Assembly (NCBI RefSeq): GCF_029255185.1
Contig: NZ_JAPUVO010000091.1
Location: 1-43,545, forward strand
DNA length: 43,545 nt
Origin: Propionivibrio sp.
Lineage (GTDB): Bacteria; Pseudomonadota; Gammaproteobacteria; Burkholderiales; Rhodocyclaceae
Reading direction: 5' to 3'
In this document: positions 1 through 43,545 of the stretch, in pieces
How the letters are laid out: each line of letters opens with the position of its first letter
How positions within the stretch are numbered: the stretch's first letter is position 1
Notes under the pieces: model-generated
What the model saw: only the letters and a program-made list of their open reading frames with translations
What the model was told of the DNA's origin: nothing
The model's database searches: none
Made by a program: the position numbers and the translations under genes

Positions 1-891
1 AATCATCAGCAGGGTGTCGATCAGAGGGTGACGGGTCGCGCCAAGGACATAGGAGTTGGAGAGAATGACGCTGTTGGCAAACCCGAGCCGCTGATGCTCT
101 TCCTTGGCCAGGTGACGATACAGACGCGTATTGAGCGAACTATTGGCGCTGTGGCAGGCGAGACATTTCTTCTCGGCTTTGTCCTTGTTCAGGATTTCGT
201 GCGAAATCGGCTCGCCGGCGGCGACAGCCGGAGTGTGGCACTCGACGCAGCGCACTGCTTTCCAGTGAGCGCGGGTATTGGGCAGCCAGTCGTGAAGGTC
301 ATCGATACGTGGACGGATTTTCTTGTCGGGTGCGAACTTGGCAAATTTATCGTCTGAATCATGGCAACTCAGACAGACTCGGTTGTCCTGGGCAACAATT
401 TTCTGCGGATCGCCAAGTTTGGCGGCGAGGCGCATCAGGTGCGGATCGTGACAGGTTGCACAAGTGAATTTGTCGGCAAGATTCTTGGCGTGCACCGATT
501 TGTCGAACTGTTTGCCGACCAAGGTTGCCGTCTTGTCATGGCAGTCGGAACAGGTGGTCGTCATGTCCTTGGCATCAGCGGCATGTGGGTGCTCGTCGTA
601 GCCTTCGTTATGGCACTTGGTGCACGCCAGGCGCTGGTGGTCTGAGCCGTAAAAGGCATTGGCGTCACGCACCAGGCCGCGCAGAAGCTTGAGATCCATG
701 CCCTGTTTGGGGGGATGCGCAATTCCGTCCGCGCTATGGCAGGCAAAGCACTCGTTGTTGCCGATGCGGATTTTTTCCAGTTGATCGGGGGTGATCACTG
801 CTGCGGGCTTGTCCTGCGCCAGCGCCGGCACAGAAAGAAAGGCGAGGTGCAGCAACGTGGCGACGAGCACTTTATTGAACAGCGAACGCAT
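1..891 (-). CDS. Multiheme c-type cytochrome, 3' end beyond the left edge
   Basis: This frame stays open from an ATG at 891 to base 1, so 297 residues are visible and the C-terminus is missing. It begins with a Sec signal peptide (about residues 1-26, ending ALAQ). Seven CXXCH heme sites follow in order: CFACH, CTKCH, CSDCH, CATCH, CLSCH, CVECH and CLACH. A GGGGA ribosome binding site precedes the ATG. After the last visible heme site the chain turns more hydrophobic (near HPLIDTLLMI), which suggests that a membrane segment begins just past the edge. It is the third gene of an electron transfer cluster after the decaheme cytochrome and the outer membrane barrel, so I infer a periplasmic or inner-membrane electron carrier linking the quinone pool to the outer membrane complex. 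The exact family cannot be fixed from a partial sequence. Confidence 0.85.
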   Translation of the reverse strand, partial: MRSLFNKVLVATLLHLAFLSVPALAQDKPAAVITPDQLEKIRIGNNECFACHSADGIAHPPKQGMDLKLLRGLVRDANAFYGSDHQRLACTKCHNEGYDEHPHAADAKDMTTTCSDCHDKTATLVGKQFDKSVHAKNLADKFTCATCHDPHLMRLAAKLGDPQKIVAQDNRVCLSCHDSDDKFAKFAPDKKIRPRIDDLHDWLPNTRAHWKAVRCVECHTPAVAAGEPISHEILNKDKAEKKCLACHSANSSLNTRLYRHLAKEEHQRLGFANSVILSNSYVLGATRHPLIDTLLMI

Positions 892-911
892 TACGTCCCC
901 TCGTAAAGAAA

Positions 912-934
912 CAGGGCAGGCGCTGCCTGCCCTG
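912..934 (-). terminator. Perfect 10-bp hairpin with T-rich tail between barrel and cytochrome genes
   Basis: The arms at 912-921 and 925-934 are perfect complements (CAGGGCAGGC / GCCTGCCCTG) around a 3-base loop. Read on the minus strand, the stem is followed by TTTCTTTA, so it resembles a weak intrinsic terminator. It lies between two genes of one apparent operon, so partial read-through that lowers expression of the downstream cytochrome is the simplest reading. It could also act as an mRNA stabiliser. Confidence 0.55.
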
Positions 935-950
935 CCTTGATTCCGAAAGT

Positions 951-3122
951 TCATTGGAACCTGTAGATGTAGCGTATGCCGATGAAACTGGCGGATTGTG
1001 TTTTGTTGGACGTTACCGTGGTGCCGTCGACAACACCGGTATAGCCGGCACCCACACACCCGGTACAAGTTTGCGTTCCAGTGTAGTAGGCGAATGGTGA
1101 ACCACCACCATAATTCCAGGACCAATCATCGGTATGCCAACGCTCGTGGATCAGGTCGAAACGAAGATCCGAGCTTTTGTCGATGGCGTATTTTGCATCC
1201 AGTTTGAGACGTAGAAGGTTGTTTTTAATGTCCGGCAGCGGCCCCGAAGTGCCGGGAGCTGCCGTCGGATAGGTCGCTCCAGCGCCAGAGAGCGTCAGAT
1301 CCTGCGCCGTACTGCTGGTGCTACGGAACCAGTCAAGTCCTATACCGGCGTCGAGCCGGGCAGTTAGCTTCCCGCGTAAATTGAGCCCGAAAGAGTCGCC
1401 TACGTCCTTCAGGTGAGAATCCTTGACCGCATCGGCCGAACCATCCTTGGCCTGACGGAAACCAACTGCTCTGGCCTTGGTCCTCTCCAGGGAATACCAG
1501 GCGGAAAGAAGCCAGTTGTCGGAGAAGGCATAGCTTCCGTCAACCGCGTAGAGTTGCGCACTACCGTCCCTCATCCCGTAGGGACGACCATCCTCGGGAT
1601 AAGTGTCCTGAGAGTGATCAATGCGCAATTGCAACGAAAGCTTGTCCAGAGGTTCCCAATCAAACGCAGCGCGCCATTTGTCACGGCTGCGGTCAGCGAT
1701 GTGCACCGGATTGATCTGGTTCGAATACGGACTCGAGCCGTTCGCAGCCAAGTAAGACGACCCGTTCCGATCGCTGTGCAGATAGCCCAGAGTGCCATTC
1801 AGACTGTCCGCGAGCGAACGGCGCACTTGAAGCCGGTAAGTGGTTTCATTGACTTCAGTTCGGAATGGAACATAGACCGTTCCGACCGACGGTTGTGAAC
1901 GATCCTGGCCGGAATAATCGACGCCCCCGGTCAGACTGAAATTTTCCGGCAAACGATAGGTCGCTTCAAGTTTCCCTGATGTCGTGGTGTATGACTGCGG
2001 GGTATTGTAAACACTAGCGACCCCCGTCGTATTGTTCCCGACAAATCCAGCCAATGGCGTTTTGTCATTCAGGTCGTAATAGCGAAGGTTGGCGGTGATC
2101 AACAGTTTGGGCATGGGTCGGGAACTCAGTCCCAGTTGCACCAATGTCGTATCGACTCGCCCATCCAGGTGTGACGGCGTACCGACGAAAGGTGCATTGG
2201 CGCCGGTGAGATCGTAGGAGGGCAGATGTTCGTCCTGCGTAGCCATCGAGTAGGCTACTTTAAAGGTGCCGCGCGTTGTTGGCGTAAATGCATAGCCACC
2301 ATCCAGAAAAATCTGATGCGCCTGATTGCTCAGCGGCAATGACATCGGCGTAGTCGCGGAAAAACTCGCGCTGGTGCCTCCGGTCACGCCATTTAACTGC
2401 TGGAGCAGCAACGAGTTGTGATTGTCATACCAGCTGCCATAGTATCCGCCCGAAAGCTGTAGTTGCTTACCGGTGTACTGCAACATCGCTTCAAGCTGCC
2501 GGGTAGTGCTGTCAATCGGTTCAACAGAGAATAGAGCAGCACTCCCCCATCCTGCCAGCCGGGTACCTTTCTTGTCCTCATTCTTGAAATCAATTTTAAA
2601 GTCGAGCCCTGGAAGAAGATTCTTGTAGCCGCCCAAACGCAACAACTCACGGGTCGTGCCGAGGTCGACATCACGCTTGGCGAACGACCCTAGATTGGTA
2701 CCAACGGTCACATTTGTTGTTCCGATTCCCTGCAAGCCTGTGTTGACCGTATAGGGGTTGTCACGTGGCGTCTTGTTATACTCGACGGAGCCACCGATAT
2801 CGCCCTGACGCAGGTATTCCCCTTTGATCTCACGGGCGTCCAGCCCCAGATTGGTGGCCTTTAGCTTCAACCAGGTACCGGTGGTGTCATCGCGTTTGAT
2901 GATGTCCGCGTCGAGCAGTCCATAGGCGCCCTTGTCACGCATGCCGTCATAGACGCCTTCGTGAGGACGGTCTGCTGACCAGTTGCCGATACCGACCGAG
3001 ATGGAACTGTCCGGCTTGGCCAGCTCATCGACATTGGGTTCCTCAGCCAGTGCGGGCCCAAAGACAAGCATCAGAGCAACCGACATGGCAGTTGGCCGGA
3101 AAGTTTTTAGCATGGTTTTCAT
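951..3122 (-). CDS. mtrB: MtrB/PioB-family outer membrane beta-barrel (decaheme-associated porin)
   Basis: This 723-residue protein has a signal peptide (about residues 1-26, ending ALA). The rest is a long run of alternating polar and aromatic beta-strand segments ending in IRYIYRFQ, as expected for a large outer membrane barrel. In this family the barrel sheaths a periplasmic decaheme cytochrome and carries electrons across the outer membrane. Length and partner fit MtrB/MtoB/PioB: the decaheme gene ends only 19 bases upstream. A GAGGGGG ribosome binding site precedes the ATG. The N-terminal CXXC found in Shewanella MtrB is absent from the mature N-terminus. A CTGC lies instead near the C-terminus (about residue 690), in a probable surface loop, and is not a heme site because no His follows. 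Function is inferred from family and neighbours, and the direction of electron flow is not evident. Confidence 0.85.
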   Translation of the reverse strand: MKTMLKTFRPTAMSVALMLVFGPALAEEPNVDELAKPDSSISVGIGNWSADRPHEGVYDGMRDKGAYGLLDADIIKRDDTTGTWLKLKATNLGLDAREIKGEYLRQGDIGGSVEYNKTPRDNPYTVNTGLQGIGTTNVTVGTNLGSFAKRDVDLGTTRELLRLGGYKNLLPGLDFKIDFKNEDKKGTRLAGWGSAALFSVEPIDSTTRQLEAMLQYTGKQLQLSGGYYGSWYDNHNSLLLQQLNGVTGGTSASFSATTPMSLPLSNQAHQIFLDGGYAFTPTTRGTFKVAYSMATQDEHLPSYDLTGANAPFVGTPSHLDGRVDTTLVQLGLSSRPMPKLLITANLRYYDLNDKTPLAGFVGNNTTGVASVYNTPQSYTTTSGKLEATYRLPENFSLTGGVDYSGQDRSQPSVGTVYVPFRTEVNETTYRLQVRRSLADSLNGTLGYLHSDRNGSSYLAANGSSPYSNQINPVHIADRSRDKWRAAFDWEPLDKLSLQLRIDHSQDTYPEDGRPYGMRDGSAQLYAVDGSYAFSDNWLLSAWYSLERTKARAVGFRQAKDGSADAVKDSHLKDVGDSFGLNLRGKLTARLDAGIGLDWFRSTSSTAQDLTLSGAGATYPTAAPGTSGPLPDIKNNLLRLKLDAKYAIDKSSDLRFDLIHERWHTDDWSWNYGGGSPFAYYTGTQTCTGCVGAGYTGVVDGTTVTSNKTQSASFIGIRYIYRFQ

Positions 3123-3141
3123 GAATCATCCCCCTCTCGAA

Positions 3142-4125
3142 TTAGCGACGGAAGCGCCCGGCAGTCGCACTATTTACCGTGCTATTGCCGCCGTGAATGT
3201 TCGTGTGACAGCTCATGCAACCTCGACCCACAGTGCCCAAAAAGCCTGTTCCGTTGGTTGTACCGTTAGGCAGGGTTGCAGCCTGACCTGGATGGCTGTC
3301 ATGGGAGTGGCATTCTTGGCACAACAGGGGAGAGCGCGCCTTGAGGAGATTGTCCACGTTCGTACCGTGGGGTTGATGACAGATTGAACAATCTTCCGAC
3401 ACCGGCTGATGGTTATGAACGAAGGGCCCGCGCTTCTCCATGTGGCAGGTGTAGCAGGTCTCGTTAGTGCTGTTCTTGACGAGCTGTTTCGGGTTATCGC
3501 CATGCACATTGTGGCAGGACGAGCAGGTCATCTTGCCCTCTATCACCGGGTGGTGCGAAGGCTTGTTGATCTGGACACGCTGCTCCTTGTGGCAGGTGAA
3601 ACAGGTCTCGGTCTGCGTTGCCTTGCCCATCACCTTGTCGTTTCTGGCGTGAACTTGATGGCAAGAGGTGCAGGCAAGATCCTGGGTGCTGTGCGCACTG
3701 CTCTGCCAGCCAATGCGGTTGCCACCCTGGTGGCAATCAAGGCAGGCACCATTGCGCTCAGCAGCGGAGGTCTTGGTTTTCTTGCGGAAATCGCGATCGG
3801 TCAGCGGCGGGCTATCGTTGCCTCGGTACGCCAGATGTTTTTCGCTCTCGCCATGGCAGTCGGTACAGGTCGGCGTCCGTCCGTCGGCCTTGGTACCATG
3901 TTTGGTCTTGCCAATTGACAGTACCGACGGGTGCAGGTCGAGCATTGTCGGCTTGGCATCGTCGGCTTCGTCATGGCAGCCGGTGCACTTGGCGTCGCCC
4001 TTCAAAATGAGGTCCTTGGGCGACTCGGCCGGCTTGGCGGGTGTAGCCGCCAAGGCAAGGCCTGAACCTGCACCCAGCAAGCCCAGCAAGACCGACAACA
4101 TGAAAAACTGGCGTAAACACTTCAT
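3142..4125 (-). CDS. mtrA: Periplasmic decaheme c-type cytochrome, MtrA/DmsE family
   Basis: This 327-residue protein has a signal peptide (residues 1-27, ending ALA) and exactly ten CXXCH motifs: CTGCH, CTDCH, CLDCH, CTSCH, CFTCH, CSSCH, CYTCH, CSICH, CQECH and CMSCH. Ten hemes in about 300 residues is the signature of MtrA, MtoA, PioA and DmsE. These sit inside an MtrB-type barrel and conduct electrons between periplasm and cell surface, for metal or DMSO respiration or for Fe(II) oxidation. The start is an ATG with a GGGGGA ribosome binding site 6 bases upstream. The barrel gene follows directly. No outer-surface MtrC/OmcA-type cytochrome is visible in the window, which is more like the mto/pio arrangement than the full Shewanella mtr set. 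Which acceptor or donor is used cannot be told from sequence. Confidence 0.92.
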   Translation of the reverse strand: MKCLRQFFMLSVLLGLLGAGSGLALAATPAKPAESPKDLILKGDAKCTGCHDEADDAKPTMLDLHPSVLSIGKTKHGTKADGRTPTCTDCHGESEKHLAYRGNDSPPLTDRDFRKKTKTSAAERNGACLDCHQGGNRIGWQSSAHSTQDLACTSCHQVHARNDKVMGKATQTETCFTCHKEQRVQINKPSHHPVIEGKMTCSSCHNVHGDNPKQLVKNSTNETCYTCHMEKRGPFVHNHQPVSEDCSICHQPHGTNVDNLLKARSPLLCQECHSHDSHPGQAATLPNGTTNGTGFLGTVGRGCMSCHTNIHGGNSTVNSATAGRFRR

Positions 4126-4271
4126 TGCATTTCCCCCGATTCACTCAATCCCTGGATTGGCAGGACGGCTGGCACGTCGTCCACTCGCTATGCCTTTGGT
4201 ACTCGTCCTAGGGTCGAGAGTGTAAAGAAACGTAAATAGCCTTGATATCAGCGCCAGGATTAAAAGCGGCA

Positions 4272-4285
4272 TAGGAAAATTCCTA
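4272..4285. promoter_or_regulatory. Perfect palindrome TAGGAA-AA-TTCCTA, candidate operator
   Basis: TAGGAA and TTCCTA are exact inverted copies separated by AA. The site lies in the 187-base gap between the response regulator stop and the decaheme cytochrome start, about 147 bases upstream of the latter. Its size and symmetry suit a dimeric NarL/LuxR-type regulator such as the one encoded next door. That link is an inference from position only. Confidence 0.4.
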
Positions 4286-4312
4286 CGTCGCTTTGTTTCC
4301 GCCTGTTGGCGC

Positions 4313-4963
4313 TCAAAAATCGGATGGAGCAGCCAACCCGTGGGTAATGGCGTAGCGAATCAGATCGACGGTGTTCGCCAAATTCATCTTTTGCAAGATG
4401 TGTGTTTTGTGCGTACTGATGGTTTTGACGCTCAGAGAAAGTTCGACACCAATTTCAGTCAGCCCGCGCCCGAGAACCAGCAGATTGAAAACCTGATACT
4501 CGCGGTCGGACAGGAGGTTGTGCGGCAGGGCGACAGTGGCCGGTCGGATGCCGCGAACCATGAGTTCGGCGACCTTATCACTGATATAGACGCCGCCCTT
4601 GACCACCTGCCGGATGGCAGCAACCAGTAGCTCACCATCGCTTTCCTTGGTCAGATAGCCCATGGCTCCGGCCTGGAAGGCACGGATAGCATACTGTTCT
4701 TCGTGGTGCATGCTAAGAATGAGAATGGGGAGATCGGGTTTTTCGTTCTTGATCATGTGGATCAGTTCCAGGCCGTTACGCCCAGGCATGGAGATGTCGA
4801 GCACCAGCACGTCCCAATCCTTCTCGCGCACCTGCTGCATGACCTCCAGCCCATTGGCAGCCTCGCCGGCCACGGCCAGATCGTCCGTATCGGCAAGAAT
4901 CTGCTTCAGTCCATCGCGGATAATGGCGTGGTCGTCGGCCAGCAACACTTTCAGTTTTTCCAT
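4313..4963 (-). CDS. NarL/FixJ-family response regulator (REC-HTH LuxR)
   Basis: This 216-residue protein has a receiver domain (about 1-120) with the acidic pair D10/D11, phospho-acceptor D56, S84 and K106. A LuxR-type helix-turn-helix follows (about 148-210), with LSDREYQVFNLLVLG and the recognition region SVKTISTHKTHI. It is the DNA-binding output of the two-component pair formed with the kinase immediately upstream. The kinase stop and this start share one base (TGATG), so the two are probably translationally coupled. The next genes in the same direction are the decaheme cytochrome and the barrel, so control of the electron transfer genes is the likely role. That is an inference. Confidence 0.92.
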   Translation of the reverse strand: MEKLKVLLADDHAIIRDGLKQILADTDDLAVAGEAANGLEVMQQVREKDWDVLVLDISMPGRNGLELIHMIKNEKPDLPILILSMHHEEQYAIRAFQAGAMGYLTKESDGELLVAAIRQVVKGGVYISDKVAELMVRGIRPATVALPHNLLSDREYQVFNLLVLGRGLTEIGVELSLSVKTISTHKTHILQKMNLANTVDLIRYAITHGLAAPSDF

Positions 4964-7026
4964 CAGGCTCTCTTTTGCTGCGCTGGAATAAAAACCTCGA
5001 TCAGGGTCCCGGCGCCGGGCGCCGTCGTCACAGCGAACTGCCCACCGAGGATCTGTGCCCGCTCACGCATGCCGACCAGGCCAAGATCGCCACACCTACC
5101 ATGATCATGCACAAAGCCGACCCCGTCATCATGGATCGACAAAGCCCATTGCACGCCCTGAAAATCGAGCCGGACCTTGACCCTGGTCGCCCGAGCATGG
5201 CGTGCGACGTTGGTCAGCGATTCTTGCAGCACGCGGAACAATGCCGTGGCCACTGTATCATCGTGTTGCGAATCGTCGGCCGGGAGAACCAGCTCTACCG
5301 GCAAGCCGGTACGCGCCGAAAACTGATCGACATACCAGCCCGCGGCAGCGGCAAAGCCAAGATCGTCGAGCACCAGCGGCCGCAGTTCGGATGACATGCG
5401 ACGAACCGAGGCAATGGTCTGGTCGATCTGCCCCTTAATGGCAGTGACCTTGTCCGCCAGCGCCTGCTGCCCGTCCACCAGGCGCCCGCCCAGCCAGGAC
5501 ACCTCCATTCGAATGCCGGTCAGCATCTGGCCCAGTTCGTCGTGCAATTCCCGGGCTATTCCCGTCCGCTCTTCCTCGCGAACACTTTGCAGCGAGGCCG
5601 ACAGTTCCTGCAGTTGGCGATTGGTTTCAAGCAATTCGCGTTCAGCGCGCTGGCGTTCGGTCAAGTCCCGGAAAACTGCGGTAAGCAGAGTTTTTCCCCG
5701 AAAAGTAGTGGTCGACAGGCTCAATTCGACCGGAAACTCCTGCTCGTCACGCAGTGATTCGATGATGCCAAGCAGAATTCTGCCGTCTGGCGAGCGCCAG
5801 CCTTCGTCCAGGAAGCGCAGCAGATTCGCCAGTTGTGCCTGGCTTAGGTAGCGCGCCAAGAGCTCATCGATATCACTGCCGATCGCTTCCTCGGCACGAA
5901 CGCCGAACATATGCTCGGCCGCAGCATTAAAAAAAACGACGCACTTCGCGGAATTCACCGTCACGATAGCGTCCCTGGCCGATTGAATCATGTGCCGCAA
6001 CTGCGCGTCACTGTCCTTCAACGCAGATTCGAGCACCCCTTTGCGCAGGAGATTGCGCGCCATAAGGAAAGTCACCAGTACGACGAAAAGAACGACCAGA
6101 ACGACGCCAGCAACAATCGGTCGCATGACCTGACGCCAGGGCGTCAGGGCATCGTCTTCAGTGACTGCCGCACCAACCACCAGCGGATAATTGGCGACCT
6201 GGCGGTAGGCGACAAATTGCCTCCCCGCAACCGACTCTTCACTGACAACAACCACCCCAGCCACCTGCTGCTCCTGCAATTTCACCAGCGTCGCCGAGTT
6301 CCCGATGCTTTTGCCGAAAAGCATTTCGTCATGCGGCTTGCCGGCCAGGAAAACCCCGTCACGATTGAGCAGCAGGATGCGGCTGACAAAATCCAGGCCT
6401 ATGCTGTCGTACAGCGACTCGAAATAGTCGATGTTGATCGCTGCCACCAGCACGCCACGGAACTGTTCATCAGCATCAAGCAGGCGCATGCTGACGTAAT
6501 AGGTCCACTGACCATCGACTCGCGCTTTTTCCGGTCGACTGATGAAAATCTCGTCGTTGCCACCGGCGACGAAATGGCTGAAAAATTCCCGGTCGACCAC
6601 GGACAAGCGCCGGGTGAAATCCGGGCGTGATGAATTGACGCCCAGACCCTGGCTATCGACCAGGAACAACGATGTCACCTGCGGCAGCCCGGCAATACGC
6701 GCTTGCAGCAGCAAATGGATAGGGCGGCTGTCGAGCTCGAAACGGCGACCAATGTCATCGGAAATTCGTTCTCGGGCGCCACGCATGGTCATGGCTACGC
6801 TCTCGAAAGTGCGTGTCGTCTGCTCGGAGAGAATTCGGGTCAGGCTGACGATTTCGCCCTGGGCGTGCGCCAGTTCCTTCTGGCGCAGATCCAGAAGCAA
6901 GGCAGTGGCCGAGATTACCGTCGCCAGAATCATGGCCAATGACAGCAAGAGCAGCGCCTTCACCGACGGAATCTGCCGCAGGCGGGCCTTCAGGCCAATT
7001 GATCGAAACACCAAACCGCTCTCCAT
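4963..7026 (-). CDS. Membrane sensor histidine kinase (periplasmic sensor, PAS, HisKA_3, HATPase)
   Basis: This 687-residue protein has a transmembrane helix at about 24-46, an extracytoplasmic sensor of about 260 residues that looks like a dCache-type fold, and a second helix at about 305-325. A PAS domain (about 345-460) follows. The HisKA_3 dimerisation region holds the phospho-acceptor His in ARELHDELGQ (about residue 492). The ATP-binding domain has DDGVGF and GLVGMRERA. This is the NarX/DegS-like kinase type that pairs with LuxR-type regulators, and the cognate regulator overlaps its stop codon. The periplasmic sensor suggests detection of a small molecule or redox-related ligand, which cannot be identified here. 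It is transcribed away from the ccm operon, with a shared gap of about 190 bases. Confidence 0.9.
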   Translation of the reverse strand: MESGLVFRSIGLKARLRQIPSVKALLLLSLAMILATVISATALLLDLRQKELAHAQGEIVSLTRILSEQTTRTFESVAMTMRGARERISDDIGRRFELDSRPIHLLLQARIAGLPQVTSLFLVDSQGLGVNSSRPDFTRRLSVVDREFFSHFVAGGNDEIFISRPEKARVDGQWTYYVSMRLLDADEQFRGVLVAAINIDYFESLYDSIGLDFVSRILLLNRDGVFLAGKPHDEMLFGKSIGNSATLVKLQEQQVAGVVVVSEESVAGRQFVAYRQVANYPLVVGAAVTEDDALTPWRQVMRPIVAGVVLVVLFVVLVTFLMARNLLRKGVLESALKDSDAQLRHMIQSARDAIVTVNSAKCVVFFNAAAEHMFGVRAEEAIGSDIDELLARYLSQAQLANLLRFLDEGWRSPDGRILLGIIESLRDEQEFPVELSLSTTTFRGKTLLTAVFRDLTERQRAERELLETNRQLQELSASLQSVREEERTGIARELHDELGQMLTGIRMEVSWLGGRLVDGQQALADKVTAIKGQIDQTIASVRRMSSELRPLVLDDLGFAAAAGWYVDQFSARTGLPVELVLPADDSQHDDTVATALFRVLQESLTNVARHARATRVKVRLDFQGVQWALSIHDDGVGFVHDHGRCGDLGLVGMRERAQILGGQFAVTTAPGAGTLIEVFIPAQQKRA

Positions 7027-7139
7027 ATTCCAGGCTCCGGATGGAAAAATCGGTCAGCAAAAACCCATAGCGCCATACTCAGCCCGTCTTGAGCCTGGCA
7101 TCATAGCACCCGTCACCAGCGCCATTTGCTTCATTTTAT

Positions 7140-7167
7140 TTGACTCCCGTCAATCCACAGCTAAACT
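7140..7167 (+). promoter_or_regulatory. ccmAp: Candidate sigma-70 promoter for the ccm operon
   Basis: TTGACT (7140-7145) and TAAACT (7162-7167) are separated by 16 bases and lie about 48 bases before the ccmA ATG. The -35 matches consensus at 5 of 6 bases and the -10 at 4 of 6. No better pair was seen in the gap to the divergent kinase gene. Confidence 0.4.
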
Positions 7168-7214
7168 CGCGACTGCACAATAGCGGCCCTGCCCTTACTT
7201 TCAGATACTCCTGC

Positions 7215-7829
7215 ATGCTTGAAGTCTCCGGTCTTGAATGCGTTCGTGGTGAACGTCGCCTTTTTGCCGGCGTCGGTTTCCGGCTGAGCGGCGGCGAGAT
7301 GCTCTATTTGCAGGGTAGGAATGGTTGCGGGAAAACAAGCCTGTTGCGCATTCTCTGTGGCCTTTCACCAGTGACAGATGGCGAAATTCGCTGGCGCGGC
7401 GAGTTGATTGGCAAACTCGGCGAGGACTATCGCCAAGAGTTGTGCTATTTAGGGCACCACAACGCCATTAAGGAAGAACTGACGCCGCTGGAAAATCTGC
7501 TGGCGTCCGCCCGGCTGGCTGACGAAGCGCTCGTTGAGGGCGCCGCGCTCGACGCACTGGAAATGCTTGGTCTGGCTGGCCGCGAGGATTTGGCCTGTCG
7601 TTACCTTTCGCAGGGTCAAAAACGCCGGGTGGCATTGGCTCGGCTGGTCAATGAACGGCGCGCGCTGTGGGTGCTTGATGAGCCTTACGTAGCGCTTGAC
7701 CCGGCGGCGATCGAGCTGGTCGCCGGTTTGATTGGCGCCCACTTACAGCGTGGCGGGCTGACGGTATTGACCACGCACCAGGCGGTCAACATCACCGCCG
7801 GCACGGTGCGTGAACTGCGACTGGGCTAA
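7215..7829 (+). CDS. ccmA: Heme exporter ATP-binding protein CcmA
   Basis: CcmA is the ATPase of the CcmABCD complex, which releases heme-loaded CcmE in System I cytochrome c maturation. The 204-residue protein has Walker A (GRNGCGKTS), the ABC signature (LSQGQKRRVALARL) and Walker B (LWVLDEP). I chose the ATG at 7215 (MLEVSGLEC) because it gives the usual CcmA length of about 205 residues. An in-frame TTG at 7140 would add 25 residues unlike the family and overlaps the candidate -35 box. No strong ribosome binding site is visible. It is the first gene of the ccm operon, and ccmB starts 4 bases after its stop. Confidence 0.95.
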   Translation: MLEVSGLECVRGERRLFAGVGFRLSGGEMLYLQGRNGCGKTSLLRILCGLSPVTDGEIRWRGELIGKLGEDYRQELCYLGHHNAIKEELTPLENLLASARLADEALVEGAALDALEMLGLAGREDLACRYLSQGQKRRVALARLVNERRALWVLDEPYVALDPAAIELVAGLIGAHLQRGGLTVLTTHQAVNITAGTVRELRLG

Positions 7830-7833
7830 CGGG

Positions 7834-8502
7834 ATGCTGAAACTTGTCCGTGCCATCATCAGCCGCGATCTTCGCCTAGCCATGCGTCGGCGGACGGACA
7901 TTGTTTCGGCGCTGTTTTTTTTCATCATTGTCGTCAGCCTGTTTCCGCTCGGCGTCGGCCCCGAGCCGGAACTGCTGCGCAAGCTGGCGCCCGGCGTGCT
8001 ATGGGTGGCCGCATTGCTGGCCACCATGCTTTCACTGCCGCGCCTCTTTGCCGACGACCAGCGCGATGGCACCCTGGAGCAACTGGCGTTGGCGCCACAA
8101 CCGCTGGGCCTGATCGTCCTTGGCAAGGTGCTCGCCCACTGGCTGGTTTCGGGCTTGCCGCTGGCGTTGCTGGCGCCGGTATTGGGCCTGCAATTCGACC
8201 TTTCAAACGACGCGCTGTGGGTACTCGCCTGCTCGCTGCTGATCGGTACGCCGGCGCTGTCCGGCATTGGCGCCATCGGCGCCGCACTGACTCTGGGCGT
8301 CCGCGGTGGCGGCGTGCTACTGTCGCTGCTGGTCCTTCCCCTGTATATTCCGGTTCTTATTTTTGGCGCGGGGGCCGTTGATGCAACAGTCACCGGACTC
8401 GGCGCGCAAGCCCATTTGTCCCTGCTCGCCGCACTAACGCTGGGCGGCGTGTTTTTCGCCCCATGGCCGACAGCGGCCGCTTTACGGATTGCTTTGGAGT
8501 GA
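7834..8502 (+). CDS. ccmB: Heme exporter membrane protein CcmB
   Basis: This 222-residue integral membrane protein has about six hydrophobic helices and the family features ISRDLRLAMRR near the N-terminus and LPRLFADDQRDGTLEQL in the first third. It is the permease partner of CcmA in the complex that frees holo-CcmE. The ATG at 7834 gives the standard CcmB length and follows the ccmA stop by 4 bases. A longer frame from 7810 would overlap ccmA and is unlikely. A palindromic repeat separates it from ccmC. Confidence 0.95.
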   Translation: MLKLVRAIISRDLRLAMRRRTDIVSALFFFIIVVSLFPLGVGPEPELLRKLAPGVLWVAALLATMLSLPRLFADDQRDGTLEQLALAPQPLGLIVLGKVLAHWLVSGLPLALLAPVLGLQFDLSNDALWVLACSLLIGTPALSGIGAIGAALTLGVRGGGVLLSLLVLPLYIPVLIFGAGAVDATVTGLGAQAHLSLLAALTLGGVFFAPWPTAAALRIALE

Positions 8503-8527
8503 TGGAAGTAAAGACTTAAACACTTTC

Positions 8528-8643
8528 AACGCAGAGAGCGCAGAGACGCAGAGGCCGCAGAGAAATTCGGCATTTACGCGCTGGGTGAGTAGCGTTACTC
8601 TCGGAAACCTTTGCGTTCTCTGCGTCTCTGCGCTCTCTGCGTT
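8528..8643. repeat. Dispersed palindromic repeat, copy 1 (26-bp perfect arms), between ccmB and ccmC
   Basis: The arms at 8528-8553 and 8618-8643 are exact reverse complements over 26 bases. Each is built of CGCAGAG units at a spacing of about 8-9 bases. The two arms flank about 64 bases of non-conserved centre. The right outer edge (AAAAGAGGTTTC) mirrors the AAAACCTC that borders copies 2 and 3, so the boundary is shared. The element fills the 162-base gap between ccmB and ccmC and would form a long hairpin in the operon mRNA. Confidence 0.9.
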
Positions 8644-8664
8644 AAAAGAGGTTTCATTTTTCTA

Positions 8665-9414
8665 ATGGATAAACGATTGATCAACTGGTTCAAATTTGCC
8701 AGCCCGCAGGCTTTTTATCCGCTCGCCGGACGGATGATGCCGTGGTTCTGGGCGGCCGCTGCCGTTTTCGGCATTGCCGGCCTCTATGTCGGCTTTCTGG
8801 TGGCGCCGACCGACGCGCAGCAGGGGGAAGGCTACCGTATCATCTTCCTGCATGTTCCTGCGTCGTGGATGTCGATGTTCATCTATCTGGTGATGGCTTT
8901 TTGGGCTGGGCTTGGCTTGGCCTTCAACTTCCGCCTGTCGGGAATGATGGCTACGGCACTAGCGCCAACCGGCGCGCTCTTCGCCTTCCTCTCGCTGTGG
9001 ACCGGCGCGCTGTGGGGCAAGCCGATGTGGGGCGCCTGGTGGGTGTGGGATGCGCGGCTGACCTCGGAACTGATCCTGCTTTTTCTCTACGTCGGCTTCA
9101 TCGCCCTGCAGTCGGCGATTGACGATCCGCGCCGCGCCGACCGTGCCGGCGCAATCCTAGCGCTGGTCGGCGTGGTCAATGTGCCGATCATCTATTTTTC
9201 GGTCAAGTGGTGGAACACCCTGCACCAGGGGTCGTCGGTCAGCCTGACCAAATCGCCGTCGATGGCGATGATCATGCTCTGGGGCATGCTGCTCTGCGCA
9301 CTGGCCTGCTGGATGTACGCCATCGCCGTAGCGCTGATGCGGGTACGGACGATCATCCTGGAACGTGAGCGGCATACGGAATGGGTGCGCATCGAGTTGA
9401 GCAGCAAGGAGTAG
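8665..9414 (+). CDS. ccmC: Heme-handling membrane protein CcmC
   Basis: This 249-residue protein has six predicted membrane helices and the tryptophan-rich heme-handling motif WGAWWVWD between two of them. A His precedes the motif in FLHVPASW and another follows in NTLHQGSSV, as in the family. CcmC presents periplasmic heme to CcmE. The ATG at 8665 (MDKRLINWF) gives normal length. An upstream in-frame start at 8611 lies inside the palindromic repeat and is not credible. ccmD follows after 3 bases. Confidence 0.96.
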   Translation: MDKRLINWFKFASPQAFYPLAGRMMPWFWAAAAVFGIAGLYVGFLVAPTDAQQGEGYRIIFLHVPASWMSMFIYLVMAFWAGLGLAFNFRLSGMMATALAPTGALFAFLSLWTGALWGKPMWGAWWVWDARLTSELILLFLYVGFIALQSAIDDPRRADRAGAILALVGVVNVPIIYFSVKWWNTLHQGSSVSLTKSPSMAMIMLWGMLLCALACWMYAIAVALMRVRTIILERERHTEWVRIELSSKE

Positions 9415-9417
9415 TGC

Positions 9418-9606
9418 ATGTTCTGGAACAGTTTTTCCGAATTTCTGGCCATGGGTAACCACGGCGTCTATGTCTGGGGTTCGGTCGGCGTCATGATGAT
9501 CGCGATGATCGTGGAACCGGTACTACTGATTCGGGGTCACAAGAGCCTTGTCGCGCGGCTCAAACGCCAGTTGCGTGCCGATCGCCGCACATTATCCCAA
9601 GGGTAA
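9418..9606 (+). CDS. ccmD: Heme exporter small subunit CcmD
   Basis: This 62-residue protein has one membrane helix (about 17-38) preceded by FLAMGNHGVYVWGS, the typical CcmD N-terminal pattern, and a basic cytoplasmic tail (RLKRQLRADRR). CcmD stabilises the CcmC-CcmE interaction and helps release holo-CcmE. Its position between ccmC and ccmE, with 3-base gaps on each side, agrees with this identification. Confidence 0.9.
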   Translation: MFWNSFSEFLAMGNHGVYVWGSVGVMMIAMIVEPVLLIRGHKSLVARLKRQLRADRRTLSQG

Positions 9607-9609
9607 AGA

Positions 9610-10092
9610 TTGAAATCACGTCACAAGCGCATCGCGCTGATCATCGGCGGCCTGGTCATTCTCGGCCTGGTCGTTGCCTTGGTGCTCAACGCCTTCCAGA
9701 GCAATCTGGTGTTCTTCTTTTCGCCGACTCAGGTGGTCGCCGGCGAGGCGCCCAAGGGCAAGTCTTTCCGCATCGGCGGCATGGTCAGGGAAGGCTCGAT
9801 CAAGCGTGAGCCCGATGGCGTTACCCTGCGTTTCGTCATGACCGATACCGAGAATGACATGACCGTCGCCTACACGGGAATCCTGCCCGACCTGTTCAAG
9901 GAAGGCAAAGGCGCGGTCGCCCAGGGCAGGCTGCGCGACGACGGCATCTTCATCGCCAGCGAGGTTCTCGCCAAGCACGACGAGAACTACATGCCCCCGG
10001 AAGCAGCCAAGGCCGTTGGCGATGCGCACGAGCGTGCGGCGGCCACCAAGGCTGCCAGCGCAGCCGCAGCCAAGACATTTAAGCAGCAATAA
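9610..10092 (+). CDS. ccmE: Heme chaperone CcmE (TTG start)
   Basis: This 160-residue protein has an N-terminal membrane anchor (about 8-28) and an OB-fold periplasmic domain. The heme-binding motif [10 protein letters not shown] places the covalent heme ligand at H123, with Y127 nearby. CcmE carries heme from CcmC to the CcmFH ligase. The start is a TTG at 9610 preceded by GGGTAAAGA. No in-frame ATG lies close enough to keep the membrane anchor. The C-terminal tail is rich in Ala and Lys, as is common for this protein. Confidence 0.95.
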
Positions 10093-10100
10093 AGGACCCT

Positions 10101-12092
10101 ATGATTCCCGAAATTGGACACTTTGCTCTCATCGTCGCGCTATGCGTGGCGCTCGTCCAAGGCATTCTTCCGCTGATCGGCGCCCACCAGCGGCGACCCG
10201 GATGGATCGCCGTGGCGCGTCCGGCAGCTATGGCGCAGGCCCTGCTGATCGCCGTGGCTTTTGGCTGCCTGACCGCTGCCTTTGTGCAAAACGATTTTTC
10301 GGTGGTCTATGTGGCGCAGCATTCGAACACCCTGCTGCCGCTGCCGTACCGCGTGGCCGCCGTGTGGGGCGGTCATGAGGGCTCGCTGCTACTGTGGGTC
10401 ATGATGCTGGTGATGTGGACGCTAGCGGTGGCGCTCTTCTCGAAACAACTGCCAGACTACATGGTCGCCCGTGTACTCGGCGTTCTGGCCCTGGTGGCGG
10501 CCGGTTTTCTGCTGTTTATCCTGATGACTTCCAACCCTTTCGAGCGTCTGTTGCCCGCTGCCGAAGAAGGGCGTGACCTCAACCCGCTGCTGCAGGATCC
10601 GGGACTGATCATCCATCCGCCGATGCTCTACATGGGCTATGTCGGCTTCTCGGTGGCCTATGCCTTTGCCGTAACCGCGTTGCTCTCCGGCCAGCTTGAT
10701 GCCGCCTGGGCACGCTGGTCGCGTCCGTGGACCACGGCGGCCTGGATTTTCCTGACGCTCGGCATCGCGCTCGGCTCCTGGTGGGCCTACTACGAGCTCG
10801 GCTGGGGCGGCTGGTGGTTCTGGGACCCGGTGGAGAACGCGTCCTTCATGCCGTGGCTAGTCGGCACAGCGCTGGTGCACTCGCTGGCGGTGACGGAAAA
10901 ACGCGGCAGTTTCAAGAACTGGACGGTACTACTGGCCATTTCCGCCTTCTCGCTGTCTCTGCTCGGCACCTTCCTGGTACGCTCCGGTGTGCTGACTTCG
11001 GTGCATGCTTTTGCCACCGATCCGCGCCGTGGCATTTTCATTCTCGTCTTTCTCGTCGCCGTGATTGGCAGTTCGCTCGCCCTCTTTGCCTGGCGCGCGC
11101 CCAAGGTTGGTCTGGGTGGTCGCTTTGCACCGCTCTCGCGCGAATCCCTGCTGCTTACCAACAATGTGCTGCTGGTCGTCGCCTGTGCTTCGGTTCTGCT
11201 CGGCACGCTTTATCCACTGCTCATCGACGCCCTCGGCGCCGGCAAGCTGTCGGTCGGCCCGCCTTACTTCGATTCGGTGTTCGCTCCGCTGTTCATCCCG
11301 GCGCTGTTTCTGATGGGCGTGGCGCCCTTTGCGCGCTGGAAGCAGGCGAGCGCCGGCGAACTGGCGCGCACCCTGCGCTGGGCCTTTCTGGTGGCGGCCG
11401 GGGTCGGCCTGCTGGCGCCCTTCTTCTTCGGCGCCTGGAAACCGCTGGTCGCCCTCAGCCTGCTGCTGGCAGCGTGGATCGTCCTCTCCGGGTCGCTTAA
11501 CTTTTTCCAGCGCGTGCAATCAACACGTGCCGGCCAATCTTTCCTGGCGGCAGCGCGCAAACAGCCCCGCAGTTTTTTTGGCATGCATACGGCGCACGTC
11601 GGCATCGCCGTTTTTGTCGTTGGGGTGACGATGGTCAATGGCTATCAGGCCGAAAAAGACGTGATGATGGAGCTTGGCGACACCGTTGACGTCGGCGGCT
11701 ATACCTTCAGGTTCAATGGCGTTCGCCAGGAGAAGGGGCCAAATTACACGGCACTGGTTGGCGACATCGATCTGCTCAAAAGCGGACAAGTGCTGCGCAA
11801 AATGAACCCGGAGAAGCGCAATTACGTTTCCTCTTCGATGCCGATGACCGAAGCGGCGATCGACACTGGCCTGCTACGCGACGTCTATGTGTCGCTCGGC
11901 GAGCCGATCGACAAAACCAAGCCGTTTGCCGCCTGGGCTGTACGTGTCTATTACAAGCCCTTTGTAGACTGGATCTGGGGCGGCTGCGTGCTGATGGCGA
12001 TCGGCGGCCTGCTGGCCATGACCGACCGCCGCTATCGCAGCAGGTCGCGCGTGGCGGCAAGTGTTGCTGTGCCGCCGGCGCAGCAAGCGTAA
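10101..12092 (+). CDS. ccmF: Cytochrome c heme lyase subunit CcmF
   Basis: This 663-residue polytopic membrane protein has the WWD-type heme-handling motif GWGGWWFWDPVENASFMPWL, and further conserved stretches such as WGGHEGSLLLW and HPPMLYMGYVG. CcmF reduces and ligates heme to apocytochrome CXXCH sites together with CcmH (and CcmI). Length and N-terminus (MIPEIGHFAL) are typical. ccmE ends 8 bases upstream, and an AAAGGA ribosome binding site precedes the ATG. A palindromic repeat separates it from ccmG. Confidence 0.97.
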   Translation: MIPEIGHFALIVALCVALVQGILPLIGAHQRRPGWIAVARPAAMAQALLIAVAFGCLTAAFVQNDFSVVYVAQHSNTLLPLPYRVAAVWGGHEGSLLLWVMMLVMWTLAVALFSKQLPDYMVARVLGVLALVAAGFLLFILMTSNPFERLLPAAEEGRDLNPLLQDPGLIIHPPMLYMGYVGFSVAYAFAVTALLSGQLDAAWARWSRPWTTAAWIFLTLGIALGSWWAYYELGWGGWWFWDPVENASFMPWLVGTALVHSLAVTEKRGSFKNWTVLLAISAFSLSLLGTFLVRSGVLTSVHAFATDPRRGIFILVFLVAVIGSSLALFAWRAPKVGLGGRFAPLSRESLLLTNNVLLVVACASVLLGTLYPLLIDALGAGKLSVGPPYFDSVFAPLFIPALFLMGVAPFARWKQASAGELARTLRWAFLVAAGVGLLAPFFFGAWKPLVALSLLLAAWIVLSGSLNFFQRVQSTRAGQSFLAAARKQPRSFFGMHTAHVGIAVFVVGVTMVNGYQAEKDVMMELGDTVDVGGYTFRFNGVRQEKGPNYTALVGDIDLLKSGQVLRKMNPEKRNYVSSSMPMTEAAIDTGLLRDVYVSLGEPIDKTKPFAAWAVRVYYKPFVDWIWGGCVLMAIGGLLAMTDRRYRSRSRVAASVAVPPAQQA

Positions 12093-12119
12093 GGATTAGC
12101 CTTAACCGAAAAACCTCAC

Positions 12120-12216
12120 CGCAAAGGCGCGAAGAACGCAAAGTAACCTAGGCTTTCGATTTGTTTACCCTCCCTTGATTTTCTTTGCGGAACTTTGCGT
12201 TCTTTGCGCCTTTGCG
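12120..12216. repeat. Dispersed palindromic repeat, copy 2 (24-bp arms), between ccmF and ccmG
   Basis: The arms at 12120-12143 and 12193-12216 pair over 24 bases with one mismatch. They are made of CGCAAAG-type units. AAACCTCAC borders the left arm, as in copy 3. The element occupies most of the 146-base ccmF-ccmG gap. Translated, it gives the low-complexity RKGAKNAK-type peptides often mis-annotated as proteins. Confidence 0.9.
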
Positions 12217-12238
12217 ATGAATCACTGAGCTTTTCAAA

Positions 12239-12823
12239 ATGAACCGTTTTCTCTGGCCGCTGATCGGCTTTGTTGTTCTCGTTGCCCTGCTTGCGGTGGG
12301 GCTTAACCTCAATCCGCGCGATGTGCCCTCGCCGCTGGTCGGCAAGCCGGCGCCGCTGTTCTCGCTGGCCCGGCTGGATGCGCCGGAGCAGAACTTCTCG
12401 CCAAAAGACATGCTGGGCAAGGTGTGGCTGCTCAACGTGTGGTCCACCTGGTGCGTCTCCTGCCGGCAGGAGCACCCGGTGCTGGTCGACATGGCGAAAA
12501 GCCGGGCGGTGACGCTAATTGGTCTGAACTACAAGGAAGTTCGCGGCGATGGTGGTATCGACGCGGAGAAGCTCAGCGCGCTAGCCGAACGGCAGTTGGC
12601 GCTTGAGCGTTCGAACGCCTGGCTGCGCAAACATGGCAATCCCTACACCCTGTCGGTGCTCGATCTTGATGGCCGCGTCGGCATCGACTACGGCGTTTAC
12701 GGCGTTCCTGAAACCTACATCATCGACAAGGCAGGTATTATCCGCATGAAACATACCGGCCCGATCAGCCCCGATGTATTCTCCGGCAAGATCCTGCCGC
12801 TAGTTGCGGAGTTGTCAAAATGA
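12239..12823 (+). CDS. ccmG: Thioredoxin-fold thiol-disulfide oxidoreductase CcmG/DsbE
   Basis: This 194-residue protein has an N-terminal membrane anchor (about 5-23) and a periplasmic thioredoxin domain with active site WCVSC in NVWSTWCVSCRQEHP. The cis-proline region is GVYGVPETYIID. It keeps the cysteines of apocytochrome CXXCH sites reduced before heme attachment. A segment of roughly 15 charged residues (about 100-118, EVRGDGGIDAEKL onward) looks longer than in E. coli CcmG and may be a family-specific insertion. The stop overlaps the ccmH start (ATGA). Confidence 0.95.
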   Translation: MNRFLWPLIGFVVLVALLAVGLNLNPRDVPSPLVGKPAPLFSLARLDAPEQNFSPKDMLGKVWLLNVWSTWCVSCRQEHPVLVDMAKSRAVTLIGLNYKEVRGDGGIDAEKLSALAERQLALERSNAWLRKHGNPYTLSVLDLDGRVGIDYGVYGVPETYIIDKAGIIRMKHTGPISPDVFSGKILPLVAELSK

Positions 12824-13272
12824 AAGTCTGGCTGACGGTACTGCTGCTGGCGCTTGCCTCACTGACCTTGCAGGCCAAAGAAGCTGCGCCACTGGCGCAA
12901 GATGAAGTCACCGAAAAGCGGCTGGTTGAGATTTCCTCCGAACTGCGCTGCCTGGTCTGCCAGAACGAGTCGCTCTCCGGGTCGCATGCGGAACTCGCCA
13001 ACGACCTGCGGCGCGAAATTCGTACGCTGATCAAGGAGGGCAAGAGCGACAGTGAAATCATGGATTTCATGGTCAGCCGCTACGGCGATTTCGTTCGCTA
13101 CCGGCCGCCGCTCAAGGGGACGACCCTGCTGTTGTGGTTTGGTCCGCCGTTACTCTTCGCCGGCGGCCTCGCCGGGCTGGTGCTCTATCTGCGCCGCCGC
13201 AATAAGGCCATCACGGACTCGCCGCTTTCCACTGAAGAACAACAACAGGCCGACCGCCTGCTCCAACCTTAA
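12820..13272 (+). CDS. ccmH: Cytochrome c maturation protein CcmH (CcmL type)
   Basis: This 150-residue protein has a signal peptide (about 1-19), the redox motif LRCLVCQNESL and a C-terminal membrane helix (about 105-125). CcmH works with CcmG in thiol chemistry at the apocytochrome CXXCH site and associates with CcmF. It starts within the ccmG stop (4-base overlap, ATGA), so the two are probably coupled. The TPR domain found fused in E. coli CcmH is here the separate gene ccmI. Confidence 0.95.
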   Translation: MKVWLTVLLLALASLTLQAKEAAPLAQDEVTEKRLVEISSELRCLVCQNESLSGSHAELANDLRREIRTLIKEGKSDSEIMDFMVSRYGDFVRYRPPLKGTTLLLWFGPPLLFAGGLAGLVLYLRRRNKAITDSPLSTEEQQQADRLLQP

Positions 13273-13284
13273 AGAGCCGCAACA

Positions 13285-14526
13285 ATGACGCCCCAGACTG
13301 CATTCATTCTCGCTGCCGCACTGCTTGTTCTCGTCGTCCTGGCCATCATGCTGCCGCCGCTGTGGCGGGCACCCAGGCTGGCAAGTGCGGTCGACCGGCG
13401 CGAAGCCAATCTGGAGATCTTTCGTGATCAACTAAGCGAACTCGAACGCGACCGCACAGAGGGTGCGCTTGCCGAAGCTGATTTCGAGCAGGCGCGCAGT
13501 GAATTGCAGCGCCGCCTGCTCGAAGAAGTCCAGCCCGAGACCCCGCTGCAAGCACGAACCGGCGGGCGCAAAACCGCGCTGGCCCTGCTCGTCGCCATCC
13601 CGCTGGCGGCAAGCACCGGCTATGCGCTGCTCGGCAAACCGGAAGCGCTTGAACCGCTACGCACCCAAGCGCGGGTGAGCCCGCAGCAGATCGAAGAGAT
13701 GCTGGTCAAACTGGCTGACCGGCTCAAGAAGACGCCGGATGACAATAAGGGCTGGGTCATGCTGGCGCGCTCCTATAAGGCATTGGGCCGTTATATTGAG
13801 TCGGTCGAGGCGTATAGCCATGGTGGTGCACTGGTCGATGCCGACCCCATGCTGCTAGCCGATTACGCCGAGGTGCTGGCGCAGGTCAACGGTGGCAGTT
13901 TCGAGGGCAAACCGCGCGAACTGATTGCCCGTGCCCTGAAGCTCGACCCGGACGAACCACAGGCCCTGTTCCTGGCGGGTGCGGCGGCGACCGATCGCAA
14001 TGATTTCCCCGCCGTTGCCGATTACTGGGGACGTCTGCTACGGCAACTCGATCCAGCTTCGGAAGAAGCGCAATCAATGGAGGCCGCGGTGAATAAGGCG
14101 CGCGAAATCGTCGCACGAAAAGATGGAAAAGTGCTCGGGAAAGCGGGCCAGGAGCCGACGGCCAGCAAAGCCGCAGTCAGCTCTGAAGCGATTAGCGGCG
14201 AGGTGACACTCAGTGGCAAGATCGCTTCCCAAGCCAGGCCCGACGACCTGCTCTTTGTCTTTGCCCGCGCTGCGGAAGGTTCACGCATGCCGCTCGCCGT
14301 CATGCGGATGCAAGTCGCCGATCTGCCGTTTGAATTTCGTTTTGACGACGCGATGGCCTTGCCAGGTGGCCGGAAGATTTCCGAGTTCGCTACGGTCAGC
14401 CTCGAAGCACGGGTGGCCAAAGCCGGCAAAGCGCAAACGTCGAGCGGCGACCTCTTCGGCAGTATCAAGGCCGTCAAACCCGGCAGCAAGAACGTCAAGC
14501 TGGTAATCGATCAGGTCCAGCCTTAA
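13285..14526 (+). CDS. ccmI: Cytochrome c maturation TPR protein CcmI
   Basis: This 413-residue protein begins with a membrane helix (about 6-26), then the family pattern [27 protein letters not shown] second helix follows (about 97-113), then TPR-like repeats (about 130-270) that hold apocytochrome C-termini. The C-terminal periplasmic domain (about 295-410), with VTLSGKI and [18 protein letters not shown], matches the extended CcmI form of betaproteobacteria. It is the last gene of the ccm operon, and ubiB starts 8 bases after its stop. Confidence 0.93.
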
Positions 14527-14534
14527 GCCGCCTC

Positions 14535-16067
14535 ATGCGCATTTTCCGTCTCGCCAAAATCCTTAGCGTCGCCAGCCGTTTCGGCATCGACGAAATGATT
14601 TTCGAACACGAGCCGAGCGGCCATCTGGCGGCGCTGTCACGCATTTTTCATTTCTGGCGGCGCTTCGATACTCCCCGCGCTGTACGTCTGCGGCTGGCGT
14701 TGGAGGCGCTGGGGCCGATCTTTGTCAAATTCGGGCAGGTCATGTCGACGCGCCGGGATCTGCTGCCGCTGGATATCGCCGACGAACTGGCCAAGTTGCA
14801 GGATCAGGTTCCGCCCTTCTCGTCCGAGCTGGTGCTAGCGCAGGTGGAAGCGGCATATGGCCGGCCGGCAAGTACGGTGTTCGCCGAGTTTGACGCGACG
14901 CCAGTAGCCAGCGCCTCTGTCGCGCAGGTGCATTTTGCCAGGCTCAAGGCTGAAGACGGCGGCAACGAGGTGGCGGTCAAGATCCTGCGCCCGAACATGC
15001 GCGAGGTCATCGCCCACGATCTGGCCCTGCTCGACACGCTGGCCGGGCTGCTCGAGAAGATTTGGTCCGACGGCAAACGCCTGAAGCCACGTGAGGTCGT
15101 TGCCGAGTTCGCCAAGTACCTCTACGACGAACTTGACCTGATGCGCGAGGCCGCCAACTGTTCGCAACTGCGCCGCAACTTCACCGCTTCGAAACTGCTG
15201 CTGGTGCCTGGTGTTTTTTGGGATCACTGCACGACGACGGTGATGGTCATGGAACGCATGCGCGGCATCCCGATCAGCCAGCGCGAAGTGCTGCTTGCCG
15301 CCGGGATCGACCTTTCGACGCTATCGCGCGCCGGCGTCGAGATTTTCTTCACGCAGGTGTTTCGTGATGGTTTCTTCCATGCCGATATGCACCCAGGCAA
15401 CATCTTTGTCGCCACCGACGAAGAGCACCACGGCAAATATATCGCCCTCGATTTTGGTATCGTTGGCACACTGACCGACGTCGACAAGAATTACCTCGCG
15501 CAAAACTTTCTGGCCTTCTTCCAGCGTGATTACAAGCGCGTGGCACTGGCGCACATCGAGGCCGGCTGGGCCCCCGCCGATACCCGTGTTGATGAGTTCG
15601 AAGCGTCTATTCGCGCTGTTTGCGAGCCAATCTTCGACCGGCCGCTGCATGAAATTTCCTTCGGCCGCGCGCTGCTGCGTCTGTTCCAAACCTCGCGCCG
15701 TTTCAACATCGAGATCCAGCCGCAGCTCGTCATGCTGCAAAAGACCTTGCTCAATATCGAAGGACTAGGACGGCAGCTCGACCCCAACCTCGATCTGTGG
15801 ACGACCGCCAAGCCCTTCCTCGAACGCTGGATGAGCGAACAACTTGGCCGACGGGGCATGATACGTGGACTAAAACAGGAAGCGCCGAACTGGGCGCGCA
15901 TCGTTCCGCAATTGCCACGCCTGGTGCATCAGGCGCTAACACGCGAACCCGCCCCCGATCTGGCTCCAGTCTTAAATGCGTTGCTTGCCGCGCAGCATCG
16001 GCAAAACCGACTGCTCGGCCTTATCGTCGTGTTGCTGGCGGCTTTGCTTGCAATTTTGTACTTTTAA
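14535..16067 (+). CDS. ubiB: UbiB/ABC1-family atypical kinase for ubiquinone biosynthesis
   Basis: This 510-residue protein has the hallmark KxGQ-type motif [10 protein letters not shown] near residue 60, the alanine-containing ASVAQVH loop and VAVKIL with the ATP-site Lys. Catalytic-loop HADMHPGN and metal-binding LDFG follow, and a C-terminal membrane segment ([15 protein letters not shown]) ends the chain. UbiB is needed for aerobic ubiquinone synthesis, probably as an ATPase that moves lipid precursors. It lies 8 bases after ccmI and may be co-transcribed with the ccm genes. The 240 bases after its stop, up to the convergent PLD gene, show no gene or clear terminator. Confidence 0.93.
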
Positions 16068-16307
16068 AGTCCAGCGGCGGCATCGAGGGGCTGAACAACA
16101 AGGTCATTTCCTTTTCACAACGAGTGGTTGCAAGAACAACGCAGAGTGGCGCGTCGTCCCGGCGCAAGCGACCGAAGGAAGTGCAGAGCCCGGGATCCAG
16201 CATCGGAGCGCTATTCTGGACATCGGTTTGCGCCGGTGTGACGGTCGCTTGCGATGGCCGGAGTGATGTTTCGGCGATGCTTTCGGCTTATGGTAGTGCC
16301 ATTGCAG

Positions 16308-17732
16308 TCAGAGTTGAAATGCCAGCCACAGGAGCAGGCCCTCGGCCAGCTCGCGCGCCATCCCTGGAGTGCGCACGACATAGGGCGCGCACTCCTGACG
16401 CCGCGCCTCAACCCATGAGGAGAACCCGTGTACCGCCTTGTGATCGTAGAAAGCGATCATCATTTCGTAGTTGAGGAACAAGCTGCGCCCGTCGAGATTG
16501 GCTGATCCGACGAGGGAAAAATCGTCGTCGATCAGCACCGCCTTGGCGTGAATCATGTGTGGATGCAGCCAGATTCTGGCGCCGGCAGCGACCAGATCAC
16601 GCATGGCGCGGTGGCGCGCGAAATCCGCCAGCCGATGGTTGGAGCGCGCGGGCAAGACCAGATCGACCTCGATGCCGCGACGGGCAGCCAGCGACAATGC
16701 CGTGATCAAGGCCGTGTCGGGAACGAAATAAGGCGTCACCGCCAGGATGCGCTGCTGCGAGGTAAAACAGCCTGAAATGAGCAAGGTAAAAATGGTGTCG
16801 TCGGGTTGATCAGGGCCGCTAGCCACTAGTTGCGCCAGTGTTTTCACATCGGGTGCCGGCGTTTCAGAAATCTTTGGCGCAGGCGTCGGACGCTCGGAGG
16901 CAAAGGCCCAGTCCTGCTCGAATTGCTGCTGCGCCTGTCCAGCAAGCTCTCCATCCAGATCAAAGCTCAGGTCGAGCCAGGGCGTGCTGCCAAGAATTGG
17001 ACGTGGATCACCCTCAAAGTATTCGGCCGACAAATTGCGCCCGCCACACCATAAATGCCGGCCATCGGCGATGACCATCTTGCGGTGGTTGCGCAGATTG
17101 GTACGGCCGCGCTTGGTCGAGCGAAACGGCGGGACGAAACGTAGCACCTCGACGCCGGCTTCGGCAAAACCCTTGAGGTCGGGATAACCGCCCAGATAAA
17201 CACCGATGCCGTCAATCAGCAGTCGTACTCTGACCCCTGCCCGCGCTTTCTGCTTTAGTTTTTCGGCAATTTCGTCGCCCAGCACATCGCGTCCGAAAAC
17301 GAAGGTCGATACCTCCAGCGTTTGGCTGGCGCCGAGAATAATTCGCCGCAGCGCGACTAGCGCCTGCCTGCCATCGTCATGAATTCCCAACTCGCTATAG
17401 ACCGCTGGATCAGGCAGCCCCATTGCCGCTCCCAACTGCTGCGCACGCGCGGCCGGGGTATTGGCCGCATTGGCGCGCATCCGCCGCGCACCTTGTGCCG
17501 GACGGGGGGCCACGACCTTGCGACTGCCAAAGGCGAGATAGAGCGGCAAGGTGACATAGGGAACCAGAAGAATGCCCATTACCCAGGCAATCGCCGCCGA
17601 CGGATGGCGACGTTGATGCAGGGTGTGCGAGGCGGCGACGTAAATGACCAGCCCGACCGCGACCAGCAGGGCATCGAGCATTTTCCAGTGGAGGCCGATC
17701 AGGCCGGAGAGCCAACCGAAAAGTTCACTCAT
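16308..17732 (-). CDS. cls: Cardiolipin synthase-like phospholipase D family protein
   Basis: This 474-residue protein has two N-terminal membrane helices (about 15-35 and 48-70) and two PLD catalytic motifs. The first is HRKMVIAD within LRNHRKMVIADGRHLWCGG. The second is HAKAVLID within MIHAKAVLIDDDFSLVGSANLDGRS. Cardiolipin synthases of this type join two phosphatidylglycerol molecules or transfer phosphatidyl groups. I chose the ATG at 17732 (MSELFGWL) because it overlaps the upstream stop by 8 bases. The longer frame from 17801 lies inside the upstream gene. The spacing between the two motifs is about 150 residues, as expected. The substrate is not certain, and an unusual partner gene precedes it. 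Confidence 0.88.
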   Translation of the reverse strand: MSELFGWLSGLIGLHWKMLDALLVAVGLVIYVAASHTLHQRRHPSAAIAWVMGILLVPYVTLPLYLAFGSRKVVAPRPAQGARRMRANAANTPAARAQQLGAAMGLPDPAVYSELGIHDDGRQALVALRRIILGASQTLEVSTFVFGRDVLGDEIAEKLKQKARAGVRVRLLIDGIGVYLGGYPDLKGFAEAGVEVLRFVPPFRSTKRGRTNLRNHRKMVIADGRHLWCGGRNLSAEYFEGDPRPILGSTPWLDLSFDLDGELAGQAQQQFEQDWAFASERPTPAPKISETPAPDVKTLAQLVASGPDQPDDTIFTLLISGCFTSQQRILAVTPYFVPDTALITALSLAARRGIEVDLVLPARSNHRLADFARHRAMRDLVAAGARIWLHPHMIHAKAVLIDDDFSLVGSANLDGRSLFLNYEMMIAFYDHKAVHGFSSWVEARRQECAPYVVRTPGMARELAEGLLLWLAFQL

Positions 17733-19395
17733 CGCGCTGCTTCGACACTGGTTTGAGCCCTGCGCTGCGCCGGCGCCACAGGAGGCGTAAGACGAATCCA
17801 CCGAGCACCAGCAAACCCGTAGCGTAGCCCGCTACTGCATAATCTGAGCGCAAAGGCTTAAATCTTGGCGACGTCGGATCCTTGAGGTTCGCCGGGAAGG
17901 GACGCGGGCCCACGGGAACAAGCTGCTGTTTGGCCGGGTCTTGCGGCACGCGGCTATGGTATTCATCGATACCCGCCACCGGATAGCTGCCCCAGGCGCG
18001 GCTCGATGGCAATTGCGGAATGCGGACCAGCAGGATTTCCTCGACGTCCTGCCTGAGCAGTTCTTCGTAAGGCGTCAGTGCGCGCGTGGCCTCGCCACTG
18101 ACCAGTTGCAACAAATCGGCGCTGGCCTGTTCAAAGGCCAGCGCCGGAAGGAGTCGTGTCTGATCTTCGGTTAAATAATCAAACATGGCCTTGCCCTTGG
18201 TCAGGCTGCCGGTCGTCACGGCAAACACAGGCAGCCCAGCAATCGCCTTCCACCAACTGACAGGACCCAACACCGGAACCTGCCAGCCAATGGTGCGCAG
18301 CGTCGAAACACTTATTCCCGTGCAATTGGCAGCGGCATGCTGATACACAAACTGGTGCCGGTAGAACTGGTTGAACACCCTGGCCAGCGCCGAACCCAGG
18401 TGTACCGCCGTGCGCTCAGCACGCAGGGTCGCCACCAGCATATAGGACGGCCGATACCAGGCCTGCCCGCTATTGAGGTCGGCAAGGTAGCTATCGAGCG
18501 GCAGCATGGCAGCGATGATACCTTTCTCGCTTTCCGAATCGAGGGCGTAGTAATTGGCAATCAGCCAATCGTGCATCTGCCCCTGCTCGCCAACACGTCC
18601 GGTGAGCAGGCCAAAATGACCACCGTGCGCTTCATCGTCGTCACCCTGTGCGCCATTGAGTAGGATGCCAATCAACGGCCGGCCGGCACGTCGCGCGGCC
18701 GCCGCCGGATCGCGTTGCCACAATAGTTGCGTTGCAAAAGCGCTCTGTGCACCGCCGCTCGGCTCGCTGCGAACGAACTCGCGGATGGCTTGTGGTCTGG
18801 CCGCGATAGGCCGTAGCGGCGCCTGCGGATCAAGCCGGAAATCAGAGGGCCAGATGCTGCGTGCGACAAACGAATTTTCTTCCTGGTTTGCTTTTTGGCT
18901 TGTTACCTTTTGCCCGCGCAAGCGCAGTTCGCGCCGACTGAAAAAGGCGGTGCTGTCGGCGTTGTAATAGGCCCGATTGGCAGCAAGCCGTGGCACCAAA
19001 GCAAAGCCGCTCACCTCTCTGACTGTCTTTAACTGCTCGCCTCGGGGGTCGAGCCAGGCCCGCTCTATCACCTGTGGCGAGCCAACCCACACCAGCGCTG
19101 GATAATCCCGCGCTGACCCGGGAGGGGTCAGCGCATTCCAGCGCTGCAGATCTACTATGGCGCGCAACTGGGGATCATATCCGGCAATGGGGTGTCCGAC
19201 GCGGGGGACAGCAATGGTCTCATTTTTGAAGAACCACAGCGCCTGCGGGATGGTGGCACAATCGCCACACGCACCGGTCGTCACTCGAAAATCGTCGGCC
19301 GGGAACAGGCCATAGGCTGGCGCGTTTTGTGTGGCGCTTACTTGTGCAAGAATCATGAGGATACGGATCAGAAATATTCGTACGGCTTCAATCAT
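17725..19395 (-). CDS. Membrane-anchored periplasmic protein of unknown function, possible DUF4105/Lnb-like Cys-His hydrolase
   Basis: This 556-residue protein is not a family I recognise with certainty. An N-terminal hydrophobic segment (about 1-27) acts as a signal or anchor, and a single helix near the C-terminus (about 516-540) is followed by RRRR-type positive residues, so most of the chain is periplasmic. Two spots look catalytic: EAHGGHFGLLTG in the middle and HAAANCTGISVSTLR about 100 residues later. A His-containing strand followed by an NCT motif is the pattern of DUF4105/Lnb-type and permuted NlpC/P60-like thiol enzymes, some of which act on lipoproteins. A CGDC pair sits near the N-terminus. 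It overlaps the PLD gene by 8 bases, so the two are probably made together, perhaps for envelope lipid remodelling. That function is inferred. Confidence 0.75.
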   Translation of the reverse strand: MIEAVRIFLIRILMILAQVSATQNAPAYGLFPADDFRVTTGACGDCATIPQALWFFKNETIAVPRVGHPIAGYDPQLRAIVDLQRWNALTPPGSARDYPALVWVGSPQVIERAWLDPRGEQLKTVREVSGFALVPRLAANRAYYNADSTAFFSRRELRLRGQKVTSQKANQEENSFVARSIWPSDFRLDPQAPLRPIAARPQAIREFVRSEPSGGAQSAFATQLLWQRDPAAAARRAGRPLIGILLNGAQGDDDEAHGGHFGLLTGRVGEQGQMHDWLIANYYALDSESEKGIIAAMLPLDSYLADLNSGQAWYRPSYMLVATLRAERTAVHLGSALARVFNQFYRHQFVYQHAAANCTGISVSTLRTIGWQVPVLGPVSWWKAIAGLPVFAVTTGSLTKGKAMFDYLTEDQTRLLPALAFEQASADLLQLVSGEATRALTPYEELLRQDVEEILLVRIPQLPSSRAWGSYPVAGIDEYHSRVPQDPAKQQLVPVGPRPFPANLKDPTSPRFKPLRSDYAVAGYATGLLVLGGFVLRLLWRRRSAGLKPVSKQRDE

Positions 19396-19450
19396 CGCAT
19401 TCTAGCGCGTGGACAGGTACCTTATTGATCCTGAACGAAAGGCTGGAAAT

Positions 19451-20068
19451 ATGTATCACGGAGAACGATTCAATGCCTGGACCCATCTTGTCGGCACCCT
19501 GCTCTCGCTTGCCGGAGTTGGCCTTCTGGTCGTCATGGCGACGACGACGGGCGATCCGTGGCGGGTCGTCAGCGTCTCCATCTTCGGCGCCACGCTGATC
19601 CTCCTCTACAGCACCTCGACGCTCTATCACAGCGTGCGTGGACGCGCCAAGGTTATCCTGCGCAAGCTCGACCACTTATCGATCTACCTGCTGATTGCCG
19701 GCACCTATACCCCCTTCTGCTTGGTTACTCTGCGCGGCCCGTGGGGCTGGTCACTGTTCGGTGTGGTATGGGGACTGGCTGTTGTTGGCATTCTGCAGGA
19801 AATGAAGCCACGCTCCGAAGCCAGAGTCATGTCACTGATCATCTACGCCGTCATGGGCTGGGTCATTATCGTCGCCGTCAAGCCGCTGCTCGACCATCTT
19901 GAGACTGCCGGCTTCATCTGGCTAGCCAGCGGCGGCGCACTATACACCATCGGCATTGTGTTCTATGCCTTCGATAGCCGCTTCAGGCACTGGCATGGCA
20001 TCTGGCATTTGTTTGTCATTGGCGGCAGCCTAGCCCACTACATCGCCATTGCACTCTACGTCCTGTAG
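19451..20068 (+). CDS. hlyIII: HlyIII/PAQR-family seven-helix membrane protein
   Basis: This 205-residue protein has about seven membrane helices. It carries the family metal-site pattern: GERFNAWTHLVG at the N-terminus, LYHSVR in the middle and HWHGIWHLFVIGGSLAHY at the C-terminus. The His and Asp residues in these positions bind a metal in PAQR-type hydrolase-like proteins. Bacterial members were named hemolysin III but more likely affect membrane lipids or membrane energetics. The ATG at 19451 follows GAAAGG. An in-frame start at 19409 would add 14 residues outside the family pattern. It is divergent from the DUF4105-like gene, with only 55 bases between them. Confidence 0.88.
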   Translation: MYHGERFNAWTHLVGTLLSLAGVGLLVVMATTTGDPWRVVSVSIFGATLILLYSTSTLYHSVRGRAKVILRKLDHLSIYLLIAGTYTPFCLVTLRGPWGWSLFGVVWGLAVVGILQEMKPRSEARVMSLIIYAVMGWVIIVAVKPLLDHLETAGFIWLASGGALYTIGIVFYAFDSRFRHWHGIWHLFVIGGSLAHYIAIALYVL

Positions 20069-20112
20069 TTCTTGCTGCGACTTGGCAAACGCCTGACATG
20101 ACTTACAGATGC

Positions 20113-20565
20113 TTAGCCGTTGTTATTGTTGTTGTTATTGTTGTTGTTATTATTGTTATTGTTCGAATTTCCTCCGCCATCGTTTTGCTTCTTCCTCGCG
20201 GAAACACTGGCGGTAGCCGTTCCGGGCAGGGTCAGGATCAATCCGGACGTGCCGAGCATGACCAGTTTGCCGGTACTCAGGAATTCTGCGCCATCGATCA
20301 CCGAGAGCTTGCTGCCATCGCACCAGAGAGTGCGGTGCTGCGTCACTTCGGGCACGGCAAAGCTTTTCACCGCCTTGCCGCCGCTGTAACAATCGATCAT
20401 CGATTTGCTGTAGATCACGCAATCGTCCTGTCTGTGACTTTTCCCAGCCAGCCAGCGCACCAGCCATTCTTCGGTGGCGGTGCGTTCGGGACCGTCATTT
20501 AGGCGCAATGCGTTGAGAAAGCATTCGACGGTGTAGGCGGTTCGTTCAAGCTCCGGCGTGCTCAA
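20113..20565 (-). CDS. Small protein with C-terminal poly-asparagine tail, candidate radical SAM substrate
   Basis: This 150-residue protein has no recognised family. The first 110 residues are a folded-looking acidic to neutral region with four Cys (in VECFLN, DDCVIY, IDCYSG and LWCDGS). A linker follows with KKQNDGGGNS, then fifteen consecutive Asn and a final Gly. It starts at TTG (20565) with a good GGGAG ribosome binding site 7-8 bases upstream. The radical SAM/SPASM gene ends only 15 bases before this start, so the two are almost surely co-transcribed. A homopolymeric tail after a Gly-rich linker, next to a maturase, resembles leader-core organisation in ribosomally made modified peptides. 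That role is inferred. A plain low-complexity tail on an unrelated protein is the alternative. Confidence 0.7.
   Translation of the reverse strand: MSTPELERTAYTVECFLNALRLNDGPERTATEEWLVRWLAGKSHRQDDCVIYSKSMIDCYSGGKAVKSFAVPEVTQHRTLWCDGSKLSVIDGAEFLSTGKLVMLGTSGLILTLPGTATASVSARKKQNDGGGNSNNNNNNNNNNNNNNNG
20119..20163 (-). repeat. In-frame AAC/AAT trinucleotide tract encoding 15 Asn
   Basis: Fifteen codons, ten AAC and five AAT in irregular order, form the tail of the small protein. The mixture of synonymous codons argues that the amino acid, rather than an exact DNA repeat, is being kept. Changes of whole units would alter tail length without shifting the frame. Confidence 0.95.
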
Positions 20566-20580
20566 GGCGATTCTCCCGGT

Positions 20581-22428
20581 TCAAGGCAAGTAGTTGAATT
20601 CAAAATTCTGGAACGGCAGATTGATGGCCTGGATGTGGTAGAAGGCGTTGTTTTTTTGCTTTTGGTAATGGTACTCGCGCAGGGACAGCGTGGTGAAGAA
20701 GAGGTTATTGCGCACGCCCCGGCGGTAATGCTCGCGGTGCAGCTCGATCAGGCCGGCGAGATCGAGCATCAAGTAGTCGGCCCCCAGGCGGTTACTCGCC
20801 TGCAAACAACTGGCAAAACGCTGGTACGTAAACACGTGCTCCTGCTTGGCGCGCTGTTCGTCGCCATAAACAACCGACGTGTCACGCAGTAGTTGCAGGT
20901 ACAGCGTGTTGCGCAAAAATTCAGGGCAGTTGGCGTCAAACAGGCTGCGCCGAGTATGCAGCACGAGTCGGTCACCGGGCACCAATGTGTACCAGGTGGC
21001 GCGGTCCTTGAGCAGTTGTGAGCTAAGCGGCACGAGCTCATCCCGCACTTCGAGCACAAAGGCGGTATCGCTATAGAGCGCCTGAAGCACCGGGTCGACG
21101 CCGATCATGGCCTGTAGGGTGTTTTTATCCTCGGCCAAGTCGCTAGGCAGGCGAATGCTGGCGGGCGGCGCGACAGCAGGCTGCGCAAAAGCGAGATTCG
21201 GATGCATGTTGAGGCGATATTGCCGAATGTCTTCGCGCTGCTCATCCGGCGAGGCCGCAGGGAAAGAACGTGGATTGTCGGCATAGATGGCCTTCTGCAG
21301 AGTGCAGGTGTACGAGTGGCCGCTGGCATTCTGATGTTTGACCACCGGACAGCCGGTATGACACAAACCAAGGTGGTCACAGCGCTGGCAATTGTCATCG
21401 AAACCGTGCGCCTGATGAATGCGTTCGATTTTGCGCGCGCCGTTGGCGAGGATGTCATCGATACGGTCGGTAAAAATGTTGCCGTAATGGAACTCCTCAA
21501 GACCCTGCCCGCGCACACAGGAATACACCGAACCGTCGCTTTGCAGAAGGTAGAAGCGTTCGCCGCAGTTAACGGCGTTAGTGCAATAGCTTGGCTTGAA
21601 TTCGTCGAACCAGTTGCGGCGCAGACCATCTTCCAGTTCAGTTCCGATGAAGGCGCCCTTGAGCGCTGCGTAAAGCGCCATCTGTTGCGCTGGCGTGGCT
21701 GGCGAAAGCGCAGCATCACCCTTGTGGGCTCGATTCATCTCGGAGGCAAAAGCAAACATGATGTTGAACTGGTTCATGTCAAAACAAAGTTCGTCGTGAA
21801 TGAAACGAATGTCGTCAATGATCGCCGGAATGTCGTTCAGGTGTTCGCTGCACAGCGTGGCGGAGATTTTTTTTGCGTGCGGATAGCGCGCCAGCAGGCG
21901 GATATTCTCGTGTGTTCGCGCTAGCCAGTCGCGGCCCCCGCGGGTGGTGCGGTAGCGCGCATGCATGCTCAGCGGCAGGTCGATACTGGCGCTGATCGAG
22001 ACCTTGTGTTTGTCAAAAAGGTCATAGAAGGGTGCGAACTTGTAGAGGTTGGTCTTGATATGCGGTGACGATTTCCTGTGCCCGAGCGCGTTGATTGCGT
22101 CGAAATTTTCCAGGTAGTGGCTTCGGATCAGCGTAAAGAGTTCATCGAGCACGACTTCCGGCAGCGTCGTCACTTCGCCGCCATGCAGCGAGACATTGAA
22201 GGCCAGCACGCCGGCTTCGCGCAGGGCGTCGAGCGCGTAGCGCAGTGTGGCTACGGCGCGCCCGGCATCGACCTTCAGCGCCGCCTGCGTCGTCTGCTCG
22301 CCAAGGTAACAATAGGCGCAATCGAGATTGCAGCACAGCGTCGGCACGTAGAGCAAATGAATGCTGCGCCGGGCAACCGGTTCCGGCGCCAGCGTGGCTG
22401 CCAGGTCCATGGTCTGCGGATCAAGCAC
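20581..22428 (-). CDS. Radical SAM/SPASM-domain enzyme, candidate peptide maturase
   Basis: This 615-residue protein has the radical SAM cluster motif CNLDCAYC (C33, C37, C40), followed by the GGE-type motif LHGGEVTTLP. At about residues 270-375 is a SPASM domain with all seven expected cysteines: CGERFYLLQSDGSVYSC, then CQRCDHLGLCHTGC (CX2CX5CX3C), then a final SYTC. SPASM enzymes typically modify ribosomally made peptides or proteins using extra iron-sulfur clusters. The last 230 residues match no domain I know and may bind the substrate. The start is a GTG at 22428, which overlaps the upstream stop by 8 bases. An ATG 18 bases later is possible but has no ribosome binding site. The poly-Asn protein gene follows by 15 bases. 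Confidence 0.9.
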   Translation of the reverse strand: MLDPQTMDLAATLAPEPVARRSIHLLYVPTLCCNLDCAYCYLGEQTTQAALKVDAGRAVATLRYALDALREAGVLAFNVSLHGGEVTTLPEVVLDELFTLIRSHYLENFDAINALGHRKSSPHIKTNLYKFAPFYDLFDKHKVSISASIDLPLSMHARYRTTRGGRDWLARTHENIRLLARYPHAKKISATLCSEHLNDIPAIIDDIRFIHDELCFDMNQFNIMFAFASEMNRAHKGDAALSPATPAQQMALYAALKGAFIGTELEDGLRRNWFDEFKPSYCTNAVNCGERFYLLQSDGSVYSCVRGQGLEEFHYGNIFTDRIDDILANGARKIERIHQAHGFDDNCQRCDHLGLCHTGCPVVKHQNASGHSYTCTLQKAIYADNPRSFPAASPDEQREDIRQYRLNMHPNLAFAQPAVAPPASIRLPSDLAEDKNTLQAMIGVDPVLQALYSDTAFVLEVRDELVPLSSQLLKDRATWYTLVPGDRLVLHTRRSLFDANCPEFLRNTLYLQLLRDTSVVYGDEQRAKQEHVFTYQRFASCLQASNRLGADYLMLDLAGLIELHREHYRRGVRNNLFFTTLSLREYHYQKQKNNAFYHIQAINLPFQNFEFNYLP

Positions 22429-22879
22429 CGGCTACCACCGGCGATGCGCGGCGCACTTTCTCGATGATCTTGGCCGACACCTTGTTGAATTTGGCAGCCT
22501 TGTTTGCTGCGACCTTGTGTGCCTTGCGCGCATTGGTCGGGAATTTATCGCGTTCAAGCGTAAACGTAGCCCCGCTCGCCATTTTCAGATTCAGGCGGCC
22601 TTCGCCTTCATGCAGCGCTACTTGGGCCACGTTGGCGAAGTAGACAATGTCGTTACCGCAGACAAGATAGCGCGGGCCGAGGGCGAGGGTGCCCTGCCTT
22701 ACGAAAAAAACACCCAGCGGGATCACCAGCGCCATCAGCCCGCCTGGGAAAGCAAAGAAAGCCGCGATCAGGGCTGCTGCCAGACTGATAAGCATGAAGG
22801 TTTTGCGCTTGGCGGAAAAGGCAACGCGTCCACCGTGCTTGTACTTGAACACGGCCAGTTGGGGTTGCTCCAGATCCAT
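22421..22879 (-). CDS. Small membrane protein of unknown function, first gene of the radical SAM cassette
   Basis: This 152-residue protein has a hydrophobic hairpin at about 28-62 that forms two membrane helices. A soluble domain (about 65-112) has short alternating beta strands (RYLVCGNDIVYFANVAQVALHEG), somewhat like a bacterial PH-type domain. The tail is rich in Lys and Ala (about 115-145). I do not recognise the family. The ATG at 22879 has a GGGAG ribosome binding site. Its stop overlaps the radical SAM start, so it belongs to the same operon. It may anchor the modification complex or its product at the membrane, which is inference. Confidence 0.75.
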   Translation of the reverse strand: MDLEQPQLAVFKYKHGGRVAFSAKRKTFMLISLAAALIAAFFAFPGGLMALVIPLGVFFVRQGTLALGPRYLVCGNDIVYFANVAQVALHEGEGRLNLKMASGATFTLERDKFPTNARKAHKVAANKAAKFNKVSAKIIEKVRRASPVVAGA

Positions 22880-22990
22880 GCTTCACTCCCGTCTTGTGAA
22901 TCACGAGGGAAGTATCGCCTGCCACCTAATCGGGGTCAAATGATCCAGTCTATCCCTCGGCGCTGATGCTCAAGCACTCCATGACGGGGC

Positions 22991-22999
22991 TGCTAGAAT
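22991..22999 (+). promoter_or_regulatory. ilvAp: Candidate extended -10 promoter for ilvA
   Basis: TGCTAGAAT has an extended -10 form (TGN followed by TAGAAT, 5 of 6 to consensus) 30 bases before the ilvA ATG. No clear -35 box is visible, which is common for extended -10 promoters. Confidence 0.4.
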
Positions 23000-23029
23000 C
23001 ACGGGTTTCCTAGACGAGTTGTTACTGCC

Positions 23030-24541
23030 ATGCACCCCGATTATCTCGAAAAAATATTGACCGCGCAGGTGTACGACGTTGCGGTCGAAACACCGCTCGA
23101 TGCCGCGCCCAATCTGTCGGCGCGTATCGGCAACAGCATTCTGTTCAAGCGCGAGGACATGCAGCCGGTTTTCTCCTTCAAGCTGCGCGGAGCGTACAAC
23201 AAGATTGTTCAGCTTTCAGCGGAACGCCTGAAGCGTGGTGTGATTTGTGCCTCGGCCGGCAACCACGCGCAGGGCGTGGCGTTAGCCGCCGCCAAGGTGG
23301 GTTGCCGGGCGGTTATCGTCATGCCGACGACCACGCCGTCGATCAAGGTCGAGGCGGTGCGCAATCGTGGCGGCGAAGTGGTTCTGGCTGGCGATTCCTA
23401 CGACGGAGCCTACACCCGTGCGCTGGAACTGGAGAGAACCGAAAAGCTTACTTTCGTCCATCCTTTCGACGATCCTGAAGTCATCGCCGGCCAGGGAACG
23501 ATTGGCATGGAAATCCTGCGCCAGCACCCGAAACCGATCCACGCCGTTTTTTGTTGTGTCGGCGGCGGCGGGCTGATTTCAGGGGTAGCGGCGTACATCA
23601 AACGCTTGCGGCCGGAGACAAAAATCATCGGGGTCGAGGCCATTGATGCCGATGCCATGACCCGGTCCCTACAGGCCGGAAAACGAATCCGTCTTAAACA
23701 GGTCGGCCTGTTTGCCGACGGTGCGGCAGTGAAATACGTCGGTGAAGAGACCTTCCGCCTGTGCCAGTTGTACGTCGACGAAATGGTTTGTGTCGACACC
23801 GACGCCATCTGCGCCGCAATCAAGGATGTATTTGAAGATACGCGCGCCGTCCTCGAACCGGCGGGTGCGCTGGCCGTGGCGGGCGCCAAGGCCTACGCGG
23901 CACGTCACAAGCTGAAGGACAAGACGCTGGTGGCCGTTGCTTCAGGCGCCAACATGAATTTCGATCGCCTGCGTTTTGTCGCCGAACGTGCCGAGGTCGG
24001 TGAGCAGCGCGAAGCGGTGCTGGCCATAACCCTGCCTGAGCAGCCCGGCGCCTACAGGAAATTCCTCGCACTGATCGGTCAGCGCAACATCACCGAATTT
24101 AACTATCGTTTCAATGACCGCCAGGAGGCGCACGTTTTTGTCGGTGTTCAGGTTAGCTCGCGCGCCGAGTCGATCAAACTGGTCGAGCAACTGCGCAAGC
24201 ATGGTTACGCGACGCTTGATCTGACCGACGACGAAATGGCCAAGCTGCACATCCGGCATCTGGTCGGCGGCCATGCGCCGCAGGTTGATCACGAGATCGT
24301 CTACCGCTTTGAATTCCCCGAACGCCCTGGTGCGCTGATGCACTTTCTGAATCAGATGAGCGCCGGCTGGAACATCAGCCTCTTCCATTATCGTAACCAT
24401 GGCGCCGATTCCGGCCGCGTGCTGGTCGGCATGCAGGTGCCACCCGCCGAAATGAGCGCGTTCAGGAAATTCCTGAAAAATCTGGGTTATGCCCACTGGG
24501 ACGAAAGCAATAACCCGGCGTACAAGCTCTTTTTGGGCTAG
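23030..24541 (+). CDS. ilvA: Threonine ammonia-lyase, biosynthetic (IlvA)
   Basis: This 503-residue PLP enzyme deaminates threonine to 2-oxobutyrate, the first step of isoleucine synthesis. PLP-binding K51 sits in FSFKLRGAYNK. The SAGNHAQGVA loop and the tetraglycine phosphate-binding loop CVGGGGLISG are present. Two C-terminal ACT-like regulatory domains (about 325-400 and 420-500, with EQPGAYRKFLALI and ERPGALMHFLNQM) indicate the long, isoleucine-inhibited form. Length matches E. coli IlvA. The ATG at 23030 is the first codon giving the conserved MHPDYLEKILTAQVYDVA N-terminus. The next gene starts 34 bases downstream. Confidence 0.96.
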   Translation: MHPDYLEKILTAQVYDVAVETPLDAAPNLSARIGNSILFKREDMQPVFSFKLRGAYNKIVQLSAERLKRGVICASAGNHAQGVALAAAKVGCRAVIVMPTTTPSIKVEAVRNRGGEVVLAGDSYDGAYTRALELERTEKLTFVHPFDDPEVIAGQGTIGMEILRQHPKPIHAVFCCVGGGGLISGVAAYIKRLRPETKIIGVEAIDADAMTRSLQAGKRIRLKQVGLFADGAAVKYVGEETFRLCQLYVDEMVCVDTDAICAAIKDVFEDTRAVLEPAGALAVAGAKAYAARHKLKDKTLVAVASGANMNFDRLRFVAERAEVGEQREAVLAITLPEQPGAYRKFLALIGQRNITEFNYRFNDRQEAHVFVGVQVSSRAESIKLVEQLRKHGYATLDLTDDEMAKLHIRHLVGGHAPQVDHEIVYRFEFPERPGALMHFLNQMSAGWNISLFHYRNHGADSGRVLVGMQVPPAEMSAFRKFLKNLGYAHWDESNNPAYKLFLG

Positions 24542-24575
24542 CAGCCTTCCGGGCACGTTGAAGGAGTTCTGTCAC

Positions 24576-25733
24576 ATGTATGATTTTGACAATGTCATTG
24601 ATCGCCGCAATGGCGATTCGCTCAAATGGAACAAATATGCAAGGAAGGACGTGCTGCCGCTGTGGGTGGCGGACATGGATTTTGCCGCGCCACCGGCCGT
24701 CCTGGCGGCGCTCGAAAAGCGGATTGCGCAGGGCTGCCTTGGTTACCCGGTAGCGTGGCCGGCGCTGGTCGACACCGTACTGGCGTATTTGCAACGCGAG
24801 TACGCGTGGCGCGTCGAGCCGGAATGGCTGGTCTGGCTGCCCGGGCTGGTCACCGGAATCAATGTGGCCTGCCGTGCGGTCGACGGCGATGTCCTGACGG
24901 CAACGCCGGTTTACCCCCCTTTTCTCTCTGCCCCTCGTCTCTCCGGACGGCGACTCGCGCAGGTCGGCTTGCGTCTGGCTGATGGCTGCTGGGGTTGGGA
25001 TTTTGCTGCAATGGAAGCGGCCCTGACTGCACAGACTCGCCTGCTTTTGCTCTGTCACCCGCACAATCCGGTCGGTCGCGCCTGGCGCGAAGACGAACTC
25101 GCTGAACTGGCGGCCTTCTGCGAGCGCCACGATCTGGTGGTGTGCTCCGATGAAATTCATTGCGGCCTCATTCTCGATGCCGGCCGGCAACACATTCCAC
25201 TGGCCAGGATAAATGCAGATATTGCCCGACGCTGCATCACCCTGATGGCGCCGTCCAAAACCTACAACATTCCCGGACTCGGCTGTGCATTTGCCGTGAT
25301 TTCCGATACGGCGCTGCGTAACCGCTTTACCGGCGTGATGCGCGGCATTGTTCCGGATGTGAACGTTCTCGGACTGACGGCGGCGCAGGCGGCGTATGGC
25401 GAGTGCGAAGACTGGCGGGCGGCGCTGATCAGCGTGCTGCGTGCCAACCGTGATCGTGTGACTACGGCCATTTCCGAGATGCGCGGGCTGACCATGACGC
25501 ATGTCGAAGCCACCTATCTGGCCTGGATAGACGCGCGCGGCCTGGATGTAGCCAATCCTGCGAGATTTTTTGAAGCGGCCGGCGTCGGGCTGTCGCGAGG
25601 CGACGATTTCGGTTTGCCGGGCTGGGTACGGCTCAATTTTGGCTGTCCACGCAGTACCCTTGATTCTGCACTTGAACGAATGGCCACGGCCTGTTCTGCC
25701 AGGGCATCAAGTTTCCCCAAACCTTGCCGATAA
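24576..25733 (+). CDS. patB: PatB/MalY-family PLP-dependent C-S lyase / aminotransferase
   Basis: This 385-residue fold-type I PLP enzyme has the N-terminal family pattern NSLKWxxY-like GDSLKWNKYARKDVLPLWVADMDF. HPHNPVGRAW and CSDEIHCGLI follow, and the PLP lysine lies in APSKTYNIPGLGCAF. Members cleave cystathionine or cysteine conjugates, giving pyruvate, ammonia and a thiol. The ATG at 24576 has an AAGGAG ribosome binding site 9 bases upstream. A longer frame from 24489 lies inside ilvA and is unlikely. Together with ilvA it suggests a small amino acid metabolism operon. The exact substrate is not known. Confidence 0.9.
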   Translation: MYDFDNVIDRRNGDSLKWNKYARKDVLPLWVADMDFAAPPAVLAALEKRIAQGCLGYPVAWPALVDTVLAYLQREYAWRVEPEWLVWLPGLVTGINVACRAVDGDVLTATPVYPPFLSAPRLSGRRLAQVGLRLADGCWGWDFAAMEAALTAQTRLLLLCHPHNPVGRAWREDELAELAAFCERHDLVVCSDEIHCGLILDAGRQHIPLARINADIARRCITLMAPSKTYNIPGLGCAFAVISDTALRNRFTGVMRGIVPDVNVLGLTAAQAAYGECEDWRAALISVLRANRDRVTTAISEMRGLTMTHVEATYLAWIDARGLDVANPARFFEAAGVGLSRGDDFGLPGWVRLNFGCPRSTLDSALERMATACSARASSFPKPCR

Positions 25734-25902
25734 CGATCTGTACCCTTTTGATCGGAGGATATAGCGGGAACCCCGGCCTTGTTAAAGTGCCGGACTGAAG
25801 CACATGATCACGCGCAAGAACGCTAGACAATTGGCAAGCTGACCTACAGTCAAACAGGGATTCAACAAAACATTGGTCACCCATCTTCGTGCGACGCTTC
25901 GA

Positions 25903-28900
25903 ATGACATTCTCCAGACAATCCCCCTTCCGCCGGCATTACCGGCTGCTGATTCTTGTCATCGTTGGACTGCTGGGGCTAGTTTCCACGGCCTGGGTGAC
26001 ACGAGAGATGATCAACCGTTCGAATGATCGGGTGGAACAGCGTTTCCTGCGTGACGCCCAGGAGCGTGCCGATTTGATCGTCGACGCTTTTAGCGAACCG
26101 CTCAAGCAATTCACTGTCCTGCAACGCCTGTTTCACAGCGTTGGCAAGGTCGACTGGCCGGTCTTCAAAAAATTCGTCGAGCCGATGCTTGGTCAGCCCG
26201 GAGTACGCAGCTTTGGCTGGATGCCGGCCGTCAATGCCGCTGATCGAGCTCAGTTTGAACAGAGCGGGCGACGTCTTTGGGGCAACGATTTTGCCATCAG
26301 CGAGCGCGATGCCGATGGCAATCTATTTCCTCTTAAGGCGCGTGAGCGGTATTACCCGGTTTTCTTTGTCTTGCCGGTCGACGTCAATCGCCAGGCGCTT
26401 GGGCTGAATCTTCATGCGGCAGCTAATCGCGGTCCGGTCATCGAGCAATCGATTGACACCGGAGGGCAAGCCGCCAGCGGAGTAAGCCAGTTGATTGTCG
26501 ACAAGCAGAAACAAGTTACCGTGGCCATCATGGCTCCGGTCTATCGCGACGGCACAGTGCCGGCAACGCGTGATGAGCGGCGCGCCGCAGTGCGTGGCGT
26601 GCTGTTCTGCGTGCTCGATGTTGGCGATTTGTTCGATGCAGTCAATTCCGCGGTAGCGCGAAATGGTTTACACGTTAGCCTTCTCGACCAGACCTTGCCG
26701 GCAGACAGACGACTCATTCATCGTTGGGTGCCCAAGGCCGGCGAAGAGGCTTCGCCACGCTCCGGCATTGCGCTGTCCTATAGCCAGGAGTTCGAACTGG
26801 CGCGCAATCTATGGACGGTAAGGATTGAAGCGGGCCCCGCCTGGCTGGAGGCCAACGCACCAGGCAATGTCGTTTATGTCCCCCTGGTCGGCGTACTGCT
26901 GACCTTGTTGCTGCTCGTTTATTTACACCGACTCCTTGACCGCAGTGCGCTCGCTGATTCGCTGGAACATAGCCATGAAGACGACCTGAAACAGCGGCGA
27001 GCAGCCGAAGCCTGGGCCAACAAGCTGTCCCTGGCGGTCGAGCAGAACCCGGCATCGATTTATATTACCGACCTTACCGGTCGAATTGAGTACGTTAACG
27101 AAAAATTTATCGAGACTTCGGGCTACTCGCGCGCCGAAGCGATTGGTCAGGACGCGCGCATCATGCAACCGGGCTTTGCCGACCAGCCCATCTATCAGTC
27201 CTTGTGGGCAAGCATTGAGGCTGGGCAGAACTGGCAGGGAGAGTTGCAAAGCGAGCGGCGCGACGGGACGCAGTGCTGGGATCGCCTGCTGGTCTCGCCA
27301 ATCAAGAATCACGAAGGAAAGGTCACGAACTACGTGATGATCAAGGAGAACATTACCGAGTTGCGCCAGGTGATGCTTCGTCTCCAAGAAAGCGAGGGCC
27401 GTTTTCGCGGGGCCATGTCGGTGATGGTTGAGGGGCTGGCGATCATCTCGCCGGAAGGGAGCTTCCTTTTCGCGAATCGAGTCGCCGAAGAATTGCTGGG
27501 TTTCGCCGAGGTCGGTCTGCAGGGTCATCGGCTTGAAGACATCGGGCTTGAGCGCTTGCACGAAGACGGCACGCCCTATCTTTACTCCGAGTACCCGACG
27601 ACCATCACCCTGCGCGACGGTTGCGAAGTGCGCGATGCGGTGGTGGGTTTGCGCTCCACGGACGGTAATCTTCGCTGGTTGCAGGTCAACACCGCACCGC
27701 TACGCATCGGCGATGAAGTGCGCTGTGGGGCGGTGTTGACCTTCTCAGACATGACCGAGCGCCAGGCGACGCAGCAGCGGATCGAGTTTCTTGCCCATCA
27801 CGATCCGTTAACCGGGCTGCCCAACCGCCTGCTGCTGCGTGACCGCATGGCTCAGGCACAAGCCCTGGCTGCGCGCACGCAAAGTCGCGTCGCCCTGATG
27901 TTCCTTGACCTCGATCGCTTCAAGACGATCAACGATTCGCTCGGTCATCCGGTGGGCGATGCCATGCTCAAGGAGGTGGTTGAGCGGCTCAAAAGCTGCG
28001 TGCGTGAGTCGGATACCATCAGTCGTCAGGGAGGCGATGAATTTATCATTCTCCTCAACGATGTGCGTGATAGCGAGGCAGTGGCGCGTGTCGCCGACAA
28101 GATTCATCAGCGCATGGGCGAGCCAATCATGCTCGGCAACCACTCGCTGATCACGTCGTTCTCGATTGGCATTGCGCTATACCCCGACGACGGCGATGAA
28201 TTCGACGCTCTGCTGCAGAAAGCCGATACCGCGATGTACCACGCCAAAGAGGCTGGCCGCACTGGGCATCGCTTCTTTACCGAGCAGATGAACCTGCAGG
28301 TGGTCGAGCACCTGACGCTGGAGACCCAGTTGCGGCAAGCGCTAGAGAACAAGGAATTTATTTTGCATTACCAGCCACAACTGGACCTGCATGAAGGCGG
28401 GATCATCGGTGTCGAGGCGCTGATTCGCTGGAACAGTCCGGACAATGGCTTGATATCGCCAGCCCGCTTCATTCCGGTGGCCGAGGATTCCGGAATAATC
28501 GTGCCGATCGGCGCCTGGGTGCTAGTGGAAGCCTGTCGTCAAGCACGTGCCTGGCAGGATGCTGGTCTGCCGCCCTTTGTGGTGGCCGTCAATCTTTCGG
28601 CCGTGCAGTTCAAGCGTCAGGACCTGGTAAATACCGTGATCAACGCGCTAGTACTTTCTGATCTGGACGCGCAATGGCTTGAACTCGAGCTGACCGAATC
28701 AATCCTGATTCAGGATGCCGAAGTTACCCTGGATTCAGTACGCCGCCTGAAGGCACTGGGCGTGCGGTTGTCGGTCGATGATTTCGGCACCGGCTATTCA
28801 AGCCTTGCCTATCTGAAGCGCTTTGCCGTCGATAAGCTGAAGATTGACCAGTCCTTTGTCCGCGATTTGGTGACCGATCCGGACGATGCAGCCATTGTTC

Positions 28901-29088
28901 GCGCCATCATTCAGATGGCGAGCAGCCTGAAGCTCAAGACGATTGCCGAAGGTGTCGAAACCGAGGAACTGGCTAACCTGCTACGCATATTTCACTGCGA
29001 CGAGATTCAGGGCTACTGGTTTGCGCGACCGATGCTGGCAGACCAGTTGGAAGCCTTCGTGCGAGCGCATCAGGCGAAACAAAACTAG
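25903..29088 (+). CDS. Membrane-bound CHASE-PAS-PAS-GGDEF-EAL cyclic-di-GMP protein
   Basis: This protein of about 1061 residues has a first membrane helix (about 13-33), a CHASE-type periplasmic sensor (about 60-290) and a second helix (about 325-345). Two PAS domains (about 370-490 and 505-625) follow, then GGDEF (about 640-795) and EAL (about 815-1055). The cyclase site is intact (RQGGDEFIIL), with an RESD inhibitory site five residues before it. The phosphodiesterase site is also intact (VEALIRW, DDFGTGYSSLAYLKRF, EGVETEE). It could therefore both make and degrade c-di-GMP, with the periplasmic sensor deciding. The start is uncertain: ATG at 25903 or TTG at 25873, neither with a strong ribosome binding site. 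The 169 bases upstream hold no gene. Confidence 0.92.
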   Translation: MTFSRQSPFRRHYRLLILVIVGLLGLVSTAWVTREMINRSNDRVEQRFLRDAQERADLIVDAFSEPLKQFTVLQRLFHSVGKVDWPVFKKFVEPMLGQPGVRSFGWMPAVNAADRAQFEQSGRRLWGNDFAISERDADGNLFPLKARERYYPVFFVLPVDVNRQALGLNLHAAANRGPVIEQSIDTGGQAASGVSQLIVDKQKQVTVAIMAPVYRDGTVPATRDERRAAVRGVLFCVLDVGDLFDAVNSAVARNGLHVSLLDQTLPADRRLIHRWVPKAGEEASPRSGIALSYSQEFELARNLWTVRIEAGPAWLEANAPGNVVYVPLVGVLLTLLLLVYLHRLLDRSALADSLEHSHEDDLKQRRAAEAWANKLSLAVEQNPASIYITDLTGRIEYVNEKFIETSGYSRAEAIGQDARIMQPGFADQPIYQSLWASIEAGQNWQGELQSERRDGTQCWDRLLVSPIKNHEGKVTNYVMIKENITELRQVMLRLQESEGRFRGAMSVMVEGLAIISPEGSFLFANRVAEELLGFAEVGLQGHRLEDIGLERLHEDGTPYLYSEYPTTITLRDGCEVRDAVVGLRSTDGNLRWLQVNTAPLRIGDEVRCGAVLTFSDMTERQATQQRIEFLAHHDPLTGLPNRLLLRDRMAQAQALAARTQSRVALMFLDLDRFKTINDSLGHPVGDAMLKEVVERLKSCVRESDTISRQGGDEFIILLNDVRDSEAVARVADKIHQRMGEPIMLGNHSLITSFSIGIALYPDDGDEFDALLQKADTAMYHAKEAGRTGHRFFTEQMNLQVVEHLTLETQLRQALENKEFILHYQPQLDLHEGGIIGVEALIRWNSPDNGLISPARFIPVAEDSGIIVPIGAWVLVEACRQARAWQDAGLPPFVVAVNLSAVQFKRQDLVNTVINALVLSDLDAQWLELELTESILIQDAEVTLDSVRRLKALGVRLSVDDFGTGYSSLAYLKRFAVDKLKIDQSFVRDLVTDPDDAAIVRAIIQMASSLKLKTIAEGVETEELANLLRIFHCDEIQGYWFARPMLADQLEAFVRAHQAKQN

Positions 29089-29098
29089 GCTCAAAACC

Positions 29099-29198
29099 TC
29101 TCACCGCAAAGGCGCAAAGATCGCAAAGAAAACAAGAAAGAGCCAAGCTTTTGATGTTCTTTGCGGCACTCTGCGTCCTTCGCGCCTTTGCGGTGAGA
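29099..29198. repeat. Dispersed palindromic repeat, copy 3, between the GGDEF-EAL gene and the cyclo-ligase gene
   Basis: The arms at 29099-29129 and 29168-29198 are reverse complements. The outer 17 bases match perfectly (TCTCACCGCAAAGGCGC) and the inner part has four differences. The left border AAAACCTC matches copy 2. The element sits between the convergent ends of two genes, where it could also act as a bidirectional transcription end. Confidence 0.9.
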
Positions 29199-29207
29199 CT
29201 GTTTGGG

Positions 29208-29816
29208 TTAATCGAACTTGAACACCCCGGCTTCGCTGACCATTGCGTTTAGCCGGACATCATGCGGCTCGGGGCGGATCGAGTCCACTCGCGCCAGTTC
29301 GAAGCCGACGCCGATGCACAGGGGAGCAGGCTTGAGCGCAGCCAGCGTGCGGTCGAAGAAGCCGCCGCCATAACCGATGCGGTAGCCGTCGGAATCAAAC
29401 GCATTAACCGGGAGTAGCAGGGCTTGTGGCAGCAGAAATTCGCCGGCGGCTGGCGTCGGAATCCCGTAGCCGTCGGCAATCAGCGCGCTACCCGGCGTCC
29501 ACGCCCGGAAGGCGAGTGCGGTGTCGACGGCGAGAACTACCGGCAGCAGCGCCGCGAATCCAGCCTGACCAGAGTCAAGCCAGGTCGTCATCAACGGCCG
29601 TAGATCCGGCTCATTTTTTACCGGCCAGCAAAAACCAACGCGCATCCCGGCCAGTTGCGGGAAGTGCGTTTGCAACTGCGAGCAGATCGTCGCTGAAAGA
29701 CCCGCACAGACGTCTGCTGATAGCGCCAGGCGACGATCCACGAGCCGCTTGCGCAGCGCACGACGATAGTCGGCGCGCTGGGCCGGGGTCATTTCTGGCG
29801 GTGATCCAGCGCTCAT
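29208..29816 (-). CDS. ygfA: 5-formyltetrahydrofolate cyclo-ligase
   Basis: This 202-residue protein converts 5-formyltetrahydrofolate to 5,10-methenyltetrahydrofolate with ATP. The N-terminal ALRKRLVDRRLAL, the central PVKNEPDLRPL and the signature RIGYGGGFFDRTLA are typical. Length is normal for the family. It is divergent from slt, whose start lies only 44 bases away. In many proteobacteria 6S RNA precedes this gene, but here there is no room for it. Confidence 0.93.
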   Translation of the reverse strand: MSAGSPPEMTPAQRADYRRALRKRLVDRRLALSADVCAGLSATICSQLQTHFPQLAGMRVGFCWPVKNEPDLRPLMTTWLDSGQAGFAALLPVVLAVDTALAFRAWTPGSALIADGYGIPTPAAGEFLLPQALLLPVNAFDSDGYRIGYGGGFFDRTLAALKPAPLCIGVGFELARVDSIRPEPHDVRLNAMVSEAGVFKFD

Positions 29817-29859
29817 GTGGTATGCTGAAAGTCAGTGTTTACGGGGATTCCAGCTTATC

Positions 29860-31803
29860 ATGAAGTTTCGTCTTGCAGTTTTTCTCCTTGCCTTTCCTTG
29901 CCTTATGGCACATGCGGTGGGCGGACCGGCCAACGCCGACGAGCGCTTTCTCGCCGCGCGTGACGCGGCCCGGGCAGGCGATCGCGCCAAGTTAGAACGC
30001 ATCGCGTCCGAATTGCAAGGCCATGAGCTTGCCGCCTACCTTGAATACTGGCGGCTTCTGCTTGATCTGAACACCACCGATCCGGCGACAATCAAGAACT
30101 TCCTGTCGCGCCACGAAAAAAGCTATATCGCCGACAAGCTACGCTCTGACTGGCTCAAGCTGCTCGGCAGAAAACAGCAGTGGGCCGAATTCGATGCCGA
30201 GTACCCGGAACTCGTCCAAGCGGATCAGGAGCTTTCCTGTTATGCCTTGCAGAGCCGCCGCGCGCGTGGCGATGCGAAGGTTCTTGACGAGGTGATGCCG
30301 CTCTGGCTGAACCTGATCGAACCTCCCGAATCCTGCTATCCGGTTCTCGAAGCGCTGATTCTGGAAAAACGAGTGCTGGCCGACCAGGTCTGGGCCCGTA
30401 TCCGGCGCCAGTTTGAAGCCAACAGGTTGGCTGCCGCGCGCTACAGCATGAACTATCTGCCACCCAGCCAGACACCAGATGCCCGCACCGCGCTCGCAGT
30501 GAGTGATACGCCGCTACCGTGGCTGGTCAAACTGCCGCCAAGCCTTGCCGGTAGCCGGATGAATCGCGAACTGGCGGTGCTGGCCATCAGCCGCATTGCG
30601 CGCAATGACCCAAACATAGCGTCTGACCAGTTGAACAAGATAGCGAGTCGTTTGCAGGCCAGTGAAAAAGCCTGGGCGTGGGGCCAGATTGGCTGGCAGG
30701 CGGCTCAACGACACCTGCCGGAGGCGCTTGAATGGTATCGAAAAGCCGGTGACACACCGCTTTCCGACGAGGTGGCGCAGTGGAAGGTACGCGCCGCATT
30801 GCGCGTTCAGGACTGGGGAACAGTGCGCTCGACGATTGAAAAAATGCCGCCCGAACTCGCTGAGCAGGCGCCCTGGGTCTATTGGCTGGGGCGCGCCTAC
30901 CGTGCCGGCGGACGCCTTGGGGACGCCAATACACTGTTCGCCAAAATTGCCGGACAGTCGAATTTCTACGGTAATCTGGCGGATGAAGAGCTGGATCGGG
31001 TGATCATGACGCCGCCCCGGGCAGCTTCGCCAACACGCGAAGAGAACGCCCAGGTGGCGGCTAATCCGGGCGTACAGCGTGCTCTCGCGCTGTTTCGCCT
31101 CAGTCTGCGCAGCGAGGGGGTCAAGGAATGGAACTGGGCACTGCGCGCCATGAGTGATCGTGAACTGCTGGCGGCTTCGGATATTGCCCAGCGCGCCGGC
31201 ATTTATGATCGTGCCATTGCCGCTGCTGATCGCACCAGGAACGAACACGACTATTCGCTGCGCTACCTGTCGCCGTACAGCGAGCAGGTGCGCCCAGCGG
31301 CAAAGAGCCAGGCCCTTGACGATGCCTGGGTTTACGGCCTGATGCGTCAGGAGAGTCGCTTCGTGACCAATGCCAAATCAACGGTCGGTGCGTCCGGCCT
31401 GATGCAACTGATGCCGGCGACAGCCAAGTGGGTGGCCAAGAAAATTGGCCTCAAGGATTTTCATCAGAGCCAGGTGAATGATACCCAGACCAACGTACTA
31501 CTCGGCACGACCTATATGCGGTTGGTCATGGAGAGCCTGGACAATCACCCGGTGCTGGCCTCTGCGGCCTACAACGCCGGCCCCGGTCGCGCCCGCAAAT
31601 GGCGTGCCGATCGTCCGCTGGAAGGAGCGGTCTACGCCGAGACCATTCCGTTCAACGAGACGCGTGATTACGTGAAGAAAGTAATGAGCAATTCGGTCTA
31701 CTATTCGGCGCTGTTTGACGGCAAACCGCAATCACTCAAAAGCCGGCTCGGCATTATTGGGCCGCGCACGACTCTTGATCCAAAGGGTGAAGAATTGCCG
31801 TAG
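29860..31803 (+). CDS. slt: Soluble lytic murein transglycosylase (Slt70 type)
   Basis: This 647-residue periplasmic enzyme has a signal peptide (about 1-19), a long alpha-helical superhelix (about 30-470) and a C-terminal goose lysozyme-like SLT domain (about 485-620). The catalytic Glu is in MRQESRFVTNAKS, followed by GLMQLMPATAKWVAKK and AAYNAGPGRARKW. It cleaves peptidoglycan between MurNAc and GlcNAc to give 1,6-anhydro ends. I chose the ATG at 29860 (MKFRLAVFLL) because it starts a proper signal peptide. The frame opening at 29815 would precede it with 15 unlikely residues. The NDUFA9-like gene follows after 38 bases. Confidence 0.94.
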   Translation: MKFRLAVFLLAFPCLMAHAVGGPANADERFLAARDAARAGDRAKLERIASELQGHELAAYLEYWRLLLDLNTTDPATIKNFLSRHEKSYIADKLRSDWLKLLGRKQQWAEFDAEYPELVQADQELSCYALQSRRARGDAKVLDEVMPLWLNLIEPPESCYPVLEALILEKRVLADQVWARIRRQFEANRLAAARYSMNYLPPSQTPDARTALAVSDTPLPWLVKLPPSLAGSRMNRELAVLAISRIARNDPNIASDQLNKIASRLQASEKAWAWGQIGWQAAQRHLPEALEWYRKAGDTPLSDEVAQWKVRAALRVQDWGTVRSTIEKMPPELAEQAPWVYWLGRAYRAGGRLGDANTLFAKIAGQSNFYGNLADEELDRVIMTPPRAASPTREENAQVAANPGVQRALALFRLSLRSEGVKEWNWALRAMSDRELLAASDIAQRAGIYDRAIAAADRTRNEHDYSLRYLSPYSEQVRPAAKSQALDDAWVYGLMRQESRFVTNAKSTVGASGLMQLMPATAKWVAKKIGLKDFHQSQVNDTQTNVLLGTTYMRLVMESLDNHPVLASAAYNAGPGRARKWRADRPLEGAVYAETIPFNETRDYVKKVMSNSVYYSALFDGKPQSLKSRLGIIGPRTTLDPKGEELP

Positions 31804-31841
31804 AATCCGCACTTCGAAACGTATTCAATCGTCAGGGTGCT

Positions 31842-32804
31842 ATGGAGCTTAAAAAGGTACTGTTGATTGGCGGAAGTGGTTTCGTCGGCAGTTGGATCGC
31901 CAACCGGCTTTCCGAGCGCGGAATTCGCGTCACTATCCCGACTCGGCATCGCGACAACACCAAACAGTTGATTTTGCTGCCAACGGTTTATACGGTTGAA
32001 GCCGATGTGCATGATCCGCAGGCGCTAGCCTCGCTGGTGCACGGCGTCGATGCCGTGATCAATCTGGTCGGCATTCTGCACGACAAGGATTCGAGCCAGC
32101 CTTACGGCAAGCGGTTTGCCGCCGCCCACGTCGAGTTGCCCAGAAAAATTCTCGCTGCCATGAAGCAGGCCGGGGTGCGTCGCCTGGTGCATATGAGCGC
32201 ACTCAAGGCCGCGTCTGATGCGCCATCGGCCTATCTGCGCTCGAAGGGCGACGGCGAAGCCATGGTGTGCGCGGCCGGTGGGGAATTCGATATCACCGTA
32301 TTCCGTCCGTCGGTCATCTTCGGCCCCGGCGATGCTTTCCTCAACACCTTCGCCACCCTGCTCAGGCTCTTTCCCATCCTGCCGTTAGCCGGCGCCGCCG
32401 CGCGCTTTCAGCCGGTTTATGTCGGTGACGTGGCCGATGCCTTTGCCGGGTGCCTGGGCGATCACGCCACCTTTGGCCAGATCTATGAACTGTGCGGTCC
32501 CAAGGTCTACACCCTGCGCGAACTGGTCGAGTACACCGCCAGCCTGATCGGCAGGCGCCCTCTGGTGATCAAGCTGCCCGACACTCTGGCCCGCCTGCAG
32601 GCGTGTATGCTGGGACTGCTGCCCAATCCGCCGATGTCACTGGATAATCTGCGTTCAATGCAGATCGACAATACCAGCAATGGTCATTGCAACTACCCTG
32701 ACTGGCATCCCAAGCGTCTGGAAGCGGTAGCTCCAGCCTACCTTTCTGCACTCAGTCTGCAACCGCGTCTTGACGGCTACCGCTGTCGTGCAAGGCGTTC
32801 ATAG
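31842..32804 (+). CDS. NDUFA9-like atypical short-chain dehydrogenase (NAD(P)-binding)
   Basis: This 320-residue protein has the Rossmann glycine motif VLLIGGSGFVGSWIA at the N-terminus, NLVGILHD in place of the usual active-site region, and FRPSVIFGPGDAFLN in the middle. These mark the complex I NDUFA9-like family of NAD(P)-binding proteins, often encoded beside cca and slt in betaproteobacteria. The YxxxK motif is not conserved as a clear active site (AYLRSKGDGE is the nearest), so catalysis is uncertain. The ATG at 31842 is the first possible start. The GST gene follows 20 bases later. Confidence 0.88.
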   Translation: MELKKVLLIGGSGFVGSWIANRLSERGIRVTIPTRHRDNTKQLILLPTVYTVEADVHDPQALASLVHGVDAVINLVGILHDKDSSQPYGKRFAAAHVELPRKILAAMKQAGVRRLVHMSALKAASDAPSAYLRSKGDGEAMVCAAGGEFDITVFRPSVIFGPGDAFLNTFATLLRLFPILPLAGAAARFQPVYVGDVADAFAGCLGDHATFGQIYELCGPKVYTLRELVEYTASLIGRRPLVIKLPDTLARLQACMLGLLPNPPMSLDNLRSMQIDNTSNGHCNYPDWHPKRLEAVAPAYLSALSLQPRLDGYRCRARRS

Positions 32805-32824
32805 CGTTCATAGGAAATTTTCTA

Positions 32825-33448
32825 ATGTTGAAACTTGTCATTGGCAACCGTAACTACTCGTCATGGAGCCTCCGGCCCTGGCTGGCCATCAAACAGGCCG
32901 GACTGCCCTTTGAAGAAATAGCCATTCGCCTCAACGAAGCCGGGACCAAGGCGCAGATCTACAAGTATTCGCCTTCGGGCAAAGTGCCTTGCCTGATCGA
33001 CGGCGATCTACTGGTCTGGGATTCGCTGGCGATTTGCGAATATCTTGCCGAGAAATCGCCATCCCTGTGGCCATCCGACGCCCGGGTTCGGGCCGAGGCG
33101 CGCTCTGTTTCTGCCGAAATGCACGCCGGTTTCAGTGCTTTGCGCCAGAGCATGCCGATGGAGATCAACGCCTCGAAGCCCTATGACGAGCGCACGGCCG
33201 AAGTGCTGGCCGACATCGCACGCATCGTTGCCATCTGGGAAAGCTGCCGCCGTCGTTTTGCCGCGGAAGGCCCCTTCCTGTTTGGCCGTTTTTCGATTGC
33301 TGATGCGATGTTTGCCCCCGTCGTCTGGCGTTTTAAGACCTATGCTGTTGAACTTCCTCCAGCCTCGCGTGACTGGGTTGAAGCCATCTGCGGGCTACCG
33401 GCCATGCAGGAATGGCGGGCCGGTGCGCTGAGCGAAACAGCCAAGTAG
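32825..33448 (+). CDS. Glutathione S-transferase family protein
   Basis: This 207-residue protein has an N-terminal thioredoxin-like domain (about 1-80) with NYSSWSLRPW as the likely glutathione-activating Ser region, cis-proline SGKVPCLIDG and glutathione-binding DSLAICEYLAE. An all-helical C-terminal domain follows. Substrate is unknown. It lies in a plus-strand run (slt, NDUFA9-like, GST, cca), with cca beginning 15 bases downstream. The short A/T-rich stretch TAGGAAATTTTCTA before its start partly resembles the palindrome at 4272, but it more simply contains the ribosome binding site AGGAAA. Confidence 0.9.
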   Translation: MLKLVIGNRNYSSWSLRPWLAIKQAGLPFEEIAIRLNEAGTKAQIYKYSPSGKVPCLIDGDLLVWDSLAICEYLAEKSPSLWPSDARVRAEARSVSAEMHAGFSALRQSMPMEINASKPYDERTAEVLADIARIVAIWESCRRRFAAEGPFLFGRFSIADAMFAPVVWRFKTYAVELPPASRDWVEAICGLPAMQEWRAGALSETAK

Positions 33449-33463
33449 GCGCTCGCCGGCGCC

Positions 33464-34684
33464 ATGCAGATCTTCACGGTCGGCGGTGCTGTCCGCGATG
33501 AGTTGCTTGGCCTGCCAGTGCAGGATCGTGACTACGTGGTCGTCGGCGCTTCACCCGAAGAAATGCTGGCGCGTGGCTTTAAAGCAGTGGGCAAGGATTT
33601 CCCGGTCTTTTTGCACCCGCAGACGCACGAGGAATATGCACTCGCCCGCACCGAGCGCAAGTCCGGCCACGGCTACACGGGTTTCGCCTTTCACGCGGCG
33701 CCTGAAGTCAGTCTCGAAGACGACCTGGCGCGTCGCGACCTCACCATCAATGCCATCGCCCGTTCCGCTGATGGCGTACTGACCGACCCCTTTCACGGCG
33801 TCGCCGATCTTGAGGCGCGCATACTGCGCCACGTCGGACCGGCTTTCGTTGAAGACCCAGTGCGTATTCTGCGCATCGCCCGCTTCGCCGCGCGGTTCAC
33901 TGATTTCTCCGTAGCGCCGGAAACCATCGACCTAATGCGCCAGATGGTGAGCAGCGGCGAGGCCGATCATCTGGTCGCCGAACGAGTCTGGCAGGAGCTG
34001 GCCAAAGGCCTGATGGAAGCGAAACCCTCACGCATGATCGCAGTGCTACGCGAATGCGGTGCCCTGGCGCGCCTATTGCCCGAACTCGACCGCCTGTTCG
34101 GCGTGCCGCAGCGCGCCGATTTCCATCCGGAAATCGATACCGGCGTGCATGTCATGATGGCGCTTGATCATTCAGCCCAGTACGGCTATGCCTTGCCGGT
34201 CCGCTTCGCCGTACTCCTGCACGATCTTGGCAAAGGCTTGACGCCAACTGCGGAACTTCCCCGCCACACAGGGCATGAGGCGCGTAGCGCTAAGCTGGTC
34301 GACGAAGTGTGTGCACGCCTCAAGCCCCCGGCCGAGTGCCGCGACCTGGCCCGCCTGGTGGCACGTTATCACGGCGACATTCGCCGTGGCCCCGAACTGC
34401 GCGCTGCAACCATTACCAGACTGCTGGAAAACACCGATGCCTTGCGTCGACCGCAACGCTTCAAACAACTCCTTGAGGCCTGCACCTGCGACCACCATGG
34501 CCGCCTGGGCTGGGAAGAAAAGACGCCCCTCGGGGCAGGGCTGTTTCTCAGGGCGCTGGATGCAGTACAGGCAGTTAATGCGGCAGCGATTGCGCACAGT
34601 TGCAGCGATTCGTCACAGATCCCCAAGCGCCTGCACATGGCCCGGGTGGCAGCCGTCAAACAGATTTTGACGCTACCTGACTAA
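33464..34684 (+). CDS. cca: CCA-adding tRNA nucleotidyltransferase with HD domain
   Basis: This 406-residue enzyme adds or repairs the 3' CCA of tRNAs without a template. The N-terminal GGAVRDELLG and the metal-binding DRDYVV (DxD-like) are present, with RRDLTINAIA and the neck region EDPVRILRIARFAARF. A C-terminal HD domain (HDLGKG, about residue 250) gives phosphohydrolase activity, as in E. coli-type Cca. Length is typical. It is the last gene of the operon and ends 35 bases before a strong terminator. The start MQIFTVGG matches the family N-terminus. Confidence 0.96.
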   Translation: MQIFTVGGAVRDELLGLPVQDRDYVVVGASPEEMLARGFKAVGKDFPVFLHPQTHEEYALARTERKSGHGYTGFAFHAAPEVSLEDDLARRDLTINAIARSADGVLTDPFHGVADLEARILRHVGPAFVEDPVRILRIARFAARFTDFSVAPETIDLMRQMVSSGEADHLVAERVWQELAKGLMEAKPSRMIAVLRECGALARLLPELDRLFGVPQRADFHPEIDTGVHVMMALDHSAQYGYALPVRFAVLLHDLGKGLTPTAELPRHTGHEARSAKLVDEVCARLKPPAECRDLARLVARYHGDIRRGPELRAATITRLLENTDALRRPQRFKQLLEACTCDHHGRLGWEEKTPLGAGLFLRALDAVQAVNAAAIAHSCSDSSQIPKRLHMARVAAVKQILTLPD

Positions 34685-34718
34685 TTTTTGAGGACGACCC
34701 ACGATGAAACGGAAAGAG

Positions 34719-34770
34719 AAACCCCGGCAATCCGTAGTTGCAGCGGAAAGTCCGGGGTTTTTGTTTTTAT
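34719..34770 (+). terminator. Intrinsic terminator after cca
   Basis: The 9-bp stem AAACCCCGG (34719-34727) pairs with CCGGGGTTT (34752-34760) and is followed by a T-rich tail (TTGTTTTTA). It ends the slt-cca transcript just upstream of the insertion sequence. Confidence 0.85.
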
Positions 34771-34779
34771 GGGTAACGA

Positions 34780-34798
34780 CACTGCTGTCCGGTTAAAT
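34780..34798. repeat. Left terminal inverted repeat of the IS4-type element
   Basis: The 19 bases CACTGCTGTCCGGTTAAAT are the exact reverse complement of the right end at 37439-37457. Confidence 0.93.
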
Positions 34799-35206
34799 CA
34801 TGAATAGATTCAGTTGGTTGCATGGCACACCCTCTGGGGGAATGTACTCGCTGGCTGGAAAGGCTTGCTGCAAGGGCATCTTCTCGAAAAGGGTGACCGA
34901 CATAATCTGTAGCAAAGTGTAGAGCGAGGCATCCAATTGCAACTTCTTTTTGATGATGGCGACGAGCACATAAACCGATACGGCGATCCAGATTTGCGTC
35001 TTGACCGCATTCTCCGAGGTTCCGAAAAACCGTTTGATCCGCAGATGCTGCTTGATCCACTTGAAGAACAGTTCGACCTGCCAGCGGTTCTTGTAAAGCG
35101 CGCAGATCGTCATGGCCGGCAAAGTCACCTGGTTGGTAATGAAGATGAGCGTCTTGCCGGTGTCGGGATCGTTGAAGCGAACCCGGCGCAACTGAGCAGG
35201 GTAGTC
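34793..35206 (-). pseudogene. IS4-family transposase, C-terminal fragment
   Basis: This fragment holds 137 residues in frame from DYPAQLRRVRF to the stop. It has the IS4-type YREK signature in YKNRWQVELFFKWIKQ, which holds the catalytic Glu. It is the downstream half of the transposase split by the inner element. Joined to the fragment at 36625-37318 it restores an uninterrupted frame, so the outer transposase was intact when it was hit. Confidence 0.9.
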
Positions 35207-36624
35207 CGGGTGCGATTCAAACTGATGTGGAGTAATCTCGCCCTATCCACCACCCAAGGAGTTTCGACATGACCGATCTGTTATTGAGTGATGCGGAGTT
35301 TGTAAGAAGATTGAGTGCGCATCCTGATCTGCGAAGTCGAATGGAGTCGTTGCTGCTGTCGGTCGAAGATGAGACAGGGGATCTGAAGAGTGCCGATGCG
35401 GCTGAAATGCGGGTTATTCAGGAAATGCGTCAGACCGGCAAGGTTGCGCTTCAGTCCTGGGCCAAACGGCAAGTGGACAAAACTTCGCAAGAAGTCAAAC
35501 AAACCGCTGGCGTATGGAGCGAGGGTAAAAAAACTCTGCTGGCACACCACCTTTTGCGATATCAGCATCGACGAGCCCCAATACCGGAAGGGCAGCAAAA
35601 GAGTCCGCCCGTTTGCGCAAAGTGCTGGGGTCAGCAACCGTGGCTGCTCGGGCCCGCTCCAGCGCGTAGTGACCGATTTCGGTGCTGACCAACCCTTTGC
35701 GCAGGCCATGGATAAGGTCGTTGAACACTACGGCGTGATGTTGAGTGAAAGCACCATTGCCCGCATCACCGAAGGTCATGCCCAAGCGATATTTGAGGCA
35801 AACCCGCCGGCGCAGGGCTGGCCTACCCAACCGGGGATCAGCACCGCAATCATTGTGGAAACAGATGGTGGCATGGTGCCCATCGTAGAGATTGATGAGA
35901 AGCGGGCCGACAAACGCAAAGGCAAGAAGCTGCTGTGGCGCGAGGCAAAATATGTCTTGCACACACGCAGGGGAGTAAAACACTGACCTTTGGCGGCACG
36001 TTACAGGGTGATGTTGACGCGGTCGGGCAATGCCTTTTTGACTGTGCGATCCAGGCTGGCTTTGGCACAGACACGCCGATCCATGGCGTCGGCGATGGCG
36101 CGCCATGGATAGCCGATCAGATTGAGAAGAGATTTGGCGCGCAGGGCAGCTACCTGGTCGATTTCTTTCATGCGTGCGACTACCTGGGTGCTGCTGGGAA
36201 GGCCATCCACCGCGATGAGCAGGCGCAAAAACGTGGATGGGCGAGCAGAAAACCCGGCTCAAAACGAGCCAAGCCAACGCAGTACTGCACCAACTGCAAA
36301 CGCATCTTGAATCCCCTGCGGTACAGGACAGCGAGGCACCGGTGAGGCAGTGCCACCGCTACTTCAATAACCGACCAGGCCAACTCAATTATCAAGACGC
36401 AATCGAGCGCGATTTGCCCATTGGTTCCGGTGAAATTGAAAGCGCCCACCGCTACATCGTCCAACAGCGCATGAAGCGCCACGGCGCTTGGTGGCGTGCG
36501 GACAATGCCGAGCATATGCTGGCGTTGCGGCTCAATCGCGCAAACCGACTCTGGGACACCTATTGGCAGCAAATTTCAAAAAAACAGCATGATCAACTTG
36601 CCACATCAGTTTGAATCGCACCCG
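35207..36624. mobile_element. ISKra4-type insertion sequence nested in the IS4 element
   Basis: Perfect 24-bp inverted repeats, CGGGTGCGATTCAAACTG... at 35207-35230 and its reverse complement at 36601-36624, bound 1418 bases. The flanks carry a 7-base duplication with one difference (GGTAGTC at 35200-35206, AGTAGTC at 36625-36631). The cargo is a frameshifted ISKra4-like transposase on the plus strand. Confidence 0.88.
35269..36614 (+). pseudogene. ISKra4-family transposase, frameshifted
   Basis: The protein is spread over three reading frames, with shifts near 35525, 35960 and 36240. The pieces in order read MTDLLLSDAEFVRRLS, then VETDGGMVPIVEIDEKRAD with GKKLLWREAK, then HGVGDGAPWIADQIEKRFG with YLVDFFHACDYLGAA, and last GSGEIESAHRYIVQQRMKRHGAWW. 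These are hallmark stretches of ISKra4-type transposases. At least three frameshifts mean that it is not functional as written, unless some are sequencing errors. Confidence 0.88.
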
Positions 36625-37318
36625 AGTAGTCTTGCTGCGTATAAAAACCATCCAACGCAATGTGCTGATCGCAGATGATGCCAATGGTTCTGTCCGTCGG
36701 CATCGAGTAGACGCGATGCCACTTCATGTTCGACTTGGCCCGCGTGACGAAGAAGGCCCCGGCCAGATGCAACGCATGCAAACGAGCGAAATCGACGTAG
36801 CCGTGATCCATCACGTAGATGGCCCCGGCCTCCAGTTCCAGCAGGTCGAGCAAGGTGTGCATCTTCACCTCCGCTTTGGTGGTACGAAAGTGCGCCCACG
36901 GAAACACCGACAGGCACAAGTCGATGGTCGTCGAATCCAAGGCATAGACGGTGTTGGTCAGATCGAGCCCCAAGTCTTCGCTCAGATACAACTCGCGAGC
37001 CTGAATGATCAGGCGTCCGGCAAAGGTCTCCCAGATGCGCCAGTCGCGCGACTCGTTCGCGTCCGCCAAGGTCGATTTGGCTACCGGTTCGCGAAACCCC
37101 ATGTGGTAAAGCTTGGCCGCTTGGGCCAGCAAGCAGGCTTCGATATCCCGCAGGCTCTCGCGGTACGTCAGCTGCGCAAAGGCCATCGCTCGGAATTGTT
37201 CCGCGCAGGTCAGCGACCGCACTCCTTTGTCGCCACCATGACGCGCCACGATCCGATGAAAGGTCTTCCACGGCAGAAAGTCCATGATCTGGGCGAACAG
37301 CGTCTTGCCGGTGTTCAT
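36625..37318 (-). pseudogene. IS4-family transposase, N-terminal fragment
   Basis: This fragment runs 231 residues from MNTGKTLFAQIMDFL to QQDY, then enters the inner element and stops after ten foreign residues. The first two catalytic Asp residues of the DDE transposase are in YALDSTTIDL and YVMDHGYVDF. The third acidic residue is on the other fragment at 34793-35206. Confidence 0.9.
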
Positions 37319-37438
37319 TGCAGTCTCCGAGCCAAAGCTCGGAATTCTGCGGGAACCTCAGTTTTAATTTCAAATCGGAGACACCCATCGTTGCTCGGCA
37401 ACCATTGTCATTCATGGCTTACAGCAGTTCACCCTTCA

Positions 37439-37457
37439 ATTTAACCGGACAGCAGTG
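37439..37457. repeat. Right terminal inverted repeat of the IS4-type element
   Basis: The 19 bases ATTTAACCGGACAGCAGTG are the exact reverse complement of the left end at 34780-34798. Confidence 0.93.
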
Positions 37458-37534
37458 ATCTTAAAGTGTAAGCAGTGAACTTGCAGCGTCCTCGTGTGAA
37501 CTTTGGCCCGTCTACGTTAGAATGACGGTGCTCT

Positions 37535-37608
37535 GCGGGCGTCGTATAATGGCAATACCCTAGCTTCCCAAGCTAGAGCCGTGGGTTCGATTCCCATCGC
37601 CCGCTCCA
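37535..37608 (+). tRNA. glyU: tRNA-Gly (anticodon CCC)
   Basis: The 74-base cloverleaf has a 7-bp acceptor stem (GCGGGCG / CGCCCGC), discriminator T and encoded CCA. The anticodon arm is CTAGC-TTCCCAA-GCTAG, giving anticodon CCC. The T arm is GTGGG-TTCGATT-CCCAT. It matches E. coli tRNA-Gly(CCC) closely. A possible -10 box TAGAAT lies at 37518-37523. The IS element ends 77 bases upstream. Confidence 0.96.
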
Positions 37609-37623
37609 TTAATCCAATAACCT

Positions 37624-38511
37624 TTATTCTGGTATCCAGTCGGTTGGTACCTTGAATGAGTCACGCAGCATATAGCTCATTGGCAGATTGAGGTTGATCT
37701 GTTGCGGTGGGATCGGCGATTCAAACCATTTGCGATAGATGGCGTTGATTTCACCTTGCAGGATGATACGAATGACTTCGTTATCAACCACTTTCTTGAA
37801 AGCCCAATCATCTTTGCGCAGCATGAGCGAGAGCGGCTCGACGGTCAGTGCGTCGCGAGTAATCACATACTTGGCGGGGTCTTTGGAGGCTGCTCGCAGG
37901 CTGTAGAGCAGCACGTCGTCCATGATGAAGGCATCAGCTTTGCCCGCTTCAAGCGTGGAAAAGGACTCGGCGTGATCCTTGCCGAGAACAAGAGCTGTGC
38001 GTAGCGATCGAGCCAAGTTAAGTTCGTTGAAAAATTTTTCACTGCTGGTTCCCTTGGTGGTAACCACCGTTTTCCCAGCCAGATCGTAGATCGACTTGAT
38101 AGCGCTCGTTTCGCGAGTCATCAGGCGTGTCGCGGCAAAAAAAGTCGGAATGGTGAAGGAGACAATTTTGCGCCGCTCTGCCGTGGCGGTTGTTGAGCCG
38201 CACTCCAGGTCAATATCGCCGGAAATCAACGCCTGTTGACGCGAAGCTGACGTAACTGGAGTGAACTTAACGGCAAGGTCTGGGCGTTTCAATTCGCGCC
38301 TTATCGCCTCCACGACTTTCATGCAGATGTCAATCGAATAACCAATTGGCCGTCGACGTTCGTCCAGATAGGAGAACGGCGCTGATGAATCACGATAGCC
38401 TAGCGTGACGCTACCTGACGCCACCACCTTTTCCAAGGTGCCGACCGCATGGGCTGAACACGACAAGAGAATAATTAATATGGCGCAACAGGCGCGAATG
38501 AGGCTGGCGAT
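37624..38511 (-). CDS. Second amino acid ABC transporter substrate-binding protein (GltI-like), start codon uncertain
   Basis: The mature region is a clear periplasmic binding protein of the glutamate/aspartate type, with GSVTLGYRDSSAPFSYLDE, VTSASRQQALISGDIDLECGSTTA and FIMDDVLLYSLRA. A signal peptide (IASLIRACCAILIILLSCSAHA) is encoded upstream, but no in-frame ATG, GTG or TTG precedes it. The only codon well spaced from a ribosome binding site (AGAGGAG) is ATC at 38511. An in-frame TTG at 38466 would cut away most of the signal. The start codon may have mutated, or a rare start may be used. It is a paralog of the binding protein at 41020 and is the last gene of the transporter cluster. Confidence 0.8.
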   Translation of the reverse strand: MASLIRACCAILIILLSCSAHAVGTLEKVVASGSVTLGYRDSSAPFSYLDERRRPIGYSIDICMKVVEAIRRELKRPDLAVKFTPVTSASRQQALISGDIDLECGSTTATAERRKIVSFTIPTFFAATRLMTRETSAIKSIYDLAGKTVVTTKGTSSEKFFNELNLARSLRTALVLGKDHAESFSTLEAGKADAFIMDDVLLYSLRAASKDPAKYVITRDALTVEPLSLMLRKDDWAFKKVVDNEVIRIILQGEINAIYRKWFESPIPPQQINLNLPMSYMLRDSFKVPTDWIPE

Positions 38512-38682
38512 GGCAGTTACTCCTCTCTGAAAATACGTTCTTCACGATCGACTCCTCTTACTGCTCGGGCTTCATTCAGAAAAGTGTTGCGAGGGTAGTC
38601 GATAATTGCTGTACACCTGCGCTGGAAGCAACCAGTTTGTAAACAGAGCCTTGGTCTCAAATTTGGGTTACGACAATAGAAA

Positions 38683-39411
38683 TCAGTGATGCAATATTTT
38701 TGCCAGAAACTGCTGCGCTCGCTCTGAACGGGGGTTAGCAAAAAAGGCGTCCTTGAGGTCGTCCTCGACGATGTGACCGTGATCCATGAAGACGACCCGG
38801 CTGGCGACGCGTTTGGCAAAACCCATTTCGTGCGTGACACACATCATGGTCATGCCTTCCTGCGCCAGTTCGGTCATGACATCGAGCACCTCGTTAATCA
38901 TTTCGGGATCGAGCGCCGAGGTGGGTTCGTCGAACAACATGCAAATCGGGTCCATGGCCAGCGCACGCGCAATCGCTACCCGCTGCTGCTGTCCACCGGA
39001 GAGTTGTCCCGGATATTTCAGAGCTTGGACTTTCAGCCCAACGCGGTCAAGCAGCTGTATCCCCTTCTCATCGGCTTCGGGCTTGTCACGTCCCAGAACC
39101 TTGATCTGGGCCACGGTCAGATTCTCGACAATCGACATGTGCGGGAAGAGTTCAAAATTCTGGAAGACCATGCCAACGTGTGAACGCAACTTCGGCAAAT
39201 CGGTCTTCGGATCGCCGACCGACACACCATTCACGGTAATCTCGCCGGACTGGAACGGTTCCAGACCATTCACGCATTTGATCAGCGTGGATTTTCCCGA
39301 CCCGGAAGGGCCGCAGACAACCACCACCTCGCCTTTGTTCACGTGAGTCGTACAGTCGGTCAACACCTGAAAGGCACCGTAGTGCTTGCTGACCTTGTTT
39401 ATCGCAATCAT
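38683..39411 (-). CDS. gltL: Amino acid ABC transporter ATP-binding protein (GltL type)
   Basis: This 242-residue ATPase has Walker A (GPSGSGKST), Q-loop ([11 protein letters not shown]), signature [15 protein letters not shown], Walker B ([13 protein letters not shown]) and switch His ([10 protein letters not shown]). It powers uptake of polar amino acids together with the two permeases just upstream, and is most similar in style to glutamate/aspartate GltL. The ATG at 39411 is followed by [17 protein letters not shown], a standard start. The 171 bases after its stop contain no obvious gene before the second binding protein. Confidence 0.94.
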
Positions 39412-39445
39412 CTGAGGTTCTCCTGAGAACGTTTTTCAAACGGCC

Positions 39446-40126
39446 TCAAGCCGTCTTAAGTTTTTTCTGGTAGTAGCGCACCAGTTGCGAAACGGTAAAG
39501 CAGAGCACGAAATAGACCGCGCCCGCAAAAAGAAGCATCTCGACCAAGCGCCCATCTCGATCACCGACCTTGTAGGCCGCACCGAAGAAGTCGGCTAGCG
39601 CCGAGACATAAACTAGGGATGTATCCTGAAACAGGATGATGCCTTGCGTCAGCAGCAAGGGCACCATATTGCGGAAAGCCTGTGGCAAAACGACCAAGCG
39701 CATCGATTGCCCGTAGGTCATTCCCAGCGCGTTAGCCGCCGCCATCTGGCCTTTGGAAACTGATTGGATGCCGGCACGGATGATTTCTGAATAATAGGCG
39801 GCCTCGAACAACGCAAACCCGGCAATCGCCGACCCCAGCCGCATGTCGCTGCCGCGCGGGAAACCGAAAATGCTTTCGAGCATATGCGGAATCATAAGAA
39901 AGAACCACAACAGCACCATAACCAGCGGCACAGCGCGGAAGAGATTGACGTAACCGGCGGCAAACCAGGAAAGCGCGGTAACCGACGAGAGCCGCATCAT
40001 GGCCAGCAAGGTCCCCCAGACAATGCCGACAACAATCGCGATAGCTGTGATCTCTAGCGAAATATACATGCCCTGCACGAGAAAAGGCAGGGCGCCGGGA
40101 ATAGAGGACCAGTCGAATTCGTACAT
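39446..40126 (-). CDS. gltK: Amino acid ABC transporter permease (GltK type)
   Basis: This 226-residue membrane protein has about five helices and the EAA-type loop [23 protein letters not shown], which contacts the ATPase. The start ATG at 40126 has a GGAGG ribosome binding site and sits next to the gltJ stop (TGATATG). An in-frame start at 40162 would overlap gltJ and is not credible. It forms the transport channel with the other permease. Confidence 0.93.
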
Positions 40127-40127
40127 A

Positions 40128-40865
40128 TCACTTGCCTCCGATATAGCCGGGTACCCGCACATGGGCCTCTAGCCAGCGCATAGAGAACATCACCACTACG
40201 TTGATCAGCAAATAAGCTAACGTCACAGCGATAAATGATTCATAGGGCTGCGCTGTGTAATCGACGAGTTGCCTTCCCTCAGCAGCAAGCTCAAGCAGGC
40301 CGATCGTTGAACAGACGGCAGAATTTTTAAAAATATTAAGAAATTCCGAAGTCAGCGGCGGCACGACCAGACGAAAAGCCATGGGCAACATTACATAGCG
40401 ATAGGTCTGCGCCAGAGTAAAACCGATGGCCAGACTGGCGTTTTTTTGACCGGGCGGCAAGGAACTGATTCCGGATCGTACCTGCTCGGCAACCCGGGCG
40501 CTGGTAAACAAGCCCAGGCAGATCATTGCGGCCAGAAATTGCTGAACAACCGGATTGCTTTGCTTGTAGGCATTGCCAAGACTGGCGGGCAATAGCTCCG
40601 GCAACACAAAATACCAGAGAAAGAGCTGGACCAGAAGGGGGATGTTGCGAAACAGTTCAACGTAGGCCATCGCCAAGCCGGACAGAACCTTGTTCGGAAC
40701 AGTGCGCAAGACACCGATAATCGAACCCAAGAACAGTGCCATAAGCCATGCCGATAGCGACAGGCCAATAGTCATCTTGAAACCGTAGAACATCCAGCCT
40801 AGATAGGTGTCATCTCCCGTCGCAGATGGCTGAAGGAAGACACCCCAATTCCAGCTATACCCCAT
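40128..40865 (-). CDS. gltJ: Amino acid ABC transporter permease (GltJ type)
   Basis: This 245-residue membrane permease has the EAA loop [25 protein letters not shown] and the N-terminal [27 protein letters not shown] typical of GltJ. The ATG at 40865 has a GGAGAG ribosome binding site at good distance. A GTG 12 bases upstream is less likely. It follows the gltI gene, with a structured gap of 154 bases between them. Confidence 0.93.
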
Positions 40866-40922
40866 GACGCTCTCCACAAAACCAGAACTGTCGAAAACCC
40901 AGCACCAACAGACAATCGAAGA

Positions 40923-40987
40923 GGAAGGCGCTTACACACTCGATTTTCATAGCCTACACCCGAAAATCGTGCCTGCTTGCGCCTTCC
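40923..40987 (-). ncRNA. Long two-part stem-loop between gltI and gltJ
   Basis: The outer arms GGAAGGCGC (40923-40931) and GCGCCTTCC (40979-40987) are perfect 9-bp complements. The inner arms CGATTTTC (40941-40948) and GAAAATCG (40962-40969) are perfect 8-bp complements. The two stems are separated by symmetric 9-base internal loops and closed by a 13-base loop. No T-run follows on the minus strand, so it is not an ordinary terminator. Its place after the binding protein gene suits an mRNA-stabilising or processing element that would keep binding protein mRNA more abundant than permease mRNA. Confidence 0.65.
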
Positions 40988-41019
40988 CGACCAGACAGCC
41001 CGCCTTGCCTGTCGCTATA

Positions 41020-41919
41020 TCACTCGAAAGCCTTATCGTTCGGTGCTTTGTAAAGTGCCTTCATTTCATCTGACAGCGGCATGTTTAGATTGAGCCCTTT
41101 CGGAGGAATCGGTGCCATGAACCACTTGTTGTAGATTTTGACCGCGTCGCCCGAGGCCATGACGGAAGCAATTGCGCTATCGACCACCTTTTTGAACGCA
41201 GCATCATCCTTGCGTACCATGCACCCGTAAGCTTCTTTCGATTGCGCGGTGCCTACCACATCCCAATCCGCCGGGCGCTTGGCTTTCGCCGTTTCACCGT
41301 AAAGCAGCGCATCGTCCATCATGAACGCTACGGCGCGACCGGTTTCCAGAGTCAGGAAGGATTCGCCGTGATCTTTGGCTGAAATCACGTTCATGCCCAT
41401 CTTTTTGTCTTCGTTCATCTTGCGCAGCAGGCGCTCGGACGTCGTTCCTGCCGTTGTCACCACGTTCTTACCCGCCAGATCGGGGAAGTCTTTGATCCCC
41501 GAATCCTTTTTCACCATCAGCTTGGTGCCGATGACGAAGATCGTATTCGAAAAAGCCACCTGCTTCTGGCGTTCGGTGTTATTGGTTGTCGATCCGCATT
41601 CAATATCGACGGTGCCATTCTGGATAAGGGTGATACGGTTGGCCGAAGTTACCGGCATCAGCTTGATCTCGAGCTTGTCCAACTTCTGGTCGGCCTTGAT
41701 GGCTTCGACGGCCTTGAGCATGAATTCCTGCGAGTAGCCAATGACCTGTTGCTTGTCATCGTAATAGGAGAAAGGTATCGAAGACTCGCGGTGACCGAGC
41801 GTGATAACACCGGTTTCCTTGATCTTTTTGAGTGTGCCGGCGTCCTGTGCAAAGGCCGGGGCCGAGAGCAGGGTGGTAGCGACCATGGCTAGCATGGCCA
41901 AACGAGGCGAGTTTGTCAT
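41020..41919 (-). CDS. gltI: Glutamate/aspartate-type ABC transporter substrate-binding protein
   Basis: This 299-residue periplasmic protein has a signal peptide ending APAFAQ. Binding-protein features are GVITLGHRESSIPFSYYDD, VTSANRITLIQNGTVDIECGSTTNNTERQ and AVAFMMDDALLYG, as in GltI. It captures acidic amino acids for the GltJK-L transporter. Two ATGs lie six bases apart (41925 and 41919). I prefer 41919 because AAGGA then sits at a normal distance. It is first in the operon and has a good promoter upstream. Confidence 0.93.
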   Translation of the reverse strand: MTNSPRLAMLAMVATTLLSAPAFAQDAGTLKKIKETGVITLGHRESSIPFSYYDDKQQVIGYSQEFMLKAVEAIKADQKLDKLEIKLMPVTSANRITLIQNGTVDIECGSTTNNTERQKQVAFSNTIFVIGTKLMVKKDSGIKDFPDLAGKNVVTTAGTTSERLLRKMNEDKKMGMNVISAKDHGESFLTLETGRAVAFMMDDALLYGETAKAKRPADWDVVGTAQSKEAYGCMVRKDDAAFKKVVDSAIASVMASGDAVKIYNKWFMAPIPPKGLNLNMPLSDEMKALYKAPNDKAFE

Positions 41920-41981
41920 TATCATCCTTAAAGTGCGTTGTTAATCGGGAGGAACGGCGCTTGTGGCGGTGCGGTATGGCA

Positions 41982-42009
41982 ATTGTAGCGTCTTGAAGTT
42001 CCATGTCGA
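41982..42009 (-). promoter_or_regulatory. gltIp: Candidate sigma-70 promoter for gltI
   Basis: On the minus strand, TCGACA (42009-42004) and TACAAT (41987-41982) are separated by 16 bases, each matching consensus at 5 of 6 positions. Transcription would begin near 41975, about 55 bases before the gltI ATG. Confidence 0.5.
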
Positions 42010-42098
42010 CTTAAAAATGTGTCTAGCAGTTCAGCGAATTTAGTGTCAAGCACGACACCACCTGCCACACCGAACCTTTCGGTTTAGGTGATTTGCTA

Positions 42099-42127
42099 TC
42101 GACAGGGTTAATATACCATGATAGATT
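42099..42127 (+). promoter_or_regulatory. Weak candidate promoter for the adaptor gene
   Basis: TCGACA (42099-42104) and TAGATT (42122-42127) are separated by 17 bases, matching consensus at 5 and 4 of 6 positions. It would leave an untranslated leader of about 150 bases before the ATG at 42284. Confidence 0.3.
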
Positions 42128-42283
42128 GGCCGGGTGAACCTGCGAAGCTCGAAGAATTTTTAAAATGTATCCGCCCTGCATCGGCCTGACGGTAAAGGCA
42201 GCTTTGCCTTGCGCTGGATTAGCGCCGAATTGGTCCATTAAAAGCCTTGGCATTTCCTGCGCCCTTCTCCCAATTCGATAAAC

Positions 42284-43141
42284 ATGCCTTCTTCCAGAAG
42301 CTTGGCTAACCTCATTCGTTGTGTCATCACGGGATTTTTGCTCGTCTTGTCGCCTGCATCCTCTTCCTTTGCCTCTTCGTTTAACTGCCTTATTGAACCT
42401 GTCCAGACGGTTGAATTGGCTAGTCCGGTGGTCGGGCTGCTGGTAAAAGTTCTGGTAAAACGTGCGGACCGAATCAGTAAAGGTCAGGTACTTGCGGCAC
42501 TCGAATCACGTGCGGAAGCAGCCGCTGCCGAGTTGGCGCGCTTCAAATCGGAACAGATTGGCCCGACACGTATGGCTGAAAGCAAAATCGAGTTCGCCAA
42601 ACGGAAATTCAACCGGCGGCAGGTCATGGCGAACGAAAAGCTGATGTCGGCCCAAGATAGCGACGATGCTGAAGCCGAACTCAGACTGGCTGAATCCGAA
42701 CTCAAGGTTGCCACCGAAAACCGGCAGATCGCGCGACTGGAACATCAACAACAGAGCAGCCTGCTCAATCTGCGTACCATCAGCAGTCCGTTCGACGGCG
42801 TCGTGGTCGATCAAATGGCCTATCCCGGCGAAGTGGTCGAACCGGGTGCAGCCAAGAAAGCAGTCTTGAAGGTGGCACAACTTGATCCGCTGCGCGTCCA
42901 CGTCGTTCTGCCGAAGGATGTCTTCAGCAAAATTGCGCTGGGCATGGCCGTCGAAGTAGTGCCTGAAATTCCGGCCAATGGGCATTACACGGCCAAGGTC
43001 AAATCCGTAGATCGGATGATCGATGCGGCCAGCGGCACTTTCGTCGTGCTGTTGGAGATGCCCAATAGCAAGCTGGAAATCCCGAGCGGTGTCAAATGCA
43101 AGGCCAATTTCCCTGGAATTGCGGGCGGGGCTGGAAAATAA
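42284..43141 (+). CDS. HlyD/RND-type periplasmic adaptor protein
   Basis: This 285-residue protein has a signal peptide (about 1-30). A biotinyl-lipoyl-like half (about 38-72, ELASPVVGLLVKVLVKRADRISKGQVLAAL), a helical hairpin rich in Lys, Glu and Ala (about 75-160) and the second lipoyl half (TISSPFDGVVVDQMAYPGEVV) follow. A beta-barrel domain comes last. This is the layout of membrane fusion proteins that link inner membrane exporters to outer membrane channels. It is shorter than most RND adaptors and has no visible pump gene beside it. Next to it starts a probable giant exported protein, so it may serve type I export. That is inference. The ATG at 42284 has no strong ribosome binding site. 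Confidence 0.85.
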   Translation: MPSSRSLANLIRCVITGFLLVLSPASSSFASSFNCLIEPVQTVELASPVVGLLVKVLVKRADRISKGQVLAALESRAEAAAAELARFKSEQIGPTRMAESKIEFAKRKFNRRQVMANEKLMSAQDSDDAEAELRLAESELKVATENRQIARLEHQQQSSLLNLRTISSPFDGVVVDQMAYPGEVVEPGAAKKAVLKVAQLDPLRVHVVLPKDVFSKIALGMAVEVVPEIPANGHYTAKVKSVDRMIDAASGTFVVLLEMPNSKLEIPSGVKCKANFPGIAGGAGK

Positions 43142-43202
43142 CATAGAAAGTTAGCAGGGGAACGTGACGTCCTAACATGACAATTTTCGTCAAATAGTGA
43201 CA

Positions 43203-43220
43203 TTAACCGCGTGCGGTTAA
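43203..43220. promoter_or_regulatory. Perfect palindrome TTAACCGC-GT-GCGGTTAA, candidate operator or hairpin
   Basis: Two 8-base arms surround GT in the gap between the adaptor gene and the LEPR-XLL gene. A second, looser symmetric site (TGAC-N7-GTCA, 43178-43192) lies just upstream. These are candidates for regulator binding at the promoter of the large protein gene. No regulator can be named. Confidence 0.4.
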
Positions 43221-43277
43221 CGGTCCGCTTTATCCGGTTGCTCCTCCCACGCCCCTTGTTTTCAAAGGGTATGATTC

Positions 43278-43292
43278 TGGCACGGAACTTGA
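43278..43292 (+). promoter_or_regulatory. Imperfect sigma-54-like site upstream of the LEPR-XLL gene
   Basis: TGGCACGGAACTTGA matches the -24 element of a sigma-54 promoter (TGGCACG) at the right spacing, but the -12 element is TTGA where TTGC is expected. The departure at the critical position makes it doubtful. Confidence 0.2.
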
Positions 43293-43351
43293 GTGTGTAA
43301 CCAGGCCGTCCTGCATCATGCCGGTGATCGGTAACCTCAAGGAGCATTTCC

Positions 43352-43545
43352 ATGCGCAACGCCATCGACAAGAACGACCGTCCAGACCGTCTTCGCAACC
43401 TGACCCTGTCGCCGCTCATGTCGGCCCTGCTGCGGACCTTTGGTCCTGCGCAGTGGCAGGCGCGACCGGGGCAGGCGGCGGCTCGACCGGCGCCGCGCGC
43501 GCCGCAGATGCCGGCGATCCGCTTCGAAGCGCTGGAACCGCGCGT
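43352..43545 (+). CDS. Start of a LEPR-XLL-type protein, probably very large, cut by the right edge
   Basis: From the ATG at 43352, with an AAGGAG ribosome binding site 7 bases upstream, 64 residues are visible before the window ends. After a Pro- and Ala-rich stretch (QARPGQAAARPAPRAPQ) comes PAIRFEALEPRV. This is the start of the LEPR-XLL motif (LEPRxLLSA) found at the N-terminus of very long secreted or surface proteins with many repeats, such as cadherin-like or calcium-binding adhesins. The motif is thought to mark an export or anchoring type. The adaptor gene just upstream may belong to its export. GC content rises sharply here. Size and repeats lie outside the window. Confidence 0.75.
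   Translation, partial: MRNAIDKNDRPDRLRNLTLSPLMSALLRTFGPAQWQARPGQAAARPAPRAPQMPAIRFEALEPR

Follow-up and report, generated by a model that had tools for sequence, protein, structure and literature searches.

What does a radical SAM/SPASM enzyme act on when a neighbouring gene encodes a small protein that ends in fifteen asparagines and a glycine? This question is raised by the Propionivibrio sp. contig NZ_JAPUVO010000091.1, of which a stretch of 43,545 nucleotides was analysed (the window). Three minus-strand ORFs at 20113-22879 form a cassette. From the comparisons below, P0002 of this cassette probably represents a new radical SAM/SPASM maturase family that modifies C-terminal oligo-Asn tails, and the cassette would then be an Asn-tail maturation system. 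We put the probability of this reading at about 0.78.

Gene content of the cassette

The features of the locus are listed below with the evidence on which each was assigned.

22880..23029, no strand assigned: intergenic region between the cassette and the divergent ilvA (gene positions and ilvA identification)
22421..22879, minus strand: membrane protein P0003, 152 aa, a hydrophobic region followed by a soluble basic C-terminal domain (translation, hydropathy)
20581..22428, minus strand: radical SAM/SPASM enzyme P0002, 615 aa, GTG start
22309..22332, minus strand: CX3CX2C motif for the SAM-cleaving [4Fe-4S] cluster (C33, C37, C40), invariant in alignments
21304..21585, minus strand: SPASM region with eight invariant Cys (282, 288, 304, 347, 350, 356, 360, 375; alignments including phage homologs)
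20584..21123, minus strand: C-terminal domain of P0002, residues 436-615 (alignment A5)
20113..20565, minus strand: small tail protein P0001, 150 aa, TTG start
20242..20565, minus strand: folded leader domain of P0001, residues 1-108 (AlphaFold2 model)
20215..20265, minus strand: moderately hydrophobic segment of P0001, residues 101-117, preceding the tail (hydropathy)
20119..20163, minus strand: Asn run of 15 codons (mixed AAC/AAT), followed by GGC (Gly) and TAA (sequence)

The P0003 and P0002 genes overlap by 8 bases and a gap of 15 bases separates P0002 from P0001, in agreement with the three-gene arrangement given by the first-pass annotation. The region between the cassette and ilvA likely contains a putative cassette promoter. 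An Rfam search across 19400-23100 gave no matches. A defence role for the cassette was considered and dropped, because PADLOC at E 0.001 gave no match for P0001, P0002 or P0003.

The C-terminus of P0001 reads GGGNS-N15-G-stop, as had been claimed before (a 150-residue protein ending in a Gly-rich linker, fifteen Asn and Gly). The leader, which has well conserved residues, was modelled by AlphaFold2 with a mean pLDDT of 86-96 per 10-residue block over residues 1-100. The segment at 101-117 falls under the 19-residue membrane threshold in the hydropathy analysis; the corresponding segment is signal-like and Ala-rich in several relatives, and hydrophobic and Ala-rich in many proteobacterial members. 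Judged by its composition, this pre-tail segment could be a membrane or cleavage signal. P0001 matched no family above cut-off in Pfam and NCBIfam and had no match in PHROGs at E 0.01, and the same searches gave the same outcome for P0003. The hydropathy profile of P0003 has one broad hydrophobic stretch, within which a single segment was reported (35-53, mean 2.28). The two transmembrane helices given by the first-pass annotation are plausible from the profile.

P0002 carries the CX3CX2C motif at residues 33-40, conserved without exception across 24 aligned homologs and 5 aligned phage homologs, and together with the fold match this places the enzyme in the radical SAM superfamily, which is defined by that motif on a partial TIM barrel. 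The Pfam Radical_SAM model scored P0002 at 20.8, below its cut-off of 29.5; at E 0.1 it matched all 24 aligned homologs. For the SPASM region, which is defined by a seven-Cys pattern with predicted cluster binding, the NCBIfam model TIGR04085 gave 45.5 bits (cut-off 27) and the Pfam SPASM model 23.3 (cut-off 21.5). The earlier count of seven SPASM cysteines has to be changed to eight invariant downstream Cys, one extra, while the CX3CX2C motif was read correctly. Outside the cluster ligands, the 24-homolog alignment A1 contains no invariant Cys, and C501 is nearly invariant. The closest fold to P0002 is that of anSMEcpe, followed by ChlB and the sactisynthases.

The C-terminal domain of P0002 contains the motif FTTxxLREYHYQKQKxNAFYHIQAINLPFQN (alignment A5). 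The window's copy of this domain had no match in Pfam at E 0.1 or in a PDB sequence search at E 1. It was found in 1 of 398 genomes of the phylum, which is the genome of the window itself, and in no other protein there. Earlier, about 230 residues at the C-terminus of the enzyme had been left unassigned; by alignment, the region is a family-specific domain, common to phage enzymes.

Asn tails at bacterial enzyme loci

Enzyme loci were collected by the enzyme, not by the Asn tail. The set consisted of 25 loci from one genome collection and 8 family orthologs, own genome included (33 loci); L002 and L041 carry identical DNA, leaving 32 distinct loci, and four added later (L057, L058, L068 and L069, all with an Asn tail) brought the number of distinct non-phage loci to 36. 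An adjacent or nearby small gene whose product ends in an Asn run was present in 36/36 of these loci, the window included; both this set and the phage set below include near-identical members, and neither count is made up of independent cases. Run length in the 34 unmasked tails was 9-27 Asn, with a median of 15. What the first-pass annotation observed is correct, and it gains strength from the comparison. A P0003 homolog lies upstream of the enzyme in 27/33 loci. The other six were made up of L008 and L050, which are incomplete, L033, which has no such homolog across 1.1 kb upstream, and L052, L053 and L054, which have other membrane proteins nearby without BLAST similarity to P0003. L058 also has a different membrane protein. 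The first-pass annotation proposed that the membrane protein may anchor or export the product.

Gly followed by stop ends the protein in 30 of the 36 distinct loci. The other six comprise two that finish in Gly-Asn repeats (L053, L058), one each with Asn-stop (L054) and Arg-stop (L069), one whose frame continues (L035) and one with a masked end (L050, where unknown bases break the frame at the Asn run). The carrier protein is not one tight family: a small-protein profile searched against the genomes of ten loci found 8 and missed the L052 and L053 genomes, where the carrier has diverged. In BLAST, the small proteins of L052 and L054 (Clostridia) matched P0001 only over the Asn region or its linker.

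The run might be the neutral product of a DNA repeat. It is trinucleotide-like and varies in length, and one of the 34 unmasked tails uses a single codon throughout. Nevertheless, a scan of both strands for six or more Asn codons found one run in each of the 33 loci, at the end of the small gene, and the run is conserved across phyla, with the terminal Gly in most loci. The 492 Asn codons of the unmasked tails comprise 301 AAC and 191 AAT, and identical codons are neighbours in 204 of 458 cases against a shuffled mean of 238.7. Only 0.08% of 5000 shuffles within tails were as low, a figure that is no strict probability since the sequences are related. A slipping DNA repeat would give more identical neighbours, the opposite of what was observed. 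Codons that are mixed and alternate beyond the shuffles indicate selection on the amino acid rather than a simple DNA repeat; the neutral explanation is already strongly disfavoured and has hardly any probability left.

The leader was also searched without its tail in 150 genomes of the family, and it was found in 8, exactly those with an enzyme ortholog. These 8 orthologs, own genome included, matched at 1.7e-95 or better. The enzyme search at E 0.001 matched 43 of the 150 genomes, of which 35 had only generic radical SAM proteins (4.9e-13 at best); such weak matches were left uncounted. The tail is thus not absent from relatives of the small protein, an outcome that had been named beforehand as grounds for giving up the idea. 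A P0003 homolog was present at full strength in 7/8 cassette genomes of the family, and for G138, the eighth, the match extended over no more than a part of the enzyme; weak partial matches to P0003 occurred in two other family genomes. The cassette is patchy, as none of three same-genus genomes (G052, G105, G141) has it. It is also rare: at E 1e-60 it occurs in 3/369 genomes of the class, own included, and at E 1e-40 in 3/391 genomes of the class to which L054 belongs, counting the L054 genome itself. A search of 32 loci found no fourth cassette gene conserved beyond close relatives; the leftover shared clusters near the cassette look like antisense shadows or close-relative synteny. Since neither a protease nor a transporter is conserved next to the cassette, nothing points to the release of a free peptide.

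Enzyme homologs in phage tail modules

Full-length homologs of P0002 with 31-35% identity were found in phage tail modules, from Campylobacter phage CAM-P21, a C. coli plasmid record and IMG/VR contigs. A tblastn search of a phage collection found the enzyme at full length only in CAM-P21. In the Campylobacter-type order, a tail fibre gene is followed by a gene of ~210 residues and the enzyme, and a DUF1353-like gene comes directly behind or a little further on. Four of 16 matches (L089-L092) were partial matches to the radical SAM core and were excluded. L078, L128 and L130 were left out of the phage comparison because the fibre is cut off; with L078 set aside in this way, the 15 distinct phage loci with the enzyme leave 14 in which the fibre-position gene is visible. 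No membrane protein consistently adjoins the enzyme in the phage loci.

In 13 of these 14 loci the fibre-position gene finishes with an Asn run, against 0/13 related fibres without the enzyme in the stretch covered. Two of the fibres, L137 (28%) and L143 (44%), are distant, and less than 1.5 kb is covered downstream in L131 and L133. L135 and L141 share one fibre end and appear to be a single phage. Where annotated, the gene that follows an enzyme-less related fibre is DUF4376 or unnamed. This comparison is a natural experiment on the Asn fibre end with and without the enzyme. Ten of the 13 Asn-ending genes share the N-terminus of the query or control fibres and end in NNNNY (seven), GNNF (two) or NNNNN (one). 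The other three have another N-terminus and no search identified them as fibres (L083, NNNNY; L086, GNNS; L087, GNNF). As background, 263 longest non-overlapping ORFs were taken from 22 of the phage loci, and NN in the last six residues was found in two besides the 13. The exception is a 96 kb phage contig (L071 = L088 = L146), which has the enzyme and no Asn-ending coding-strand protein within 9 kb.

The first-pass annotation would have been contradicted by enzyme homologs mostly without the oligo-Asn protein. This did not occur: all 36 non-phage loci have one, and the exception is one distant phage. The phage fibres are different proteins altogether from the bacterial carriers, and what the two have in common is the Asn C-terminus. 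With 2-5 Asn the phage runs are short, and 11/13 end in Tyr or Phe; for this reason the phage substrate may differ.

The PHROG family phrog_1802 (radical SAM domain-containing protein) matched P0002 over residues 28-612 at 8.2e-43 and the phage enzyme at 1.5e-80. P0002 belongs to it, the C-terminal third included, with the profile aligned over 49-550 of 556. The model matched 98/274 genomes and also 11/14 control genomes, which indicates that its radical SAM part is generic. Among the matches listed, the last third of the profile was reached only by G000, G370 and G382, which are the three cassette genomes.

Proposed reaction and comparison with known systems

The first-pass annotation took the Asn tail as what the enzyme acts on, and the comparison supports this well, through the tails at all non-phage loci and the joint occurrence of leader and enzyme in the family. 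P0002 would bind P0001, probably through the folded leader and the enzyme's C-terminal domain, and would modify the Asn run at the extreme C-terminus of the substrate. By analogy with related enzymes, the likeliest chemistry, a guess, would be H-atom abstraction at Asn C-beta by the 5'-deoxyadenosyl radical; attack at this carbon is favoured because described SPASM enzymes attack it and the bacterial tails are without Cys or aromatic partners. The auxiliary clusters, again by analogy, may take a second electron and so yield repeated oxidised or cross-linked Asn units. After attack at C-beta, Asn-Asn links, dehydro-Asn and hydroxylation are possible outcomes among which the sequence does not discriminate. 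In the phage branch the same chemistry would take place at the C-terminal tip of the tail fibre, and the shared principle would be an Asn-rich, chemically altered protein end. We lean, by a small measure, towards an undescribed modification that turns C-terminal Asn runs into a new repeating structure, on a bacterial carrier (often beside a membrane protein) and on phage fibre tips.

Modification of the tail has to be weighed against three further explanations. The run could be a binding handle only, with the modified residue elsewhere, e.g. in the leader or the Gly/Ser linker; the wide range of tail lengths (9-27 in the 34 unmasked tails) suits a flexible handle, and the conserved leader residues also fit. 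We consider it unlikely, since the leader of P0001 has no BLAST match to the leaders of L052 and L054 and the fibres differ while the Asn end persists, and no other shared motif was noticed by eye. Epimerisation of Asn to D-Asn would give an alternating tail and possibly a beta-helix; polytheonamide, a beta-helix of alternating configuration, is the model for such a tail. This is about as improbable as the handle. EpeE ranks far below anSMEcpe (27.9) in the fold comparison, with an rmsd of 5.5-6.2, and two Asn, the whole run in some phage tails, are too few to form such a helix. EpeE uses a Cys H-donor, and alignment A1 has no invariant Cys beyond the cluster ligands (C501 being nearly so).

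Less probable again is a role of the tail as precursor to a small redox cofactor or a free peptide, like PQQ or mycofactocin; the layout of a C-terminal core and one SPASM enzyme resembles those systems. Against this explanation, the cassette has no conserved fourth neighbour outside close relatives, and in phages the substrate would be a structural fibre protein. We know of no RiPP class with a homopolymer substrate, and if modification of the Asn tail is true this would be, to our knowledge, the first homopolymeric core and the first phage fibre matured by a radical SAM enzyme. The first-pass annotation likewise knew of no described family with a homopolymeric Asn substrate, and none turned up in the searched libraries or literature listings; no open-licence PMC paper among those listed, which for one search were 20 of 1,319 hits, reports an Asn-run radical SAM substrate or the modification of tail fibres by a radical SAM enzyme. 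Should the tails prove to be modified, the cassette would define a maturase family with a homopolymer substrate and would give the radical SAM genes of phage tail modules a concrete role.

Among characterized enzymes, the anaerobic sulfatase maturase anSMEcpe (PDB 4k36-4k39), the closest in fold, has 17-18% identity to P0002; the extra C-terminal domain of P0002 lies outside the alignment, and the partner of P0002 is Asn-tailed. The sulfatase_rSAM model, with an equivalog cut-off of 349.45, gave P0002 72.8 bits, which places it outside the anaerobic sulfatase maturases. ChlB, a radical SAM protein solved with a precursor leader (PDB 9gm3, 9gmc), has 14% identity over residues 21-390 only. The top NCBIfam match was DynA (2.5e-20; 72.8 bits against a cut-off of 450), and among the best 25 of 38 NCBIfam matches only the generic TIGR04085 was above cut-off, so that P0002 falls outside the named SPASM maturases (DynA, DarE, GrrM, PapB and others). 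The cyclophane/dynobactin maturases (DynA, XncB, OscB, AmcB) are SPASM enzymes like P0002; unlike their substrates, the Asn tails of the cassette have no aromatic residue to cross-link. According to PMC11002830, XncB, OscB and the dynobactin enzyme form links at Asn C-beta, as does the Streptococcus Cys-Asn ranthipeptide maturase, whose substrate, unlike the Asn tail, contains Cys.

On the phage side, phrog_1802 is catalogued without a substrate. Campylobacter phages CP220 and CPt10 encode 11 and 12 radical SAM proteins per genome; these are phage-borne in the same host genus, and the passages on them in PMC2853527 discuss them as metabolic and make no link to fibre ends.

With respect to RiPP classes, the Asn run without Cys lacks the core Cys from which sactipeptides and ranthipeptides form a thioether. 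In triceptides (three-residue cyclophanes) an aromatic residue is cross-linked to the residue two places on; the cassette's Asn runs have no aromatic residue, and 11 of 13 phage tails end in Tyr or Phe. By these features the system is neither a sactipeptide, a ranthipeptide nor a triceptide. The gene layout is that of a RiPP system, with a leader and Asn tail encoded beside or near the enzyme in all 36 distinct non-phage loci. The cassette appears to work like a RiPP maturase system and matches it in layout; in such systems the core is modified and usually cleaved from the leader.

Membrane proteins and other genes beside the cassette

Membrane proteins adjoin the cassette in the non-phage loci L052, L053 and L054, and none of them matched P0003, the membrane protein of the Propionivibrio cassette, by BLAST. 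Zinc-ribbon matches of the L054 protein were weak and fell under the cut-off. At L033, no P0003-type homolog was found in the 1.1 kb upstream of the enzyme gene (L033:1-1127). The L058 cassette is also adjoined by a membrane protein, judged unlike P0003 on inspection of its sequence. Further neighbours were as follows:

L052:670-2346, upstream of the cassette, protein combining a B12-binding domain with a radical SAM domain
L068:3628-4329, after the tail gene, membrane protein with four hydrophobic segments, resembling a potassium channel by sequence inspection

Codons and reading frame of the Asn tails

In the C-terminal Asn runs of the small proteins, AAC and AAT codons alternated above expectation (34 loci), a pattern in the sequences that possibly reflects selection against slippage. 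The tail gene at L035:5824-6375 has a frame running more than 40 residues beyond the Asn run, close to the contig end; an assembly error or a lost stop is a possible cause.

Enzyme homologs in phages

A 96 kb phage contig (L071, L088 and L146) encodes a copy of the enzyme with 35% identity to P0002, the radical SAM/SPASM enzyme of the cassette. The neighbours of this phage copy are a fibre-like protein and a Cys-rich protein of 172 residues, and no Asn-ending protein was found on the coding strand near it. Enzyme copies in two other phage loci appear broken: the final part is out of frame in L074/L086, and the gene is split into two ORFs in L075/L132. The gene at the tail-fibre position next to the L074/L086 enzyme ends in GNNS in place of an aromatic residue.

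Genes elsewhere in the window

The following genes likely form an extracellular electron transfer cluster:

951-7026, outer membrane porin of the MtrB/PioB type together with a multihaem cytochrome and a two-component system
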